64,000 nucleotides of DNA from Lagierella massiliensis (GTDB taxonomy: Bacteria > Bacillota > Clostridia > Tissierellales > Peptoniphilaceae). A program made the translations under genes and the position numbers. This document shows positions 1-64,000 of the stretch, piece after piece (the first letter of the stretch is position 1; every line of letters begins with the position of its first letter). Below the pieces are notes generated by a model. The model was not told where the DNA came from, ran no database searches, and saw only the letters and a list, made by a program, of their open reading frames with translations. The stretch spans positions 1 to 64,000 of the forward strand of contig JAUNLT010000001.1 of NCBI GenBank assembly GCA_030532135.1. Direction: 5' to 3'.

Positions 1-83
1 CTATAGAAGAAGGACTACGTTTTGCCATTAGAGAAGGTGGAAGAACAGTAGGAGCAGGTGTTGTTACAAAGATAATGGAATAA
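1..83 (+). CDS. tuf: Elongation factor Tu, C-terminal end (partial)
   Basis: The frame that begins at base 3 reads IEEGLRFAIREGG, then RTVGAGVVTKIME and a TAA at 81-83. This is the highly conserved last beta strand of EF-Tu domain III, which delivers aminoacyl-tRNA to the ribosome. Only the last 26 codons lie in the window. A strong terminator follows 11 bases after the stop, so tuf is the last gene of its operon. The identification rests on the near-invariant C-terminus of the family. Confidence 0.93.
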   Translation, partial: IEEGLRFAIREGGRTVGAGVVTKIME

Positions 84-94
84 TCTTAAAAATT

Positions 95-118
95 AGAGAG
101 CGTAAGCTCTCTTTTTTT
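95..118 (+). terminator. Rho-independent terminator of tuf
   Basis: Perfect 7-bp stem AGAGAGC/GCTCTCT with a GTAA tetraloop, followed by a run of T. Confidence 0.92.
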
Positions 119-205
119 GCTTTAAATATTAATCCCTAAGCCTAGCTTAGGGATTGATTTATCTTTTACATTATAAAAATATAAGACATATGGATATATT
201 AAAAA

Positions 206-234
206 TTGACAATGATTGTTTTTTATGATAATCT
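206..234 (+). promoter_or_regulatory. Promoter with an overlapping palindrome upstream of the first decayed gene
   Basis: Consensus -35 TTGACA at 206-211 with candidate -10 TAATCT (229-234, 17-bp spacer) or GATAAT (227-232, 15-bp spacer). The perfect 11-bp palindrome ACAATGATTGT at 209-219 overlaps the -35. It loosely resembles a half Fur-type site; that identity is only a guess. Confidence 0.5.
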
Positions 235-328
235 CACCTTAAAGATAATAAATTATAAAAAAACTAAATATATTATATGAAGAAATCAAATTTCAAACAA
301 AGTTTACAATTATTATAAAAGGAAGAAG

Positions 329-665
329 ATGCTTTTTTACAAAAATAAATTATTTCACGATAGTATAGCTAATATCCCTGCTCCAACAAGATTGAATTTG
401 AATAATTCAAATTACCATATTGAGAATGAGGAGTTATTTAGTACAAAGTTTATTTCAAAAATAGAAAGAATACATTGCAGATGGGACGAATATTGTAGTA
501 TTCCAAGTTATATTATTCTATAATGATGGAAAATATATAGGATATTTATAATATAAATCATCATATCCAGCATATAAATATGAAAATTATAAAGTAGTAA
601 CATATAAAGGATATGTTACTACTGGAGATGTTCCCGTTCCAACCAAAAAATTAGATATTAGATAA
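329..665 (+). pseudogene. Decayed gene, probable small exported or surface protein
   Basis: An ATG at 329 after a GGAAGAAG ribosome-binding site opens a 64-codon frame that ends at 523. From about 455 the adjacent frame continues with protein-like composition (EYIADGTNIVVFQVILFYN, later KGYVTTGDVPVPTKKLDIR) to a TAA at 663-665, with an in-frame TAA between the two blocks. This looks like one Tyr/Asn-rich protein broken by at least one frameshift and one nonsense mutation. I do not recognise the family. It lies beside another broken gene, so the stretch appears to be under decay. Confidence 0.5.
594..622. repeat. Perfect 12-bp inverted repeat inside the decayed gene
   Basis: GTAGTAACATAT at 594-605 and its exact reverse complement at 611-622 are separated by AAAGG. 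No T-run follows, so it is not a terminator. Confidence 0.7.
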
Positions 666-747
666 TATTAGTTTAACAGATAGCGTATTGTTAATTTGAA
701 AAAGATGCAAATATTTTACTTAGATCTTTACAAATTATGGAGGATGT

Positions 748-1143
748 TATGAAGAAAATCATGAAAAATATATTTATATTTGCCATAATCGTTACAATGG
801 GACTTTAATTACTGCCTGTGGAAAGGTTTCCATGGACGACATCAACACAAACATCTATGCCTATACTTTTACAGAGTCTGATGAAGAGTATAAGGAGGGT
901 TATAGGTACAATCTTATCTACATCGACAATGATAAGCTCATTATTGTAGAAACTAAAGAAATGGTAGATCCTAATAATGAAAATGCAAAGAGTGAAGGTT
1001 AGATAAATACTGAATACGAAAAGCCTGTTCTTGACGAGGAATCTAAGACGATTACAGCAGAAGGACTTAATCAAGAAATAAAAGTAATTAGTGGCGACAA
1101 ACTTGAATATGGTGGAAGAACTTATACAAAGGAAGTAAATTAG
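748..1143 (+). pseudogene. Broken lipoprotein gene
   Basis: An ATG at 748 after a GGAGG-type site starts a signal peptide (MKKIMKNIFIFAIIVTMG) that runs into TAA at 807-809. A shift at that point restores a lipobox, TLITACGK, and an acidic, Tyr-rich exported domain (DINTNIYAYTFTESDEEYK) that continues to TAG at 1141-1143. A second in-frame TAG lies at about 1000. One frameshift and one nonsense codon therefore separate this from an intact lipoprotein of about 130 residues. The substrate or role is unknown. The minus-strand frame over the same bases is a shadow. Confidence 0.65.
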
Positions 1144-1189
1144 ACTAGACTTTATTAAATTATGTATAAATAATTGAATTTCTTGTAAG

Positions 1190-1216
1190 ACTGTAGTTAG
1201 AACCACAGTATTTTTT
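1190..1216 (+). terminator. Terminator after the broken lipoprotein gene
   Basis: ACTGTAGTT/AACCACAGT stem with one mismatch and a 2-base loop (more likely opened wider), followed by six T. Confidence 0.6.
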
Positions 1217-1375
1217 AACAACCTAATTAAATATATTCATGTAATTTAATTCTTTTTAAAATAGAATTTAGTAAGATTTAGTTTTAAAAGATTTTAAAAT
1301 TAAGTTTTATTTTAATTTCTCATATAGATAAACAGTTAAAGGTATAATGTACAAAATATTTTACTAGGGGGATTT

Positions 1376-1801
1376 GTGATTAAAAATAAGGTAATAAAAG
1401 TATTAAAACTATGCCTTTTTATTTTAATAATGGGCATATTATATTCCTGTGGCGTAAATATTTCCTCAAACGAAAACATGGAAGATTTTGTAGAACTTGA
1501 AGATGGAAGTTTATATGATTTTAATATACATGATGGAATATTTTTTGAATATGAAGAGTTAACCATACACAAAGAAATTGAATATATAGCTGAAAAAGAT
1601 ACCAATATAATTATAAAAGCGTCGGGAAGTTCGGGAGATTTAGTTTTTTCAGTGGAAGGTGACAATACTTCTGAAGTATTCCAGTGGAATGAAGAAGACT
1701 TATACAATACTGTGTTTGTTAACGAGGAAGACAGAATTTTAATTACAATAGATGCTATAAAACATAGTGGAGAATTTGAAATAATAGAGGATACGAAGTG
1801 A
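1376..1801 (+). CDS. Lipoprotein, first gene of the radical-SAM peptide operon
   Basis: A GTG start at 1376 sits behind AGGGGG and opens a 141-residue protein. The N-terminus is basic then hydrophobic and ends in the lipobox GILYSCG, so it is a predicted diacylglycerol-anchored lipoprotein. The rest is acidic and beta-rich. I do not recognise a domain. The stop TGA overlaps the GTG start of the radical SAM gene (GTGA), which implies translational coupling. By position it could be an immunity or lipid-anchored accessory protein for the peptide product; this is inference. A TATAAT at 1343-1348 is a plausible -10. Confidence 0.8.
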   Translation: MIKNKVIKVLKLCLFILIMGILYSCGVNISSNENMEDFVELEDGSLYDFNIHDGIFFEYEELTIHKEIEYIAEKDTNIIIKASGSSGDLVFSVEGDNTSEVFQWNEEDLYNTVFVNEEDRILITIDAIKHSGEFEIIEDTK

Positions 1802-3105
1802 AACAATCTTTTTACAACACGATAGTAAAATTACCAAATACTGAGTTTTATGCTATTTATAACACTAAGTCCGGTTGTCTAGCTTTATTAAATGAAAAAG
1901 AATATTGCAATTTAAATAAACCTTTAAATTTTAAAGATTGGGATAGTAATACTTGGGAAGAATTGAAAAATGCTGGATTTATTGTAGGTAAGGAATTTAA
2001 TGAACTTGAAGAGATAGAATATAATATGAACAAATCGAGATTTTCTAACAGTCATCTATCTCTTACTATAGCACCAACTGCCGATTGCAATTTTAGGTGT
2101 TCTTATTGTTATGAGAAAAACAATATAAAAATGGCATATATGAAAGATGAAACAATATGTAATTTACTTAAATTTATTGAAAGTGAAATGAAAAACAAAA
2201 AATATCTTAATATATGTTGGTATGGGGGAGAGCCTCTTTTAGCAGTCGATATTATTGAAAAAATAAGCAAAAAAATTTTTAAGATACAAGAAGAATTAGG
2301 ATTTAACTATGAAGGGTCAATGGTTACAAATGGATATCTATTAAATCGTAATATGGTTTTAAAATTAAATAAATTACATATAGATAATTATCAAATAACA
2401 TTGGATGGCAATAAAAAGTACCACGACAAGAGGAGATTTTTAAAATGTGGAAAAGGTACATATAGACAAATTATAAAAAACTTAACAGATATAAATGATA
2501 TTTGTCCAAATATTTCAATAAGAATAAATGTGGATAAAGACAATATAAATTATATTTCTAACCTTATTGGAGAATTGAAAAGTCTTGATGTGCATAATAA
2601 ATTATTTTTGTATATAGGGAAAGTAGAAAATTATCAAAATATATATGACGAAGGGGTTTGTTTTAATGACAGAGAATTTTACATGGAGCAAGTTAAATTT
2701 TCAAAATCTTATTTTGAAGACAGCCTAAGAGATATTTATCCCAGTGTAAAAAGCAATTTTTGTTGTGCAGATAATGAAAGTTCTTTAATAATAGGATATG
2801 ATGGGTCGGTTTACAAGTGTTGGTCTGACATTGGAGAAGAGAAAAAAATTGTTGGAGAAATTAAAGATGAAGGACTAAGAATTTATAAAACGAAGTATTA
2901 TTATGATCTATTAACTTTTAATCCAACTAAAGAATTATATTGTAGTTCTTGCAAGTATTTACCAATTTGCATGGGGGGATGTCCTTATGAAAGGATAAAT
3001 GCTGAAAAACAATGTATGAAAGAAAAAATGAATTTAGAATCTTATATTAAGGAATTATCATTAGAAATAATTGGAGGAAATTATGAAAATTTTAATTCAA
3101 AATAG
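1798..3105 (+). CDS. Radical SAM/SPASM peptide maturase
   Basis: This 435-residue protein has an N-terminal region of about 85 residues that may bind the precursor, then a radical SAM motif CNFRCSYCYE (Cys97, Cys101, Cys104) that would bind the SAM-cleaving 4Fe-4S cluster. A YGGEPLL segment follows, which is typical of SPASM enzymes. The C-terminal SPASM-type cysteines are at 382, 385, 391, 395 and 406, with a further Cys pair upstream (NFCC), and would hold auxiliary clusters. Such enzymes install thioether or C-C crosslinks in ribosomal peptides. The next two genes are short Cys-rich peptides, so they are the likely substrates. The layout recalls clostridial CcpM/CLI_3235-type maturases, from memory only. 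Confidence 0.93.
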   Translation: MKQSFYNTIVKLPNTEFYAIYNTKSGCLALLNEKEYCNLNKPLNFKDWDSNTWEELKNAGFIVGKEFNELEEIEYNMNKSRFSNSHLSLTIAPTADCNFRCSYCYEKNNIKMAYMKDETICNLLKFIESEMKNKKYLNICWYGGEPLLAVDIIEKISKKIFKIQEELGFNYEGSMVTNGYLLNRNMVLKLNKLHIDNYQITLDGNKKYHDKRRFLKCGKGTYRQIIKNLTDINDICPNISIRINVDKDNINYISNLIGELKSLDVHNKLFLYIGKVENYQNIYDEGVCFNDREFYMEQVKFSKSYFEDSLRDIYPSVKSNFCCADNESSLIIGYDGSVYKCWSDIGEEKKIVGEIKDEGLRIYKTKYYYDLLTFNPTKELYCSSCKYLPICMGGCPYERINAEKQCMKEKMNLESYIKELSLEIIGGNYENFNSK

Positions 3106-3274
3106 TACACTTAAGGATTTTTGTATAATAAATTGCAGTACAAATAACTGTTCAGAGCATAATGTTATATGTAATACAAATTTTTGTGGTGGTAAATGTG
3201 CTACCCTTACAAGGGATTGTATTCCAGGTAAAGTTGGGAAAGTAGCTCCTTTTAACAAGGGGAAATTAAAATGA
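3083..3274 (+). CDS. Cys-rich RiPP precursor peptide 1
   Basis: The ATG at 3083 is chosen over a TTG at 3071 because GGAGG lies at ideal spacing before it; this gives 63 residues. It overlaps the 3' end of the maturase gene. Seven cysteines lie at 14, 18, 23, 30, 35, 39 and 46, including the blocks CIINC and CGGKC, followed by a Cys-free basic tail (VGKVAPFNKGKLK). There is no signal peptide and no GG cleavage site. The composition, size and position directly behind a SPASM enzyme support a substrate with several thioether links. The product could be antimicrobial or a signal; neither is shown. Confidence 0.85.
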   Translation: MKILIQNSTLKDFCIINCSTNNCSEHNVICNTNFCGGKCATLTRDCIPGKVGKVAPFNKGKLK

Positions 3275-3462
3275 TTTTCTTAATAAAACCTAAAGCAAGA
3301 AAATTTAGCAACTGTGGGAAAAATGTATGTAGTGAATTTTCTTCTTCTTGTTTAATGTATTCATGTTTGAAAGATTATAAAAGACCCGAGTCTAATTGTG
3401 AAGTTTTAATGGTCAAGAGTAAGGGGCATAAAAAAGTTAAGGCAAAGATTATAAAAAAATAA
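3271..3462 (+). CDS. Cys-rich RiPP precursor peptide 2
   Basis: The ATG overlaps the stop of precursor 1 (ATGA) and has its own GGGG site, so the two are translationally coupled. The 63 residues hold cysteines at 15, 20, 27, 32 and 43 between a basic N-terminus (MIFLIKPKARKF) and a strongly basic C-terminus (KGHKKVKAKIIKK). Sequence and Cys spacing differ from precursor 1, so it is not a simple duplicate. The N-terminus recalls the clostridial Clo7bot peptides, a comparison made from memory. A second substrate of the same maturase, or one half of a two-peptide product, is the best reading. Confidence 0.82.
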   Translation: MIFLIKPKARKFSNCGKNVCSEFSSSCLMYSCLKDYKRPESNCEVLMVKSKGHKKVKAKIIKK

Positions 3463-3480
3463 GGGCGTACGCCCTTATTT
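3457..3480 (+). terminator. Perfect 24-bp palindrome between precursor and exporter genes
   Basis: The arms AAATAAGGGC and GCCCTTATTT flank GTAC. The T-tract is short and interrupted. It overlaps the stop region of precursor 2 and lies 15 bases before the exporter start, so partial termination or mRNA end protection would make more precursor than transporter. Confidence 0.75.
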
Positions 3481-3494
3481 AATTTGAGGTTTAT

Positions 3495-5063
3495 ATGAGT
3501 TTTTTAGATATTTTTAAAAAATACTTTAAAAAAAGAAAAATAAAATTAACTTTATACTATCTTATAGGAATAGTAAGTGCTTGTTTAACGTTAATTTCAC
3601 CGTATATCATTGGAAACTTCATTGACGTATTGGTCAAATCAAAAACCATGGGGGTTATAAATAGATATGCTCTTATTTTTGGAATTGTCAACATTTTAAA
3701 TTTTATTTTAAGCTATCTTGAAGAAAAAATATATTTATTGATACAAATAGATAGTGCATATGAATTTAATGTGGACTTGTTAAACCACTATGAAAGACTG
3801 CCTTTAAAATATTCTGATAAATACGATAAGTCCTTTATCGTACAGCAATTTAACAATGACTCAAATGAACTTATTATATTTCTAATGGACTTTATATTAA
3901 GTACATCTATTAATATTTTAACTATAGTAGCATCTTCGATTGTTCTTTTCTCTTTAAATAAGAGCCTTGCGATTTCATTATATGTATGTGGAGTTTTTTA
4001 TATAGTATTTTTTATTATAATGAAGAGAAAATTATATGAAGTAAATTTTCAAATGATGGAAGACCAGTCAGATTTTTTTGCCAGGTCCCACCAAAGAATT
4101 AATAGATTAAAGTCTATTAAAATACATAGCCTAGGGAAAATACTTGATAAGAATCTAGATAAGTCTTTTATTAAACTTAAAAAATCATCTAAAAGAAAAC
4201 TAGATATAAATTATATATACTCAGCACTGTCTAATTTAATACAAAATTTGGTCCAAGTACTGACTTTTATTTATGGTGGATATCTTGTAATTAAAAATAG
4301 TATGAGTATTGGAGAAATGACCATGATAACAGCATTTTTTAGCTATATATTATCGTCTATTAATTACTTTTTTTATTTAGGAGAAGAGATACAATCAGCT
4401 AAAGCTATGAGAAATAGAATAAATCGAATTTTACTAAAAAAACCCCAAACAAATGGCAATAAAGAAATCTCTTCTATTGATTGCATTAGTATAGAAGGGT
4501 TAAATTTTTCTTATGGAAAGCAAAAGTTGATAAATGATTTTTCATATATTTTTAAAAAGGGGAATTTATATTTAATTAAAGGAGAAAATGGGAAAGGTAA
4601 AACCACTTTAGTAAATTTAATTATAGGATTATATATTGATGAATATTCAGGAAAGATTTTAATTAATAAAGAAAATATAGAGAATATTGATATGATATCA
4701 TTAAGAAAAAAACTGGTTGCATATACAGAGCAAAAACCATTTTTAATTTCCGAAGAGATAGAGAAGATAATAAATGATATGAACTTTAGTGATTTAATCG
4801 AAAAGTTTAATTTAAGAAATTTAAGAGATCATAAAATCGATGAAGACAATCTTTCCGGTGGTCAGATTCAAAAGCTTTCAATTATTCATGGAATTTCTAA
4901 AAATCCTGATTTATATATTTTTGATGAGCCTACTTCTCATATGGATAAGAAATCTAAAGAATTTTTTACTAAATTTATTATAGAACTAAAAAAAGACAAA
5001 ATTGTAATCATTATAACTCATGAGGATATTGACTTTTATGCTGATGAGATTATATATTTATAG
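3495..5063 (+). CDS. ABC exporter of the Cys-rich peptide operon
   Basis: A 522-residue half-transporter with TM segments in the first ~300 residues and a C-terminal ATPase. Walker A GENGKGKT is near residue 363, the signature LSGGQIQK near 452 and Walker B LYIFDEPTS near 471. There is no N-terminal C39 peptidase domain, so it would export without cleaving a leader and probably works as a homodimer. It follows precursor 2 after 32 bases, in the same orientation and separated by the palindrome. The natural cargo is the matured Cys-rich peptide; this is inferred from context. Confidence 0.9.
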   Translation: MSFLDIFKKYFKKRKIKLTLYYLIGIVSACLTLISPYIIGNFIDVLVKSKTMGVINRYALIFGIVNILNFILSYLEEKIYLLIQIDSAYEFNVDLLNHYERLPLKYSDKYDKSFIVQQFNNDSNELIIFLMDFILSTSINILTIVASSIVLFSLNKSLAISLYVCGVFYIVFFIIMKRKLYEVNFQMMEDQSDFFARSHQRINRLKSIKIHSLGKILDKNLDKSFIKLKKSSKRKLDINYIYSALSNLIQNLVQVLTFIYGGYLVIKNSMSIGEMTMITAFFSYILSSINYFFYLGEEIQSAKAMRNRINRILLKKPQTNGNKEISSIDCISIEGLNFSYGKQKLINDFSYIFKKGNLYLIKGENGKGKTTLVNLIIGLYIDEYSGKILINKENIENIDMISLRKKLVAYTEQKPFLISEEIEKIINDMNFSDLIEKFNLRNLRDHKIDEDNLSGGQIQKLSIIHGISKNPDLYIFDEPTSHMDKKSKEFFTKFIIELKKDKIVIIITHEDIDFYADEIIYL

Positions 5064-5120
5064 TGTTGGAAACGGTTTGATTTTATAATAATGTGGTATA
5101 TATATGTAAAGGAGAGAAGT

Positions 5121-5504
5121 ATGGAAGATTTAAAAAGACATGTATTAGAATATTTCAAAGACAATAAGGTTGATCCAAATGAGGTTTCATCTGTGCTAGA
5201 AGACCTTAAAATCAATGTGCTTGACGATATGTATGGAGACGAAGGGGAATGGGTTTTAAAAAAGCTTGGTAAGGTTGAATCTTTTGATAAGGAAAAGATT
5301 TTCAACTCTATAGCACAAACTTCAGATGAAGCAAATGACTGTATGACCCAAGGGGATATAGATCTTATAGTTAATGAAGTTTTAAAGAAAATGAAATCTA
5401 TTAAGAGGAATGTATATCCAACTAAGGAAATCAGACAATATGTTAAAGAAGCTTTAAAAAACAATAACTACAATAAAGTTCTTGATAAATACAGCAAAAA
5501 CTAA
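5121..5504 (+). CDS. Stand-alone ATP-cone domain protein
   Basis: The ATG at 5121 has AAGGAGAG in front and is preferred over an in-frame upstream start at 5091, giving 127 residues. Residues ~52-127 (KVESFDKEKIFNSIAQT to the C-terminus) match the ATP-cone fold found at the N-terminus of ribonucleotide reductases and in NrdR. The first 50 residues are acidic and unrecognised. No catalytic domain is attached, so it is probably a nucleotide-sensing or partner-binding protein. It has its own terminator and is probably not part of the peptide operon. Confidence 0.75.
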   Translation: MEDLKRHVLEYFKDNKVDPNEVSSVLEDLKINVLDDMYGDEGEWVLKKLGKVESFDKEKIFNSIAQTSDEANDCMTQGDIDLIVNEVLKKMKSIKRNVYPTKEIRQYVKEALKNNNYNKVLDKYSKN

Positions 5505-5510
5505 TATAAT

Positions 5511-5537
5511 AAAGCCTTCAATAAGAAGGCTTTTTCT
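5511..5537 (+). terminator. Terminator after the ATP-cone gene
   Basis: AAAGCCTTC/GAAGGCTTT stem with an AATAA loop and a T-run. Confidence 0.92.
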
Positions 5538-5645
5538 TTTGTGAATTTCAAGAAAATTATAAAATTCCAAGGCTTTTAGAGAATTGATTTTTGATAATAT
5601 TAAAAGTATAATTTAATGTATAGTATAGATTTTATAGGAGATAAT

Positions 5646-7496
5646 ATGTGCGGTTACGTTGGAATATATAAATTAAATTCATATACAAAAGACGATGATT
5701 TATTTTTGCATGATATGTCAAAAGAAATAGAACATAGAGGACCCGACTCTTATGGCTATTTTTCTGATGAATCAATAGGTCTTGGGTTTAGAAGACTTGC
5801 TTTTTTGGACTTATCTAAAAAGGGAACTCAGCCACTTTTTACAGATGATAAGAAAAAAGTCATTTGTTTTAATGGTGAAATATACAATCATGAAGAGATA
5901 AGGCAGGAACTCATTGAGGAAGGATATACTTTTAATTCTACTTCCGATACGGAAGTTTTACTTAAAGGATATGATAAATACGAAGAAAAAATATTGGATA
6001 AGCTTAGGGGTATGTTTGCTTTTTCTATTTGGGATATGGAGAAAAAAGAACTTTTTATTGCAAGGGATTTTTTTGGAATTAAACCCATGTACTACACGAA
6101 AAATACTAAAGATGGATCTTTATTGTTTGGTTCTGAAATAAAGGCTTTCTTAAAAAATCCTAATTTTATTAAGGAATTTAATGAAAAAGCGTTAAGACCC
6201 TATTTAACAAATGAATATTCAGCCTACGAAGAAACTTTCTTTAAGAATGTTTATAAGCTTGAAGCGGGACATTATCTAAGAGTGAAAGATGGTAGGATGG
6301 ATTTAGTTAAATACTTTAAGCCCGATATTAAACCTACAAACAAAACCCTAGATGAGTACATAAACCAAGTGGAAGAAGTTGTTAAAGAAACGGTTGAACT
6401 CTACAAGAAAAGTGATTCAAAGCTTGGGTGCTTTTTATCAGGGGGGGTAGACTCTTCATATATATTTTCCCTTGCTCAAACCGATAAGACTTTTAGTGTA
6501 GGGTTTAAAGAGCATAGTGATCAGTACAATGAAACTAATTTGGCAAAGGAATTGTCCGAGATAAAGGGTAAGGAAAATTTAAAAGTTTTGATTGATGCAG
6601 ATGATTGTTTTAACGCACTTCCAAAGATACAGTACTATATGGACGAACCCCATGCAAATCTTTCCGCTGTACCTATGTACTTTTTGTCAAAGCTTGCAAG
6701 GGAACATGTAAAGGGTGTACTTTCTGGAGAAGGGGCGGATGAACTTTTTGGAGGTTACTTTAGCTATGGAGAAACAAAAAATCTACACAATTATAGGAAA
6801 CTTCCTTTTGGACTACGCCACTTCATTAGAAATAGAGCTTTAAAAATGAAAAGTGGAAGAATTAGAACGTTCTTGATAAAAGGAGGTTCAAAACTTCACG
6901 AAGAATTTATAGGTCAAGCCAAGGTATTTGAACCGGAACATGCAGACGCTATATTAAAACCAAAGTATAGGGTGGGGGAAAATCCATTTGAAGAGGCAAA
7001 AAAATTTTATGAGACTGTGAGAGGAAAGAGTAAACTTCAAAAGATGCAACTCTTAGATATGAAATACTGGCTTCCTGGAAATATACTACTAAAGGGAGAT
7101 AAGATGAGCTCTTGCTCAAGTTTAGAAGTTAGAACTCCGTTTTTAGATCCGAAAGTCTATAAGGTGGCTTCTTCAATTCCCGATAAGTACAAGATTGATG
7201 GAGATGACTTTAAAATTGCACTAAGAAAAGCGGCAGAAAGAGTTATGCCACCGGATTGGTCAAATAGAAAGAAAGTTGGTTTTCCAGTGCCTATAAGGTA
7301 TTGGCTAAGACAGGACAAGTACTACAATCTAGTAAAAAAAGAACTTACATCAGATATTGCAAAGGAGTTTTTTGACACTGATGCACTGATAAAATTACTT
7401 GATGACCACTATCATGAAAAGGCCATGAATCAAAGATATATTTGGACGGTTTATACGTTTTTAATTTGGTATAGAGAATATTTTGTAAATAGATAA
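5646..7496 (+). CDS. asnB: Asparagine synthetase B (glutamine-hydrolysing)
   Basis: The start at 5646 (ATG TGC) is chosen because the class II glutaminase needs Cys2; upstream in-frame ATGs would bury it. This gives 616 residues, the usual AsnB length. The N-terminal half holds MCGYVG, HRGPDS and FNGEIYNH, all glutaminase motifs. The synthetase domain begins with the PP-loop LSGGVDSS near residue 265 and has the GEGADELFGGY motif. The enzyme makes asparagine from aspartate, ATP and glutamine in the cytosol. GGAG at 5637-5640 is the ribosome-binding site. It is monocistronic, with terminators on both sides. Confidence 0.96.
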   Translation: MCGYVGIYKLNSYTKDDDLFLHDMSKEIEHRGPDSYGYFSDESIGLGFRRLAFLDLSKKGTQPLFTDDKKKVICFNGEIYNHEEIRQELIEEGYTFNSTSDTEVLLKGYDKYEEKILDKLRGMFAFSIWDMEKKELFIARDFFGIKPMYYTKNTKDGSLLFGSEIKAFLKNPNFIKEFNEKALRPYLTNEYSAYEETFFKNVYKLEAGHYLRVKDGRMDLVKYFKPDIKPTNKTLDEYINQVEEVVKETVELYKKSDSKLGCFLSGGVDSSYIFSLAQTDKTFSVGFKEHSDQYNETNLAKELSEIKGKENLKVLIDADDCFNALPKIQYYMDEPHANLSAVPMYFLSKLAREHVKGVLSGEGADELFGGYFSYGETKNLHNYRKLPFGLRHFIRNRALKMKSGRIRTFLIKGGSKLHEEFIGQAKVFEPEHADAILKPKYRVGENPFEEAKKFYETVRGKSKLQKMQLLDMKYWLPGNILLKGDKMSSCSSLEVRTPFLDPKVYKVASSIPDKYKIDGDDFKIALRKAAERVMPPDWSNRKKVGFPVPIRYWLRQDKYYNLVKKELTSDIAKEFFDTDALIKLLDDHYHEKAMNQRYIWTVYTFLIWYREYFVNR

Positions 7497-7501
7497 AGAT
7501 G

Positions 7502-7528
7502 AGGTATGTGTAATTACACATGCCTTTT
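7502..7528 (+). terminator. Terminator of asnB
   Basis: AGGTATGTGTAA/TTACACATGCCT stem with one G-T pair, then TTT. Confidence 0.8.
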
Positions 7529-7674
7529 AATGTTAAATTATATTTGTTATTGTCTTAAGATAAAGAATACTAATTTTTAAAATTAAATTTTTCTAAGATA
7601 GAAGCTAAATGGAAAATATAGAATAATCATGAAAGAATTATTTGTTATAATGTACACAATAAGAGGGGGACAGT

Positions 7675-8424
7675 ATGGAATATAAATTTATTGAAATTAA
7701 AAATAATGAAGATTTAAAAATTCGTGGAGTTTTAAATTACAATGAAAAGCTTGATAATAACAAAACTATTTTGATACTACATGGATTTACAGGTAATAAA
7801 CTTGGAAATTCTTTTTTCTATGTTCGAATGAGTAAGGAGTTTGTAAAAAAAGGTTATAAAGTTTTTAGGTTTGACTTTACAGGATCGGGAGAATCGGATG
7901 GAGACTTTAGTCAAATGACACTTTCATCTGAAATTTCAGATTTAGACTGTATCTGGAACTATATTAATAATTTAGACATTGTAAGAAACAATGAGATTTA
8001 CATAATTGGACATAGTATGGGAGGGCTTATTGCAACCTTAACTGCACACAATTACAATCCAGATAAGATTGTGCTTCTTGCTCCTGCTAATAATATGAAA
8101 GACCTACTAAACGACTGGATAAGTCAAGAAAAGGGAGAAAGTAAAAGTCATACTTTTAAACACCAGGGGTTTTTATTAAAGAGAAGTTTTATAAACGACT
8201 TTAATAAGTGTTACCCATTACACGAGGCAAAAAAATATAAAAATCCAGTTTTAATAATGATTGGAGACAAGGACCCTATAATTACTTTAGATATTTGCGA
8301 AAAAACAAAAGAAGCTTTTGGTACAAATTGTCAACTTAAGGTGATAGAAGGGGCAGATCACAGTTTTGTAGATTTTGATATTAGAACTTCAATGATAGAG
8401 GATATACTTAAATTTTTTGGATAG
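7675..8424 (+). CDS. Alpha/beta hydrolase (serine esterase/lipase-like)
   Basis: A 249-residue cytosolic protein after AGAGGGGG. It has the oxyanion-hole motif LHGFTG, the nucleophile elbow GHSMGG near residue 110-115, an acid in GDKDPI and the catalytic His in ADHSFVD. These complete a Ser-Asp-His triad of the alpha/beta hydrolase fold. The size and motifs match bacterial cinnamoyl-ester hydrolase-like and BD-FAE-type esterases. The substrate cannot be told from sequence. It is transcribed alone. Confidence 0.9.
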   Translation: MEYKFIEIKNNEDLKIRGVLNYNEKLDNNKTILILHGFTGNKLGNSFFYVRMSKEFVKKGYKVFRFDFTGSGESDGDFSQMTLSSEISDLDCIWNYINNLDIVRNNEIYIIGHSMGGLIATLTAHNYNPDKIVLLAPANNMKDLLNDWISQEKGESKSHTFKHQGFLLKRSFINDFNKCYPLHEAKKYKNPVLIMIGDKDPIITLDICEKTKEAFGTNCQLKVIEGADHSFVDFDIRTSMIEDILKFFG

Positions 8425-8656
8425 TTTTAATTTAGATAACTTTAATAGGATAGAAACGAAATATTAATAAGATAAAAATATGAAAATTGAAATTAGAGTA
8501 CATCATCTTTAGATAGTTTTCTTCATTTATGTTAAGAAAATTATACAAAGATAATTTTATTTAAAGCTTTATAAAGAAAAATTTCATTTACAAACTCTTT
8601 TAAATTGTAACTAGATTAAAAGCAATTCTAGGCTTAAAATATAAATTACACAAATG
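8425..8656. other. Intergenic stretch between hydrolase and fbp
   Basis: AT-rich, with stop codons in all frames. I see no gene or clear promoter. Confidence 0.6.
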
Positions 8657-8682
8657 AACCCGACCAATATAGGTCGGGTTTT
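8657..8682. terminator. Bidirectional terminator between convergent genes
   Basis: AACCCGACC/GGTCGGGTT perfect 9-bp stem with a 6-base loop. The plus strand has a TTTTC tail; the minus-strand tail is poorer in T. Confidence 0.75.
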
Positions 8683-8689
8683 CTATGAT

Positions 8690-10645
8690 TTATTTTTCTT
8701 TAATGGTACCTTGTTTATAGGCATCTAGTAAATTTCCTAAGTCTTTTATCTTTTCTTCTATAAGTGGTCCTTGGTCGGTGTCTTTGACAAGTATCCTTTG
8801 AGGAAATCTCTCTGTAATATACAATTTTGGAGTATAAGCTCCGTGTACCGACTGCATAACCTCATAATTACTATGTTCTGCAAGAGCAAGGTAGTGAGAA
8901 TTATACATTAAAGTATAACCTGCGATACCTGTTGTAGGTTGATAAGCTTTTGAAATTCCTCCGTCAATGACATACATTTTTCCGTTTGCAGAAATAGGTT
9001 TTTGACCGTCCTTGTACTTAACTGGAATATGACCGTTTATAATGTGACCACAGCTTGGGTCTAAACTAAACTCTTTCAATATTCTATCAACGTGTTCTTC
9101 CTGTTTGCTAAGTTTAAAATAAGGATCGGAAACTTCTTTACTTATTGGAAGTTTTCTTCCTATAAAGAAGTTTTCAAAGGTGGACATTTTGTGTTTTCCA
9201 AATAATGGACTTATGGGACCACACCACATATACCAATAGAGGTCTAAGACCTTCTCTCTATCCTTTGAGTAATAGGAACGAGGAATATATGAAGCCTCCC
9301 TAGCTTTCTTATCGAAAAAGTCCATAAGACTTCTTCCACCGTAGTACTTGCCATCGTATTTTAAAACTCTAAATGAACCGTCTTCGTTCATAGGAACACA
9401 TCCGTGATAAAGAAGGTTTCTATTGGTAACTTTATAAACTGAACCTTTATCCAGTAAAAACTTTAAGTGTTCTTGCATTTTAGAGCTATGTCTAAAAGAA
9501 GTGTTAAGAGCTTCAATAACTTCTTTTTCTTCTTCAGTTAATTCGAAAGGGTTTTTTGGATCTACAGTTGGGAAACTCTTATCTAGCAGTTCGTAATCTT
9601 TTCCGTCTTCTGCTCTATAAGTTCCCTTCTCAAAATCTACAAAACTGAAACTCTTTCTACCCTCCATTCCAAATTCAGGATTTCTATCTATGACTTGTCC
9701 TTCTAGCTTAAACTGAATTATGGAAATAGCCTTGTGCATCTTTGCAGTTGCAAGATTATTCACTGAATAATACTTATTTTCATCTACCACCTTAGGCATA
9801 AATACATCACAGGATTCTTCCCCATAAGTATCCATAGCAAATGAGTAAAGAGGTCTTAGGTTTATACCATAACCGTCTTCAAGAGAATCGAAATTATTAT
9901 ATCCAAGGGCAATTCTAACAACACAGGCTACTAGAGCTCTACACCCAAGAGCCGCACCCATCCAAATTATATCGTGATTTCCCCATTGTATATCCACATT
10001 CTGATGTTGCATTAACACATCCATTATAATATCGGGTCTTGGACCTCTATCGTAAATATCACCAACAATGTGAAGTGTGTCCACAGAAATATCTTGTATA
10101 ATGTGACATAAGGTAATTATAATTTCTTTTGATGCGTTTATATCTATTATGGTATCTACAATAGTATCGAAATACTCTTGTTTGTTTAATTCCACATAGT
10201 CTATATTAATCATCTCATCTATTAATTCTTTGTAAACACGAGGCATTTTATATCGAACTTTAGTTCTAGAATATTTGGATGTAACCATTTTCATAAGATC
10301 TAAAAGTCTAAAGACGGTAGCTCTTATCCAATCGTTTGTAAACTTACCACCTTTAATCTTTAGAGTTAGAAAATTTTCAGGTTCATAAATTAAATTGGCA
10401 AGTTCGTTCATCTCGTCTTCAGACATTTGATATTTAAATCTTTGAGAAATTTTTTGCCTAGTATTACCTGATGCAGATTTTAATATTCTTGTAAATGATG
10501 TGTATTCACCATGTAAGTCAGAAAAAAAATATTCTGTTTCCTTGGGTAGAACAGAAAGAGCTTTTAGCTTTACAATTTCACTAATTGTATCCTCCACTGT
10601 GGGATATTCTTTAGAAAGCTGATTTAAGTATTTATCGTAATCCAT
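8690..10645 (-). CDS. fbp: Fructose-1,6-bisphosphatase class III
   Basis: The start at 10645 (MDYDKYLNQLSKEYP) has an ideal AAGGAGGG upstream on the minus strand, giving 651 residues, normal for the large Firmicutes class III enzyme. Metallophosphatase motifs are present: DLHGEY, GDIYDRGPRPD and the WGNHD block that would ligate two metal ions. A C-terminal INGHIPVK segment and YVIDGGISKAYQ are also typical. It removes the 1-phosphate of fructose-1,6-bisphosphate in gluconeogenesis. No partner gene adjoins it. Confidence 0.95.
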   Translation of the reverse strand: MDYDKYLNQLSKEYPTVEDTISEIVKLKALSVLPKETEYFFSDLHGEYTSFTRILKSASGNTRQKISQRFKYQMSEDEMNELANLIYEPENFLTLKIKGGKFTNDWIRATVFRLLDLMKMVTSKYSRTKVRYKMPRVYKELIDEMINIDYVELNKQEYFDTIVDTIIDINASKEIIITLCHIIQDISVDTLHIVGDIYDRGPRPDIIMDVLMQHQNVDIQWGNHDIIWMGAALGCRALVACVVRIALGYNNFDSLEDGYGINLRPLYSFAMDTYGEESCDVFMPKVVDENKYYSVNNLATAKMHKAISIIQFKLEGQVIDRNPEFGMEGRKSFSFVDFEKGTYRAEDGKDYELLDKSFPTVDPKNPFELTEEEKEVIEALNTSFRHSSKMQEHLKFLLDKGSVYKVTNRNLLYHGCVPMNEDGSFRVLKYDGKYYGGRSLMDFFDKKAREASYIPRSYYSKDREKVLDLYWYMWCGPISPLFGKHKMSTFENFFIGRKLPISKEVSDPYFKLSKQEEHVDRILKEFSLDPSCGHIINGHIPVKYKDGQKPISANGKMYVIDGGISKAYQPTTGIAGYTLMYNSHYLALAEHSNYEVMQSVHGAYTPKLYITERFPQRILVKDTDQGPLIEEKIKDLGNLLDAYKQGTIKEK

Positions 10646-10783
10646 TATAACCCTCCTTACTATATGATATAGAATAATGTGAATAAAATAAAGAGGTATT
10701 GATAAGAAATATAAAAAATACAAATCAGCAACTCACACTAATATAAATAATATATATTACAAATAAAATAATAAAAAATAAAA

Positions 10784-10826
10784 AATAGATTATTAGGCTC
10801 TTTTAATAGAGCCTAATAATCTATTC
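10784..10826 (-). terminator. Terminator of the aldo/keto reductase gene
   Basis: Perfect 17-bp arms at 10784-10800 and 10809-10825 with an 8-base loop. On the minus strand it is followed by a long T-rich tail. The gene's stop codon lies inside the stem. Confidence 0.9.
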
Positions 10827-11831
10827 TAATACTTTTGACACATTTTCAAGCATCTTTATAATTGGTAGGTCATAGGGACATCTTTTTTCACAGATACCAC
10901 ATTTAATACAGTCGGAAGCTTTCTTTTCAAAACTATTGTAACGGGATAGTGCCCAGTCTTTTAAATCGTACCTGCTATAATAGCCTTCCATTAAAAAGTT
11001 TGAAGGAATATCTATTCCTACCGAACAAGGTGCACAATATCCGCAACGCCTACAGAAGTATTTACCAAGTCCACTTGTAAAATCGTCAAGTTTTAAGACT
11101 TCATCTTCTGTTAATGGAGTAAGGTTTTTACCTACAGCACAATTTTCTATAACTTGTTCAATTTTATCCATTCCAGGAATTGCACAAGTTACATTTGGAT
11201 TATTAAGTACAAACTTCAAACACTCCTTACCCATAGGTATGGCACCACCTGCAAGAGGTTTCATTATTAGTACGCCAATATTTTTTTCTTTTGCCCTTTC
11301 AAAGATTTTCTCCCCTTGAGTTTCTACAAAATTATAAGGAAATTGTATTGATGAAAATTCATTTGTTTCTAAAAGCTCACTTAACATATCAGCATTGTGA
11401 CTTGTAACCCCTATTTCTTTTACAATTCCCTTCTCCTTCATCTCTTTAATGGCTTTTAAAGCGCCATTTTCTCCAAATAGTGTTTCCATGTCTTTTTTCT
11501 TGCTAACATTGTGGAATTGAAATAAGTCTATGTAATCCACTTGTAAATTGTTCATGCTGGTGGCAAGTTCACCTAATACGCCCTCGTATGTTCTATTCAT
11601 GGATTTTGTAGCAATAAAAAACTTGTCCCTACCTACAATTTTTAAAGCTTCACCAATTCTCTTTTCGCTGTCATTGTATCCCCTTGCCGTGTCGATGAAA
11701 TTTACACCTTGATTAACACATTCTTCTAAAAGTTCTATTGCCTTTTCTGTGGATACATTTTGAATGGGTATTCCACCAAAACCCACAATGGATACTTCAA
11801 AACCAGTTCTTCCTAAAACTCTTTTTTCCAT
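10821..11831 (-). CDS. Aldo/keto reductase with C-terminal 4Fe-4S ferredoxin domain
   Basis: The ATG at 11831 follows AAAGGATG at good spacing and gives 336 residues. The first ~260 residues are the AKR barrel: LGRTGFEVS, FIDTARGYNDSE with the catalytic Asp and Tyr, IATKS with the Lys, and FQFHN. The C-terminus has two Cys clusters, CRRCGYCAPC and CIKCGICEKRCP, that would hold iron-sulfur clusters. Fusions of this type are common in anaerobes and probably couple ferredoxin to substrate oxidoreduction. The substrate is unknown. Confidence 0.92.
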   Translation of the reverse strand: MEKRVLGRTGFEVSIVGFGGIPIQNVSTEKAIELLEECVNQGVNFIDTARGYNDSEKRIGEALKIVGRDKFFIATKSMNRTYEGVLGELATSMNNLQVDYIDLFQFHNVSKKKDMETLFGENGALKAIKEMKEKGIVKEIGVTSHNADMLSELLETNEFSSIQFPYNFVETQGEKIFERAKEKNIGVLIMKPLAGGAIPMGKECLKFVLNNPNVTCAIPGMDKIEQVIENCAVGKNLTPLTEDEVLKLDDFTSGLGKYFCRRCGYCAPCSVGIDIPSNFLMEGYYSRYDLKDWALSRYNSFEKKASDCIKCGICEKRCPYDLPIIKMLENVSKVLE

Positions 11832-11956
11832 AGTACATCCTTTCACAGAGATTTTAATTTTATTTTAAATTTATATCACTATAAATATATCACAAACAAG
11901 CAAAATACTTCTATTTTAAAGGGGAGAAAAACATTTGTAAAATTTTTAAATTTAAT

Positions 11957-12018
11957 TTGTGTAAATCCTACATATTGAGTATACTTTAAATATGGCATTA
12001 GAAATATACAATATGTAG
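11957..12018 (+). promoter_or_regulatory. nrdAB promoter with an inverted repeat in the spacer, NrdR-box-like
   Basis: The -35 TTGTGT (11957-11962) and -10 TATACT (11980-11985) are 17 bp apart. One arm of an inverted repeat, CTACATATTG (11968-11977), fills the spacer; the other, CAATATGTAG (12009-12018), lies just before the ribosome-binding site. AT-rich paired sites at a ribonucleotide reductase promoter suggest NrdR, which is inference; a looped 5' hairpin is the alternative. Confidence 0.6.
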
Positions 12019-12032
12019 TAGGAGGCAACACG

Positions 12033-14549
12033 TTGAAAATAAAGAAAAGAAGTGGAGATTTAGTAGACTTTGACAAACAAAAAATAGTCATTGCAATGAA
12101 AAAAGCCTTTATCTCCGTATCAAAGCCTGTGGACGATGAAAAACTTCAAACTATGGCAAATCAAGTTTGTGAAAAAATAAAGTCGGACTTTTCAAAAAAT
12201 CACATTGTAACAGTTGAAGAGATACAGGATTTAGTAGAAATTGTATTAATAGAAAATAAATATATAGAAGTAGTTAAGTCCTATATTTTATATAGAGCGG
12301 GTCATCATAGAATGAGAAAGACTCTAGAAGACTTTTCTGAATTTTTTGAAGATGAAGTGCTTGAGATAATGAAAGGAATTCAAGAGGATTTTAAAGAAGA
12401 TGTATATGATTTACAATTTTTATTTAAAAAATTCTCATCATTTCTTTCAAAAAACATGGATGACGAAAAGTATTTGGAGGTTTTAGTAAAAGCGTCCTCT
12501 GAATTAACTTCAAAGGAAGCCCCAAGGTGGGAGTATATCTCGGCAAGATTTTTAGCATATAGTATTGAAAAGAGTATAAAAAAACAAGAAAAAAAATTAG
12601 AAATCACTTCTTTCTATGAAAAAATAAAGTACCTTACAGAAAAAGGACTCTATGGAAAATACATCTTGGAAAATTACTCTGAAGAAGAAGTAAACGAACT
12701 TTCAAACTATATGGATTCTAGTAGAAATCACAGATTTAATTTTTCAGGACTCGACCTATTAAAGTCTAGATATCTAATCAAGACGGGAGATGGAGTAATA
12801 CTTGAAAAAATTCAAGAGATGTTTATGGGAATTTCCATGCACCTTGCAATGAAAGAAGAAAATAAACTACATTATGCTAAAAAGTTTTACGATATACTTT
12901 CAAAACTTCAAGTTACAATGGCAACACCTACCATGTCAAATGCTAGAAAGCCCTATCACCAACTTTCAAGTTGCTTTATAGATACTGTTGATGATTCTCT
13001 AGACGGAATTTATCGCTCTATTACAAATTTTTCTCAAGTCTCTAAGCACGGTGGAGGAATGGGACTTTACTTTGGGAAAGTTAGGGCCATAGGATCGGAT
13101 ATTAGAGGATTTAAAGGGGTAGCAGGAGGAGTTATAAGGTGGATAAAACTTGCTAATGACACAGCGGTTGCAGTTGACCAGTTAGGGGTAAGACAAGGGG
13201 CTTGTGCGGTGTACCTTGATATTTGGCACAGGGATGTACCTGAATTTTTACAGCTTAAGACCAATAACGGTGATGACCGAATGAAAGCCCACGATATTTT
13301 CCCTGCGGTATCCTATCCAAATTACTTTTGGGAACTTGCAAGGGATGATATAAATGCAAATTGGTATATGTTCTGTCCACATGAAGTAAAGACTATTAAA
13401 GGATTTAGCCTTGAGGATTACCACGGAGAAGAGTGGGTGAGAAAATATCACGAATGTATAAAAGATCCTCGACTAGAAAAACGAGTTATGTCCGTAAAAG
13501 ATTTAGTAAGACTTATTCTAAAATCTGTAATTGAAACAGGAACTCCTTTTGTATTCAATAGAGATGCGGTAAATAAATACAATCCTAATGGACACAAGGG
13601 AATGATATACTCATCAAATTTATGTACGGAAATTTGTCAAAACACATCGGCAATAGAATCTGTTTCTACAGAAGTTGTAGAAGTTGACGGAGAGGAAATT
13701 GTGGTTGAAAAGACAAAACCCGGTGATTTTGTAGTTTGTAATTTAGCATCCCTTGTACTGGGGAACATAGACCTTAAAAACGAATTGGAAGATGTTGTGT
13801 CAACAGTAGTTAGAGCTTTAGACAATGTAATAGATTTAAACTACTATCCTGTAGAATATGCTAAAATAACTAATAAGAAGTATCGTTCACTTGGACTTGG
13901 AACTTCAGGTTATCATCATGCAATGGTAAAAGAGGGAATTATGTTTTCAAGTGAAGAGCATATAAAATGGGCGGATAAATTATATGAAGACATTAATTAC
14001 TATGCTGTAAAGGCTTCTGCAAAAATAGCTGCTGAAAAAGGAGCATACTCTTATTTCGAAGGTTCAGACTGGCAAACAGGACAGTATTTTGAAAAGAGAG
14101 ATTATAGTTCACCTAGGTGGACAAAATTAAGAGAGGAAATATCTAAAACGGGAATGAGAAATGGATATCTTATGGCGGTTGCTCCCACAGGATCCACTTC
14201 AATTATAGCAGGGACAACAGCTGCGGTAGACCCGGTAATGATGAGATATTTTCTTGAGGAGAAAAAAGGACAAATCCTGCCTCGTGTTGCTCCCGACTTA
14301 AATCCACAAAACTTTTGGACATATGAAAATGCTCACGAAGTTGATGGAGATTGGATCATAAGATCGGCAGGTGCAAGACAAAGACATATTGATCAGGCTC
14401 AATCGGTGAATATTTATATCACTTCAGAGTACAAGATGTCAACACTATTGGGGCTTTATATAAAAGCCTGTGAAGAGGAAGTTAAAACCATCTACTATGT
14501 AAGAAACAAGGCTTTAGAAGTAAAAGAATGTGATTCGTGTTCAGCATAA
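12033..14549 (+). CDS. nrdA: Ribonucleoside-diphosphate reductase, large subunit
   Basis: It starts at TTG (12033) after GGAGG and encodes 838 residues. Residues 1-90 are an ATP-cone (KIKKRSGDLVDFDKQKI). The catalytic barrel has the redox Cys in LSSCFIDT, the thiyl-radical Cys in NLCTEICQN and the substrate-loop APTGSTS. The tail ECDSCSA carries the shuttle Cys pair. It makes deoxyribonucleotides with NrdB using a Tyr radical transferred from the small subunit. Its stop lies 10 bases before nrdB. The presence of an oxygen-dependent class I enzyme suggests at least microaerobic dNTP synthesis. Confidence 0.96.
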   Translation: MKIKKRSGDLVDFDKQKIVIAMKKAFISVSKPVDDEKLQTMANQVCEKIKSDFSKNHIVTVEEIQDLVEIVLIENKYIEVVKSYILYRAGHHRMRKTLEDFSEFFEDEVLEIMKGIQEDFKEDVYDLQFLFKKFSSFLSKNMDDEKYLEVLVKASSELTSKEAPRWEYISARFLAYSIEKSIKKQEKKLEITSFYEKIKYLTEKGLYGKYILENYSEEEVNELSNYMDSSRNHRFNFSGLDLLKSRYLIKTGDGVILEKIQEMFMGISMHLAMKEENKLHYAKKFYDILSKLQVTMATPTMSNARKPYHQLSSCFIDTVDDSLDGIYRSITNFSQVSKHGGGMGLYFGKVRAIGSDIRGFKGVAGGVIRWIKLANDTAVAVDQLGVRQGACAVYLDIWHRDVPEFLQLKTNNGDDRMKAHDIFPAVSYPNYFWELARDDINANWYMFCPHEVKTIKGFSLEDYHGEEWVRKYHECIKDPRLEKRVMSVKDLVRLILKSVIETGTPFVFNRDAVNKYNPNGHKGMIYSSNLCTEICQNTSAIESVSTEVVEVDGEEIVVEKTKPGDFVVCNLASLVLGNIDLKNELEDVVSTVVRALDNVIDLNYYPVEYAKITNKKYRSLGLGTSGYHHAMVKEGIMFSSEEHIKWADKLYEDINYYAVKASAKIAAEKGAYSYFEGSDWQTGQYFEKRDYSSPRWTKLREEISKTGMRNGYLMAVAPTGSTSIIAGTTAAVDPVMMRYFLEEKKGQILPRVAPDLNPQNFWTYENAHEVDGDWIIRSAGARQRHIDQAQSVNIYITSEYKMSTLLGLYIKACEEEVKTIYYVRNKALEVKECDSCSA

Positions 14550-14559
14550 GGAGGAGTTT

Positions 14560-15603
14560 ATGTGTAAATTAAGTAGAAAAGCATTATTTAATGAAAATGG
14601 CGATACGGAACTTTCAAAGAGAAGAATGATTAACGGAAACACCACAAACTTAAACGACTTTAATAATATAAAGTACAATTGGGTTAGTGATTGGTACAGA
14701 CTTGCCATGAACAATTTTTGGATTCCTGAAGAGATAAATCTAAATCAAGATGTTAAAGATTATAGAATTTTAACTAAAGATGAAAAAAGAGCATATGATA
14801 AGATACTGTCTTTTTTGGTGTTTTTAGACTCATTACAAACTGCAAATTTACCAAATGTTTCAGAATTTATTACTGCAAATGAGGTAAATTTATGTTTAAA
14901 CATTCAGACCTATCAAGAAGCAATACACTCTCAATCATATTCCTATATACTAGATACTGTGTGTTCTCCAGAAGAAAGAGACGAAATCCTATACCAATGG
15001 AAAGATGACAAAATGCTTCTAGCTAGAAATAAATTTATTGGAGATCAATATAATGACTTCTATGAAAATAGAACATTATTTAATATGGTAAAGACCTGTT
15101 TTGCAAATTATATCTTAGAGGGTATTTACTTCTACTCAGGTTTCATGTTCTTCTATTCCCTAGGAAGAATTGGAAAGATGCCTGGAACTGTTCAAGAAAT
15201 TAGATATATAAATAGAGATGAAAATAGTCATCTATGGTTATTTAGAAATATAATTCAAGAACTAAAAAAAGAAGAGCCTGAAATATTTACCGAAGAAAAT
15301 AACGAATTTTTCAAAGAGATGATTAAACAAGGTGTAGAAGAGGAAATAGCATGGGCTGAATATGCAATCGGCGATTCAATACAAGGATTGTCTATGGAAA
15401 TGGTAAAAGACTATTTAAAATATCTTGGAAATTTACGTTCAAAATCCATCGGATTTGGAAAAATTTACGAAGGATATGACAAAGAACCTGAGTCCATGAC
15501 ATGGGTTTCAGAATATTCAGATCCAAACTTTGTAAAGACGGACTTTTTTGAAGGAAAAGTTTCGGCTTATTCTAAATCTTCAGTAATTGAAGACGACCTT
15601 TAA
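14560..15603 (+). CDS. nrdB: Ribonucleoside-diphosphate reductase, small subunit
   Basis: The ATG at 14560 after AAGGAGGAG is chosen over an upstream start that lies inside nrdA, giving 347 residues. The diiron-binding four-helix core shows SFLVFLDSLQTANLPN, the ligand pair in YQEAIHSQSY, a helix with NYILEGIYFYSGF and the ligands in RDENSHL. These are class I NrdB signatures. It holds the metal cofactor and radical for NrdA. It is co-transcribed with nrdA and ends at a strong terminator. Confidence 0.95.
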   Translation: MCKLSRKALFNENGDTELSKRRMINGNTTNLNDFNNIKYNWVSDWYRLAMNNFWIPEEINLNQDVKDYRILTKDEKRAYDKILSFLVFLDSLQTANLPNVSEFITANEVNLCLNIQTYQEAIHSQSYSYILDTVCSPEERDEILYQWKDDKMLLARNKFIGDQYNDFYENRTLFNMVKTCFANYILEGIYFYSGFMFFYSLGRIGKMPGTVQEIRYINRDENSHLWLFRNIIQELKKEEPEIFTEENNEFFKEMIKQGVEEEIAWAEYAIGDSIQGLSMEMVKDYLKYLGNLRSKSIGFGKIYEGYDKEPESMTWVSEYSDPNFVKTDFFEGKVSAYSKSSVIEDDL

Positions 15604-15608
15604 AATAT

Positions 15609-15641
15609 AACTGCTGTGGTATTTGCTACAGCAGTTTTTTG
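15609..15641 (+). terminator. Terminator of nrdAB
   Basis: AACTGCTGT/ACAGCAGTT stem followed by a T-run. Confidence 0.92.
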
Positions 15642-15769
15642 TTGCTCAGTAGTTAAAAGCAGGTAGAAAAGCTTTAGATAGAAAAGTTCAAGATTAATAC
15701 TTATTCTAAAAAGTTTATATAAATATTTTTTTGTTATATAATGGAATGAAAAGAATCTTGAGGTGAATT

Positions 15770-16789
15770 ATGAAAAAATTTTTAAAACGAAAAAATGTGG
15801 ATATGTCCACAAAGGCGTATTTTGTAACAGCACTTGGTGCTATGGCATATGGTTTATTTGCTTCATTATTAGTTGGGACCATATTAAACACTATTGGACT
15901 AGAGTTAAATATACCCTTTTTGTCAGAAACCCTTTGGCCAATTGCACAAGAAGCAACAGGACCTGCAATTGCAGTAGCAATAGCCTATTCCTTAAAAGCA
16001 CCAAGTTTGGTACTTTTTGCTTCTACACTGGTAGGAGTAGCTGGTTATAAATTGGGAGGACCGGTAGGAGTTTACATAGCCACTTTAGTTTCTGTTGAAC
16101 TTGGGAAGATGGTATCTGAAGAAACCAAGATAGATATTATAGTAACCCCCATAGTAACAGTACTTTCTGGAATATTTATTGCAAATTTCATTGGCCCATC
16201 AATAAACTACGCCATGGTAAAAATAGGAGAGTTTATAATGTTTGCAACAACTACAAGACCTTTCATCATGGGAATGATAGTTTCTTGTATAGTTGGAATT
16301 GTATTGACTTTGCCGATTTCTTCAGCGGCACTTTGCATGATGCTTTCCCTACAGGGAATTGCAGGAGGAGCTGCAACGGTAGGGTGCTGTTGTCATATGA
16401 TAGGGTTTGCAGTTATTTCTTTTAAAGAAAATGGACTTGATGGTTTCTTTGCTCAGGGAATAGGAACTTCCATGTTGCAAATGCCGAATATTGTTAAGAA
16501 TCCTAAAATACTTTTACCTTCAGTAATTTCTTCTTTAATATTGGGACCGGTTGCAACGGTTTATTTTAAAATGGAAAATACTCCCCTTGGTTCAGGAATG
16601 GGAACTAGTGGATTAGTAGGTCAAATTGGGACTTTTAATGCAATGGCACAAAACTATTCCAAATCATATATTTATACTGGAATATTACTACTTCATATTG
16701 TACTTCCTGCAATTATCAGTTATATTACTTATATTGTTTTAAAAAAGAAAAATCTTATTAAAGATGGAGATTTAAAACTTAGAAAATAG
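15770..16789 (+). CDS. PTS EIIC-like membrane protein (PTS_EIIC_2 type)
   Basis: A 339-residue polytopic membrane protein with about nine hydrophobic segments. It has the Gly-rich GGPVGVYIATLVSVELGK, LTLPISSAALCMMLSLQG and GGAATVGCCCHMIGF blocks that I recognise from the PTS_EIIC_2 family. No EIIA or EIIB gene lies nearby, so either general PTS proteins serve it or it acts without phosphorelay. It is followed after only 8 bases by an unknown soluble protein. The three consecutive Cys and a His in GCCCHM are unusual for a sugar channel. Confidence 0.8.
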   Translation: MKKFLKRKNVDMSTKAYFVTALGAMAYGLFASLLVGTILNTIGLELNIPFLSETLWPIAQEATGPAIAVAIAYSLKAPSLVLFASTLVGVAGYKLGGPVGVYIATLVSVELGKMVSEETKIDIIVTPIVTVLSGIFIANFIGPSINYAMVKIGEFIMFATTTRPFIMGMIVSCIVGIVLTLPISSAALCMMLSLQGIAGGAATVGCCCHMIGFAVISFKENGLDGFFAQGIGTSMLQMPNIVKNPKILLPSVISSLILGPVATVYFKMENTPLGSGMGTSGLVGQIGTFNAMAQNYSKSYIYTGILLLHIVLPAIISYITYIVLKKKNLIKDGDLKLRK

Positions 16790-16797
16790 GTGATTTT

Positions 16798-18414
16798 ATG
16801 GATTCTCAAAGAGATGAGAAGGACTTAAGTATAAAAAATTTAAATATTTCTAAAGATTTTACAGATATATCTTCCTTAAATTATTGGGAAAACTATAAAG
16901 AATTTTATGAGGAGATGGGATCTGTACTAAAAGACAATATAAACAAGACTTTGGAAAAGTTTTTGTTGTTAAATTATCCTTCAATGCCAAGACAAGTACT
17001 TTTATACTTAGTGGAAAACTTCAATATATTTAGAGAAGGGAATATGAAATCTGAGATTAAAAAGCTACCCAACTTTAAAATATACGACATTGCAGATATA
17101 GACAATAGACAAAAACTCGATTTTTACAAGATAAGATCGGAAATATATTTTCTTTTAAAAAAGGGTTCGCTAAATTTTCGTGAATATGAGACTAGATTTT
17201 CCGAAGGGGCACAACTGAATTACAAAGACGAAGATTTATTGGGTTTAAAAGCATCCTATATGACACTATATATAATTCAGAAAGAAGAAGATTTTTCAAA
17301 ACTTAAAGAATTTATAGAAAGATGGGATTTTCCAAATAAAGTTTTTTATAAGGACTATCTCAAGTCTTTAGAAGAGGGACTAATAGAAGAAAATATTTTT
17401 AAAAATATAAATAGAGAACATTTACCAAAGTACTTAGAGAATTTTTTAAGAGGCTATCTCTACTATAATACAAAAGATTATGACAAGGCATATGATATGT
17501 GGCTTGGAAAAAATAATAGAGAAAATCCCCTTACTGGAACGGAAAAAAGATATATATCGAGAATTTACGAATATCTTTCACATAATTTGGTAAATTTTCT
17601 AAGGGATGAAAAAATACTTCAAGAATATGTAAATATTCCATTAAAATTTAAAGATATAGTAATAACCAGAGAATACTCTTATGATTTGTCAAATTGGAAA
17701 GAGGCTGTAAACTTTACGAAATTTGTGGAAGATCCTAAACTAAAAAAAGAAGTATTGTCATATCTTAGAAAAAACTACAGAGTGCTTCCAAAGGAAGTAG
17801 TGGACTATATTATAAGTAAAATTCCCATAAAGCCCTTTGAAAATGTGTCACAGGAAGAATATTATAAAATTGTAAACCACCCAAGACTAAATTTTAAAAA
17901 TCCCAATATAGCAAATACGATAAAAGAAGAGTTCTACTTAAAGAGATATGAATACTTTGAAGATATTTGTAATGGAAGTAAAAATGTGGAATATGAAGAT
18001 TTAAAAGAGTATGGTTTTGATTATTCCACAGAAGTGCTAAGGGTGGGAGAATTAATAGGAACAGCTATTAGAAATAAAAGGGATTTTGATTTCAAAGAAG
18101 TTAAAGAAAAGATTAGAGAGATGTCATCGTTTCAAGATAATGTGACCATTGAATTTTATAAACATTTTATTAAAGTTTATGAAAAAGACAATGTAAAATT
18201 AAGTGACTTAGACACCCTTGAAACTATAAACAAAGAAGATTTAGTTATTCCATATTGGATTTATAATTATATAATGGCATATTCATATAGGAGAACAAAA
18301 CAAATAGACAAGTTTAAAATTTATAATAACTTACTTTCGGAAGACTTAAAGATTAAGATAAAAAACAAACCAAATAAAAAAAGGGGTTTTTTCGGTAGAC
18401 TATTTAATAAATAA
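16798..18414 (+). CDS. Unknown helical, TPR-like protein
   Basis: A 538-residue protein, highly charged (Lys/Glu-rich), almost wholly predicted alpha-helical, with no signal peptide or membrane segment. Segments such as LRGYLYYNTKDYDKAYDMWLG resemble TPR helices. I recognise no catalytic motif. It follows the EIIC-like gene after 8 bases with GGTG before the ATG, so the two are one transcription unit that ends at the terminator at 18413. It may be a cytosolic partner of the membrane protein; this rests on context alone. Confidence 0.75.
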   Translation: MDSQRDEKDLSIKNLNISKDFTDISSLNYWENYKEFYEEMGSVLKDNINKTLEKFLLLNYPSMPRQVLLYLVENFNIFREGNMKSEIKKLPNFKIYDIADIDNRQKLDFYKIRSEIYFLLKKGSLNFREYETRFSEGAQLNYKDEDLLGLKASYMTLYIIQKEEDFSKLKEFIERWDFPNKVFYKDYLKSLEEGLIEENIFKNINREHLPKYLENFLRGYLYYNTKDYDKAYDMWLGKNNRENPLTGTEKRYISRIYEYLSHNLVNFLRDEKILQEYVNIPLKFKDIVITREYSYDLSNWKEAVNFTKFVEDPKLKKEVLSYLRKNYRVLPKEVVDYIISKIPIKPFENVSQEEYYKIVNHPRLNFKNPNIANTIKEEFYLKRYEYFEDICNGSKNVEYEDLKEYGFDYSTEVLRVGELIGTAIRNKRDFDFKEVKEKIREMSSFQDNVTIEFYKHFIKVYEKDNVKLSDLDTLETINKEDLVIPYWIYNYIMAYSYRRTKQIDKFKIYNNLLSEDLKIKIKNKPNKKRGFFGRLFNK

Positions 18415-18442
18415 TTGCTTAGAATAATTCTAAGCAATTTTT
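18413..18442 (+). terminator. Terminator of the EIIC-like operon
   Basis: AATTGCTTAGAA/TTCTAAGCAATT perfect stem, then TTT. Confidence 0.88.
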
Positions 18443-18473
18443 ATATTCTTAAATTTTTTGGTTTTTGTAGTTG

Positions 18474-19322
18474 TTAGATTTTAGTGGTAGATTTTAAGTC
18501 TACCTTTTTAAACCTTTTAGAATCATAGAAAGATCTGTCAGTATAGAGTCCTGAATACATTAAACAGTAGTCTCTAATTTTAAAAATCTCCGCTAAATCA
18601 AAAGCGTAGTCCAACTCAATACAAATCTCAACGCCTTCGTCACAAAGTTTTATAGACTTCTCAAGTTCTCCCAGTTCCATATAGACCATGGATAAGGTTA
18701 TTAGAGAAGTTAAATAATTGTAGTCTTTTATATTTGAGTCAATAATACTATTTAAGATTGCGATAGATTTTTCGTAATGTTTTTTTCTATGTAGTAGAAG
18801 ACAGGCAAAGTAAATTTCTTCTCTTGTAAAATAATTTCCCGTTATTTTAAGAGGATCATCAAAATCGTAGAGGTAAAGACTCATAAAGGCCTCTTCAAAT
18901 TTTTGAAGTTCAAAAGAATCATCTTGTAGAAAGTTTAAGTAAAAAGAGAGTAGTTTAATATATCTTTCATTATACTTAACTACATAAGAAAGAGAGTTGT
19001 CTAATTTTTTTAAATGCCTAGTTTTTTTCCTTAACTCATTTAAAGAATTTTCTGCATGGGATAACCTATTCAAAAAAATATATTGAATTATTTTTCTTAC
19101 TTCAGTATTTCTGAAATCACATTTATTTTGACATAATTTAACACAGTCTTGTCCAGAGGAATAGGAAAGCTTATTTAAAGTATCTAAAGTTGGATTGAAG
19201 TTTTTACCATTAACGATATTATTTATGGTGTTTTTTGAAAGGTTGGAACTTTCAGAAATTTCATCATAGGAAATTTTCCTAAATACGTTTTCTTTGAGTT
19301 TTAATTGTATAATTTTTTTCAT
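18474..19322 (-). CDS. HTH regulator with TPR-like C-terminus, paralog A (Rgg/MutR-like)
   Basis: A 282-residue protein. Residues ~15-65 form an XRE-type helix-turn-helix (SYDEISESSNLSKNTINNIVNG, then NPTLDTLNKLSY). A shared motif GQDCVKLC follows, then about 200 helical residues with TPR character. The layout is that of the peptide-responsive Rgg/PlcR/MutR regulators. It is a clear paralog of 23917-24741, and both share GQDCxKLC, FRNxxVRKI and a C-terminal helix ending in RDYCL/RDMIL. AAAGGA precedes the ATG. It is divergent from an ABC transporter whose promoter carries the shared 32-bp element. Confidence 0.82.
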   Translation of the reverse strand: MKKIIQLKLKENVFRKISYDEISESSNLSKNTINNIVNGKNFNPTLDTLNKLSYSSGQDCVKLCQNKCDFRNTEVRKIIQYIFLNRLSHAENSLNELRKKTRHLKKLDNSLSYVVKYNERYIKLLSFYLNFLQDDSFELQKFEEAFMSLYLYDFDDPLKITGNYFTREEIYFACLLLHRKKHYEKSIAILNSIIDSNIKDYNYLTSLITLSMVYMELGELEKSIKLCDEGVEICIELDYAFDLAEIFKIRDYCLMYSGLYTDRSFYDSKRFKKVDLKSTTKI

Positions 19323-19414
19323 TTAATATTATCCTTTAAATTTATATCATTATAATAACATAAACTAGTGAAAAAATTCACCTTTTAAAATATATTTTTA
19401 TTTAATCGTGTATA

Positions 19415-19472
19415 TTTGAGGGTTTTAAAAATATTTTAATGTGATGTTATGAAAATGATTTCGTGTTATACT
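19415..19472 (+). promoter_or_regulatory. Shared regulator element A with extended -10 promoter
   Basis: A 32-bp block at 19415-19446 (core GGTTTTAAAA, end GTGATG) matches 25 of 32 bases of the block at 24826-24857. An extended -10, TGTTATACT, starts at 19464, leaving 17 bases between. The other copy has TGTTAAGAT at exactly the same distance. This is the likely binding site for paralog A at the ABC transporter promoter. Confidence 0.65.
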
Positions 19473-19523
19473 GTATTTATCGCACAAATATGTAAATAAA
19501 AATTATCATCAAGGAGATTTTAT

Positions 19524-21164
19524 ATGAAAGAAATACTTAAATCGAATAAAAAAAGTTTATTCCTATGTACCCTTGCCTTCGTAGGAGAGATAATTGGAGA
19601 GATTTCCTGGGCTTTCCTATTCAAATTAGTTTTTGACATTATAACGGGAGATGGTAGATTAAACTTCACTCAATTAATTTTATTTGCAGTTTTGATCACT
19701 TTAGCAAGGGGTGTTTTAACTATATTAAGTGAAAAAGCTATGGAAAAGACTGCGGTTGAAATTACAAAAGAGTATAAACATAGGTTGTTAAACACTTACA
19801 TAGAAACGGATAGTGGCAAGACTTCTTCAGAGATATTGAACTTGGTTACCCACACTACAACTGAAGTGGAACAGTTATATTTAAGACCTTTTCTATTGAT
19901 TATTAAATACTCAATATTCTTTATAGGATCTCTTTGTGCAATCTTTTACTTTAAGAAGATAGTTGTGTTAATTGTTCTAGCCTTATCGTGGTTACCTTTA
20001 ATTGCACCTAAACTCATGGGAAAGAAAAACGAAGAAAAAAGGTCAAAATCCGTTAAGCAAAACGAATACTATATTTCCAAGATAAAGGAAGTTACCGAAG
20101 GTTTTGACATTATAAAGGCATTTCATATTGAGAATAAAATTAAAAAGCTTGTCGGAAAGCAAAATGATATTAACGAGAATTTAAGATACACTGCAAATTC
20201 CTATCAGATTTTAGTTAATAATTTAGCTGGAATGGTAAGTATAGGTGTGTTTATGGCGTTACAATTAATAAATGCAGGGCTTGTTATCAAAGGTTTTTTA
20301 ACCGTTGGCTCAATGATGGCAATTACTCAAATCTTTAACTATGTGGCAATTCCAATTCAAATGATTCCAAGGTTTTCTGCTCAAATGAAGGGAATTAAAG
20401 GGAAAATTTCTGAAAATGATGAGTTTTTAAAACTAGAGTGGGAAGATAAGGGTACAAAGGATTTTGACTTAGACGAAAAAATTCAGATAAAAGATCTTTC
20501 CTTTAGTTATGGAGATAAGTTGGTACTGTCAAATTTAAATATGAGTATTAAAAAGGGAGAAAAAATTGCTGTGGTAGGTGAATCCGGTTCTGGAAAATCT
20601 ACTCTAGCAAAAATTATTCTAAAAAGGTTAAGAGACTATTCAGGAGAAATCCACGTAGATGAAAACGACTATAAAAATATTTCAGTAGAGGACTTTTATA
20701 AAAAAGTATCTCCCGTTTCTCAAGAAGTTTTCTTGTTTAATGACAGTTTAAAAGAAAATATTGCCCTTTATTCCGATGTTAGTGATGAAAAAGTTCAAAA
20801 GGCTATTGAAGATGCAGGTCTTGTTCCTGTTGTACAAGGACTGAAAGACGGAGTTGATACCTTATTAGGTGAGTATGGGGTGGGGCTTTCAGGAGGAGAA
20901 AAGCAAAGAATTTCTATCGCCAGATGTCTTATTAAAGATTCTCAACTGATTGTTATGGACGAGGCAACCTCGGCTTTAGATATAGTAAACGCTAGAAATA
21001 TTGAACAATTGCTATTGGACTTATCCCAGACGGTACTTGTGATAACCCACAGAATAGATCCTGAAATTCTTAAACAGTACGACAGGATATATGTACTTAG
21101 AGAGGGAAAAATAATTGAAAGCGGTAAATTCGAAAAATTAAATTATTTTAATAATGAAAATTAG
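19524..21164 (+). CDS. ABC transporter, fused membrane and ATPase domains
   Basis: A 546-residue half-transporter. Hydrophobic N-terminal ~300 residues hold about six membrane segments. The ATPase shows Walker A GESGSGKST, signature LSGGEKQRISIARCL and Walker B LIVMDEATSALD, ending with an H-loop ITHR. AAGGAG precedes the ATG. It stands alone between the divergent regulator and its terminator and probably acts as a homodimer. Control by the adjacent Rgg-like regulator is inferred from the shared promoter element. The cargo could be a peptide or lipid. Confidence 0.9.
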   Translation: MKEILKSNKKSLFLCTLAFVGEIIGEISWAFLFKLVFDIITGDGRLNFTQLILFAVLITLARGVLTILSEKAMEKTAVEITKEYKHRLLNTYIETDSGKTSSEILNLVTHTTTEVEQLYLRPFLLIIKYSIFFIGSLCAIFYFKKIVVLIVLALSWLPLIAPKLMGKKNEEKRSKSVKQNEYYISKIKEVTEGFDIIKAFHIENKIKKLVGKQNDINENLRYTANSYQILVNNLAGMVSIGVFMALQLINAGLVIKGFLTVGSMMAITQIFNYVAIPIQMIPRFSAQMKGIKGKISENDEFLKLEWEDKGTKDFDLDEKIQIKDLSFSYGDKLVLSNLNMSIKKGEKIAVVGESGSGKSTLAKIILKRLRDYSGEIHVDENDYKNISVEDFYKKVSPVSQEVFLFNDSLKENIALYSDVSDEKVQKAIEDAGLVPVVQGLKDGVDTLLGEYGVGLSGGEKQRISIARCLIKDSQLIVMDEATSALDIVNARNIEQLLLDLSQTVLVITHRIDPEILKQYDRIYVLREGKIIESGKFEKLNYFNNEN

Positions 21165-21184
21165 GAGCGGAGCTCCTTTTTTTT
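21163..21184 (+). terminator. Terminator of the ABC transporter
   Basis: AGGAGC/GCTCCT stem with a 3-base loop and a long T-run. The stem begins inside the stop codon. Confidence 0.85.
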
Positions 21185-21239
21185 ATTGATGAAAAAATAT
21201 TTTTGCCATATGATATAATTATATTCATATGGAGGAAAT

Positions 21240-22877
21240 ATGAGAAAGGCAATTTATAGAGAGTATAGACCTAAAACTTTTGACGAGGTACTGGGTCAAG
21301 ACCAAGTTACACAGGTTTTAAAAAATCAAGTTAAAAATAATTTAATATCCCATGCCTATATATTCTCTGGAACTAGAGGAACGGGGAAGACCAGTTGTGC
21401 AAAAATTTTGGCAAGAGCTATAAACTGCTTAAACCCTCAGGACGGTTCCCCTTGCAACCAATGTGAAAACTGTAAGAGGATATTAAGTGAAGAGAGTTTT
21501 GATATAGTCGAAATGGATGCGGCGTCAAACAGACGTATTGAAGATATTAGAAATCTTAGAGATAAGGTTATTTTTCCACCGGCTAATTTAAAGTACAAAG
21601 TCTATATTATAGACGAGGCACATATGATAACCAATGAAGGGTTTAACGCTTTGTTGAAGATTATGGAAGAACCTCCAAAACACTTGGTGTTCATACTTGC
21701 CACTACTGAAATTGAAAAAATTCCTCAAACCATACTTTCAAGATGTCAAAGGTTTGAATTTAACAGAATGGATTCCAAGTACATCATTCAAAATATTAAA
21801 AAAATAACTAATGACTTGGGAGTTAATATAGACGACGAGTCTTTAGTTGAAATTGCAAATGAGGCTGACGGAGCCATGAGGGACGGATTGTCTATTTTAG
21901 ACAGAATTATATCCCTTGGTAAAAAGGAAATAACCATTGACGATTTAGTAGAGGATTTAGGGCTAGCAGATAAAAAGAAAATATATAATTTAGTTGAAAA
22001 AATTCTAGAAGATGACTATTCTAAGTCCCTAAAAATATATAGGGAAATTACAAAGGACAAAGTAATTTCAAGTGTTTTCAAAGATCTTCAGTCTCATTAC
22101 AGAAGTTTACTATATATAAAAGAAGAATTAGATGAATTTGTGGAAGAGACTAAAGAGTATAAGGATAGATTAAAGACACAAAGTAGTTTAAGTTCTATAA
22201 ATAGAATTGTGGAATCTCTAAATATACTTTTAGAATTTGACGTTAAATTAAAAAACACTCAAAACCCCAATATTCTAGGAGAAATTTTAATAGGAAGACT
22301 TATTGATTATTATGAGCTGGACAAAGATACGTCAAAGCTTAAGTTTTTAATGGACAAAGTAGAAAGTCTAGAAAGAAAAATTTTAGAAAGTAAAGAAAAT
22401 TTAATTACAAATACAAGTGTAATTATTGATAGAAACGATGAAAAACAAAGTCAAATTACAAAAAAACTAGATGTGGAAAACAATAAAGCTGAAGTTGAAC
22501 AAAAAAATGGCAAAAATCAGGAGTCTAAAAAAAGTTTTAACTTAGAAAAGCCTGGATACGAAGAAATTGAAAATTGGCAAGATATTTTAGATAATATTCC
22601 TGGGAAAATGCTCTCGGGGTTTGTGGATTCTGCAACACATAAATTTTTAGATGGTAAAAGGATATCTATACTATTTAGGACAAAAGATGCTAGAATGGCA
22701 ATGATATTAAGTAATAAAGAAGAAGTGGACAAGGCCTGTAAAAAAGTCTTGGGAGAAGAATATGAAGTATTTATAGGACTTGAAAAAGACTATGAAGACC
22801 TTTCAAAGTTGAGAAGAGAAGAAAACTTAAAGACGTTAAATAATGTCTTTGGTAAAGAAAAAATAGATTTAATTTAG
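21240..22877 (+). CDS. dnaX: DNA polymerase III subunit gamma/tau
   Basis: A 545-residue protein. It begins with [15 protein letters not shown], followed by Walker [13 protein letters not shown] near residue 41, a four-Cys zinc module ([16 protein letters not shown]), Walker B with IDEAHMI and the sensor [18 protein letters not shown]. These are the clamp-loader motor motifs. The C-terminal third is a charged linker plus a tau-like domain. It is followed by ybaB and recR, the standard Firmicutes order. GGAGG precedes the ATG. Confidence 0.97.
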
Positions 22878-22887
22878 GAGGATATAT

Positions 22888-23232
22888 ATGGCTAAAAGAG
22901 GTGGATTTCCAAGAGGTGGAATGCCTAATATGAACAATATGATGAAGCAGATGCAAAAGATGCAAAAGGAAATGACAGAGGCTCAAGAAAAAATTGAGGA
23001 GACTGAATTTATTGCATCAGCAGGTGGCGGAAGTATAGAGGTTACAGTTAATGGCAAGAGGGAAGTTGTCAATGTAAAAATTGATCCTGAAGTTGTAGAC
23101 CCGGAAGACGTTGATATGTTACAAGACTTACTTATGGTGGCTGTAAATGATGCACTAAACCAAGTTAATGAAGAAACAGAAAAATCCATGGGTAAATTTA
23201 CCGGAGGTATGAATATACCGGGATTATTTTAG
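22888..23232 (+). CDS. YbaB/EbfC family nucleoid-associated protein
   Basis: A 114-residue protein with the family layout: a Met/Gln-rich helix ([20 protein letters not shown]), then the core [18 protein letters not shown] and [15 protein letters not shown]. It is a dimeric DNA-binding protein of the nucleoid. It lies 10 bases after dnaX, behind AGGAGG, and just before recR, which supports the call. Confidence 0.95.
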
Positions 23233-23240
23233 GTGATTAG

Positions 23241-23840
23241 ATGGCACTTTATCCAAAATCTTTGGAGGAGTTGATACTAAAGTTGTCATCGCTTCCAACT
23301 ATAGGCAGAAAATCTGCAAGAAGGCTTGCTTTTAAAATAGTAGAAATGGACGAAAAGGAAGTAGCTGAACTTGCCCAGGCACTTATAAATGTAAAAGAAA
23401 ATATATCAGAATGTAAGATTTGTGGTAACATAACAGATCATGAAATTTGTGATATTTGCAGTGATGAGTTAAGGGACAAGTCTACGATTATTGTAGTGGA
23501 AGATAGCTCTAATATAATTTCTTTGGAAAAGGCAAGGGAGTATAAAGGACTTTACCACGTCCTAGGTGGTCTAGCATCTCCAAGAAACGAAGTCGGGCCA
23601 GAGGATTTAAATATAGACAGCCTTGTCAAGAGAGTTAAGTCAGAAGATATAAAAGAAGTTATACTTTCCCTGTCGTCTACAACAGATGGTGAATTTACTT
23701 CAAGCTTAATAACGGAAATTTTAAGACCTTTCGGAATAAAAATTTCGAAGATTGCACAGGGTATTCCCATAGGTGTAAGTTTAAACTACTTTGATGAAAT
23801 GTCCATATATAGGGCAATAGAAGAAAGAAGAGAGATTTAA
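23241..23840 (+). CDS. recR: Recombination protein RecR
   Basis: A 199-residue protein. It has an N-terminal helix-hairpin-helix (LPTIGRKSARRLAFKI), a four-Cys zinc motif (CKICGNITDHEICDIC) and a Toprim domain (IVVEDSSNI ... YHVLGGLASP). This is the full RecR set. RecR loads RecA with RecF/RecO at gapped DNA. It overlaps nothing and starts 9 bases after ybaB. It ends at a terminator. Confidence 0.97.
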   Translation: MALYPKSLEELILKLSSLPTIGRKSARRLAFKIVEMDEKEVAELAQALINVKENISECKICGNITDHEICDICSDELRDKSTIIVVEDSSNIISLEKAREYKGLYHVLGGLASPRNEVGPEDLNIDSLVKRVKSEDIKEVILSLSSTTDGEFTSSLITEILRPFGIKISKIAQGIPIGVSLNYFDEMSIYRAIEERREI

Positions 23841-23853
23841 TCTCTCTTTTTTT
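23829..23853 (+). terminator. Terminator of dnaX-ybaB-recR
   Basis: AGAGAGA/TCTCTCT stem around TTTAA, including the stop codon, then a T-run. Confidence 0.88.
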
Positions 23854-23916
23854 GATATGTGAATTATATCTATAAGACTATAAGTAGTCAAATAAATAAA
23901 GTAATGTACTTAAGAT

Positions 23917-24741
23917 TTATATTATATTTTCTGTCCAATAGTGCATATCTTCTTTTAGTCTATTTTCAATTAATTTTTCCAAAATCATATCTCTAACCCT
24001 TAAAGCTTCCAATATATCAAAACAAAAGCTGTGGTCAATACATATTTTAATGGCTTTGTTGCAAGTTTTCATTGCCCTTTCATAATCCTGGATATAGTAG
24101 AGACATTTTGCCAATGAAATGTTAGAAAGAAGATAATTATCATCCACAAAATCAAAATTAGCTAGTTCATTAAAAATTGCTATGGCATCTTTGAATTCTA
24201 AATTTCTTGAAAGTATAAGTCCTGCACAGTAAAAGATATCCCTCTTAAAATAGTCTGCATCACTTATAGTGAAGTTTGTAATAGAATAATTAAAGCATCT
24301 TGTAAAATCGTTTTTAAATTCATTATAATTAAAGTGTTTTTTCTCTGTTTGCATGAAATAAAAATTAAATAATTTATAATTCTTCTTTAAAAAAATATAA
24401 ATATGATAATTTTTGGGAGTATTTGACTCTTTTATCTGAATTTCTAGGTCTTTCAATTTATTTTTTGCATTTTCTATTTCTCCGATTAAGATGCATTTAG
24501 CAATCTTTCGAACAATAGAATTTCTGAAACTTCCATTTATATAACATAATTTAATACAATCCTGTCCACAAGCATAGGATAATTTTTTCAAAGTCGCTAA
24601 GGTGGGATTGAAGTTATCACTGTTTAGTAGATTGCTTATGGTATTTTTAGATAAGGATGAATTAAGAGCTAATTCTTCGTAAGAAGAAAAGTTTTTTAAT
24701 GTAGAATTCTTTAAGTTAAATTGAATTTCCTTATTTTTCAA
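23917..24741 (-). CDS. HTH regulator with TPR-like C-terminus, paralog B (Rgg/MutR-like)
   Basis: A 274-residue paralog of 18474-19322. The helix-turn-helix is SYEELALNSSLSKNTISNLL, followed by FNPTLATLKKLSYACGQDCIKLC. The C-terminal ~190 residues are helical with the TPR-like block CLYYIQDYERAMKTCNKAI. It is divergent from two genes for exported proteins, and the same 32-bp element lies in the gap. GGAGGTG precedes the ATG on the minus strand. No short peptide pheromone gene is evident nearby, so the inducer is unknown. Confidence 0.82.
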   Translation of the reverse strand: MKNKEIQFNLKNSTLKNFSSYEELALNSSLSKNTISNLLNSDNFNPTLATLKKLSYACGQDCIKLCYINGSFRNSIVRKIAKCILIGEIENAKNKLKDLEIQIKESNTPKNYHIYIFLKKNYKLFNFYFMQTEKKHFNYNEFKNDFTRCFNYSITNFTISDADYFKRDIFYCAGLILSRNLEFKDAIAIFNELANFDFVDDNYLLSNISLAKCLYYIQDYERAMKTCNKAIKICIDHSFCFDILEALRVRDMILEKLIENRLKEDMHYWTENII

Positions 24742-24825
24742 GAAATTTCACCTCCATACCAATATATTAGCACAAATAACTATATTTTACCGAAAAATAA
24801 ATGGAATTACTAAAAAACGTTGAAA

Positions 24826-24883
24826 TTTAGAGGTTTTAAAATAATTATAATGGGATGACTAAAGAATTAAAAGATGTTAAGAT
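24826..24883 (+). promoter_or_regulatory. Shared regulator element B with extended -10 promoter
   Basis: A 32-bp block at 24826-24857 (core GGTTTTAAAA, end GGGATG) aligns with 19415-19446 without gaps. The extended -10 TGTTAAGAT starts at 24875, the same 17-base gap as in copy A. The palindrome AACCTAGGTT at 24893-24902 sits near the expected transcription start and may be a second operator. Confidence 0.65.
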
Positions 24884-24927
24884 AGATATACCAACCTAGG
24901 TTAGGAATTAACAATAAGGAGTACAAA

Positions 24928-25587
24928 ATGAAAAAAATACTATTTATAATGATGGCAACAATAATAATTTTAAGTGGTAGTGTATCAGAAGCAAAAGAAG
25001 AGAAAAGAGACATAAAGGAAGATAATTATCTTATTGAACAATCTTTAAATAACTTTTTCAGCAAGGGTTTTCCAGAGATACAAGATAATCTTGGAAACAA
25101 TGTTACAGTATTTCATAAGAAAAAAATTGAAGAATTTTATAATTCAAGAGATTTTGAAGGAGCTAAAAACTATTTACTGGACAATAGTATATCATTAGCA
25201 TGGTATGATGGTATATCAACAAGAGCATCTTTAGCAAAGAATAGTTCTAAGACTTTTTATAAATTGTATAAATCCACTAATTATGGTAGTATTAAAAAAG
25301 AATGGGTTGTAAGGTTATCTGGAACATTCTATTATGATCAGAATAAAAGAGTAGTAGTATCTGTTGGAAGACCAGTACTCTCAATTGAGGTAGCAAATTT
25401 TGGATCTGGTTTTAAACCATATTTAGCTAGTGTATCAACTACTGGGACAAAAAATGGTTCATATGGAGCTATATTTAAAGCAAGTTATACAATGAAAGCG
25501 ACTATGAATATAAAACAAAGTGGTGTGACCATTTCAGGTACTGTTTTATTCCCTAGAGATACGGTTAGTTACTCATCATCTTTGTAG
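24928..25587 (+). CDS. Secreted protein of unknown function
   Basis: A 219-residue protein with a Sec signal peptide (MKKILFIMMATIIILSGSVSEA) cleaved near residue 22 and no lipobox. Residues 70-81 read FYNSRDFEGAKN, a motif repeated in the next gene. The C-terminal ~120 residues are beta-rich with Ser/Thr/Gly (VSTTGTKNGSYG, GVTISGTVLFPRD). I do not recognise the fold; an exported beta protein is the most that can be said. Expression under the divergent Rgg-like regulator is likely. AAGGAG precedes the ATG. Confidence 0.8.
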   Translation: MKKILFIMMATIIILSGSVSEAKEEKRDIKEDNYLIEQSLNNFFSKGFPEIQDNLGNNVTVFHKKKIEEFYNSRDFEGAKNYLLDNSISLAWYDGISTRASLAKNSSKTFYKLYKSTNYGSIKKEWVVRLSGTFYYDQNKRVVVSVGRPVLSIEVANFGSGFKPYLASVSTTGTKNGSYGAIFKASYTMKATMNIKQSGVTISGTVLFPRDTVSYSSSL

Positions 25588-25610
25588 AATAGTCAAATGG
25601 GGGTTATAAT

Positions 25611-25982
25611 ATGAAAAGTAAAGAGAAAATAATAATTTCTTTATTGGTTATATCTCTAGTGTTCAATGTGATTTTTGCAAAAAAATACTATGATTTAAAA
25701 GAGATAGCATCCAACTCTAAAATTGAAAAACTTATTGTTGATTTTGACAAAAAACAACCAAAAGACGATAAAACGATAAAAGATTATTTACAATTACTTT
25801 CTGAAGGTGAAAGTTTAGAGATATTAAAAAATAATGAAGATGTGACAGAAAAATACAAAAATGAACTTCTAAGTTTTTATAACGAAGAAGACTTTGAAGG
25901 TGCTAAAAACTTTATATTAGAAGAAGAACTTAGTATTGGATACTATCAAGAAAGTGACTTAGAACTTCAAGGTAATAACTAA
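25611..25982 (+). CDS. Membrane-anchored short relative of the preceding secreted protein
   Basis: A 123-residue protein with one N-terminal membrane anchor (IIISLLVISLVFNVIFA) and an acidic outside domain. Residues 89-100 read FYNEEDFEGAKN, matching residues 70-81 of the upstream protein, and the next residues (FILEEELSIGYY) also align. It lacks the beta-rich C-terminus. GGGGG precedes the ATG, 23 bases after the upstream gene, so they form one operon. The shared N-terminal module may mediate pairing; an immunity or retention role is possible. Confidence 0.75.
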   Translation: MKSKEKIIISLLVISLVFNVIFAKKYYDLKEIASNSKIEKLIVDFDKKQPKDDKTIKDYLQLLSEGESLEILKNNEDVTEKYKNELLSFYNEEDFEGAKNFILEEELSIGYYQESDLELQGNN

Positions 25983-26015
25983 GAATAAAAAGTAAATAAC
26001 AAAATTTTAGTATAA

Positions 26016-26044
26016 ATAGGTCCTATTAGGATCTATTTTTTTTA
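26016..26044 (+). terminator. Terminator of the secreted-protein operon
   Basis: ATAGGTCC/GGATCTAT stem (one G-U pair), TATTA loop, then eight T. Confidence 0.88.
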
Positions 26045-26138
26045 ATTCAATAAAGCGTATTAGGTATAATGTATAAATAGTAGTTTAATTAAAAATTTTG
26101 AGGGTAAATATTTTATATATTAAACAAAGGAGGTAAAT

Positions 26139-26546
26139 ATGATTAAAGAATTTAAAGAATTTGCAATGCGTGGTAATGTAATGGATATGGCAATAGGGGT
26201 TATAATTGCTGGAGCTTTTGGAAAAATTGTAGAATCTATAGTTACAATATTGATGAATATAGTAACTGCTGCTACAGCAGGTGTTAAATTTGAAGAATTA
26301 ACAACCACAATTGCTGGAGTTGAAATACCCTATGGAGCAGTTATCCAGGCGATTATAAATTTTGTAATCATCGCTTTTATACTATTTTTAATTATTAAGG
26401 GTATGAACAGATTGAAGAGAAAAGAGCCGGAAGAAACTCCTGACACAAAAATTTGTCCTCATTGTCAAACAGAAATACCTATAGGCGCTACTAGATGTCC
26501 ACATTGTACATCTAAACTAGAAGGATATCAAAATGAAATTGCATAA
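26139..26546 (+). CDS. mscL: Large-conductance mechanosensitive channel with zinc ribbon
   Basis: A 135-residue protein. MscL features: EFKEFAMRGNVMDMAIGVIIAGAFGKIV, the pore helix, a periplasmic loop and the second helix FVIIAFILFLIIKGMN. It opens on membrane tension to release solutes. The C-terminal helix is replaced or followed by a rubredoxin-type zinc ribbon (CPHCQTEIPIGATRCPHC), seen in some Firmicutes MscL. AAAGGAGG precedes the ATG, and TATAAT at 26065-26070 is the likely -10. Confidence 0.95.
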   Translation: MIKEFKEFAMRGNVMDMAIGVIIAGAFGKIVESIVTILMNIVTAATAGVKFEELTTTIAGVEIPYGAVIQAIINFVIIAFILFLIIKGMNRLKRKEPEETPDTKICPHCQTEIPIGATRCPHCTSKLEGYQNEIA

Positions 26547-26550
26547 AAAA

Positions 26551-26576
26551 ATCCCTAGGTTTTCCTAGGGTTTTTT
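26551..26576 (+). terminator. Terminator of mscL
   Basis: CCCTAGG/CCTAGGG stem with a TTTT loop and six T. It lies between convergent genes. Confidence 0.92.
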
Positions 26577-26597
26577 ATGTGAAAATTTTTATTTAGA

Positions 26598-27554
26598 TTA
26601 CTTGTCTTCATGTAAATCTTTTTGTCTATTCACAAAGGAAGAAATTTTTTTATACTCTTTCTTTTTTTCAAGCTTAGGTCTTTCTTTTTCCATATATCCA
26701 TAAACTTCACTTAGTATGGTGGCGGTTAGCTCTCCAGAGATTAAAATACTTAAGACGATATAATTTATCCAGATTAGAAATATCATTATACCAACAAGAG
26801 GACCGTAGATTGATTGCATATTTGAAAAATTAGATACATATATACCATAGCCTATACTTATTAGGGAACATGAAATAGTAGCAGATAATCCTCCTAGAAA
26901 TGCGGGTTTAATCGGAATTAGTTTGTCCATGGACTCGGATGCACCAATTAGAAATACTACTGTAAACACAAGAATCATTACACTAAGGGGAATTAGAATT
27001 CTCAAAAGGTTTACAAAAGTTGGATTTATCAAGTCCTGTGGGATATTAAAAATATCCATAATTTTCTTTACTAGATCAGGTCCTGTTGCCATTGCGAATA
27101 TGAGAGCTACTAAGACAAGTGCTAAAAGTAATGTAAAGGTTAAAGAGAGTAATTGATTTTTTATAAAAGAAGATCCATCTTCTTTATTAAAGGACTTGTC
27201 AAAAGCTTTTCTCATAGCCTTAACTCCTCTAGATGCAGCGTATAAAGCAGCAAGAACCCCAAAGGATAAAATTCCTGTAGATCTTTGATTTATTATAAAA
27301 TCTAAGATGGAGCTAAATAGCGGTTGAACTTGTTCCGGCAATTTAGTTACAAGGTCTGTAACGTAGGAAATATTTTCTGACATTACAGATATTAGTATAT
27401 TAATAATGATTACAAAACTTGGAATAATAGCTAATAGTAGATTGTAGCTAACTTGGTAAGACATTATCATTATATCGTGCTCTTTTATTCGAGCTAAAAG
27501 TTCTTTTAAAAAATCTTTGCTAAATATAATTTTAAGTTTTTTATTATTTTCCAT
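26598..27554 (-). CDS. YihY/BrkB family membrane protein
   Basis: A 318-residue protein with about six membrane segments. It has the family blocks YQVSYNLLLAIIPSFVI near the N-terminus, a central AASRGVKAMRKAFDKSFN and IYGPLVGIMIFLIWINYIVLSILISGELTA near the end. It was once called ribonuclease BN in error; the function of the family is unsettled. The C-terminal tail is highly charged. No operon partner is evident. Confidence 0.9.
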   Translation of the reverse strand: MENNKKLKIIFSKDFLKELLARIKEHDIMIMSYQVSYNLLLAIIPSFVIIINILISVMSENISYVTDLVTKLPEQVQPLFSSILDFIINQRSTGILSFGVLAALYAASRGVKAMRKAFDKSFNKEDGSSFIKNQLLSLTFTLLLALVLVALIFAMATGPDLVKKIMDIFNIPQDLINPTFVNLLRILIPLSVMILVFTVVFLIGASESMDKLIPIKPAFLGGLSATISCSLISIGYGIYVSNFSNMQSIYGPLVGIMIFLIWINYIVLSILISGELTATILSEVYGYMEKERPKLEKKKEYKKISSFVNRQKDLHEDK

Positions 27555-27712
27555 TGGGCACCTAATTTCTTTATTAAATAGTTTAGAATTTGTATATATA
27601 ATATCATAGCTTTAGAAAAAACACACATTTTAGTGTAAACACCTTGAGATTTTAATTTTTATTATGGTAATACTTATCATTTACATATTTTTTCTTATTA
27701 AATGAAAGTAGA

Positions 27713-27806
27713 ATATACTTTTCCATATACTTTTCCACATTTCAAATAGGATAATCATCAGTTTTCCACAAATTTATCCACATTATCCACAATACACTTA
27801 TCCCAT
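27713..27806 (+). promoter_or_regulatory. Cluster of DnaA-box-like sites in a 355-bp intergenic gap
   Basis: Two perfect consensus boxes TTATCCACA lie head to tail at 27774-27782 and 27783-27791. TTTTCCACA occurs at 27731-27739 and 27762-27770, and TTATCCCAT at 27798-27806. All five point the same way. A tandem repeat of ATACTTTTCCA starts at about 27714. No dnaA or dnaN is in the window, so this looks like a DnaA-binding cluster away from the origin. Confidence 0.7.
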
Positions 27807-27838
27807 TCCATATTTTGAATTTTATGTATAAATATAGG

Positions 27839-27868
27839 TTGCTTTTTAATTATTAGGGTATATAGAAT
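27839..27868 (+). promoter_or_regulatory. Probable hpf promoter
   Basis: TTGCTT at 27839-27844 and TATAGA at 27861-27866 (spacer 16) or TAGAAT (spacer 18). It lies just downstream of the DnaA-box cluster. Confidence 0.45.
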
Positions 27869-27909
27869 ACATAAGAAGAAATTCTTATTTTTAAATAGGA
27901 GGTATTTGT

Positions 27910-28446
27910 ATGAAATTTACTCATGTAGGAAAAAATTACAAAGTTGGGGACAACTTAAAAGAAATTTCTGAGAAGAAATTGGGAAAGCTTGATAAGTACT
28001 TTGCCGATGATGTGGAGCTTAGAATTACCTATAGCCAAGAGGGAAAGTTTGCTAAAGCGGAGGTGACCATACTAATACCAGGCACAGTTCTTAGAGCTGA
28101 GGAAGCTACTGATGATATAAAGACTTCTATTGATAGAGTTGTTGACTCTCTTGAATCACAGATTAGAAAATATAAAACTAGACTACAAAAGAGATACAAC
28201 AATGGAAGAACTATTAGATTTGAAAATATAGCTGAAATGGTTGGAGAAGAAAAGCCTGAAAATGAGAAAAAAATTGTGAAGGTTAAAAAATTTGGTCTTA
28301 AACCAATGGATGCAGAAGAGGCTATTCTTCAAATGGAACTTATCAGTCATGACTTCTTCGTATTCTTAGATTCTAGAACAGACTTAGTAAAGGTAGTATA
28401 CAAGAGAAAAGACGGAAACTACGGTATATTGGAACCTGATTTCTAA
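27910..28446 (+). CDS. hpf: Ribosome hibernation promoting factor, long form
   Basis: A 178-residue protein. The N-terminal S30AE domain (MKFTHVGKNYKVGDNLKEI, KLDKYF) binds the 30S decoding site. The C-terminal domain (KKFGLKPMDAEEAILQMEL, FFVFLD) drives 100S dimer formation. The length is that of the long form of Firmicutes. AGGAGG precedes the ATG. The 355-bp upstream gap with DnaA boxes raises the chance of growth-phase control. Confidence 0.95.
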   Translation: MKFTHVGKNYKVGDNLKEISEKKLGKLDKYFADDVELRITYSQEGKFAKAEVTILIPGTVLRAEEATDDIKTSIDRVVDSLESQIRKYKTRLQKRYNNGRTIRFENIAEMVGEEKPENEKKIVKVKKFGLKPMDAEEAILQMELISHDFFVFLDSRTDLVKVVYKRKDGNYGILEPDF

Positions 28447-28494
28447 GTGAATTTGACAGTGATAAAATTACAAGTTAAAGTTATATATAGTTAG

Positions 28495-28520
28495 AAAGAG
28501 ATATGAAAATATCTCTTTTT
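28495..28520 (+). terminator. Terminator of hpf
   Basis: AAAGAGATAT/ATATCTCTTT with a GAAA tetraloop. Confidence 0.85.
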
Positions 28521-28547
28521 AATATTAATACATGAAAGGAAGTTAAA

Positions 28548-29072
28548 ATGAAAAGACAATCTAAACTTGTATTAATGGCGAGTCTTTTGTCACTAATAAA
28601 CCTAACTGTTGGAGATACTCAGCTTAGAGTTTCTATGGGAATTATTGTATTTGTTGTAGGAGTATTACTGTTCAAGGAGATAAATCCCATATCACTTTCA
28701 TTTTCTACAGGTGTTGGCGTTTTTATTATAAGGCTTATAGAGGGCTCTTTTATCACAGGGCTTAACGGGAGATTAATTTTATCCTATTCACTGGAGATAA
28801 TTTTCTATATTACTTATGGATTATTTTTCTATATATTAGTTAGAAAAGAGGATAAAAAACAAAATAATCCACTTATTTTATTACTTATGATTTGTGATTT
28901 TGGAGCAAACGCCATGGAATCGCTATTTAGATATTCGGTTTCTGACTTTGGTTTAGTAACAGAAAATTTTACTACAATTTTCCTTGTGGCATTTGTTAGA
29001 TCGGCATTAATATGGATTACATGGAGAATTATTTCAGAGCATATTGAAATAGGAGAGGAGAAAAAACTTTAA
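28548..29072 (+). CDS. Unknown membrane protein upstream of the alanine symporter
   Basis: A 174-residue protein with five to six hydrophobic segments and short loops. Early segments include SLLSLINLTVGDTQLRVSMG. It recalls the membrane sensor part of some histidine kinases but has no kinase domain; I do not recognise a family. AAAGGAAG precedes the ATG. Its TAA shares one base with the ATG of the symporter gene, so the two are translationally coupled and probably work together. Confidence 0.75.
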   Translation: MKRQSKLVLMASLLSLINLTVGDTQLRVSMGIIVFVVGVLLFKEINPISLSFSTGVGVFIIRLIEGSFITGLNGRLILSYSLEIIFYITYGLFFYILVRKEDKKQNNPLILLLMICDFGANAMESLFRYSVSDFGLVTENFTTIFLVAFVRSALIWITWRIISEHIEIGEEKKL

Positions 29073-30481
29073 TGCAGTTTTTTGTAAAAATAATTAAGTT
29101 TTTAAATGTTGTCCTTTGGGATTATATATTGCTTTTTGGACTTATAGGTCTAGGAATCTATATGACCATATTACTTAAATTTCCTCAATTCAAGAGGGTA
29201 TTACCAGCACTTAAAAAACTAATTAAAGACATAATTGACAAAGTAGAAGTACCTGAAGGAAGAATGACGCCTTTTCAGTCCCTTGCAACAGCTATTGCAG
29301 CACAGGTAGGAACTGGAAATATAATAGGAGTTGCAACGGCAGTGGCATCAGGAGGACCGGGAGCTGCGTTTTGGATGATATTGTCAGCGTTTTTCGGAAT
29401 GTCAACTATCTTTGCAGAGGCGGTTCTTGCCCAGAAGTATCGAGAAGTAGACAATGGAGATTTGGTGGGAGGACCAGCATACTATATTAAAAACGGTTTA
29501 AAGAACAAACCTCTTGCGTATGCTTTTGCGTTTTTCTGTGTAATTGCACTGGGAGTTGTTGGGATAATGGTTCAATCCAACTCGGTTGCAGTTTCAGTAA
29601 GTTCATCTTTCAATTTACCTAAAGTTTGGGTTTCAATCGGACTTGTAGCAGTAGTTGCTGCGGTGCTTACTGGAGGAATGGAGAGAATTGCAGGATTTAC
29701 TGAAAAAGTTGTTCCAGTAATGGCATTTGCGTATTTATTAGGTGCAATACTAATAGTAATTTTTTACAGATCAAATATAATTCCTGCGCTTGAAATGATA
29801 ATTAAGGGAGCTTTTAACCCTAAGGCTATTGGTGGAGGTATTCTTGGAATAGGAATCCAAGAGTCAATTAGGTTTGGAGTTGCAAGAGGACTTTTTTCAA
29901 ATGAAGCAGGAATGGGTTCTACACCTCATTCCCATGCAGTATCAGGGACTGATCACCCTGCAGAACAAGGTTTTATTGCGATGATTGGTGTATTTATTTC
30001 AACGTTCTTAATTTGTATGTGCACAGTTTTGGTTTCACTTACTTCAGGTAGTTACGATCCTACAATTCCTGCATCTACCATGGAAAAGACAGCAACACTT
30101 ATGACTCAAAATGCTTTTGCACTAGGTTTTGGATCATTTGGTGAAATATTCTTATCGGTAGCACTGTCATTCTTTTCACTTACTACAATAGTTGGTTGGT
30201 ATTTCTTTGCAGAATCCAATGTAAAATTGATTGTAAATAAAAATAAAAAAATCGTTAGCATGTTTAAATTTGTAGTGCTTGGTTTTTTACTATATGGAAC
30301 TACATTAAAAGAAGGATTTGTGTGGGACTTGGCAGACACAGCAATGGGATTAATGGCATTACCTAATGTTATTGCAATATTTTTCTTAGGAAAGGAAGCT
30401 AGAGATATATTAAAAGACTATGACAAACAAGTTAAATCAGGTAAACCTCTACACTTCGACTATAAATTTGAAAGAGAATAA
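29072..30481 (+). CDS. Alanine/glycine:cation symporter (AGCS family)
   Basis: A 469-residue polytopic protein. Family motifs: TPFQSLATAIAAQVGTGNI, GGPGAAFWMILSAFFGM, GDLVGGPAYYI and SNEAGMGSTPHSHAVSG. These surround the sodium and substrate sites of AGCS carriers. It takes up alanine or glycine with sodium. The start overlaps the upstream gene by one base; AGGAGAGGAG lies about ten bases before. It ends at a terminator shared with the arsM gene on the other strand. Confidence 0.95.
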   Translation: MQFFVKIIKFLNVVLWDYILLFGLIGLGIYMTILLKFPQFKRVLPALKKLIKDIIDKVEVPEGRMTPFQSLATAIAAQVGTGNIIGVATAVASGGPGAAFWMILSAFFGMSTIFAEAVLAQKYREVDNGDLVGGPAYYIKNGLKNKPLAYAFAFFCVIALGVVGIMVQSNSVAVSVSSSFNLPKVWVSIGLVAVVAAVLTGGMERIAGFTEKVVPVMAFAYLLGAILIVIFYRSNIIPALEMIIKGAFNPKAIGGGILGIGIQESIRFGVARGLFSNEAGMGSTPHSHAVSGTDHPAEQGFIAMIGVFISTFLICMCTVLVSLTSGSYDPTIPASTMEKTATLMTQNAFALGFGSFGEIFLSVALSFFSLTTIVGWYFFAESNVKLIVNKNKKIVSMFKFVVLGFLLYGTTLKEGFVWDLADTAMGLMALPNVIAIFFLGKEARDILKDYDKQVKSGKPLHFDYKFERE

Positions 30482-30486
30482 AAATT

Positions 30487-30523
30487 ACCACATCAAAATT
30501 TTAATTTTGATGTGGTTTTTTTG
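30487..30523. terminator. Bidirectional terminator between the symporter and arsM
   Basis: ACCACATCAAAA/TTTTGATGTGGT 12-bp stem with T-runs on both strands. Confidence 0.9.
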
Positions 30524-31303
30524 TTATTTATAAGCTGTTATTGTAGATGAGAGTAGATAATCTTTTAAATTTACTTCATCTATTCCCCATTTTGACGCAT
30601 ATTCATCTGTAACTACATTAGCTTCAATATCTATATTTTTAAATCCAGTGTTTACTAAAATTTCTTTTAACCTATCCAAGGTTACAGAACCTGCCACTCA
30701 AGTTCCGTACATTTTAGGATTATCTAGTACCGATTGGGGAAGGGGCTTACTTTGAGTAATATCAGAAATTCCAATCCTTCCACCTGGTTTTAACACTCTT
30801 AATATTTCTCTATATACCTGTTCCTTCTGTGTAGAAAGGTTGATTACACAATTTGAAATAACAATGTCTACACTATTGTCGGGTACGGGAAGATATTCAA
30901 TTTCTCCAAGTCTAAAATTTACATTTGAAAACTTCCTCTTCCTACCTATAAGCCTTGCCTTTTCAACCATATCTATACTTGAATCTACACCTATAACATA
31001 ACCAGAATTACCGACTGCTTTTGCGGCTATAAATACGTCAAAACCCTTACCACAACCTAAGTCCAGTACAATTTCTCCTTCTTTTGGCTTTGCCTTTTCA
31101 TGGGGATTTCCACAACCAAGACCCATATTTGCCTCATCAGGAACATTTTCAAGTTGCTCTTTTGAATATCCTAAAGCCTTATTTAATTCGTTTGTGTTAA
31201 CTCTTGCTTTTTTCTTTCCTGTGGCAATATCAGTGTAAAAGTCTCTAACAGACTTTCTTATTTCACTTTCATCTAGTTTTTTATTTTTTAAATCCTTGTC
31301 CAT
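30524..31303 (-). CDS. arsM: Arsenite S-adenosylmethyltransferase, selenocysteine-containing
   Basis: The plain frame stops at UGA (30698-30700), but translation continues as a conserved ArsM C-terminus: VAGSVTLDRLKEILVNTGF up to TAA at 30524-30526, 259 residues in all. UGA is codon 202, at the position of the catalytic Cys in the family's CVAGA motif. ArsM features: GLGCGNP (Cys64), SAM-binding DLGCGKGFDVF, ISNCVINL and LRVLKPGGR. The N-terminal Cys pair of ArsM is missing. It methylates arsenite using SAM. It follows an ArsR gene after 9 bases. A hairpin after the UGA could serve as SECIS. Confidence 0.88.
30679..30700 (-). other. UGA selenocysteine codon of arsM with downstream hairpin
   Basis: On the minus strand the UGA is followed after five bases by AGGTT-CTGT-AACCT, a 5-bp stem with a four-base loop. 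This is a short candidate bacterial SECIS; the structure is not a textbook match. Confidence 0.6.
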
Positions 31304-31312
31304 ATTACACCC

Positions 31313-31606
31313 CTAATAATTACTTTTCTTTAAATCTGAAAAATTTAAGTTTTGAATATACTCTTTAAATTCTAAAAAAATCTCTTTATTGATTCTATAA
31401 TAAGACCATTTTCCAACTTGTCTAACTAAAACTAAATCACATTCAACCATATTCTTCATGTGATAAGATAGGGTAGACTGAGATATATCGAGAAAATCCA
31501 AAAGTTCACAAGCACAGAGTTCGCCATTTCCCAATTCTTTTAAAATTTTAAGTCTATTTAAATCACAGAGACATTTAAAGATTGCAGTTATTTTATTATC
31601 GGTCAT
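31313..31606 (-). CDS. arsR: ArsR family metalloregulator
   Basis: The ATG at 31606 after GAGGTG is preferred over upstream in-frame starts and gives 97 residues. It is a winged helix protein with the arsenic-sensing ELCACELL motif (two Cys on the sensor helix) and the recognition helix DISQSTLSYHMKNMVECDLV. It should repress the arsR-arsM operon and release DNA on As(III) binding. The promoter upstream is near-perfect and overlaps a palindrome. Confidence 0.92.
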   Translation of the reverse strand: MTDNKITAIFKCLCDLNRLKILKELGNGELCACELLDFLDISQSTLSYHMKNMVECDLVLVRQVGKWSYYRINKEIFLEFKEYIQNLNFSDLKKSNY

Positions 31607-31633
31607 TTCACACCTCATATCGATAACTTTCAA

Positions 31634-31669
31634 TATAACAATTATAGTCTTTGAAAATTTCATTGTCAA
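31634..31669 (-). promoter_or_regulatory. arsR-arsM promoter and candidate ArsR operator
   Basis: On the minus strand: TTGACA (31664-31669), a 17-bp spacer and TATAAT (31641-31646), a full consensus promoter. The palindrome TATAATTGTTATA (31634-31646) covers the -10, a natural place for an ArsR repressor. Confidence 0.8.
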
Positions 31670-31720
31670 TGTATAAAAACTGTATTATACTAAGTTTTAA
31701 GTATAGAAAGGCAGGATAAA

Positions 31721-32092
31721 ATGAAGAAGTTAATTCTATTATTAGTTCTTATTGTACTGATTTCATTAACCTATATTAAGTTAAGTTCATCTTCCAAGAT
31801 AGTTTTTGACAATGGAACAGGTGAAGAAATAACAAATTTGGAAATTAAGCTTACATCACAAGACACATGGACCAATGTTGGTAAAATTTCTCCAAATGAA
31901 AAAGAAACATTTCATATAGATTACCCAAAAGATTTTATAGAGGGAAGTTTAGAGCTTAGGTATGTAGACTTTAAAGGTGAGAAACATTTAGAAACGGTTG
32001 TGGGATATCTGGAAAAAGGCTATAAGGTAAATGTAAAGGTTAAAATCTTAGAAGTTTCAGAAAATGGAATATATAAATTAGAAATTAAGTAG
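31721..32092 (+). CDS. Unknown membrane-anchored protein
   Basis: A 123-residue protein with one N-terminal hydrophobic segment (LILLLVLIVLISLTYIKL) and an outside domain of alternating beta pattern (KIVFDNGTGEEITNLEIKLTS, WTNVGKISPNEKETF). It looks like a small immunoglobulin-like fold, but I do not recognise a family. GGCAGG precedes the ATG. It is divergent from arsR and could be an arsenic-unrelated neighbour. It ends at a bidirectional terminator. Confidence 0.7.
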   Translation: MKKLILLLVLIVLISLTYIKLSSSSKIVFDNGTGEEITNLEIKLTSQDTWTNVGKISPNEKETFHIDYPKDFIEGSLELRYVDFKGEKHLETVVGYLEKGYKVNVKVKILEVSENGIYKLEIK

Positions 32093-32107
32093 ATTTTATA
32101 TAATCAT

Positions 32108-32138
32108 AAAAAAACCACCTTTAGGTGGTTTTTTTATT
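32108..32138. terminator. Bidirectional terminator before lplA
   Basis: AAAACCACCT/AGGTGGTTTT with T-runs on both strands, overlapping the lplA stop. Confidence 0.9.
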
Positions 32139-33132
32139 GAAAGAAAAGATCGGCTAATTCATCCGCTGAAATATTTCCAAAGTAGTCTTCTAGTTTAAAA
32201 CTTTCTAAAATTTCTTTAACCTTGGACTTTTTGTATTCTACCCCTTCGATTGCTTTTCTAATGTCTTCAACATCTTCTTTACCGAAGAAATCGCCGTTAA
32301 TGTGAAGTTTCTTTATAGTTCCATTATCTAAGTCATAGGCAAGTTCCACAAACCCTGCTGGAAATTTTTTGTACTGCTTTACTTCCCCAACAGGTTTTTT
32401 ACCATAATTCCAAGCGTCTATTGAAAATCTAGAGTCATATATCTCTTTTACACCTTGAAGCTCTTCCTTTGAAAGTACATATTCTTCTGGTTCTTCGTCA
32501 AATTGCTTAAAAATTTCCTTTAGAAGAATCTGTTTAAAGTCTTCAGTGCTTACATTTTTTTCTTTCAAGTACGGTGCGACATTTGTAACCCTTGCTCTTA
32601 CAGATTTAACACCCTTAGACTCTAGTTTTTCCTTTCTAGGATTTAAAGCTTTTGCAAGTTCTTCAAGTTGGACATTAAATAGTATACACCCGTTTGACAA
32701 AACTCTGTTATTATCTACAGACTGGCTTGCTCCTATACATTTTTTACCGTCAATGGTAATGTCATTTCTACCAGATAGTTCTGCATTTATTCCTATTTTC
32801 TTTAAAGCGTTAACAATTGGTATATAGTATTGTTTAAAGTCAATTCTATCGTGACCTTTAGTCTTTGTAATAAATGAAAAATTCAAGTTTCCAAGGTCAT
32901 GATAAACTGCTCCACCACCAGTTATTCTTCTACAAACCTTTAGATTGTGATCAATTACATAGTCTTCATTTATCTCCGCATAGGCATTTTGGTTTCTACC
33001 TATTATTATAGATGGGGAATTAATCCAAAGGTAAACATACTCTTCTTCATCCAACGGCAAGTTTCTAAAAATATATTCTTCAAAACTCAAATTGTAATAT
33101 GGGTCGTTGGAATGAGATTCTAAATATTTCAT
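32134..33132 (-). CDS. lplA: Lipoate-protein ligase A
   Basis: The ATG at 33132 (MKYLESHSNDPYYN) has AGGAGG nine bases before it and is preferred to the closer starts at 33138 and 33141; 332 residues. The lipoyl-transferase core shows LWINSPSIIIGRNQNAYAE, RRITGGGAVYHDLGNLNFSF and GRNDITIDGKKCIGAS, followed by the C-terminal adenylation-assisting domain. It activates free lipoate with ATP and attaches it to lipoyl domains. It is transcribed alone. Confidence 0.95.
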   Translation of the reverse strand: MKYLESHSNDPYYNLSFEEYIFRNLPLDEEEYVYLWINSPSIIIGRNQNAYAEINEDYVIDHNLKVCRRITGGGAVYHDLGNLNFSFITKTKGHDRIDFKQYYIPIVNALKKIGINAELSGRNDITIDGKKCIGASQSVDNNRVLSNGCILFNVQLEELAKALNPRKEKLESKGVKSVRARVTNVAPYLKEKNVSTEDFKQILLKEIFKQFDEEPEEYVLSKEELQGVKEIYDSRFSIDAWNYGKKPVGEVKQYKKFPAGFVELAYDLDNGTIKKLHINGDFFGKEDVEDIRKAIEGVEYKKSKVKEILESFKLEDYFGNISADELADLFFQ

Positions 33133-33267
33133 ATTCATCAACCTCCTAATGATATTATAGTATAAACAGTAAAAAATCTCATATTGTGAAAAGGTAGCTA
33201 CTTTATATTTACCAATAACTATGAATTTATAACACTTAGGTATATAATTAAAAAGGGAGTGATATAT

Positions 33268-33435
33268 ATGAAAAATCTTATAGGAGTTGGAATTGTCATT
33301 TTAATAGTGGCCATGCTTCTTTCACTATTGGGGAAAATGATAAATTTTGCTTTTAAAATCTCAATAATTGTCATAGCCCTTGCGATAATAGTTAAACTTT
33401 TAAGTAACTATACAAGAAGGAATGATAAGAAGTAG
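33268..33435 (+). CDS. Small two-segment membrane protein
   Basis: A 55-residue ORF from ATG 33268 after AAAGGGAGTG to TAG 33433-33435. It reads MKNLIGVGIVILIVAMLLSL, a charged turn GKMINFAFK, a second hydrophobic run ISIIVIALAIIVKLL and a basic end YTRRNDKKK. The codon use matches that of the neighbours, and a TATAAT lies about 20 bases before the ribosome-binding site. It has its own terminator. The function is unknown. Confidence 0.7.
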   Translation: MKNLIGVGIVILIVAMLLSLLGKMINFAFKISIIVIALAIIVKLLSNYTRRNDKK

Positions 33436-33436
33436 A

Positions 33437-33466
33437 AGATTTCACATAATAGTGGGGTCTTTTTTT
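33437..33466 (+). terminator. Terminator of the small membrane protein
   Basis: AGATTTCAC/GTGGGGTCT stem with three G-U pairs, then seven T. Confidence 0.75.
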
Positions 33467-33547
33467 GTTAAATGTCTAAATTTCAAAGTTTATTTGAACT
33501 TATGATACGATATATGTTAAAATTAACCGAGGATAATGAGGTGAATT

Positions 33548-36271
33548 ATGGAATTTTTTCAAAATTTATTTTCAAGAGGATCTGCAAAACAAGTTAAAAA
33601 AATTGAACCAATTGTAGATAAGATTGAAGCTCTTGATGAACAAATGCAAAAATTAACTGACGAAGAATTAAAAAATAAAACCGTTGAATTTCAAAATAGA
33701 TTAAAAGAAGGTGCTACATTAGACGACCTTTTAGTTGAGGCCTTTGCTGTTGTAAGAGAAGCTTCTTGGAGAGTTTTAGGTATGAAGCAGTATAGGGTAC
33801 AGCTAATTGGTGGAGTTATACTTCATCAAGGAAGAATAGCAGAGATGAAGACAGGTGAAGGAAAGACTTTAGTTGCAACTTTACCTGCGTACCTAAATGC
33901 TTTAACTGGAGAAGGAGTTCACATAGTAACTGTAAACGACTACCTAGCAAAGCGTGATATGGAGTGGATGGGAAAAGTTCACGAATTTTTAGGACTTAGC
34001 GTAGGTTGTATAGTTCATGGACTAGATAATGACGAGAGGAAGAAAAACTACAATTGTCACATTACTTATGGAACCAATAACCAATTTGGTTTCGACTACC
34101 TAAGGGACAATATGGTTATATATAAGGAAGATCAAGTACAAAGAGGTCTAAACTATGCAATAGTGGACGAGGTGGACTCTATACTTATTGACGAGGCGAG
34201 AACTCCTCTTATAATCTCTGGAATGGGAGATGAGTCTACAGATATGTATGTGAGAGCAGATAGATTCGTTAGAACTCTTACAGGAAGACTAATAGATCCC
34301 AACGAGGAAAAACAAGATATTTTTGACAAGGAAATAAAAGAAGAAACTGTTGATTTTGTAGTTGATGAAAAGAAAAAGACAGCATCTCTAACTGAAAAAG
34401 GTACTGCTAAGGCGGAAAAATACTTTGGACTTGAAAACTTATCCGATGTTTCAAATATGGAAACAGCACACCATATAAACCAAGCTCTTAAAGCTCATAA
34501 CACAATGAAAAAAGACATTGACTATGTACTCAAAGATGGTGAGGTTTTAATTGTAGATGAGTTTACAGGACGTATTATGGAAGGTAGAAGGTATTCAGAT
34601 GGTCTTCACCAAGCCATTGAAGCTAAAGAGGGAGTACAGGTACAGTCAGAATCAAAGACTCTTGCTACAATTACATTCCAAAATTACTTTAGAATGTATA
34701 ATAAACTTTCTGGTATGACTGGTACCGCTAAGACTGAAGAAGATGAATTTTCAGAAATATACAATATGGACGTTGTGGAAATCCCTACAAATAAGCCTGT
34801 AATAAGAGAAGATAATCATGATAGGGTTTATGTTAATACTGATGCAAAATACAAAGCTATTGTAGAAGAAGTAAAGAAAGTTCATAAAACGGGCCAACCC
34901 ATACTTGTGGGTACTGCCTCAATAGAAGTTTCTGAAATAATCTCTAAAATGTTAAAAAGAGAAAAAATTCCTCATGAAGTATTAAACGCTAAACACCATG
35001 AAAGGGAAGCCGAGATTGTAGCACAGGCGGGTACCTTTGGAAAAGTTACCATTGCAACCAATATGGCAGGACGTGGTACGGATATAATCCTTGGTGGAAA
35101 TGCAGATTTTATGGCAAAACACGATATGAAAAAACAAGGTTATGCAGATTATGTAATCGAAGCTTTAGATTCCTTTGTAGAAAGTGACGATGAAGAGGTA
35201 AGAGCTGCTAAAAAGGTATATCACAACTTATATGAAAAATATAAAGAGGGTACCGATGAAAATGCAAAGAAAGTTCTAGACTGTGGAGGACTTTATATAC
35301 TAGGTACTGAAAGACACGAGTCAAGACGAGTTGACAATCAGCTTAGAGGTCGTTCTGGAAGACAGGGAGACCCGGGAAGTTCAAGATTTTTTGTGTCTCT
35401 TGAAGATAATCTTATGAGGCTATTTGGTGGAGAGACAATTCAAAAATTTGCCGAGCGAGGAGATTTCCCTGAAGATGAACCTTTAGAATTTAAACCGGTA
35501 ACAAAAGCCATTGAAAGAGCACAGAAAAAGGTAGAGGTAAATAACTTTGGAATTCGTAAACACGTTTTACAATATGACGATGTTATGAATGTTCAAAGAA
35601 AGATAATTTATGGAGAGAGGGAAAGAGTTCTTCAAGGCGAGAATATGAAGGACTATATCCTAGAGATGCTACATGAGGTAATAAATTTAGCTGTTGACAA
35701 TTTCACTCAAGGTGGAGATAGTCCTGAATCTTGGGATATGGAAGGTTTGATTTTATATCTTAAGTCGGCGTTTATGCCAGAGGGATATCTAGAGTTTTCA
35801 GAGATTAGCTCATGGAAAAGAACAGATTTAAAGAAATATTTAATTGAAACAGCCACTAAAGCCTACAACGACAAAGAAGCTGAAATGGGTTCAGAAAGAT
35901 TTAGAGAGATTGAAAGAGTAATTCTTTTAATGGTGGTAGATAGAAAGTGGATGGACCATATTGATGCTATGGATCAACTTCGTCAAGGTATTGGTCTAAG
36001 ATCCTACGGACAACAAGACCCTGTAAGAGCCTATAATGAAGAGGGATTTGATATGTTTGAAGAGATGAATCACTCTATAAAAGAAGATACTTTAAAAGGG
36101 CTATTTAATGTTAGACCAGTGGAAGAAGTTGAAAGAAAGAAAGTGGCAAAAGAGACTAATACTTCTGAGGAACAGACTACCATTGTGAAGGGTAAAAAAA
36201 TAGGAAGAAATGATCCATGCCCATGTGGAAGTGGTAAAAAATACAAGAAGTGTTGTGGAAGAGATTTATAA
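33548..36271 (+). CDS. secA: Preprotein translocase ATPase SecA
   Basis: A 907-residue protein with the full SecA plan. Motifs: [18 protein letters not shown] (Walker A), [20 protein letters not shown] (DEAD-type Walker B), [13 protein letters not shown] and [16 protein letters not shown]. The C-terminal zinc motif is [15 protein letters not shown]. It drives preproteins through SecYEG. It lies four bases upstream of prfB, a common Firmicutes pair. GAGGTG precedes the ATG. Confidence 0.98.
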
Positions 36272-36275
36272 TTTT

Positions 36276-37386
36276 ATGGATATTTATATAATTAATGAAG
36301 AAATAAAATCATTAAATAGTGATCTTGAAGAAGTCGGAGACTCTCTTTGACCTACCTAAAATGAGATTAAACCTAAAAGATTTGGAATCTAGCACTTTGG
36401 AAGAAGGTTTTTGGGACGATAGTGATAAAGCTCAAAATACTTTCTCCCAAATAAAATCCTTGAAGGAGAGTATTTTAGAATACGATCAATTAAGTGAAGA
36501 GGTAGAGGACTTAGAAACCTTAGTTGAGCTTGTCAAGGAAGAAGAGGCTTTAGAGTATGAATCTGAAATAGAACAAAAATTGAAAAGATTGAAAAAGAAA
36601 ATGAATAAAGTTAAATTAAAAACCATGCTCGATGGTGAGTATGACAAGAACAATGCTATCTTTTCAATTAATTCTGGGGCAGGGGGAACTGAAGCTCAAG
36701 ACTGGACAGAGATGTTACTTAGAATGTACAGTCGCTGGATAGACCAGAAAGGATACTCCTATTCTATTCTAGACTACAATCGTGATACGGAAGGCGGAAT
36801 TAAGTCTGTCACTTTAAGTGTTAAGGGAGTTTATGCTTATGGATATTTAAAGTCTGAAAAGGGTGTTCACAGACTGGTTAGAATTTCTCCGTTTGACTCT
36901 AATAAAAAAAGGCATACATCCTTTGCTTCCGTTGATGTATATCCCGAGATTAATGACAATGACGAAATCGAAATTGATCCAAATGACTTGAGAATTGACA
37001 CTTATCGAGCGAGTGGTGCAGGTGGACAGCACGTTAACACCACCGACTCGGCTGTTAGAATTACCCATATTCCTACGGGGGTAATGGTGCAATGTCAATC
37101 AGAAAGAAGTCAGATATATAATAGAGAGACTGCCATGAATATGTTAAAGGCAAGACTTATAGCTATTAAAGAAGAAGAAAATCGAGAGAAGATTGAAGAT
37201 ATCCAAGGTCAGTACAATAAAATAGCGTGGGGTTCTCAAATAAGATCCTATGTATTTCATCCATATAGTATGGCGAAAGACCATAGAACGGGATATGAGA
37301 CGGGAAATGTTCAAGCTGTAATGGATGGAGAAATTGATGATTTTATTGATGAGTTTTTGAAGGCTAAAGCGATAAAAAAGGACTAG
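36276..37386 (+). CDS. prfB: Peptide chain release factor 2, with programmed +1 frameshift
   Basis: Translation starts at ATG 36276 (MDIYIINEEIKSLNSDLEEV) and meets UGA at codon 25 (36348-36350) in the classic slippery context CTTTGAC. A +1 shift gives GAC at 36349 and runs to 37386, 369 residues. The shift is the family autoregulation: low RF2 slows stopping at UGA and favours the shift. An internal GGAG sits a few bases before the slip. The GGQ motif is in RASGAGGQHVNTTDSAVRITH. RF2 also competes with selenocysteine insertion at UGA. Confidence 0.96.
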
Positions 37387-37407
37387 AGCACTTAGGTGCT
37401 CTTTTTT
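37385..37407 (+). terminator. Terminator of secA-prfB
   Basis: AGAGCAC/GTGCTCT with a TTAG loop and a T-run. Confidence 0.92.
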
Positions 37408-37419
37408 ATGAGGTGAAAC

Positions 37420-39519
37420 TTGAATATAGATTTGAAAATAGCAAAAGAGCTAAAAATAACAGAAGAACAGGTGAAAAGTACTGTAAATTTAATAGATGAA
37501 GGAAATACAATTCCTTTTATTGCAAGATATAGAAAAGAAGTTACAGGAAATTTAAATGACGAACAGCTTAGAGAACTAGAAGAGTTATTAAAGTATCTAA
37601 GGTCATTGGAAGATAGAAAAAGCGATGTGATAAGACTTATAGATGAGCAGGGAAAACTGACACCAGAACTAAAAAAAGACATTGAAAATGCAGAGCTTTT
37701 AAAAGAAGTGGAAGATTTATATTTGCCGTATAAACAAAAAAAGAGAACGAGAGCTACTAAAGCAAGAGAAAAAGGGCTTGAACCTTTAGCAAATTTAATG
37801 TTAGATGAGAATGGAACGAAAGAGGAATTTGAAAAACTTTCCAATTCTCTTATTGATGAAGAAAAAGACGTTAAAAGTGCAGAAGATGCCATAAAAGGCG
37901 CTATGGATATAATAGCAGAAAAAATTTCAGAATCCATTGAGTTTAGAGACCTTCTTAGAAAATCAGCAAAAGAATCTGGTGGAATAATATCAAGTCAAAG
38001 TGGTGAAGATGAAAATAAGACCTATGAAATGTATTATGACTTTCTCGAGAGAATAAGACATTTAAAATCACATAGAATTCTTGCAATGTTTAGAGGAGAA
38101 AAAGAGGGAGTTTTAAAACTTAAATTTGATTTCAACGATGAGAGAAATATTGCTGAAATTTTGAGTCATTATGAATATTTAAAATCAAAGAATTATTATG
38201 ATTTTGTAAAAGAAGCAATAATTGATGGATATAAAAGACTTTTACTTCCCTCTATTGAAACAGAAGTCAAAAGTGAATTAAAGGAAAAAGCAGATAGAGA
38301 ATCCATAAAAGTATTTGGTAAAAATTTAAGGCCGTATTTAATGCAACCGCCAATTAAAGACTCGGTGGTAATAGGACTTGACCCTGGTTATAGAACCGGT
38401 TGTAAGGTTGCAGTTATTTCAAGTCATGGTAAAGTTCTCGATTACACAGCGATTTATCCAACTAAGCCAAAAGAAGATGTAGAAGGCTCAAAGAAGGTGT
38501 TAAGAGATTTTATAGAAAAATATAAAGTTAACTTGATTGCCATAGGCAATGGGACAGCTTCTAGAGAAACTGAAAATTTAGTTTCCGAACTAATTCAAGA
38601 ATTGAAGAAAGAAGATCTATACTATACTATTGTTAACGAAGCAGGTGCGTCAATTTACTCTGCGTCTAAGTTGGGACAGGAAGAATTTCCAGACCTTGAT
38701 GTAACAATTAGAGGTGCTATTTCCATTGCCAAGAGAATACAAGATCCTTTGGCAGAGCTTGTGAAGATTGAACCGGAACACTTAGGAGTGGGACAGTACC
38801 AACATGATGTTAACCAAAAAGAACTTAAGATTGCTCTTGAAAATGTGGTAGAAGATTGTGTAAATACAGTTGGAGTTAATGTAAATACAGCATCAGCTTC
38901 CCTTTTAAATTATGTATCAGGAATAGGAAAGTCTGTTGCAAAGAATATTGTTCAGTATAAAGAAGAAAATGGACCTTTTAAGAATAGGGAAGAATTAAAC
39001 AAGGTTAAAGGTTTTGGACCTAAGGCGTTTACCCAATGTGCAGGATTTTTAAGAATTCCAGAATCAAATAATATATTAGACAACACTGCAGTTCACCCTG
39101 AGAGCTACCATATAGCAAAAGAACTTTTAAATAGAGATCTTAAAAAAATACAGGTTTCCAAGGTTTCAAAAGAACTCAATATAGGTATTCCTACATTGGT
39201 AGATATTATAAAAGAGTTAAAAAAGCCAGGAAGAGATCCGAGAGATGAAATGCCAAAACCCATATTGAGATCCGATGTGCTATCAATTGACGACTTAGAA
39301 GAGGGAATGATACTTAAAGGTACTGTAAGAAATGTAGTAGACTTTGGTTGCTTTGTAGATATTGGAATTAAAAATGATGGACTTGTGCATATTTCACAGT
39401 TGTCTAATAAATACATTAAACACCCTTCAGATATGGTTGAAGTTTCGGATATTGTGGAAGTAAAAATTATAAGCATAGATAGAGAAACCGGTAGAGTTGG
39501 ATTAAGTATGAAAATTTAG
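37420..39519 (+). CDS. tex: Tex-family RNA-binding protein
   Basis: A 699-residue protein from TTG 37420 after GAGGTG. The order is the Tex plan: N-terminal helical domain (NTIPFIARYRKEVTG), YqgF/RNase H-like domain (VIGLDPGYRTGCKVAVI), helix-hairpin-helix repeats (ASLLNYVSGIGKSVAKNI) and a C-terminal S1 domain (GTVRNVVDFGCFVDIG). Tex binds nucleic acid and interacts with transcription. It sits after the secA-prfB terminator. Confidence 0.95.
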   Translation: MNIDLKIAKELKITEEQVKSTVNLIDEGNTIPFIARYRKEVTGNLNDEQLRELEELLKYLRSLEDRKSDVIRLIDEQGKLTPELKKDIENAELLKEVEDLYLPYKQKKRTRATKAREKGLEPLANLMLDENGTKEEFEKLSNSLIDEEKDVKSAEDAIKGAMDIIAEKISESIEFRDLLRKSAKESGGIISSQSGEDENKTYEMYYDFLERIRHLKSHRILAMFRGEKEGVLKLKFDFNDERNIAEILSHYEYLKSKNYYDFVKEAIIDGYKRLLLPSIETEVKSELKEKADRESIKVFGKNLRPYLMQPPIKDSVVIGLDPGYRTGCKVAVISSHGKVLDYTAIYPTKPKEDVEGSKKVLRDFIEKYKVNLIAIGNGTASRETENLVSELIQELKKEDLYYTIVNEAGASIYSASKLGQEEFPDLDVTIRGAISIAKRIQDPLAELVKIEPEHLGVGQYQHDVNQKELKIALENVVEDCVNTVGVNVNTASASLLNYVSGIGKSVAKNIVQYKEENGPFKNREELNKVKGFGPKAFTQCAGFLRIPESNNILDNTAVHPESYHIAKELLNRDLKKIQVSKVSKELNIGIPTLVDIIKELKKPGRDPRDEMPKPILRSDVLSIDDLEEGMILKGTVRNVVDFGCFVDIGIKNDGLVHISQLSNKYIKHPSDMVEVSDIVEVKIISIDRETGRVGLSMKI

Positions 39520-39582
39520 TTAATGACGTTTTTAAACATCTACTAAATTGACGAAAATTTTTTAATATAATTTTATATAAAG

Positions 39583-39624
39583 ACGGGACTAAGAAACTTG
39601 TAATTGCTATTAGTCCTGTTTTTC
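39583..39624 (+). terminator. Terminator of tex
   Basis: ACGGGACTAA/TTAGTCCTGT stem (one G-U pair), 17-base loop, TTTTT. Confidence 0.8.
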
Positions 39625-39874
39625 TATACTTAGTTTTATCCAAAATTCATTGAGTAGACTTAAGGTCTAAAGTATTAAATGATAGAAAAAATTGAAGATA
39701 TAATAAGGTGTAAAACAAAATTATAGAATAAGTCTAGAATATGTATTAAATACGTAAATTAATGTAAAGACAGACAAGGCTTTGATTTATATAATTTATA
39801 AAATTTGAGATTTATTGACCTTTATCATTTTATTCTATATAATCAAGCTGGAATAAAATAAATAGGAGGTACAA
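39625..39874 (+). promoter_or_regulatory. Intergenic stretch with promoter of the TDT transporter operon
   Basis: Apart from the promoter TTGACC (39815-39820), 17-bp spacer and TATAAT (39838-39843), the stretch is AT-rich without a gene. AGGAGG lies just before the ATG at 39875. Confidence 0.75.
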
Positions 39875-40810
39875 ATGACAAAGAATATTCCACTACCCAT
39901 AGTTGGACTAATCCTCGGTCTATTTGCCCTGGGAAACTTATTGCAATCGTATTCTGAAAAACTACGACTTTATATAGGAGTAGTTGGAGGGGTCTTATTA
40001 ATACTCTTCCTAGTACGATTATTTTCTAATGTGAACGTTTTTAAAGAAGAGATGAAAAATCCTGTAATGGCCTCTGTTTTTGGAACTTTTTCCATGGCCA
40101 TAATATTACTTGCAGGATACCTAAAGCCCTTTATAGGCAGTGCATCAAAATTTGTATTCTATTTAGGAATTTGTATCCATATTGTTATAATTATTTACTT
40201 TACGATGAAATTTATCCTAAATTATGATGTAAAAAAAGTATTTGCTTCCTACTACATAGTATATGTGGGAATTGTGGTGGGGTCAGTAGTTGCTCCTGCA
40301 TTTGAAGCACAAAAGCTCGGACGCATCTTCTTCTGGTTTGGACTTATAACCTTTGTAATACTTTTTATTAAAGTAAATCAAAGATACTTAAAAATTGGTC
40401 ACCCGGATAAACCGCTAGCACCTTTGTTTTGTATAACATGTGCACCTGCATCACTTTTACTTGCTGGATATACGCAATCTTTTGATAAAAAGAGTCTTCC
40501 AATGGTATTTACCTTAATGTTGGTAGCTCAACTTATTTACATCTATATACTTATTAAACTACCTGTATATCTTAAAGAAACTAAATTTTTTCCGTCCTAT
40601 TCTGCTTTTACATTTCCATTTGTAATAAGTGCAATAGGAATTAAAATGGCTACCGGGTTTTTAGTAAATTCAGGCAATATAGACAAGGTTTCCTTCTTAA
40701 AACCCGTATTACCGAAACTTGTTTTAGTTGAAACTATAATTGCAGTTATTTTAGTAACCTACACTTTAATAAGATATATAGGACATATGATAAACACCAA
40801 AGCTAATTAA
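39875..40810 (+). CDS. TDT-family transporter (TehA/SLAC1-like)
   Basis: A 311-residue protein with ten hydrophobic segments. The opening IPLPIVGLILGLFALGNLLQ and later blocks PVMASVFGTFSM and KPLAPLFCITCAPASLLLAGY match the TDT/SLAC1 anion channel family. Members export anions such as tellurite, sulfite, malate or formate. It is followed after 15 bases by a DUF169 protein in the same operon. The cargo is not evident. Confidence 0.85.
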   Translation: MTKNIPLPIVGLILGLFALGNLLQSYSEKLRLYIGVVGGVLLILFLVRLFSNVNVFKEEMKNPVMASVFGTFSMAIILLAGYLKPFIGSASKFVFYLGICIHIVIIIYFTMKFILNYDVKKVFASYYIVYVGIVVGSVVAPAFEAQKLGRIFFWFGLITFVILFIKVNQRYLKIGHPDKPLAPLFCITCAPASLLLAGYTQSFDKKSLPMVFTLMLVAQLIYIYILIKLPVYLKETKFFPSYSAFTFPFVISAIGIKMATGFLVNSGNIDKVSFLKPVLPKLVLVETIIAVILVTYTLIRYIGHMINTKAN

Positions 40811-40825
40811 ATTGAGGAGGATTTT

Positions 40826-41623
40826 ATGAATTACAAGGACAGTGTTAGTACGATTATTACCTACTTAGGACTTGAAAGAAAGCCGGTGGGAGTGAAGTTT
40901 TTCTTTACAAAAGAAGATTATGATAAATGTGATATCCCAGAAAGAGAAAGAAAGGTTACCTACTGTAACTCTGTAAATCTTGCTTCCCGAGGACAAGCTA
41001 TGAAACTTAGAAAAGAACATCAAGGGTGTTTTAACGGATCGGTTGCCCTAGGATTTAATCCTGCACCACCTAAAATGGCAAATGGAGAAGCGAGGGTGGG
41101 ACTTGGAATTTACAAAAATGTAGAAACCTCAAAATCAGTTTCAGATACAATGCAGTTTATGAAAAAACAGCCTTACGGACTTGTGGTAATGCCCTTAGAT
41201 ATGTATCAAGAAGATCCAGATACGGTAATAGTGGTAGGAAAGTCATACAATATTATGCGACTTATCCAAGGCTATTCATATCACCATGGTTACAGTCCCA
41301 ATATGCAAACCGTAGGACTACAAGCCATATGCCACGACCTTACAACTTATCCATACAACTCGGGAGATATTAACATAACATTCCTATGTCCCGGAACAAG
41401 ACTTGTAGCAAACTGGCAACAGGATGAAATTGGAATAGGAATGGCTTCAAAACACTGGTTTAACATAGTAGAAGGGGTCGTAAAAACCACCAATCCATTT
41501 GAAAGAGACAATAATAAGAGAGTTATTTCAGAAAGAATGAAAGAAAAAAATATGGATACATCAAATATCGAATTTGGTAAAAATTATGATGAAGGGGGAT
41601 ATTCAGGAGGAATTGTAGAATAA
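40826..41623 (+). CDS. DUF169 domain protein
   Basis: A 265-residue cytosolic protein. The start is YLGLERKPVGVKFFF, followed by a Cys-rich mid part (YCNSVNLAS, HQGCFNG), VVMPLDMYQEDPDTVIVVG and LQAICHDLTTYPYNSGDIN. I recognise it as DUF169, a family seen in anaerobes and of unknown chemistry; conserved Cys suggest a metal or redox site. AGGAGG precedes the ATG. It is co-transcribed with the TDT transporter. Confidence 0.85.
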   Translation: MNYKDSVSTIITYLGLERKPVGVKFFFTKEDYDKCDIPERERKVTYCNSVNLASRGQAMKLRKEHQGCFNGSVALGFNPAPPKMANGEARVGLGIYKNVETSKSVSDTMQFMKKQPYGLVVMPLDMYQEDPDTVIVVGKSYNIMRLIQGYSYHHGYSPNMQTVGLQAICHDLTTYPYNSGDINITFLCPGTRLVANWQQDEIGIGMASKHWFNIVEGVVKTTNPFERDNNKRVISERMKEKNMDTSNIEFGKNYDEGGYSGGIVE

Positions 41624-41637
41624 AAAACACTTGTAAG

Positions 41638-41681
41638 ACTCATTGAATTAGTTTTTAAAAAACTAATTTAATGAGTTTTTT
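41638..41681 (+). terminator. Long terminator hairpin after the DUF169 gene
   Basis: Near-perfect 19-bp arms (ACTCATT...TTTTT) with one G-U position, followed by T. Confidence 0.9.
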
Positions 41682-41986
41682 ATTGAATTTGAAACTTTGT
41701 ATATAGAGACTAAAAAATTCTACCAAGAAATAGAGAACGCAAGAGAATAAAATAAAGATAAAAAAGAAGAAGGGCTCTATTTGTCGTAGTGACGCTCCGA
41801 AATAAATTTTATAAAACTAAAGATTTGGACTATGTAAGTTGACATTTAAAAATTAAAATCTCATAACTAAACTAGAGTTAATTTTAGCAATTGTTGCAAC
41901 TTTTCAACGATTACTTATAACGTGTTTTAATAAGTGAAAATTATAGTAACATATAGTATAGAGTAGTAAGTACAAAGGAGGAATTT
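41682..41986. other. Intergenic stretch of unclear content
   Basis: About 305 bases, AT-rich. A short frame in 41765-41850 (FVVVTLRNKFYKTKDLDYVS) looks like coding debris. The small inverted repeat GCAATTGTTGC lies at about 41888. There is no clear gene. AAGGAGG before 41987 serves the next CDS. Confidence 0.45.
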
Positions 41987-42940
41987 ATGAAAATTACAGT
42001 TTTAGAACCTCTTGCGGTAAAAGAGGATATTTTAAGAAATATTTTTAAAGACCTTACTGACAAGGGACATGAACTTGAAATTTTTGACAGTATTTCAAAG
42101 GATGAAGAAGAACAAATTAAAAGAACTTCAGATACTGATATATTGGTGATTGCAAACTCTCCTCTAAGGGAAAAGGCAATTAGGTCTATGAAGAAATTGA
42201 AGATGATTTCTGTTGCATTTACAGGCTTTGACCACGTCGATATGGACGTTTGTAAAGAAAAAGGGATTGTGGTGTCCAATGCATCGGGATATGCCAATAC
42301 TTCTGTCGCAGAGCTTTCGGTGGGTTTTGCCATAGAGTTATTTAGAAATATTAAACAAATGGATAAAAAAACTAGAGAGTTTGAAACTAAAGCGGGATTT
42401 AGATTTAGACAGATTAAGGACAAAAACGTAGGAATTATAGGAACGGGAGCAATAGGTATTGAAACTGCAAAACTTTTTAGGGCATTTGGTGCAAATATTT
42501 TAGCTTATTCAAATAGAAAAAAAGAAGAGATATTAAAAATAGAAGGAAGGTATCTAAGACTTGAAGAACTCTTGAAGGCATCAGATATTGTTACAGTACA
42601 CCTTCCTTTTAATGAAAGTACGAAGAGGCTTATTGGAAAAAAGGAATTTGAACTAATGAAAAAAGATGCTATTTTTATAAATTGTGCAAGGGGTCAAGTT
42701 GTAGATAATGAGGCATTAAAAGATGCTTTAAATAAGGGTGAAATAGCAGGAGCGGGAATTGATGTATTTGATAAGGAACCTCCTCTTGATGAAAAAGATC
42801 CATTACTTGAGGCTAAAAACTGCATAGTTTCACCTCATATTGGCTACTTTACAGAAGAGGCTATGATTAGTAGAGCAGAAATTACGAAAAAAAACATTGA
42901 ATCCTATTTAGACAAAAAACCGATTAATGTGGTTTCTTAG
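41987..42940 (+). CDS. D-isomer specific 2-hydroxyacid dehydrogenase
   Basis: A 317-residue protein. The NAD-binding GIIGTGAIGIETAKLF is mid-protein, followed by DIVTVHLPFNESTKRLIG, FINCARGQVVDNEAL with the catalytic Arg, AGAGIDVFDKEPPL with the Glu, and VSPHIGYFTEEA with the His. This is the full set for a D-2-hydroxyacid dehydrogenase. The exact substrate (lactate, glycerate or phosphoglycerate) cannot be told. Confidence 0.93.
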   Translation: MKITVLEPLAVKEDILRNIFKDLTDKGHELEIFDSISKDEEEQIKRTSDTDILVIANSPLREKAIRSMKKLKMISVAFTGFDHVDMDVCKEKGIVVSNASGYANTSVAELSVGFAIELFRNIKQMDKKTREFETKAGFRFRQIKDKNVGIIGTGAIGIETAKLFRAFGANILAYSNRKKEEILKIEGRYLRLEELLKASDIVTVHLPFNESTKRLIGKKEFELMKKDAIFINCARGQVVDNEALKDALNKGEIAGAGIDVFDKEPPLDEKDPLLEAKNCIVSPHIGYFTEEAMISRAEITKKNIESYLDKKPINVVS

Positions 42941-42978
42941 TTAGAAAAATTTACTAAATATAGAATAGAAAACTGAAA

Positions 42979-43018
42979 TTACTAGATATATTTATCTAAT
43001 TTTAAATATATCTAGTAA
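42979..43018. repeat. Perfect 15-bp inverted repeat upstream of the ABC operon
   Basis: TTACTAGATATATTT at 42979-42993 and its exact complement at 43004-43018, with a 10-base loop. No T-run follows. It may be a weak terminator of the dehydrogenase or an operator for the next operon. Confidence 0.6.
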
Positions 43019-43050
43019 ATAACTAGTTAGAATTGTAAAGAGGGTGAATT

Positions 43051-43707
43051 ATGTTAAATAAAAAGAAGACAATTACGCTACTTATAATCTTTATTTTGAT
43101 TATTATAGCGGGGGGTTATATTTTCACAGGTGGTGGAGTATTACTCTCAAAAGTTAAAGTGGAAGGGAAAACTTTAAGATTAAGAGAAAATGATGGTGTT
43201 TTTGGGTTTACCAGTGGTGAAAAATATGAAGTGGGTGACATTATAGAAAGTAGGTACTTAAATGTAACATTAGATAATGTAGAAATCGCTGACAGTTTAG
43301 GAAATTTATTAATCATAGATAAAGAAGATCAAGACTTACTTGAAAAAGATAGAGTTAAAGAAGGGGATAAGCTAATAAGGCTTGACTTTACAATTGAAAA
43401 CAAGGGAGATTTTGAAGAAGAGATAAATTGGTATTCTAGTTTAAAATCACAGAATTTTTCAAGTTATGCTACTTTTACATCGGAAATAAATGAAGAAGAC
43501 AAGATTCACAACCCTTTTTTGGTAAAGATTAAACCAGGAGAAGTTAAGAAAAACTCCATTGGTTTTTTAGTTACAGACGATGAACTTAAAAACCAAATAG
43601 AAAATGTATTAAGTTATAGGATAATTCTACCTTTAAGAGAAAAGAGTAAAGATGATGAGGTAGATCAAGTAGAATATTTTTATTTTAACCCTAAAAGTGA
43701 AAAGTAA
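43051..43707 (+). CDS. Membrane-anchored protein of the ABC operon (DUF4352-like)
   Basis: A 218-residue protein with one N-terminal membrane anchor (ITLLIIFILIIIAGGYIF). The outside part has the beta pattern of DUF4352-type domains: EKYEVGDIIESRYLNVTLDNVEI, then RLDFTIENKGDFEEEI. A related protein is encoded at 45121 in the same operon. AGAGGG precedes the ATG. Such domains may bind the transported molecule or shield the membrane; this is inference. Confidence 0.75.
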   Translation: MLNKKKTITLLIIFILIIIAGGYIFTGGGVLLSKVKVEGKTLRLRENDGVFGFTSGEKYEVGDIIESRYLNVTLDNVEIADSLGNLLIIDKEDQDLLEKDRVKEGDKLIRLDFTIENKGDFEEEINWYSSLKSQNFSSYATFTSEINEEDKIHNPFLVKIKPGEVKKNSIGFLVTDDELKNQIENVLSYRIILPLREKSKDDEVDQVEYFYFNPKSEK

Positions 43708-43730
43708 AATAGGAAAGAAAGACTTATAAA

Positions 43731-44501
43731 ATGAAACAACTATCGGTGAATATATTAAAAAACAAATGGAAGCAATTTTTGCCTTTATTTTTTTTAGCTT
43801 TAATAACTGTAATTAAATTATCTTCTATTAGTGGTGGAAATCTTAAGGACTATTTCTTTTATTTTTATGAGGGAATGGATATGTTTGAACCTGGAGGTTC
43901 CCAAGTTTTTGAACTTCCATATCTATGGTTTTTACTTCATTCCTATATACTTTTTTTAGTGGGACGAGATTTAGGCGATGAACTTGATATTTTGGAGACT
44001 AAACTCTTGTTTGAAAAAGGAAGGGTTAAGTTTCGGTTTATAAAATTTTTTACAATACTTTTTAAAGCCATACTTTCTATAGTTATTTTTTTACTGTCAA
44101 TTGTATTATTTAAGGAGACGGTCGGACGTTTTGTTCCTGCTTTTGAAGGGGTAGAGTACTTTAACCAAGGAAATTTTCCCATGGAACTATACAATGATGA
44201 AGTATTGTATGAAACAATGGTTAAATCCGTTTTAGGGATTTTGATTTTTTCTGTTATTTTACAGCTAATTTCATATTTTATAGATGAGAGAATTAGTTTT
44301 ATTATGGTGAATTTAATTATGATATCGGGACTTTTTTTAGGCAAGTCCACTTTATTAATTAATGGGATGATGATTAGAAGATATAGTTATTCAGCTAATA
44401 TACTGTATTACATAGTGGTGTTATCTATTTTAATTGTAACTACGATTATGTTATTTAAAGCAAAAGAAAAAAATAAAGATTACTTAGGAGTTTTTAGATG
44501 A
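43731..44501 (+). CDS. ABC permease 1
   Basis: A 256-residue protein with six hydrophobic segments and a large extracytoplasmic loop after the first (FYEGMDMFEPGGSQVF). The layout is that of ABC-2 type permeases of BcrB/LanE kind; no sequence motif fixes the family. It starts 24 bases after the anchored protein and its stop overlaps the start of the ATPase gene (ATGA). Confidence 0.8.
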   Translation: MKQLSVNILKNKWKQFLPLFFLALITVIKLSSISGGNLKDYFFYFYEGMDMFEPGGSQVFELPYLWFLLHSYILFLVGRDLGDELDILETKLLFEKGRVKFRFIKFFTILFKAILSIVIFLLSIVLFKETVGRFVPAFEGVEYFNQGNFPMELYNDEVLYETMVKSVLGILIFSVILQLISYFIDERISFIMVNLIMISGLFLGKSTLLINGMMIRRYSYSANILYYIVVLSILIVTTIMLFKAKEKNKDYLGVFR

Positions 44502-45124
44502 TTAAAATTAAAGATGTAACTAAAAATTTTGGCGAAAACAAAGTGCTAGATCATATAAATTTAGAGTTTTTTCCAGGTAAAATATATGGTATACAAGGGA
44601 AAAACGGTTCGGGAAAGACCATGCTTATGAGATCTATTGCAGGTTTATTATCTTTGACAGAGGGAGAAGTTGAAGTGTTTGGTGAAGTTATAGGAAAAGA
44701 AAGGGATTTTCCTGAAAGTTTAGGTCTACTCATCGAACATCCAGGGTTACTGTTAGAACTGTCGGGTTTTGAAAATATAAAGACGGTTATGAGTATAAAA
44801 AATTTGGTTTCCGATGAAGATATAAAAAGGGGGATGTCTAATTTTGATTTGAATCCAAACTCAAGTCTAAAAGTTAGAAAATATTCCCTTGGAATGAAGC
44901 AAAAAATAGGAATTCTAATGGCGATACTGGAAAAACCTAAATTGATAATATTGGATGAACCTACTAATGGTTTGGACGAAGCCTCTAAGGAAATATTTAA
45001 AGAGATGATTTTTAGGTTAAAAGATGATGAAAGAATAATTATTGTAGCCTCCCATGATAGAGAAGATTTGGAATCTATCAGTGATGAAATTATAAAAATG
45101 GAGCTGGGGAGGACTGTAATTTGA
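44498..45124 (+). CDS. ABC transporter ATPase, BcrA/LanF-like
   Basis: A 208-residue ATPase. Walker A is GKNGSGKTMLM near residue 36, the signature is the variant KYSLGMKQKIG seen in bacteriocin-immunity and BcrA-type exporters, and Walker B is LIILDEPTNGLD with the switch ASHD. The start overlaps permease 1 and the stop overlaps the next gene (TTGA), which indicates tight coupling. Confidence 0.92.
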   Translation: MIKIKDVTKNFGENKVLDHINLEFFPGKIYGIQGKNGSGKTMLMRSIAGLLSLTEGEVEVFGEVIGKERDFPESLGLLIEHPGLLLELSGFENIKTVMSIKNLVSDEDIKRGMSNFDLNPNSSLKVRKYSLGMKQKIGILMAILEKPKLIILDEPTNGLDEASKEIFKEMIFRLKDDERIIIVASHDREDLESISDEIIKMELGRTVI

Positions 45125-45669
45125 GAAGAAAAGGCGTAAAAGGAGCCATAATCGTAGTGTTTTTTTTATTTTTAGCATATGTAATTATAGGTACATATAG
45201 AATAAATAAAAAATACCCCGACTATATCGAAGAAAATTTTAAAATTGGAGATAAATTTGCCTTTGGTGAAAATGACAATATCTTGATTAAAATGACGGAT
45301 ATAAGATTTGAAGACTATCCACAGGATTTAAAAGACAATAAAGACTTTGAAAAGATGCTTATTATAGATTTTCAGATTGAAAATAGATCAGATAAAGATC
45401 TGGGATTTACGCCATTGATTTTTTCTTTGAGAAATGAAGATAATTATATTAATGGTGTAAATTATGAGGCGTTGAAAATATACAATGAACTTGAAGAACT
45501 ATCCAAGATAGAAGGTCAAAATTTTATAGCTAATAGTAGGATAAGAATATCACTTCCATATAGCACAAATTACCTTGAGAGTAAAAAGCTTAAAAAAGAA
45601 GAACTTAAAGACTACTATATAGTTGTTTCCCAGTATCCTAAATTTCAAAAGATTTATTTAAGGAGGTAG
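45121..45669 (+). CDS. Second membrane-anchored DUF4352-like protein
   Basis: A 182-residue protein starting at TTG overlapping the ATPase stop. One N-terminal membrane anchor (IIVVFFLFLAYVIIG) is followed by FKIGDKFAFGENDNILIKMTD, IIDFQIENRSDKDLGF and a beta-rich end. The pattern IGDKF ... IENRSDKD is like EVGDI ... IENKGDFE in the protein at 43051, so the operon has two related extracytoplasmic proteins. The ligand is unknown. Confidence 0.75.
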   Translation: MRRKGVKGAIIVVFFLFLAYVIIGTYRINKKYPDYIEENFKIGDKFAFGENDNILIKMTDIRFEDYPQDLKDNKDFEKMLIIDFQIENRSDKDLGFTPLIFSLRNEDNYINGVNYEALKIYNELEELSKIEGQNFIANSRIRISLPYSTNYLESKKLKKEELKDYYIVVSQYPKFQKIYLRR

Positions 45670-45670
45670 C

Positions 45671-46507
45671 GTGGATATTTTTAAAATAGAGTTAAGGAGA
45701 GCCTTTAAAAACAAGAAATTTTTAATAGCGTTGGCAATTGGATTATTATTGGCAGGATATAATTTTATAACTAATATGGGATTAACAGATTTCTATAAAT
45801 TTAGTGTGGAATATGAAAAATATCATATGCTAACTCCGGGAGGACTGTTCACTAATAATATTTTAAGTTCTCCATTGGAACTGGATAGAACACTATTCTT
45901 TTATTCAGTTGTAATACTTGGAGCGTTGCCTTTTGCAGATTCCTATGTTGAGGATAAGGTTATGGGATTTAATAAAAACATACTAAGTCGTGCAAGTAGA
46001 AAAAAATATTATACTGCTAAGTGGCTAAGTGTATTTATTTCGGGGTTTGCCATATGTGTATTAATTGCTGTTTTTAATTTTATGTTAAATATGACGATTA
46101 TTCCAATGCTTCATCCAATTATAGAGGGGTTGGGAAATAGTTACGGTCAAGATTCGTCAAGATTTTTAGTTAAAATTTTTGTAAGTCATCCAATACTACA
46201 TTTTATACTATTTTCCATATTGTTAGGTATGTATGTGGGAGTTCTTTCAACATTTGGCTTATTGACATCAATATTTAGTGAGAACAGGTTTGTAGCAATA
46301 CTTATGCCGTTTCTTTTAACTCAAGTTATGGGAATCATACAAAGTGTATTTAGAATTTCCAGGTTTTACTTGCCAAATGATATAAATACGGGAAATGGTC
46401 AAATAGATCTAAAAATTGCAATAGCACAAATTATAATTATGGGGATGGTTTCATTCGTATTGTATGTTGTTGTGGAAAATAAGAGGAGTCATAAAATTGG
46501 AATTTAA
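45671..46507 (+). CDS. ABC permease 2
   Basis: A 278-residue protein from GTG 45671 behind GGAGG. Six membrane segments; the N-terminus MDIFKIELRRAFKNKKFLIAL is typical of ABC-2 permeases. It is one base from the preceding gene. It overlaps the start of permease 3. Confidence 0.82.
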   Translation: MDIFKIELRRAFKNKKFLIALAIGLLLAGYNFITNMGLTDFYKFSVEYEKYHMLTPGGLFTNNILSSPLELDRTLFFYSVVILGALPFADSYVEDKVMGFNKNILSRASRKKYYTAKWLSVFISGFAICVLIAVFNFMLNMTIIPMLHPIIEGLGNSYGQDSSRFLVKIFVSHPILHFILFSILLGMYVGVLSTFGLLTSIFSENRFVAILMPFLLTQVMGIIQSVFRISRFYLPNDINTGNGQIDLKIAIAQIIIMGMVSFVLYVVVENKRSHKIGI

Positions 46508-47270
46508 ATTAAAGATGAAATATTTTCTTATAAGTTGTATTGTATTATTTGTTGTCATGTTGTACTCTGCATTTACAACTTATAATAGTAAGATACTGTT
46601 TTTTTCCACCGGCCCAAACCATCACAGTATTATGGATCTTGTAAATTGGTTGTATTATAAAACAGATAATTTAACATTTCTAATACTTTTTCCGATTTTT
46701 TTAGAAGAGGTATTAGAGAGAAGAGAACTTTACATGGAGTCACTAGTTATAAGGCATAGAAGTTTTAAAGATTTGTATAAAAGAGAAATGAGAAATCATC
46801 TAATTAAAACTTTTGTATATATGATTGTTTCTGTTCTCGCTATTTTAATATCCATAAAACTAATGGGAGAGTCTCCAAATTTAATTAACTGGAATGTAAA
46901 AGAATCTTTTTTTGAATGTAGTGAGGGGTTTACAAGCAATAGTCAAATAGTGACGGTGGTACTTTTTTTTACAGGAATAACTATAGTTAATTTCCTTGTG
47001 GGATTTATAACAAAAGTAGATTATTTTTACAACAGAAGTTTTTATAGGGGATTTTTATTTTGCTTTATCATGTTTGTTCTGGACGTATATGATGTAAATA
47101 TTTTTAAAGCTTTGATTTTTCCTGTCGTAGGATTTAGTGAGAAGGTGGCGTTGGCAATATTAAGTCAATTAGTTACAGTGTCACTTATTGTAATTTTTTC
47201 AAAAAATTATGAATCAAAAGGTAAAAAAAGATATTTAAACAATATAATGAGATTAAAGGGCATAGATTAA
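46497..47270 (+). CDS. ABC permease 3
   Basis: The TTG at 46497 after AGAGGAG gives 257 residues and is preferred to an ATG at 46464 that lacks a ribosome-binding site and would overlap the upstream gene by 44 bases. It has six hydrophobic segments and a long extracytoplasmic loop after the first. It resembles permease 2 in layout only. It is the last gene of the operon, which ends at the terminator at 47323. Confidence 0.78.
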   Translation: MEFKLKMKYFLISCIVLFVVMLYSAFTTYNSKILFFSTGPNHHSIMDLVNWLYYKTDNLTFLILFPIFLEEVLERRELYMESLVIRHRSFKDLYKREMRNHLIKTFVYMIVSVLAILISIKLMGESPNLINWNVKESFFECSEGFTSNSQIVTVVLFFTGITIVNFLVGFITKVDYFYNRSFYRGFLFCFIMFVLDVYDVNIFKALIFPVVGFSEKVALAILSQLVTVSLIVIFSKNYESKGKKRYLNNIMRLKGID

Positions 47271-47322
47271 AATTTAAAAGAGAATATGATGACAAAGTGA
47301 TAAATGAATTTGCATATTATTA

Positions 47323-47348
47323 AAAACACTCAGAGTCGAGTGTTTTTT
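47323..47348 (+). terminator. Terminator of the ABC operon
   Basis: AAAACACTC/GAGTGTTTT with loop AGAGTC and a T-run. Confidence 0.9.
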
Positions 47349-47699
47349 TGCTGCATAGAAACCTTACTTAAGTTAAGGTTACAATGGTATTTAATATAAA
47401 GATAAATAAATAATAATAAACATACATTTAATTATTTTTTTGTTTTTTTGAAAATCTAATTTAAAAAATAATTTAATAGAAATATTTTATATTAAAATAT
47501 ATGAAAACCATGTAAAACTAACATATATAAACATTGATTAGAAAGGAAAGAATAAAAACAAGGATTAATACCTAATGCAAATAGATTAAAAAGATTAAAA
47601 ATATAAACGAAAGGATATTGAAATGATTACAAAATCATGTATAATAAAAATAGGAAATGATTCCTAATATTAATTAAACTATTAAAAGGAGATTTAAAT
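47349..47699 (+). promoter_or_regulatory. Regulatory gap upstream of the selenoperoxiredoxin
   Basis: The gap has no gene. The inverted repeat AACCTTA/TAAGGTT lies at 47360-47380. The promoter TTGAAA (47618-47623), 16-bp spacer, TATAAT (47640-47645) carries TGATT/AATCA in its spacer. A second palindrome, TAGGAA-ATGA-TTCCTA (47651-47666), starts at the expected transcription start. AAAGGAG at 47686 is the ribosome-binding site. Confidence 0.65.
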
Positions 47700-48302
47700 A
47701 TGATTGAAGTAACTAAACAGGCACCTTTGTTCTCTGCGCCTGCTTATATGGATGGAGATGTTAAAGATTTTAATTTAGAAGACTTTAGAGGAAAGTGGAC
47801 TCTACTTGTATTTTATCCTGGAGATTTCACTTTTGTCTGAGCGTCAGAAGTAGCAGCAGTTGCTGCCATGAATCCTGTATTTGAAAAACTTAATGTTCAA
47901 GTAGCGGTTGTATCTGTGGACTCGCCTTATGTCCATAAAGCTTGGGCAGATCAAGAACTTTTACCTATGCTTGATGGGAAAAAAGTTCCATTCCCAATGG
48001 TTTCAGATCAAAATGGAGCAGTTTCAAGAGCGTATGGTGTGTATAGTGAAGATGCTTCTGTTTCTATGAGGGGAAGATTTATCATAGATCCGGAAGGAAA
48101 TGTTCAATCTTTTGAAGTTATGGCTCCTTCTGTGGGAAGAAACTTTAAGGAAACAATAAGAGCTATTCAAGCACTACAACATGTTCACGAAAATACTTGT
48201 GATGCAACTCCTGCAGGATGGCAACCTGGAAAGGCAGTTCTTAAACCAAGTATTGAGCTGTCAGGAAATGTTCATAAGGAATATGATCCATCTAAATATT
48301 AA
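47700..48302 (+). CDS. Selenocysteine peroxiredoxin (AhpC/Prx family)
   Basis: The real ATG is at 47700, behind AAAGGAG; the UGA at 47838-47840 is codon 47, and translation resumes to give 200 residues. UGA sits where the family has the peroxidatic Cys (GDFTFV-Sec-ASE, compare FTFVCPTE). Cys167 in ENTCDATPAGW is the likely resolving Cys. The N-terminal part KQAPLFSAPAYMDGDVKDF and VSVDSPYVHKAWAD are typical. It reduces peroxides. Calling from the downstream ATG at 47868 would lose the active site. Selenoperoxiredoxins are known in anaerobes. Confidence 0.93.
47838..47866 (+). other. UGA selenocysteine codon with downstream hairpin
   Basis: Twelve bases after the UGA, GCAGC-AGTT-GCTGC forms a 5-bp stem (47853-47866) with GU in the loop, a plausible bacterial SECIS. 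Confidence 0.7.
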
Positions 48303-48309
48303 TCATTTT

Positions 48310-48341
48310 GACCCTATTATTGTATATAGGGTCTTTTTTTT
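48310..48341 (+). terminator. Terminator of the peroxiredoxin gene
   Basis: GACCCTAT/ATAGGGTC stem, then seven T. Confidence 0.9.
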
Positions 48342-48438
48342 ATTAATTTTTTATTACAAAGTTTATTTCTCTAAAATGGGTATATTATTTATTGGAAGTA
48401 TATTTTATTTTGTTAGCCAATATAATAGGAGGTTTACT

Positions 48439-49206
48439 ATGGCATTTTCTATGAAAGATAAAAATGTAATTATAACTGGTGGAAATAAAGGTATAGGAGC
48501 AGGCATTACAAAGGTTTTTCTAGAAGAAGGAGCCAATGTAATTTTTACAGGTAGAAATGAAGAAGACGGTAAAGGTTTTGAAAAGGAACTAATAGACAAA
48601 GGGTATAACGCAAAGTTTTTTAAAGCGGATGTAACAGTTGAACAAGATGCGAAAAATCTTTTTGAGTATGCGGATAAAGAATTTTCAAGTATTGATATTA
48701 TTTTATTGAACGCAGGATATTATCCTGAAATGTCAATTGATGAAATGTCTGCAGAAGACTGGGATAATGTTATTGATATAAATCTTAAAGGAGTTTTCTT
48801 AAATACCAAAGAAGGAATAAAGTACTTGAAAGACGGTGGACGAATAGTAATAACCTCTTCCATAACAGGTAATAGGGTTGGTAATTCTAAGTTAGCCCAT
48901 TATGCTGCAGCAAAGGCGGGGATTAACGGATTTATTAGATCAATTGCCTTAGAGCTAGCGAAGAAAAATATTACAATTAACGGAGTTGAACCGGGAAATA
49001 TTATGACGCCGGGTATGGAAAATGTACTTGGAGAGAGATATATTAAAAATCAAGAAGAAATTATCCCTATGGGATATTTGGGAGAGCCTGAAGATATTGC
49101 TTATGCTATAATGTTCTTAGCTTCGGATGAGGCAAAGTACATTACAGGCCAGACTATAGTAGTAGATGGAGGACAAATTCTTCCAGAGTCGCCTTTAGAG
49201 ATGTAA
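48439..49206 (+). CDS. Short-chain dehydrogenase/reductase
   Basis: The ATG at 48439 after ATAGGAGG gives 255 residues; the open frame upstream overlaps the peroxiredoxin gene and is not coding. It has TGGNKGIGAG for NADP/NAD, LLNAGYYPE, the catalytic Ser in ITSSITG and YAAAKAG with Tyr and Lys, ending in ITGQTIVVDGGQ. It is a classical SDR near FabG or glucose dehydrogenase; the substrate is unknown. It is monocistronic. Confidence 0.93.
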   Translation: MAFSMKDKNVIITGGNKGIGAGITKVFLEEGANVIFTGRNEEDGKGFEKELIDKGYNAKFFKADVTVEQDAKNLFEYADKEFSSIDIILLNAGYYPEMSIDEMSAEDWDNVIDINLKGVFLNTKEGIKYLKDGGRIVITSSITGNRVGNSKLAHYAAAKAGINGFIRSIALELAKKNITINGVEPGNIMTPGMENVLGERYIKNQEEIIPMGYLGEPEDIAYAIMFLASDEAKYITGQTIVVDGGQILPESPLEM

Positions 49207-49213
49207 AAATATC

Positions 49214-49244
49214 ATCCACCGGATAGTAAATCCGGTGGATTTTT
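49214..49244 (+). terminator. Terminator of the SDR gene
   Basis: ATCCACCGGAT/ATCCGGTGGAT 11-bp perfect stem, then TTTT. Confidence 0.92.
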
Positions 49245-49265
49245 AAATTGTAGAGGAGATATACA

Positions 49266-49919
49266 ATGGCAAAAATGTCACAATTATTTAATGACATGTC
49301 TAAAACAGAAATTGATAATTTTATTGTTAAAAATAAAGGCTTTAGAAAAAAATTCTTAAAAGGTGAAGAAATTTTTTCCCAAGGAACAAAACCACAATAT
49401 CTCTTTATATTAGAAGAAGGTTCTGTGGTTATTGAAAATATATCTAAAAGTGGACGACGTTCCATTGTAAACAGGTTTAGTGAAGAGGGAACGGTTTTTG
49501 GAGAGGTATATCTCTATCTTCCTAAAAGGGATTATGACTATAGTTGTATAGCGGATATTGATACCATAATATTAAAAATTCCAAAAAAAGCATTTACAAT
49601 GAAAGACGAAAGTTTTCAAAACTCTCGTGTAATTAACAATATGATGTTAATTTTGTCCCAAAAGGCACTTTATTTGAATCAGAAACTTTTAATACAGTCG
49701 GGTAAAACCCTTAGAGAAAAGTTATCTCGATTTTTTGTAAATAGTGCTAGAGAGTCTTCTTTAGATTTAGAATTTAATAGGGAAGAACTTGCTGATTTTT
49801 TTGGAGTTAGTCGACCTTCTATATCAAGGGAGATTATGAGTATGAAAAGAGACGGTCTAATTGAACTAAAAGGGAATAAAATTTTAATTAATAGGGAAAA
49901 ATTAGAAAAAGTTTTATAG
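49266..49919 (+). CDS. Crp/Fnr regulator, HcpR-like
   Basis: A 217-residue protein. The N-terminal cyclic-nucleotide-like beta barrel (FLKGEEIFSQGTKPQYLFIL, GTVFGEVYLYL) is followed by a long helix and a winged helix (LADFFGVSRPSISREIMSMKRDGLIEL). It lacks the Fnr cysteine cluster. It sits directly before hcp, and a perfect palindrome TGTAAC-AATT-GTTACA begins at its stop codon. That context is typical of HcpR, a nitrosative-stress regulator. AGAGGAG precedes the ATG. Confidence 0.85.
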   Translation: MAKMSQLFNDMSKTEIDNFIVKNKGFRKKFLKGEEIFSQGTKPQYLFILEEGSVVIENISKSGRRSIVNRFSEEGTVFGEVYLYLPKRDYDYSCIADIDTIILKIPKKAFTMKDESFQNSRVINNMMLILSQKALYLNQKLLIQSGKTLREKLSRFFVNSARESSLDLEFNREELADFFGVSRPSISREIMSMKRDGLIELKGNKILINREKLEKVL

Positions 49920-49960
49920 TGTAACAATTGTTACAGAAAGTGGCATTTGTAGAGTATAAA
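49920..49960 (+). promoter_or_regulatory. hcp promoter with perfect 16-bp Crp/Fnr-type palindrome
   Basis: TGTAACAATTGTTACA at 49920-49935 overlaps the -35 TTACAG (49931-49936). The -10 is TATAAA (49955-49960), spacer 18. The palindrome centre would be near -40 from the start, the class II activator position. Confidence 0.82.
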
Positions 49961-49987
49961 ATATAGGTATCTTAAGGGGGTAAGAAA

Positions 49988-51616
49988 ATGAATAATATGT
50001 TTTGTTATCAATGTCAGGAAACTTTTGGCAATGAAGGTTGTGTAAAGTCGGGAATTTGTGGTAAAAAACCTGAAGTTGCAAATAAACAAGATTTACTTAT
50101 TTGGGTTACTAAGGGACTTTCCCATGTAACTACAAGACTTCGTAAAGAAGAAACTAAAATAGCTCAAAGTGTAAACTCTTTAGTATTAAACAATCTGTTT
50201 ACAACTATTACTAATGCCAACTTCGATGAAGATGCAATAGATGAAAGAATAGAAAAGACTATTTTAACTACTCAAGAACTAAAGAAAGAGTTAAAAGATC
50301 AGTCTAATCTATCTGAAGCTTCAAACTATAAAGAATTAGATAGGACAAAGTGGGTTGAAACTGCAAAAGAAGTTGGGGTTTTAAGCACTGAAAATGAAGA
50401 TATTAGATCTTTAAGAGAACTTACTATATATGGATTAAAGGGATTGGCTGCATATTTAAAACACGCAGAGGTACTTGGAGAAACTGACGAAGAGATAGAT
50501 GCTTTTATGCAAAGAGCTTTGTCTGATACTTTAACTGAAATGTCAGTTGAAGAATTGATTGATTTAGTTATGGAAACAGGTAACTTTGGTGTAAAGGGAA
50601 TGGCTCTACTGGATAAGGCAAACACTTCAAACTACGGAAATCCTGAAATCACAAAGGTAAATATAGGAGTTAGAAATAATCCAGCTATTTTAATTTCTGG
50701 GCATGACTTAAAGGATATGGAAATGCTCTTAAAGCAGACAGAAGGCACAGGAGTAGACGTTTATACTCATAGCGAAATGTTGCCTGCAAATTATTATCCT
50801 AAATTTAAAAAGTATGAACATTTTGTTGGAAATTATGGTTCTTCATGGTGGAACCAAAGAGAAGAGTTTAAGTCTTTTAATGGACCAGTTCTTTTCACTA
50901 CAAACTGTATAGTGCCACCTCTTGCAGAGTATAAAGATAGAATTTATACTACAGGAGCAGCTGGTTTTTCAGGTTGCAAGCACATTCCTGGAGAAGTGGG
51001 AGAAGAAAAAGATTTTAGTGAAATTATAGAACATGCAAAAAAACTAAATTCACCTGAAGAGATAGAAAAGGGAGAAATTGTCGGAGGATTTGCCCATAAC
51101 CAAGTAATGGAACTTGAAGATAAGGTTATCGAGGCTGTTAAATCTGGTAAAATTAAGAAATTTATCGTTATGGCAGGATGTGACGGTAGACAAAAAGGTA
51201 GAAATTACTATACGGAATTTGCTAAAGCTCTTCCAAAAGATACTGTGATCCTTACAGCAGGTTGTGCTAAATACAGATATAATAAACTTAATTTAGGAGA
51301 TATTGACGGTATACCTAGAGTGCTTGATGCTGGTCAATGTAATGACTCTTACTCTCTTGCAGTAATAGCATTAAGACTTAAAGAAGCTTTCGGTCTTGAA
51401 GATATAAACGAATTACCTATAGTCTACAATATTGCATGGTATGAACAAAAGGCTGTAATAGTTCTTCTTTCACTACTTGCACTAGGGGTTAAAAACATAC
51501 ATTTAGGACCTACACTACCTGCATTTTTATCTGAAAATGTAACAAAGGTTCTTGTGGACAGTTTTAACTTATCCTCCATAGGCACTATAGAAGACGATAT
51601 GGCTGTAATGATTTAA
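49988..51616 (+). CDS. hcp: Hydroxylamine reductase / hybrid cluster protein
   Basis: A 542-residue protein of class I or III length. The N-terminal Cys motif [21 protein letters not shown] binds the 4Fe cluster. The hybrid-cluster ligands appear in [29 protein letters not shown] and [16 protein letters not shown], with [12 protein letters not shown] and [11 protein letters not shown]. It detoxifies NO or hydroxylamine and may S-nitrosylate proteins. Control by the adjacent HcpR-like protein is strongly suggested by the operator. The gene has its own RBS AAGGGGG. Confidence 0.96.
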
Positions 51617-51672
51617 TATAATTGTAAATGGTGATATAATACTATTGAATCACTGGTAAAGGAGGCAAAAAA

Positions 51673-51876
51673 ATGGATAAAGTAATCGATAAAGATATGT
51701 TAATTGGTCAACTTGTTGCTCAATTTCCAGAAACAGCACCGGTACTTATGGGAATCGGTATGCACTGTTTAGGATGCCCTGCATCTCAGTCAGAGTCAAT
51801 TGCAGAAGCTGCTATGGTTCATGGCGTTGACGCAGATGCGCTTGTTGAAGCTCTAAATGATGCAGTTGAGAAGTAA
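51673..51876 (+). CDS. DUF1858 hybrid-cluster-associated disulfide protein
   Basis: A 67-residue protein with the family centre GMHCLGCPASQSESI, a CxxC redox pair on a small helical fold. Members lie next to hcp genes and are called prismane-associated redox proteins. It is 56 bases after hcp, behind AAAGGAGG, and could be co-expressed with it. A reductant or partner of Hcp is the likely role. Confidence 0.9.
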   Translation: MDKVIDKDMLIGQLVAQFPETAPVLMGIGMHCLGCPASQSESIAEAAMVHGVDADALVEALNDAVEK

Positions 51877-51877
51877 T

Positions 51878-52426
51878 ATGGAAATGAATAGCATCAAAAT
51901 TTTAGTTAAAGAGCACGAAGAAATTTCTAAACTTCTAAATAGGCTGGAAGAAGAGTGTGCAAAAATTCTTAAAGGCTCCACTATAGATTATGAGTTTTTT
52001 GAAGCTTCCATTGAGTTTATAAGAAGTTACGCAGACAAGGTACACCATATGAAAGAAGAGGATATACTATTTAAACATATGACTTCAAATCTAGGTGTTC
52101 CTGCACAAAAACTTATAAATCATGGAATGTTAGTAGAACATCAATTAGGAAGACATTATATAACAGAACTGGAAAAGCATTTAAATAATTATAAAGAGTT
52201 TTCAGATATAAAGGATAGGGTGCAAATAATTGCCTATACCATGTCCTATGTAAATATTTTAAGAATGCATATAGAAAAAGAAAATTCAGTTGTATATCCA
52301 TTTGGTGAGAAAAATCTACCTGAAGAGGTAAAAGATATAGTAGAAAGAGAGTCAAAAGATAGACTTGAAGAAGATAAAAAAGTTCTTGAAAGGAAAGAAG
52401 AGCTTTTAAAGATTATCTTTAAATAA
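51878..52426 (+). CDS. Hemerythrin-like (HHE) protein
   Basis: The ATG at 51878, two bases after the upstream stop, gives 182 residues (MEMNSIKILVKEHEEIS); an ATG at 51857 would overlap the DUF1858 gene by 20 bases. The His ligands of a diiron four-helix bundle are in KEHEEI, KVHHMKEEDILF, NHGMLVEHQLGRHY and MHIEKENSVVYPF. It is likely to bind O2 or NO with a diiron centre. With hcp and DUF1858 it makes a nitrosative/oxidative stress set. Confidence 0.88.
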   Translation: MEMNSIKILVKEHEEISKLLNRLEEECAKILKGSTIDYEFFEASIEFIRSYADKVHHMKEEDILFKHMTSNLGVPAQKLINHGMLVEHQLGRHYITELEKHLNNYKEFSDIKDRVQIIAYTMSYVNILRMHIEKENSVVYPFGEKNLPEEVKDIVERESKDRLEEDKKVLERKEELLKIIFK

Positions 52427-52430
52427 TTTT

Positions 52431-52458
52431 AAGACTGTGTATTACACAGTCTTTTTTT
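52431..52458 (+). terminator. Terminator of the hcp-hemerythrin unit
   Basis: AAGACTGTG/CACAGTCTT stem and a T-run. Confidence 0.92.
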
Positions 52459-52514
52459 ATATTACAAAAAACTTCTAAAATCAAAGAAAGCTTTGTAATT
52501 AAAATACATGAATG

Positions 52515-52547
52515 AAAAAGACACAGTTATTTAAACTGTATCTTTTT
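52515..52547 (+). terminator. Orphan terminator-like hairpin
   Basis: 14-bp arms with one mismatch (AAAAAGACACAGTT / AACTGTATCTTTTT). It follows the previous terminator by 60 bases with no gene between. Confidence 0.6.
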
Positions 52548-52623
52548 ACTGGAGGCAAATAAAAAATTTTTTCAATTATATATTACCACACTTTTAAAGT
52601 TTTGCAAACCTTTTCTTTGCAAT

Positions 52624-52650
52624 AAAAAAAGAGTTAGGATAACCTAACTC
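52624..52650 (-). terminator. Terminator of the M42 peptidase
   Basis: GAGTTAGG/CCTAACTC stem with a TTAT loop (minus strand) and seven T. Confidence 0.92.
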
Positions 52651-52656
52651 AAATAT

Positions 52657-53691
52657 TTACATTTTATCTTCAATGTATTTTATACAAAGGTCTATACTTG
52701 CTTGAATACCGTCAATATGAGTTCTCTCCATTGCGTGGGAAGCGTCAACTCCTGGACCTATCAATGCAACTCTAAGGTCGGCGCCTGCACGTAAAGCTGC
52801 AGACCCATCAGATCCGTAGTAAGGATATATATCAAGTCTATACTCAATCTCATTGTCCTTAGCTATTCGAACGAATCTCTTCTTTAGCTCTAAGTCATAA
52901 GGTCCTGAAGAATCCTTTGGACAAATTGTGCAAGCCTGTTCAGAAGAGGTTTGTCCAATTCCAGGTGCAGCCATATCAACTACAATAAATTCGTCAGTAT
53001 TTTCAGGAATTCCAGTACTTGCCCCATGACCGATTTCTTCATAATTAGATATGAAAAAGTTCATTGTGTGTTTAGGTTTAATATTGTTTTCAACAAAGTA
53101 TTTAGCAACCTCGTACAAAATGAATACACAAGCCTTATCATCTAGATGTCTAGATTTAACAAATCCTGAATTTGTAATCTCGGTTCTAGAGTCAAGATAA
53201 ATAAAATCACCTACATTAATACCAAGTGCTTCGGTTTCTTCTCTAGAGTTTGTAAGTTCATCGATTCTTATTTCCATTGTATCAGCGTTTCTATCGGCAG
53301 AGGAAGCGTCCTTATAAACGTGTACAGAGGCGTGTTCGTGCAGACAAGTACCAGTGTACTCTTTTCCGTCAATTGTGGAAATAGTTACATATTCTCCCTC
53401 AACTGCAGGATAACCGTAACCTCCAATTAAAGTGGTTTTTAATCTACCGTTGTCTTTGATTTCCTTAACCATAAGACCTAGAGTATCCACATGAGCTGCA
53501 AAAGTTGACTGATTTTCATCAGTTTCACCTCTTAATGTTGCAATCATTGCTCTTTTATTAGTAAATGAAATTTCAAGACCTAAATCTTCAAATTTTTTTC
53601 TTACAATTTCCATAACCTTTTCAGTATCTCCACTAGGTGATGGGGTATTTAAAATTTCTTCTAAAAAGTCTAAATCTTTAATCTTATTCAT
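52657..53691 (-). CDS. M42-family aminopeptidase
   Basis: The ATG at 53691 after GGAGGG gives 344 residues. The metal ligands are in FAAHVDTLGL, RHLDDKAC, NYEEIGHGAS with the catalytic Glu pair, and FIVVDMAA; the C-terminus has the last His in DASHAMERTHIDGI. It is a cobalt/zinc exopeptidase that forms tetrahedral complexes and trims peptides in the cytosol. It is alone on the minus strand. Confidence 0.93.
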   Translation of the reverse strand: MNKIKDLDFLEEILNTPSPSGDTEKVMEIVRKKFEDLGLEISFTNKRAMIATLRGETDENQSTFAAHVDTLGLMVKEIKDNGRLKTTLIGGYGYPAVEGEYVTISTIDGKEYTGTCLHEHASVHVYKDASSADRNADTMEIRIDELTNSREETEALGINVGDFIYLDSRTEITNSGFVKSRHLDDKACVFILYEVAKYFVENNIKPKHTMNFFISNYEEIGHGASTGIPENTDEFIVVDMAAPGIGQTSSEQACTICPKDSSGPYDLELKKRFVRIAKDNEIEYRLDIYPYYGSDGSAALRAGADLRVALIGPGVDASHAMERTHIDGIQASIDLCIKYIEDKM

Positions 53692-53757
53692 TTTTCCCTC
53701 CAAATTATTCTCTAATATTTATATTATACCCTATTTTAAATAGATTATTATAAAATA

Positions 53758-53785
53758 AGAAACCGTTAGCTAGCTAACGGTTTCT
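53758..53785 (-). terminator. Terminator of the first YitT gene
   Basis: Perfect 28-base palindrome AGAAACCGTTAGC-TA-GCTAACGGTTTCT with an AT-rich tail on the minus strand. Confidence 0.85.
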
Positions 53786-53800
53786 ACTTGCTCGTATATA

Positions 53801-54481
53801 TTAAATTTTTTCTGTAAGCTGTCTATTGGACATAAAGTCCTGTTGTTCAGTTTCTTCTTTTTTATGTTTTAATTTATATTCCTGTTTTACAGATTTTTGA
53901 GTAAGTCCTACAAAAGCTTGCATAAAAAGCAATGAAATTATGGAATAGATACCAGTTTTTAAGTCAAATGTAAAAAATCCCGCAAGAATAATAGAACCGT
54001 CAATTATTAAAACGGATATATTAAGAGGTATCTTAGTGTAATTGGTAAGGGATTGTTCAAGGATAGCAGTTCCTCCAGTTGAACTTCCTGCTCTAAATAC
54101 AAAACCAAGTCCAAGACCTGCCATAATACCTGCGAGTATTGCCGCCATAAGCTTGTTTCCGGTAAAAACTGGTAAAACTTTAGTAACTTTTACCAGTGCA
54201 GGAAGTAAAAATGAACAGTATATTGTGTTAACTGTATATTTCTTTCCAAGTAACAATAAACTAAGTGCCATTAATGGAAAAGTGCTCCAAAAAATTGTAC
54301 TTTCAGCAGTGAATCCGAAAAAATGTTTAAATATAACGGCTACCCCGGTTACTCCTCCAGACACTAGATTATATGGCACATAGAACATATTTACACTAAT
54401 TGCAAATAACAGTGTTCCAATGGACATCAATATAAAATTTTTAATAAAATGTTCAAAATCATTTTTTTCTCTAAATCTCAT
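53801..54481 (-). CDS. YitT-family membrane protein without DUF2179 domain
   Basis: A 226-residue protein with five to six membrane segments (ISVNMFYVPYNLVSGGVTGVA, FRAGSSTGGTAILEQ) of the YitT/DUF161 family. It stops shortly after the membrane part; a charged tail of 40 residues replaces the usual DUF2179 domain. A full-length relative lies at 55856. Functions of this family are unclear. GAGGTTG precedes the ATG. Confidence 0.88.
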   Translation of the reverse strand: MRFREKNDFEHFIKNFILMSIGTLLFAISVNMFYVPYNLVSGGVTGVAVIFKHFFGFTAESTIFWSTFPLMALSLLLLGKKYTVNTIYCSFLLPALVKVTKVLPVFTGNKLMAAILAGIMAGLGLGFVFRAGSSTGGTAILEQSLTNYTKIPLNISVLIIDGSIILAGFFTFDLKTGIYSIISLLFMQAFVGLTQKSVKQEYKLKHKKEETEQQDFMSNRQLTEKI

Positions 54482-54649
54482 TTCAACCTCCCAAACGCAG
54501 GATTTATTCTACAAACATTGTAACATAATTGACAAAAAAAGTGAAACTTTTAAAAACTTTGTTAATTCATCATATAATATTAAATTGCTTAAATAAATAC
54601 TTAAAAATATATCAAATTGACAGAATAAAGCACAAGAACATATTCTAAG

Positions 54650-55714
54650 TCAATCTTTAGAGTAATTCCAAAGAGTGATTTGATTAAAGTCGTCTTTAAC
54701 CAAATTAGATGAAGTTAAACCTATAAGTCGAATAGGTCTTTGAAAATCGACAAAGGACTGTAAATAACAGCTTTTTAAATATATTTCACGATAATCACTA
54801 GTTGGATTTTCAAAGGTTATAGATCTTGTTATAGTCTCAAAGTTGTTAAATTTAATTTTAAGTGTAATAGTATGACCTAAAAGATTTTTTGATTTTAAGT
54901 CTAGGGAAAGTTCTTTTGAAAACTTTTTCAAATAGGATCTTAATAGAGTTTGATCATCTATGTCCTTTGGGAAAGTTCTTTCAACACCGAGGGATTTTCT
55001 AACCCTATTTGTCTCTACAGCTCTATTGTCAACACCTCTAATTCTCTGGTAGATGACTTCTCCTTGCTTTCCAAATTGATTTTTAAGAAATTGGGGAGAT
55101 AATTTTAAAAGTTCCTGGACTTTATAAATTCCAAACCCATTTAATTTCTCTTTTGTCTTTTGTCCAACACCTGCGATTTTTTCAACGGGTAAACCCTCTA
55201 AAATACCTGGGATCATTTCTTTTCTTATTATGAATACACCACAGGGTTTGTTCCAGTCGGAGGCGAGTTTAGATAAAAACTTATTATAGCTTATACCAAT
55301 AGATAGTGTAAGACCAGTATTTTTAGCAACGTTTTTTTGTATGTGATAGGCAAGTTTAATAGGATCACAGTTCAAGTGACTAATATCAAGACAAGCTTCA
55401 TCAATAGACATTTTTTCTATTTTTTGAGAGTATTTTCTCATGATATTAAATACTTCATTACTTTTTTCTCTATACCGATCATGACGTACAGGAACGACTA
55501 TGACTTGAGGACAAAGTTTTTTGGCAATAAAAATAGGCATGGCAGAATGAAGTCCATACTTTCTAGCTTCATAATTTGCAGTAGTAACTATTCCCCTTTC
55601 ACTTTTTCCTCCTACTACCATAGGCTTTCCCTTTAATTTAGGATTGTCCAATTCTTCAACCGAGGCAAAAAAAGCGTCTAGATCTATATGTAAAAAATTT
55701 AAGTCGTCTTTCAT
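54650..55714 (-). CDS. dinB: DNA polymerase IV
   Basis: A 354-residue Y-family polymerase. It has HIDLDAFFASVEE, KPMVVGG, YEARKYGLHSAMP, MSIDEACLDIS with the catalytic acids, and the little-finger domain SKNLLGHTITLKIKF. It is an error-prone translesion enzyme. AAGGTG precedes the ATG. A weak hairpin (54616-54650) is the likely end of the transcript. Confidence 0.96.
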   Translation of the reverse strand: MKDDLNFLHIDLDAFFASVEELDNPKLKGKPMVVGGKSERGIVTTANYEARKYGLHSAMPIFIAKKLCPQVIVVPVRHDRYREKSNEVFNIMRKYSQKIEKMSIDEACLDISHLNCDPIKLAYHIQKNVAKNTGLTLSIGISYNKFLSKLASDWNKPCGVFIIRKEMIPGILEGLPVEKIAGVGQKTKEKLNGFGIYKVQELLKLSPQFLKNQFGKQGEVIYQRIRGVDNRAVETNRVRKSLGVERTFPKDIDDQTLLRSYLKKFSKELSLDLKSKNLLGHTITLKIKFNNFETITRSITFENPTSDYREIYLKSCYLQSFVDFQRPIRLIGLTSSNLVKDDFNQITLWNYSKD

Positions 55715-55855
55715 CTTATCACCTTATTCATTATATCAAAATCACAAGGGTCTAAACATGATTATTTAACGATTTTTACTTATACCTTTAAAAAAATTGC
55801 TAAATAAGTTATTATATATTTAGTAAATACTAAGGAGGTTTCTTCACACATCCAA

Positions 55856-56752
55856 ATGGATAAGAATTCAGATTTATTTAAAAATAAGGTTTCAGAATAT
55901 CTTGGAACCAAGAAAGAGTGTGCAATCACTTTTTCTGCAACCATAATTGGTGACTTTATTTGTGCTTTTGCAATGACATACTTCTTTCAACAAAAGGGAT
56001 TTTTAAGTGGAGGAGTAGGGGGAATTGGACTTTTGTTAAGGTTCATGTACGAGATTCCAACGGGGGTAACGGTATTTGTCTTAAACATTCCCCTAGTGGT
56101 GTTAGGTTACTTCTTAATAAATAAAAAGTTTACTACATATGCCATGCTATCTGCTTTCGTCTTATCAGGAGCATTACTATTTTTCGACAAATTTGAAAAT
56201 CCTTTTATTTTAGACGATAGTTTTTTAGTGGCTGTAATAGGCGGTGCAGTAAATGGAATAGGAATGGGAATACTCTTTAAAAATGGTAGTTCCCAAGGTG
56301 GGCTTGACATAGTTGCAGCAATATTTAAGCAGAGATATAACGTAAACATTGGAAATGCGCTATTTGGTATGAACATTATTATAATAATGATAGGATCCTA
56401 TGTTTTTTCACTAGATAGGGGTCTTTACACCGTAGTGGCAATGGCGGTGGCATATAACTTACTAGATAAAATTCAAATGGGCTTAGGTGAGAGAAAACAG
56501 ATTATGATAATTTCCACTAAGTACGATGAAATTAAAAGACAGATTATACAAAAAGTTAATCGAGGAGTTACCTTCTTAGACGGTAGTGGAGGATATAAAA
56601 ATACAAATTATAAAGTAATATATACAGTTGTCGGTAGAAGACAGTTGGCTCAAATAAAAAGAATTGTTGCAGAGGCAGATGGAAATGCTTTTATGGCGGT
56701 TACAGATGCTTATGAAGTAAGAGGTAAAGGATTTAGTACTTCTGAATTATAG
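55856..56752 (+). CDS. YitT-family membrane protein with DUF2179 domain
   Basis: A 298-residue protein with about six membrane segments (GDFICAFAMTYFFQQKGFLSGGVGG, FKNGSSQGGLDIVA) and a C-terminal cytosolic DUF2179 domain (QIMIISTKYDEIKRQIIQKVNR, VTFLDGSGGYKNTNYKVIYTV). The strongest ribosome-binding site, AAGGAGG at 55832-55838, is 17 bases from the ATG, an unusually long distance; no normal start codon lies closer in frame. The role is unknown. Confidence 0.88.
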   Translation: MDKNSDLFKNKVSEYLGTKKECAITFSATIIGDFICAFAMTYFFQQKGFLSGGVGGIGLLLRFMYEIPTGVTVFVLNIPLVVLGYFLINKKFTTYAMLSAFVLSGALLFFDKFENPFILDDSFLVAVIGGAVNGIGMGILFKNGSSQGGLDIVAAIFKQRYNVNIGNALFGMNIIIIMIGSYVFSLDRGLYTVVAMAVAYNLLDKIQMGLGERKQIMIISTKYDEIKRQIIQKVNRGVTFLDGSGGYKNTNYKVIYTVVGRRQLAQIKRIVAEADGNAFMAVTDAYEVRGKGFSTSEL

Positions 56753-56760
56753 AGATACTT

Positions 56761-56796
56761 AAAAAGGTAGTGTGGGTTAACCCACACTACCTTTTT
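56761..56796. terminator. Bidirectional terminator between YitT and GH25 genes
   Basis: Perfect 36-base palindrome with AAAAAGGTAGTG arms, T-runs on both strands, between convergent genes. Confidence 0.95.
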
Positions 56797-57727
56797 AGTT
56801 AAAATCTTTTTTTAATTGATTTAATACTTCTAGATCACTACCACCATAGAACTTTGACAAGTAAGAACTATGGTTTTTTCTTTTTCCACCAAGACCAATT
56901 ATTTCAAACCCTCTAAAAGGAAAATAATCAAAATATCCTGACATGGTTTCAACAATATAAAAATCTTTCTTTAGTAAATTTCTAAGAAAGAAAACGGACT
57001 TGTCTACAATTACATTAGGCACTTTAGAAATTAAAATAATATTTCTTTTATTTAAGTTTGGATTTAAATTTGCTTTATATGGCATATTTAGATTTTTATT
57101 CCTTATAATTTTTGGATAATCTTTATAAGCTACATTCATATCTAAACCTTTCCCCGCCTTTCCTATACCTGCATAATTTCCCATATTAGTATATTGCCAC
57201 ATACCTGTTTTTGAATTTACATAGGAAGAAACTCTGTTTTTATTATGTGTCCAATGAGCTACCCAGAAATCAAAGTCATTTAAACACTTACCCTTGTATC
57301 TGTGATTTAATAAGAACTTATTACGAAACCAAGATCCCATAGAATATAATCCTACATAATAGCCTTTTTCTTCTATTGTAATTAGAAATTCCAAAGCTAT
57401 TTCGGTAATTTCTATGGGGGAGAGCTTTTCTTGAGAAGGATCTTCCAAATCTAAATAAAGGGGATATTCAAAGTATTTGTCTTTTACATTATTTAAAAAG
57501 AGTTTCGCTTCATTTAAAGATTCATTTTTATTTTTTGCATAAAGATACCAATAAGAACCGACTGGAATCCCTGCTTTTTTAGCTTCCTTATAACTAGATT
57601 CGAATGAGGGATCTAAATTAGTTTTGCCACTACCAGACCTTAAAATTACAAAATCTAAACCGTAAGCTTTTGCCTTTTTAAAATTTGAAACAGAGTTCCA
57701 CATGGATAAATCAACACCAATTTTCAT
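56795..57727 (-). CDS. GH25 muramidase with an unknown C-terminal domain
   Basis: A 310-residue protein. Residues 1-200 are a glycoside hydrolase 25 lysozyme barrel: GVDLSMWNSVSNFKKAK, FVILRSGSG, YPLYLDLEDPS with catalytic acids, and WVAHWTHNKN, MWQYTNMGNYAGIG. There is no signal peptide. The last 110 residues (NIILISKVPNVIVDKSVFF, FEIIGLGGKRKNHSSYLSKF) are not recognised and may bind cell wall. It would cleave the MurNAc-GlcNAc bond. How it leaves the cell is not seen; a phage-like lysin is possible. GGAGGTG precedes the ATG. Confidence 0.88.
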   Translation of the reverse strand: MKIGVDLSMWNSVSNFKKAKAYGLDFVILRSGSGKTNLDPSFESSYKEAKKAGIPVGSYWYLYAKNKNESLNEAKLFLNNVKDKYFEYPLYLDLEDPSQEKLSPIEITEIALEFLITIEEKGYYVGLYSMGSWFRNKFLLNHRYKGKCLNDFDFWVAHWTHNKNRVSSYVNSKTGMWQYTNMGNYAGIGKAGKGLDMNVAYKDYPKIIRNKNLNMPYKANLNPNLNKRNIILISKVPNVIVDKSVFFLRNLLKKDFYIVETMSGYFDYFPFRGFEIIGLGGKRKNHSSYLSKFYGGSDLEVLNQLKKDFN

Positions 57728-58199
57728 ATATTTTCACCTCCAATAATAGATGAATTTAAAAGCATATAATTACCATTATAAAAACTATATTTTTATGTTA
57801 TAATTGTTTAGTGGTAAAGCTCACTTATCTATTTATGTAACGATAAACTTAATTTACAGGGGAAAGTTTATCGTTAAATAATTTATAAATATATAAATTA
57901 AAATTCGGTTTTAATTAAGAAGATTATTTATTTTTATTTATTATTTAATCAAACATAATAAAAATAATGGCATTGAAGAGAATTAAGAAAAAATTCAGCT
58001 TAATTAGTTAAGATTTTAATAGACAAATAATAGATATTATTTTGTTTAAGCGTTTAGTTGGTGGGTATATATCATTAATAGTATAGTGTAAAATAAATTT
58101 TAGAGTTAAGATATATAATAACTTTAAATACTTATTAAAAAAATACTATACTTCATCTTTAGAATACATTAAAAATATTAAAGAAGGAAAGGTGATTAT
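57728..58199. other. Intergenic gap with promoter and a 13-bp hairpin
   Basis: The gap (472 bases) has no gene. An extended -10, TG-T-TATAAT, lies at 57796-57804. About 30 bases on, TAACGATAAACTT (57838-57850) pairs exactly with 57864-57876 around a 13-base loop. The remainder is AT-rich up to GGAAAGGTG before the MarR gene. A long 5' leader or a small RNA would fit. Confidence 0.5.
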
Positions 58200-58643
58200 A
58201 TGGATTGGACAGAATATGGAACTGAAACTGCACAGTTAGTTAGAGAAGCAGCCAGAAAGATAGATTCTATACTTCTACCTATTGCTGCAGCCAATGGATT
58301 GACCAACATGAAGCTTAAAGTTTTGTTAGAAGTTGAGAGACTTGGAAACGCAACTATAGGTGAATTGGGAGCATCTCTTGGTGTAGCAGGTGGAAATATT
58401 TCAAATATGTGTAAGGGACTTGAAAAAGAGGGCCTTTTAAAAAGAGCTAGATCTTTGGAAGATGAAAGAGTTGTACACGTTGCAATAACTGAAAAAGGTC
58501 AAGAGATAATAAATCAGATAAAAGAAGAAATGAATAGTAAACTTCGAGATAAATTAGGTTCTATGAGTGAAGATGAATATAAACAACTTGTGGACATATT
58601 AAAAGAGTTAAACGATTGTTTAGATTTGCTTTCTAAGAATTAG
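58200..58643 (+). CDS. MarR-family regulator
   Basis: A 147-residue protein. The winged helix part shows GNATIGELGASLGVAGGNISNMCKG as recognition region and the wing RARSLEDERVVHVAITEKGQE. It binds DNA as a dimer and may sense a small molecule. It lies 16 bases before ftsH, on the same strand, and could control it. AAAGGTG precedes the ATG. Confidence 0.92.
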   Translation: MDWTEYGTETAQLVREAARKIDSILLPIAAANGLTNMKLKVLLEVERLGNATIGELGASLGVAGGNISNMCKGLEKEGLLKRARSLEDERVVHVAITEKGQEIINQIKEEMNSKLRDKLGSMSEDEYKQLVDILKELNDCLDLLSKN

Positions 58644-58659
58644 ATTGGAAGGTGATTAA

Positions 58660-60573
58660 ATGAAAAAGGGGAATTCAAAATTTCCTAAAGACTTTAGACC
58701 TAATTCAATAACTATGATCCTTATAGGTCTAATAGTTTGGAGTCTAATATTTTCTTCCATTCTTCCTATGTTCTCCCGTGGATCGGTAACAGAGGTAACA
58801 TATGACAAATTCTGGACTATGTTGGAAGAAGGTAAAGTAAGCTATGTGGAATTAAATGATCCGCTGGAGTTTACTGCTAAAGACAAGGATGGAACTGAGA
58901 AGAGATACAGAACGCCTTACACAAATTTTGGTTATGACAAAGATCTTATTCCAAAAATGAAAGAAGTGGGAGGGGTTTCTTGGAAATCACAAAGTTCTAA
59001 TATATTTACAAGGGTTATAGTTCCTTATATACTACAGATTTTGGTATTTTTTGGAATTATAATGCTATTCTCTAGGTTCTTAACAAAAAAAATGGGTGGC
59101 AATTCCATGAGCTTTGGGAAGAGCAATGCCAAAATTTATGTTCAGTCAAAACCTGGCAAGAGGTTTGATGATGTTGCAGGTCAAGACGAGGCTAAAGAAG
59201 AACTTTTAGAGATTGTAGATTTTCTTCACGATCCAAAAAAATACACAGAGATTGGAGCTGTACTACCTAAAGGGGTATTACTTGTGGGACCTCCAGGAAC
59301 TGGAAAGACATTACTTGCTCAAGCTGTTGCAGGAGAAGCTAATGTTCCATTCTTCTCCATGTCGGGTTCTGAATTTGTAGAACTATTTGTAGGTATGGGG
59401 GCTTCTAAAGTTAGAGATCTCTTTAAACAAGCTAAGGAAAAAGCACCTTGTATCGTATTTATAGACGAGATAGATGCTATTGGTAAAAAAAGAGACACCC
59501 ACGGCATAAGTGGTAATGATGAAAGGGAACAAACCCTTAATCAGTTGTTAAATGAAATGGACGGTTTTGAAGGAAATACTGGGGTTGTAATTCTAGCAGC
59601 CACAAATAGACCTGAAATTCTCGATCCTGCACTAACAAGACCGGGACGTTTCGATAGAAGAGTTCCTGTTGAATTACCGGATCTTTCAGGACGTGAAGCT
59701 ATATTAAAAGTACATGCAAGAAAGATAAAAACAGAAACAGATGTGGATTACAGACAAGTTGCACTTATGACAGCGGGAGCGTCTGGAGCGCAATTGGCAA
59801 ATATTATAAATGAATCTGCACTACTTGCAGTAAAACATGGTAAGTCCAGAGTTTCTCAAATTGAGTTAACCGAGTCGGTTGAAGTGGTTATAGCAGGTCA
59901 ACAAAAGAAGGGTATGGTAATATCTCCGAGGGAAAAAGAGATGATAGCATATCACGAAGTGGGACATGCACTTGTTGCAGCAACTCAGAGTCACCAGGCT
60001 CCTGTAACAAAAATTACGATTATACCAAGAACTTCTGGAGCTCTTGGCTACACTATGCAGGTTGAGCAAGAAGAGAAATTCCTTATGAGTAAGGAAGATA
60101 TATTTAATGAAATCGTAACGTTAACAGGGGGCCGTTCTGCAGAAGAGGTTGTCTTTAAGACAAAGACTACAGGAGCTGCAAATGACATTGAGAGAGCGAC
60201 AAATCTTGCTCGGGCAATGATCACTCAATACGGTATGACTGATGAGTTTGGAATGGTTGCTCTAGATACTAGAAATAATAAGTATTTAGATGGAGGAACA
60301 TCTAGTAATGCTTCCCCTGAAAAGGCGGCTCAAGTTGACAATATGATTGAAAAAATTATAAAGGAAGCCCAAGCTCAAGCTATTTCAATATTAGAAGGAA
60401 ACATAGACAAGCTTCACGAAATCTCTAAGTACTTGTTAAAGAAAGAAACTATTACAGGTGATGAGTTTATGGAGATATTAAAAAGGAAAGAAGAATCTGA
60501 AGAAGTTGAAAATAAAGAAAATACTGAAATTTCAGAAAAAAATTTAAATGACGATATTGAAATAGATAAGTAG
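58660..60573 (+). CDS. ftsH: ATP-dependent zinc metalloprotease FtsH
   Basis: A 637-residue membrane protease. Two N-terminal membrane segments flank a short periplasmic domain. The AAA+ module has Walker A GPPGTGKTLLAQA, Walker B CIVFIDEIDAIG and the SRH TNRPEILDPALTRPGRFDRR. The zinc site HEVGH lies near residue 432, with the third ligand in ATNLARAMI. It degrades membrane and regulatory proteins. A weak AAGACAGCTA/TAGCTGTCTT hairpin follows. Confidence 0.97.
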   Translation: MKKGNSKFPKDFRPNSITMILIGLIVWSLIFSSILPMFSRGSVTEVTYDKFWTMLEEGKVSYVELNDPLEFTAKDKDGTEKRYRTPYTNFGYDKDLIPKMKEVGGVSWKSQSSNIFTRVIVPYILQILVFFGIIMLFSRFLTKKMGGNSMSFGKSNAKIYVQSKPGKRFDDVAGQDEAKEELLEIVDFLHDPKKYTEIGAVLPKGVLLVGPPGTGKTLLAQAVAGEANVPFFSMSGSEFVELFVGMGASKVRDLFKQAKEKAPCIVFIDEIDAIGKKRDTHGISGNDEREQTLNQLLNEMDGFEGNTGVVILAATNRPEILDPALTRPGRFDRRVPVELPDLSGREAILKVHARKIKTETDVDYRQVALMTAGASGAQLANIINESALLAVKHGKSRVSQIELTESVEVVIAGQQKKGMVISPREKEMIAYHEVGHALVAATQSHQAPVTKITIIPRTSGALGYTMQVEQEEKFLMSKEDIFNEIVTLTGGRSAEEVVFKTKTTGAANDIERATNLARAMITQYGMTDEFGMVALDTRNNKYLDGGTSSNASPEKAAQVDNMIEKIIKEAQAQAISILEGNIDKLHEISKYLLKKETITGDEFMEILKRKEESEEVENKENTEISEKNLNDDIEIDK

Positions 60574-60580
60574 ATAAAAT

Positions 60581-60612
60581 AAGACAGCTATCTTTTAGGT
60601 AGCTGTCTTAAA
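60581..60612 (+). terminator. Hairpin after ftsH
   Basis: AAGACAGCTA/TAGCTGTCTT 10-bp stem; the tail is A/T mixed rather than pure T, so termination efficiency is uncertain. Confidence 0.6.
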
Positions 60613-60763
60613 ATTTAAAATTTTCTTTAATCAAAAGATATTTAAACTATACTACTCTCTTGAAAGTTTTTTAGGTCTATGAAGTTTAATCTTTTTATAC
60701 TTTTTCATGTAATTTGTTTTGATATAAATTATCAAAAGTGATATCATTAAAAATGGTGATTTT

Positions 60764-61135
60764 ATGTCTTATAGTGAAACTTACGAAATAAAAATAACTA
60801 AAGAAATGTTAAATTATTATGACTTTTTGCATGGTGGAGAAGGTTATAAAATAATGGATGCAACTGCAGGTTATGTTTCAAAACACCATGTAGGTGGGGA
60901 AACAGTAACGGTTGCTTGCAATGATGTGGTCTATAAAAATAGTGCATATTTAGGAGAGCATATCATATCCACTGGAAAAGTTTTAAAGATTGGAAATACG
61001 TCTATAACCGTTGAAGTGACAAATCTAGTTAAAGAAAGAAATGTAATTTCAAGTCGGGGAATTTTTACCATGGTATCTGTAGATGAAAATTTCCGACCAA
61101 AAAAGATAGAAAAAGATAAATTAATTTACAATTAA
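60764..61135 (+). CDS. Hotdog-fold acyl-CoA thioesterase
   Basis: A 123-residue protein with the 4HBT-type motif DFLHGGEGYKIMDATAGYVSKHH, the central helix and active-site Asp of acyl-CoA thioesterases such as YciA/BFIT. It should hydrolyse acyl-CoA in the cytosol; the chain length is not evident. It is 14 bases before an ABC transporter gene, in the same direction. GGTG precedes the ATG. Confidence 0.82.
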   Translation: MSYSETYEIKITKEMLNYYDFLHGGEGYKIMDATAGYVSKHHVGGETVTVACNDVVYKNSAYLGEHIISTGKVLKIGNTSITVEVTNLVKERNVISSRGIFTMVSVDENFRPKKIEKDKLIYN

Positions 61136-61149
61136 AAAGAGGTGATAAT

Positions 61150-62952
61150 TTGGAAAGAAAAAGTAGAATTCATACAAATAGAGAACTAATTAGTATGTTT
61201 TCACCATACTTTAAACCCTATAAGAGCACGTTGTTTTTTGACTTATTCTGTGCATCTCTAACTACTATAAGTGAAATAGTACTTCCAATGATATTAAGGT
61301 TTATGACAAATACTGCCCTTGAAGATGTTTCAAAGTTGAGTTTGGGAATAGTTGTTAGATTGGGATTTATGTTTTTGATAATTAAGACTGTGGAAGTCTT
61401 TGCAGGCTACTATATGCAAAGAACTGGGCATATTATGGGGGCAAAAATCGAAACCGATATGAGAAAGGATTTATTTGACCACCTACACAAGTTGTCGGAT
61501 TCTTACTTTAATGATGCTAAAATAGGTCAAATAATGGCAAGAATTACAAATGACCTTTTTGATGTAACTGAGTTTGCACACCATTGTCCAGAAGAGTATT
61601 TTATAGGTTCAATAAAAATAATTATTTCTTTTATTATTTTAATCAGAATAAATATTCCTCTTACATTGGTTATATACGCAATGATTCCAATAATGATATT
61701 TGCAACAACTGCATTTAGAAAGAGGATGAGAAAAGCCTTTAAAGCCCAAAGAAATCACATAGGTGAAATAAATTCTCAAGTTGAAGACAGTTTGTTGGGA
61801 GTTAAAGTAGTTAAGTCGTTTACGAACGAAGAAGAGGAAACAAGGAAGTTTGACAAGGGAAATAAAGAGTTTTTAAATATTAAAAAAGAATCCTATAAGC
61901 AAATGGCAGGATTTTTTGCAGTTACTAGAGTATTTGACGGATTAATGTATTTAACAGTTCTTATTCTCGGTGGATATTTAATGATTAGGGGACAAATTGA
62001 TCCGGGAGATTTAGTTGCTTATGTATTATTTGTAACTACATTATTAAATACAGTTAGAAGAATTATTGAATTTACAGAACAATTCCAAAGGGGAATGACA
62101 GGTATAGAAAGATTCTCTGAGCTTATGGACACTGACATCGAAATATTCGATGAAGATGATGCTGTTGAATTAAAGGATGTAAAAGGAGATATTGTAATAA
62201 ACGGAGTAAGTTTTAAATATCACGATAATGAAGAGTACATTCTTAAAGATTTAAATATGAAAATAAAACAAAATTCAAATGTGGCGTTGGTAGGACCATC
62301 AGGTGGAGGAAAGACCACAATCTGTAATCTAATTCCTAGATTTTACGATGTAAATGAGGGATGTATTACAATTGATGGGGAAAATATTAAGAAATTCACA
62401 TTAAAGAGCTTAAGAAAAAACATAGGTATGGTTCAGCAGGATGTGTATTTATTTTCAGGAACTGTATTTGACAATATAGCTTATGGAAATCCGGGAAGTT
62501 CTAAAGAAAGTGTAGTAGAAGCGGCTAAACTTGCAGGGGCATATGACTTTATAATGGATCTTCCACAAGGGTTTGACACATATGTAGGAGAAAGAGGAGT
62601 TAAATTGTCGGGAGGACAAAAACAGAGAATTTCAATTGCTAGAGTATTTTTAAAGAATCCTCCAATCCTTATATTAGATGAAGCAACTTCTGCCCTTGAC
62701 AATAAGAGTGAAAAAATAATACAAAATTCACTAGAGAAATTATCCAAAGGAAGAACAACTCTAACAATTGCCCATAGACTTACAACTGTTCAAAATGCAG
62801 ATAATATAATTGTCTTGACAGAAGAAGGAATTGTAGAACAGGGAAATCATAAGGAGTTAATGGAAAAAAGAGGATACTATTACAATCTCTATACACAGGG
62901 AGGGTCATCCCTAAATACAATGGATTTGGAAGCGTTAAATAATCCAGCATAA
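61150..62952 (+). CDS. ABC transporter, fused membrane and ATPase domains (MsbA/BmrA-like)
   Basis: A 600-residue half-transporter from TTG after AGGTG. The membrane domain has the usual six segments; the ATPase has Walker A GPSGGGKTTICN, signature LSGGQKQRISIARVFL and Walker B LILDEATSALD. It is a type IV exporter that probably works as a homodimer for lipids or drugs. It shares an operon with the thioesterase upstream. Confidence 0.93.
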   Translation: MERKSRIHTNRELISMFSPYFKPYKSTLFFDLFCASLTTISEIVLPMILRFMTNTALEDVSKLSLGIVVRLGFMFLIIKTVEVFAGYYMQRTGHIMGAKIETDMRKDLFDHLHKLSDSYFNDAKIGQIMARITNDLFDVTEFAHHCPEEYFIGSIKIIISFIILIRINIPLTLVIYAMIPIMIFATTAFRKRMRKAFKAQRNHIGEINSQVEDSLLGVKVVKSFTNEEEETRKFDKGNKEFLNIKKESYKQMAGFFAVTRVFDGLMYLTVLILGGYLMIRGQIDPGDLVAYVLFVTTLLNTVRRIIEFTEQFQRGMTGIERFSELMDTDIEIFDEDDAVELKDVKGDIVINGVSFKYHDNEEYILKDLNMKIKQNSNVALVGPSGGGKTTICNLIPRFYDVNEGCITIDGENIKKFTLKSLRKNIGMVQQDVYLFSGTVFDNIAYGNPGSSKESVVEAAKLAGAYDFIMDLPQGFDTYVGERGVKLSGGQKQRISIARVFLKNPPILILDEATSALDNKSEKIIQNSLEKLSKGRTTLTIAHRLTTVQNADNIIVLTEEGIVEQGNHKELMEKRGYYYNLYTQGGSSLNTMDLEALNNPA

Positions 62953-63000
62953 AACAAATGTAAGGAGATTTTAATTAGAAATTTAATTTCCAAAAATTTA
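62953..63000. other. Short spacer after the ABC transporter
   Basis: AAGGAG at 62962-62967 after the stop is a ribosome-binding-like site without a following ORF. It could be a remnant. Confidence 0.3.
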
Positions 63001-63037
63001 ATCGGCATGAAGGTATTAACCTTTATGCCGATTTTTA
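63001..63037 (+). terminator. Terminator of the thioesterase-ABC operon
   Basis: ATCGGCATGAAGGT/ACCTTTATGCCGAT stem (one G-U), then TTTTT. Confidence 0.92.
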
Positions 63038-63166
63038 AATATAAAGTTTTCATAAAAAGTCTAAATAAATTCAAGTGTTTAATTTCTTAAGTTTAAGGCT
63101 TGTATTTTACTGGTTTTCTATGTGAATTTTATATTGAAATAAAAATATTAAAAAAACATTGATACC

Positions 63167-63202
63167 AAAAAGCTATGAGTTTTAATTCTCATAGCTTTTT
63201 TT
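63167..63202 (+). terminator. Second terminator in the same gap
   Basis: AAAAAGCTATGAG/CTCATAGCTTTTT stem with a T-run; no gene lies between it and the previous terminator. Confidence 0.85.
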
Positions 63203-63528
63203 GGTAAAAATAGAGAACTCTAAAGCTATAAAATTTAGAAAAGAAAATAAAAAAACAAAATGAATAATTTTTGGATATTTGATTATATTTCAATTAACGA
63301 ATTTGTATTTATACCTTTAAATTTAGGGTTTAACCAATTTAAGGACTTTAGGTATATGAATATATATGCGAATAATAAACACAAAAACCTGCATTTATTA
63401 AAAAAATAAGGATAAATATTAAATAAATAATTTAAAAATTTACATTTAGGTATTGTAATTATTTGAAATTTAGTGTAGAATATGCAAAAATACTTTAATT
63501 TTCCAAAAGTAAAGAAAAGGAGGAAATT
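63203..63528 (+). promoter_or_regulatory. Gap and promoter upstream of the sodium symporter gene
   Basis: AT-rich. The promoter TTGTAA (63453-63458), 17-bp spacer, TAGAAT (63476-63481) is the best candidate. No other element is clear. Confidence 0.65.
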
Positions 63529-64000
63529 ATGGAAAAAAGAAAAGGCTTTAGTTCATCCATAGGGATGATAATGGCGACGGCTGGTTCAGCTGTAGGAGTA
63601 GGTAATATATGGAGATTTCCATATATTCTTGGTGAATATGGAGGAGCAGCTTTTCTAATTGTCTACTTGCTAATGGTTTTAGTGATAGGTATTCCTCTAA
63701 TGGTTACGGAAATGGCCATAGGTAGAAGAGGAGGAGAAGATGCAGCAAAGAGCTTTAAAAAGATTGCTCCAGGAAAAAAATGGTACTTGTCAGGTTTATT
63801 AGGAATTATAGCTGCATTTATTATTCTTGGATACTACACTGTTGTTGCAGGTTGGACTTTAAAATACATAGTAAACTCTTTAACTAATGTGTTTAATAGT
63901 TCTATAACTCCTGAAATGACAACAACACTATTTACTGATTTTGTAGGGTCTGGAGTGGAACCTATAATATATACATTTGTGTTTATGGCAGCTACAATGT
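63529..64000 (+). CDS. Neurotransmitter:sodium symporter family transporter (partial)
   Basis: The ATG at 63529 after AAAGGAGG opens a frame that runs off the window. The first 157 residues hold the family opening ATAGSAVGVGNIWRFPYI with the sodium-site residues, then GGAAFLIVYLLMVLVIGIPLM and three more segments. These SNF/NSS carriers (LeuT-like) take up amino acids with sodium. The C-terminal part is missing from the window. Confidence 0.92.
   Translation, partial: MEKRKGFSSSIGMIMATAGSAVGVGNIWRFPYILGEYGGAAFLIVYLLMVLVIGIPLMVTEMAIGRRGGEDAAKSFKKIAPGKKWYLSGLLGIIAAFIILGYYTVVAGWTLKYIVNSLTNVFNSSITPEMTTTLFTDFVGSGVEPIIYTFVFMAATM

Follow-up and report, generated by a model that had tools for sequence, protein, structure and literature searches.

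A candidate accessory RiPP operon with two cysteine-rich precursors and one radical SAM/SPASM maturase in Lagierella massiliensis

In a sactionine or ranthionine, according to a review, a single cysteine is bonded to an acceptor residue, and a paper on PapB states that this enzyme requires its leader, a cysteine, an acceptor and little more. A survey from 2014 (PMC4289311) reports a Clostridium cluster that has two precursors for each radical SAM enzyme, and lists a thuricin-like radical SAM gene in Anaerococcus prevotii. Among the papers listed, no title or abstract beginning was found that describes the branch presented here, and the term 'Clo7bot' matched none; most subscription papers lay outside this coverage, so that absence from print is not shown.

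Anatomy of the operon

The window, meaning the whole stretch of 64,000 nucleotides of DNA of the anaerobe L. massiliensis that was analysed, contains an operon of five genes and a hairpin (Table 1). Its overlaps, the cysteine counts of both precursors and the 24-bp palindrome were all borne out from the sequence as given in the initial annotation, and the proposal of a radical SAM/SPASM RiPP operon in which one maturase and one exporter go with two precursors is supported. For precursor P1, the ORF list gives a TTG start at 3071; the ATG behind the GGAGG was chosen instead.

Table 1. Features of the operon, with positions counted from the first letter of the window
Feature	Position	Strand	Remarks
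Lipoprotein gene	1376-1801	+	GTG start; signal peptide and LYSC lipobox by eye
Radical SAM/SPASM maturase gene	1798-3105	+	GTG start; GTGA overlap with lipoprotein gene
Precursor P1 gene	3083-3274	+	ATG at 3083 behind GGAGG; overlaps maturase gene
Precursor P2 gene	3271-3462	+	ATGA overlap with P1 gene
24-bp palindrome	3457-3480	+	Perfect; between precursor genes and exporter gene
ABC exporter gene	3495-5063	+	Permease plus ATPase; without peptidase domain

The maturase carries the general features of radical SAM/SPASM RiPP maturases, namely a CX3CX2C motif, a Cys-rich SPASM region and an adjacent small precursor. It matched Pfam PF04055 (8.6e-15), while the Pfam SPASM model scored 24.6 bits in the genome search (cut-off 21.5) and 19.6, just under, on the whole protein. 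The motif cysteines C97, C101 and C104 are invariant in 34 aligned sequences, as are C322, C341, C382, C385, C391, C395 and C406. As regards a possible N-terminal RiPP recognition domain, alignment to 5wgg started at query position 28 with profile A3, and only at 86 with the broader profile A5. Plasmid searches returned 135 records, all below 60% identity (28-38% for the 8 of 135 listed), and viral contigs gave four loci with 33% at best.

The exporter matched ABC_membrane (PF00664, 4.8e-31) and ABC_tran (PF00005, 3e-25), and no peptidase domain was among its Pfam matches, so that it does not qualify as a C39-type bacteriocin exporter; in three models of peptidase-containing exporters, its alignment started at profile positions 144-153. 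Computed on the fetched loci only, its identity was 35-38% to the homologous exporters beside the maturases of L024, L025, L051, L036 and L175, and 32% to those of L140 and L142. The 5' arm of the palindrome upstream of it includes the P2 stop codon. The RNA fold of 3440-3500 had -14.6 kcal/mol (z -2.85), and a terminator scan found the palindrome terminator-like on the - strand only; the hairpin is possibly a weak terminator or an mRNA-stability element.

The lipoprotein is small and acidic, and no significant Pfam or NCBIfam family was found for it (best E-values 0.063 and 0.087, well short of the cut-offs); for the lipoprotein, a sequence search of the PDB gave a single match, at E 1.2. Its homolog in L024 (BLASTP E 1e-13) occupies the same position, the order lipoprotein-maturase-precursor-exporter being identical there, and thus the suggestion that it belongs to the operon gains support from one relative. 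A lipoprotein profile run on 130 family genomes matched strongly in G000 and G021 only, the two that had built it, and no such lipoprotein was found beside the precursor genes of L025, L140 and L142, nor in those genomes at E 0.01. Most close relatives are without it. I regard it as a candidate immunity or accessory protein.

Precursors and their relatives

Both precursors are 63 aa long. P1 has the leader MKILIQN, seven cysteines at 14, 18, 23, 30, 35, 39 and 46 (gaps 4-5-7-5-4-7) and the C-terminal motif CIPGKVG, and P2 has the leader MIFLIKP, five cysteines at 15, 20, 27, 32 and 43 (gaps 5-7-5-11) and a cationic tail without the CxPxxxG motif. Residues 47-63 hold five Lys/Arg in P1 and eight in P2, and no Asp/Glu in either. 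The spacing of the cysteines, called unrelated in the initial annotation, turned out to be matched: C18, C23, C30, C35 and C46 of P1 stand in gapless register with all five cysteines of P2 (identical gaps 5, 7, 5 and 11), leaving C14 and C39 as extras of P1. In 20,000 trials each, the chance of such a five-of-five match was 0.0009 with random cysteine placement and 0.043 with the gap order alone shuffled. The sequences thus support a cysteine frame common to P1 and P2, and paralogy of the two seems likely, though not proven.

Three results were counted against common descent of the pair. With the cysteines held fixed, the remainder of P1 and P2 aligned no better than expected from shuffling, 212 of 1,000 shuffles being equally good (z 0.76), MAFFT instead paired C43 of P2 (CEVL) with C39 of P1 (CATL) by means of gaps, and the best partner of P2 among the collected precursors was a peptide of L056 (z 4.07), P1 coming third (z 2.6). 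P1 itself was aligned with precursors of the clade, and its best match was precursor L142_2023 (shuffle z 6.2). P2, which is without the C-terminal motif of the close clade, may be drifting.

An odd number of cysteines had been taken to imply a free cysteine, a Cys-Cys bond or an intermolecular link; this does not hold for Cys-to-carbon thioethers because each sactionine or ranthionine joins one cysteine to an acceptor residue, and 31 of the 46 collected candidate precursors have odd counts. Counted by eye, position +4 is Thr after one of the 12 cysteines in the two precursors and Asp or Glu after none. Thr at +4 occurred 17 times in 14 close precursors against 5.7 expected, in sequences that are related, and with only 1 of the 12 P1 and P2 cysteines fitting, a role as crosslink acceptor is not claimed. 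NCBIfam gave no family for P1 or P2 up to E 1, and PHROGs gave nothing for P1, P2 or the lipoprotein.

Cysteine-rich peptides regularly accompany related maturases. Of the 37 group loci in which a maturase was recognised, 32 contained at least one Cys peptide bearing the leader pattern, which disposes of the concern that homologs might consistently be without such neighbours; the remaining five (L048, L052, L059, L176 and L177) had no leader-bearing peptide, although L176 and L177 do contain Cys-rich ORFs. Under stricter settings (at least four Cys and a ribosome-binding site), 30 of the 33 ORFs close to a maturase had the leader, as did 3 of the 16 that lay within other genes and 1 of the 8 in remaining places; the pattern was drawn up after examples had been seen, and these leader counts are therefore partly circular. 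Of 14 intact close precursors, 12 carry the C-terminal motif C-x-P-x3-G; P1 is one of them, P2 is not. At least two precursor genes occur in six of eight close loci, among them L025, L140 (whose second gene has an in-frame stop) and L142 with two each, and L024 has one. Among the 249 genomes searched in the order, a precursor profile matched in 7, each with a maturase of the clade, and these were the same seven that had built it; the run yielded no new member and also missed P2, which was detected in the run on its own genome. Two additional, more distant relatives came from a class sample (391 genomes, E 1e-130). In the same-genus genomes G001 and G002, a search at E 1e-40 found no such maturase, and the interval from tuf to the ATP-cone gene holds no operon; the operon is therefore accessory.

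Interpretation and rival readings

The five genes most likely serve the manufacture, cross-linking and export of two small cysteine-rich peptides. I consider it probable that they form an accessory RiPP operon, one belonging to an unnamed group that is sister to Clo7bot, with one leader-guided maturase, thioethers, export and a lipoprotein. Gene anatomy, the invariant cysteines of the maturase, leader similarity, the cysteine register and the linkage conserved in relatives are direct observations; the chemistry and activity of the products are inferred. The leader common to P1 and P2 (about 12 residues, MK-F-L-I-x-P type) would be recognised by the single maturase, which, judging from its family and Cys-rich substrates, would form several thioethers from core cysteine sulfur to carbon of other residues. 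The hairpin right after P2 may keep expression of the exporter gene behind it below that of the precursors. The modified peptides would leave through the peptidase-less exporter, with the leader either kept or cut off by an unlinked protease (the operon holds no protease gene), and the lipoprotein may protect the producer or help at the cell surface. That one maturase serves two substrates stands insofar as there are two precursors and one maturase; as a surprise it is weakened, since within this superfamily one enzyme commonly has several substrates, as in L085, a Clo7bot locus with nine leader-bearing ORFs beside one maturase, in another with seven annotated Clo7bot peptides, and in the Clostridium cluster of the 2014 survey.

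Alternatively, P1 and P2 could be cross-linked and act jointly as a two-peptide bacteriocin like thuricin CD, with the lipoprotein as immunity protein. Translational coupling, cysteines in register, cationic tails, an exporter and a lipoprotein within one operon, and recurrent paired precursors among close relatives would fit, whereas L024 has the lipoprotein yet one precursor, L025, L140 and L142 have two precursor genes without such a lipoprotein, and thuricin CD requires two radical SAM enzymes; I regard this as unlikely, if plausible. P2 could also be a decaying duplicate that leaves P1 as the sole working precursor, a similarly doubtful reading to which its missing motif, its weak match to P1 outside the cysteines and the in-frame stop in L140, by which precursor loss does occur, lend some weight, against an open frame, a leader, five cysteines in register and ATGA coupling to P1.

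Rather improbable is that the peptides work as signals or at the surface instead of as antimicrobials, a non-antimicrobial role of the kind put forward for SCIFF-derived ranthipeptides of solvent-producing clostridia. A quorum-sensing role of ranthipeptides is named in the title of a paper cited by a review, and the C-terminal motif is conserved as though a partner reads it, but no regulator gene was among the ORFs or Pfam matches within 1376-5063, and lipoprotein and exporter are equally compatible with immunity. Metal binding by the peptides, with the radical SAM enzyme making a different modification or none on cysteine, appears very unlikely: in P1 and P2 the cysteines are many and, by eye, not accompanied by any constant acceptor pattern, but the closest named families (Clo7bot, TIGR04463, CefB, PapB) mature Cys-rich peptides, and no metal-related gene lies within 1376-5063. 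It would be a bold and speculative step beyond the preferred accessory operon to propose a new RiPP subfamily with a single maturase that makes a jointly active matched pair from two in-register but differently decorated precursors, one with and one without the conserved C-x-P-x3-G tail, and the C-x4-C-x6-C-x4-C frame sets a new cross-link pattern.

Comparison with known systems

TIGR04463, a RiPP maturase for Cys-rich peptides, was the second-best model for the maturase, and membership was rejected at 247 bits against a cut-off of 525. CefB (NF038107; 220 bits against 600) was likewise rejected; P1 resembles the Cys-every-fifth system in cysteines at 4- and 5-residue steps, whereas the full gap series of P1 and P2 differ from it. 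PapB (NF047865; 147 bits against 340) shares the radical SAM/SPASM domains and guidance by the leader, and was rejected by its cut-off; repeated Cys-X3-Asp/Glu is absent too: unlike PapA, the precursor of the ranthipeptide freyrasin, P1 and P2 have no CX3D or CX3E at their 12 cysteines. Thuricin CD also combines two precursors in one gene cluster, with two cooperating radical SAM enzymes as opposed to one in this operon.

Clo7bot (TIGR04334/ctpM, TIGR04333) came closest. TIGR04334 was the best NCBIfam model for the maturase and aligned nearly end to end, but the score of 277 bits fell short of the cut-off, 600 bits, which two true Clo7bot loci used as positive controls exceeded (L085 775, L071 822 bits). 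The comparison with peptide model TIGR04333 suggested earlier left P1 and P2 unmatched, whereas the control peptides taken from L071 and L085, one per locus, scored 53 and 48 (cut-off 31 bits). In a quick tree with midpoint root and no bootstrap, the maturase paired with that of L024 within a group of 35 rows (SH-aLRT 96), and Clo7bot formed a separate group of 30 (96). Clo7bot membership was thus rejected on score, peptides and tree. The two share the leader style (MKYIVKP in Clo7bot), several small Cys-rich precursors next to a single maturase and ABC transporters nearby; they differ in peptide length (35 and 37 aa in the controls against 63 aa) and in the C-terminal C-x-P-x3-G motif, which belongs to P1 and its kin. 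With this recurrent motif and paired precursors, the operon marks an unnamed branch adjoining Clo7bot. Provided that its products are made, this branch is a natural setting in which to test the handling of several cores behind one leader by a single radical SAM enzyme, and joint action of paired products. The system is a further branch of an already known type of modified peptide, not a wholly new one.

Layout of the operon and its surroundings

The candidate RiPP operon comprises five head-to-tail genes with neighbour overlaps throughout the first four, and the gene coordinates bear out the initial annotation of a same-direction, overlapping five-gene operon with a palindrome before the exporter.

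Coordinates of the operon genes
Feature	Position	Strand	Source
Lipoprotein gene	1376-1801	+	window sequence
Radical SAM/SPASM maturase gene	1798-3105	+	window sequence
Precursor P1 gene	3083-3274	+	window sequence
Precursor P2 gene	3271-3462	+	window sequence
ABC exporter gene	3495-5063	+	window sequence

Pfam matches in the exporter cover a permease and an ATPase domain, with no peptidase domain among them. The perfect 24-bp palindrome lies at 3457-3480, and the fold of 3440-3500 reached -14.6 kcal/mol (z -2.85; equalled by 3/200 shuffles). Since a simple scan scored the palindrome as terminator-like on the - strand only, on the + strand it could be no more than a weak terminator or an mRNA-stability element.

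Position 1-82 was named by eye as the C-terminal end of the elongation factor Tu gene (tuf), and an ATP-cone gene (5121-5504) lies beyond the exporter, with a stem-loop and T tail 3' of it (5511-5533) that is terminator-like on both strands. Upstream of the operon, 750-1142 was recognised by eye as what is left of another small lipoprotein-like gene: a stop comes after its signal-peptide-like start, and the remainder lies in a different frame, where a further stop interrupts it.

The operon is accessory. The distance from tuf to the ATP-cone gene is ~5 kb in the window, while in two genomes of the same genus (G001 and G002) the operon is absent from between these genes, ~1.8 kb and ~4.9 kb of other genes are found there, and no such maturase was found at E 1e-40. 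A close profile matched maturases at E 1e-90 or better in 20/249 genomes of the order, and the precursor profile matched 7/249, namely the seven that built it. Strong lipoprotein matches were confined to 2/130 family genomes, both of them profile-building, with weak matches (E 2e-4 to 9e-3) in seven further genomes. No additional precursor was found in the organism's own genome (65% complete). Its contig 9 holds a further open radical SAM/SPASM gene (L001, 481-1845; 454 aa) distant from the window maturase, and a SPASM match on contig 13 (L003, 1501-1605), in an open frame of just 132 aa with a stop inside, is possibly a broken radical SAM gene.

The Cys frame of P1 and P2

P1 carries Cys at 14, 18, 23, 30, 35, 39, and 46, and P2 at 15, 20, 27, 32, and 43. 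These spacings had been read as unrelated, but when P2 is offset by 3, all five of its Cys fall in register with Cys of P1 (gaps 5, 7, 5, 11). The chance of this was 0.0009 with Cys placed randomly, and 0.043 when the observed gap order alone was shuffled (20,000 trials each). The top local alignment, NCSTNNCSEHNVICNTNFC / NCGKNVCSEFSSSCLMYSC, was better than 994/1,000 core shuffles; with Cys held fixed it was unremarkable (z 0.76, equalled by 212/1,000 shuffles). A multiple alignment placed the final P2 Cys on P1 Cys 39 instead. Among the collected precursors, P2 paired best with an L056 peptide (z 4.07) and third-best with P1 (z 2.6), which rose to second on removal of the leader (z 3.19), while P1 was closest to the second precursor of locus L142 (z 6.2, 300 shuffles). 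A common Cys frame is well supported, and common descent of P1 and P2 is likely, if not proven.

Sactionine and ranthionine links bond a single donor Cys to an acceptor residue, according to PMC11002830, so that any Cys can be used singly and parity is uninformative. The odd Cys numbers had been taken to imply a free Cys, a C-C link or an intermolecular link; that step falls away, as thioether chemistry uses one Cys per link and 31/46 distinct candidate precursors have an odd count (15/46 even). These 46 were gathered by leader and Cys content and include a few doubtful ORFs; four doubtful ORFs and one truncated copy were left out beforehand from a residue count around Cys.

Precursors beside related maturases

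The eight close loci were the window, L024, L025, L140, L142, L141/L064, L043/L121, and L051/L143. L024 (G021), whose maturase is 46% identical to the window's, keeps the window's order of lipoprotein, maturase, precursor (one), and exporter, and its lipoprotein is a homologue of the window's (BLASTP E 1e-13). L025 (G012) and L142 (G088) have one precursor on either side of the maturase, then the exporter, as does L140 (G092) with an in-frame stop inside the second precursor. Three precursors are present in L043 and two in L051, and the L141 contig ends after one; this gives at least two precursor genes in 6/8 close loci, counting the broken L140 copy. The motif C-x-[PTE]-x3-G, defined post hoc from examples already seen, stands near the C-terminus of 12/14 intact precursors of these loci; one exception carries CDVGRPG and the other is P2, which is without the motif. 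No match was found among collected precursors beyond the close loci, and the thirteenth hit, which falls at a different position in the truncated copy from L140, was rejected as spurious.

In the wider group 40 loci were surveyed, and 37 were counted because the script did not recognise the maturase in three. At least one leader-bearing Cys peptide (ORF of 28-110 aa, ≥3 Cys, ≤3.5 kb away, same strand) was found in 32/37 loci, so maturase homologues do not consistently lack adjacent Cys-rich peptides, a check the initial annotation had named. Within the same limits none was found at L048, L052, L059, L176, and L177, although L176 and L177 have Cys-rich ORFs nearby nonetheless. The leader pattern, a short N-terminal motif of MK-F-L-I-x-P type, opens 30/33 ORFs near maturases versus 1/8 elsewhere and 3/16 within other genes (35 loci; ≥4 Cys and a ribosome-binding site demanded). 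As the pattern was devised from examples already seen, 30/33 and 32/37 are support and no independent test.

Two or more such peptides occurred in 11/30 loci, with two duplicate loci and doubtful ORFs left out. Nine leader-bearing ORFs lie at the true Clo7bot locus L085, a Paraclostridium plasmid has seven annotated Clo7bot peptides adjoining one maturase, and a 2014 survey describes a Clostridium cluster in which each pair of precursors has a single radical SAM enzyme (PMC4289311). One maturase with several substrates is thus ordinary here; the proposal of one maturase for two precursors agrees with the operon layout, but the arrangement is not unusual.

Other layouts were also seen. L178 has identical Cys-peptide genes (3736-3924 and 7038-7226) either side of a wider-group maturase, each followed by a similar gene of 451-454 aa, and this repeat is a recent duplication of the precursor unit. 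In L144 (7115-12262) one maturase precedes three tandem units of precursor and 461-462-aa gene. L065, L070, L073, and L074 (three Zixiibacteriota records and one other bacterium) contain radical SAM genes of the same superfamily, recognised by motif only, paired side by side with a few-base overlap.

In the proposed mechanism, the common leader would deliver both P1 and P2 to the single maturase; PMC9413430 describes PapB, behind its leader, accepting widely varied cores given a Cys and a downstream acceptor. The SPASM enzyme would then join Cys sulfurs to carbons, and the ABC exporter would carry the products outside. No protease gene was found within the operon, so the leader would be removed elsewhere or never. 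From its position and one relative, a role of the lipoprotein in immunity is plausible. As to a possible N-terminal recognition domain in the maturase, one profile aligned to 5wgg from query position 28, a broader one from position 86 only.

Placement of the maturase beside Clo7bot

Among its best NCBIfam models, the window maturase scored 277 bits for TIGR04334 (Clo7bot; cut-off 600), 247 for TIGR04463 (525), 220 for CefB (600), and 147 for PapB (340), and membership was rejected for all four. Eight further maturases of the group (L024, L142, L051, L036, L175, L025, L121, and L141) scored 250 to 316 bits against TIGR04334. As positive controls, the maturases of L085 and L071, which adjoin rows of MKYIVKP-type peptides, scored 775 and 822 bits, and one peptide from each exceeded the cut-off of 31 for the Clo7bot peptide model, at 48 and 53 respectively. 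The suggested comparison of P1 and P2 with that model gave no match; neither matched any NCBIfam family up to E 1, nor did four close-relative peptides up to E 0.1.

Ninety maturases were placed in a quick maximum-likelihood tree (midpoint root, no bootstrap), which joined the window with L024 (SH-aLRT 97) within a 35-row group (96), with Clo7bot in a separate 30-row group (96); the forks immediately around the pair are weak. Four of 94 rows were left out, three far outliers and L064, and the G085 maturase is therefore absent. For specialists, the points of interest are the recurring C-terminal motif, the in-register precursor pair, and the compactness of the layout. I conclude that the operon is a real, well-formed RiPP operon from an unnamed branch beside Clo7bot, a variant of an established type.
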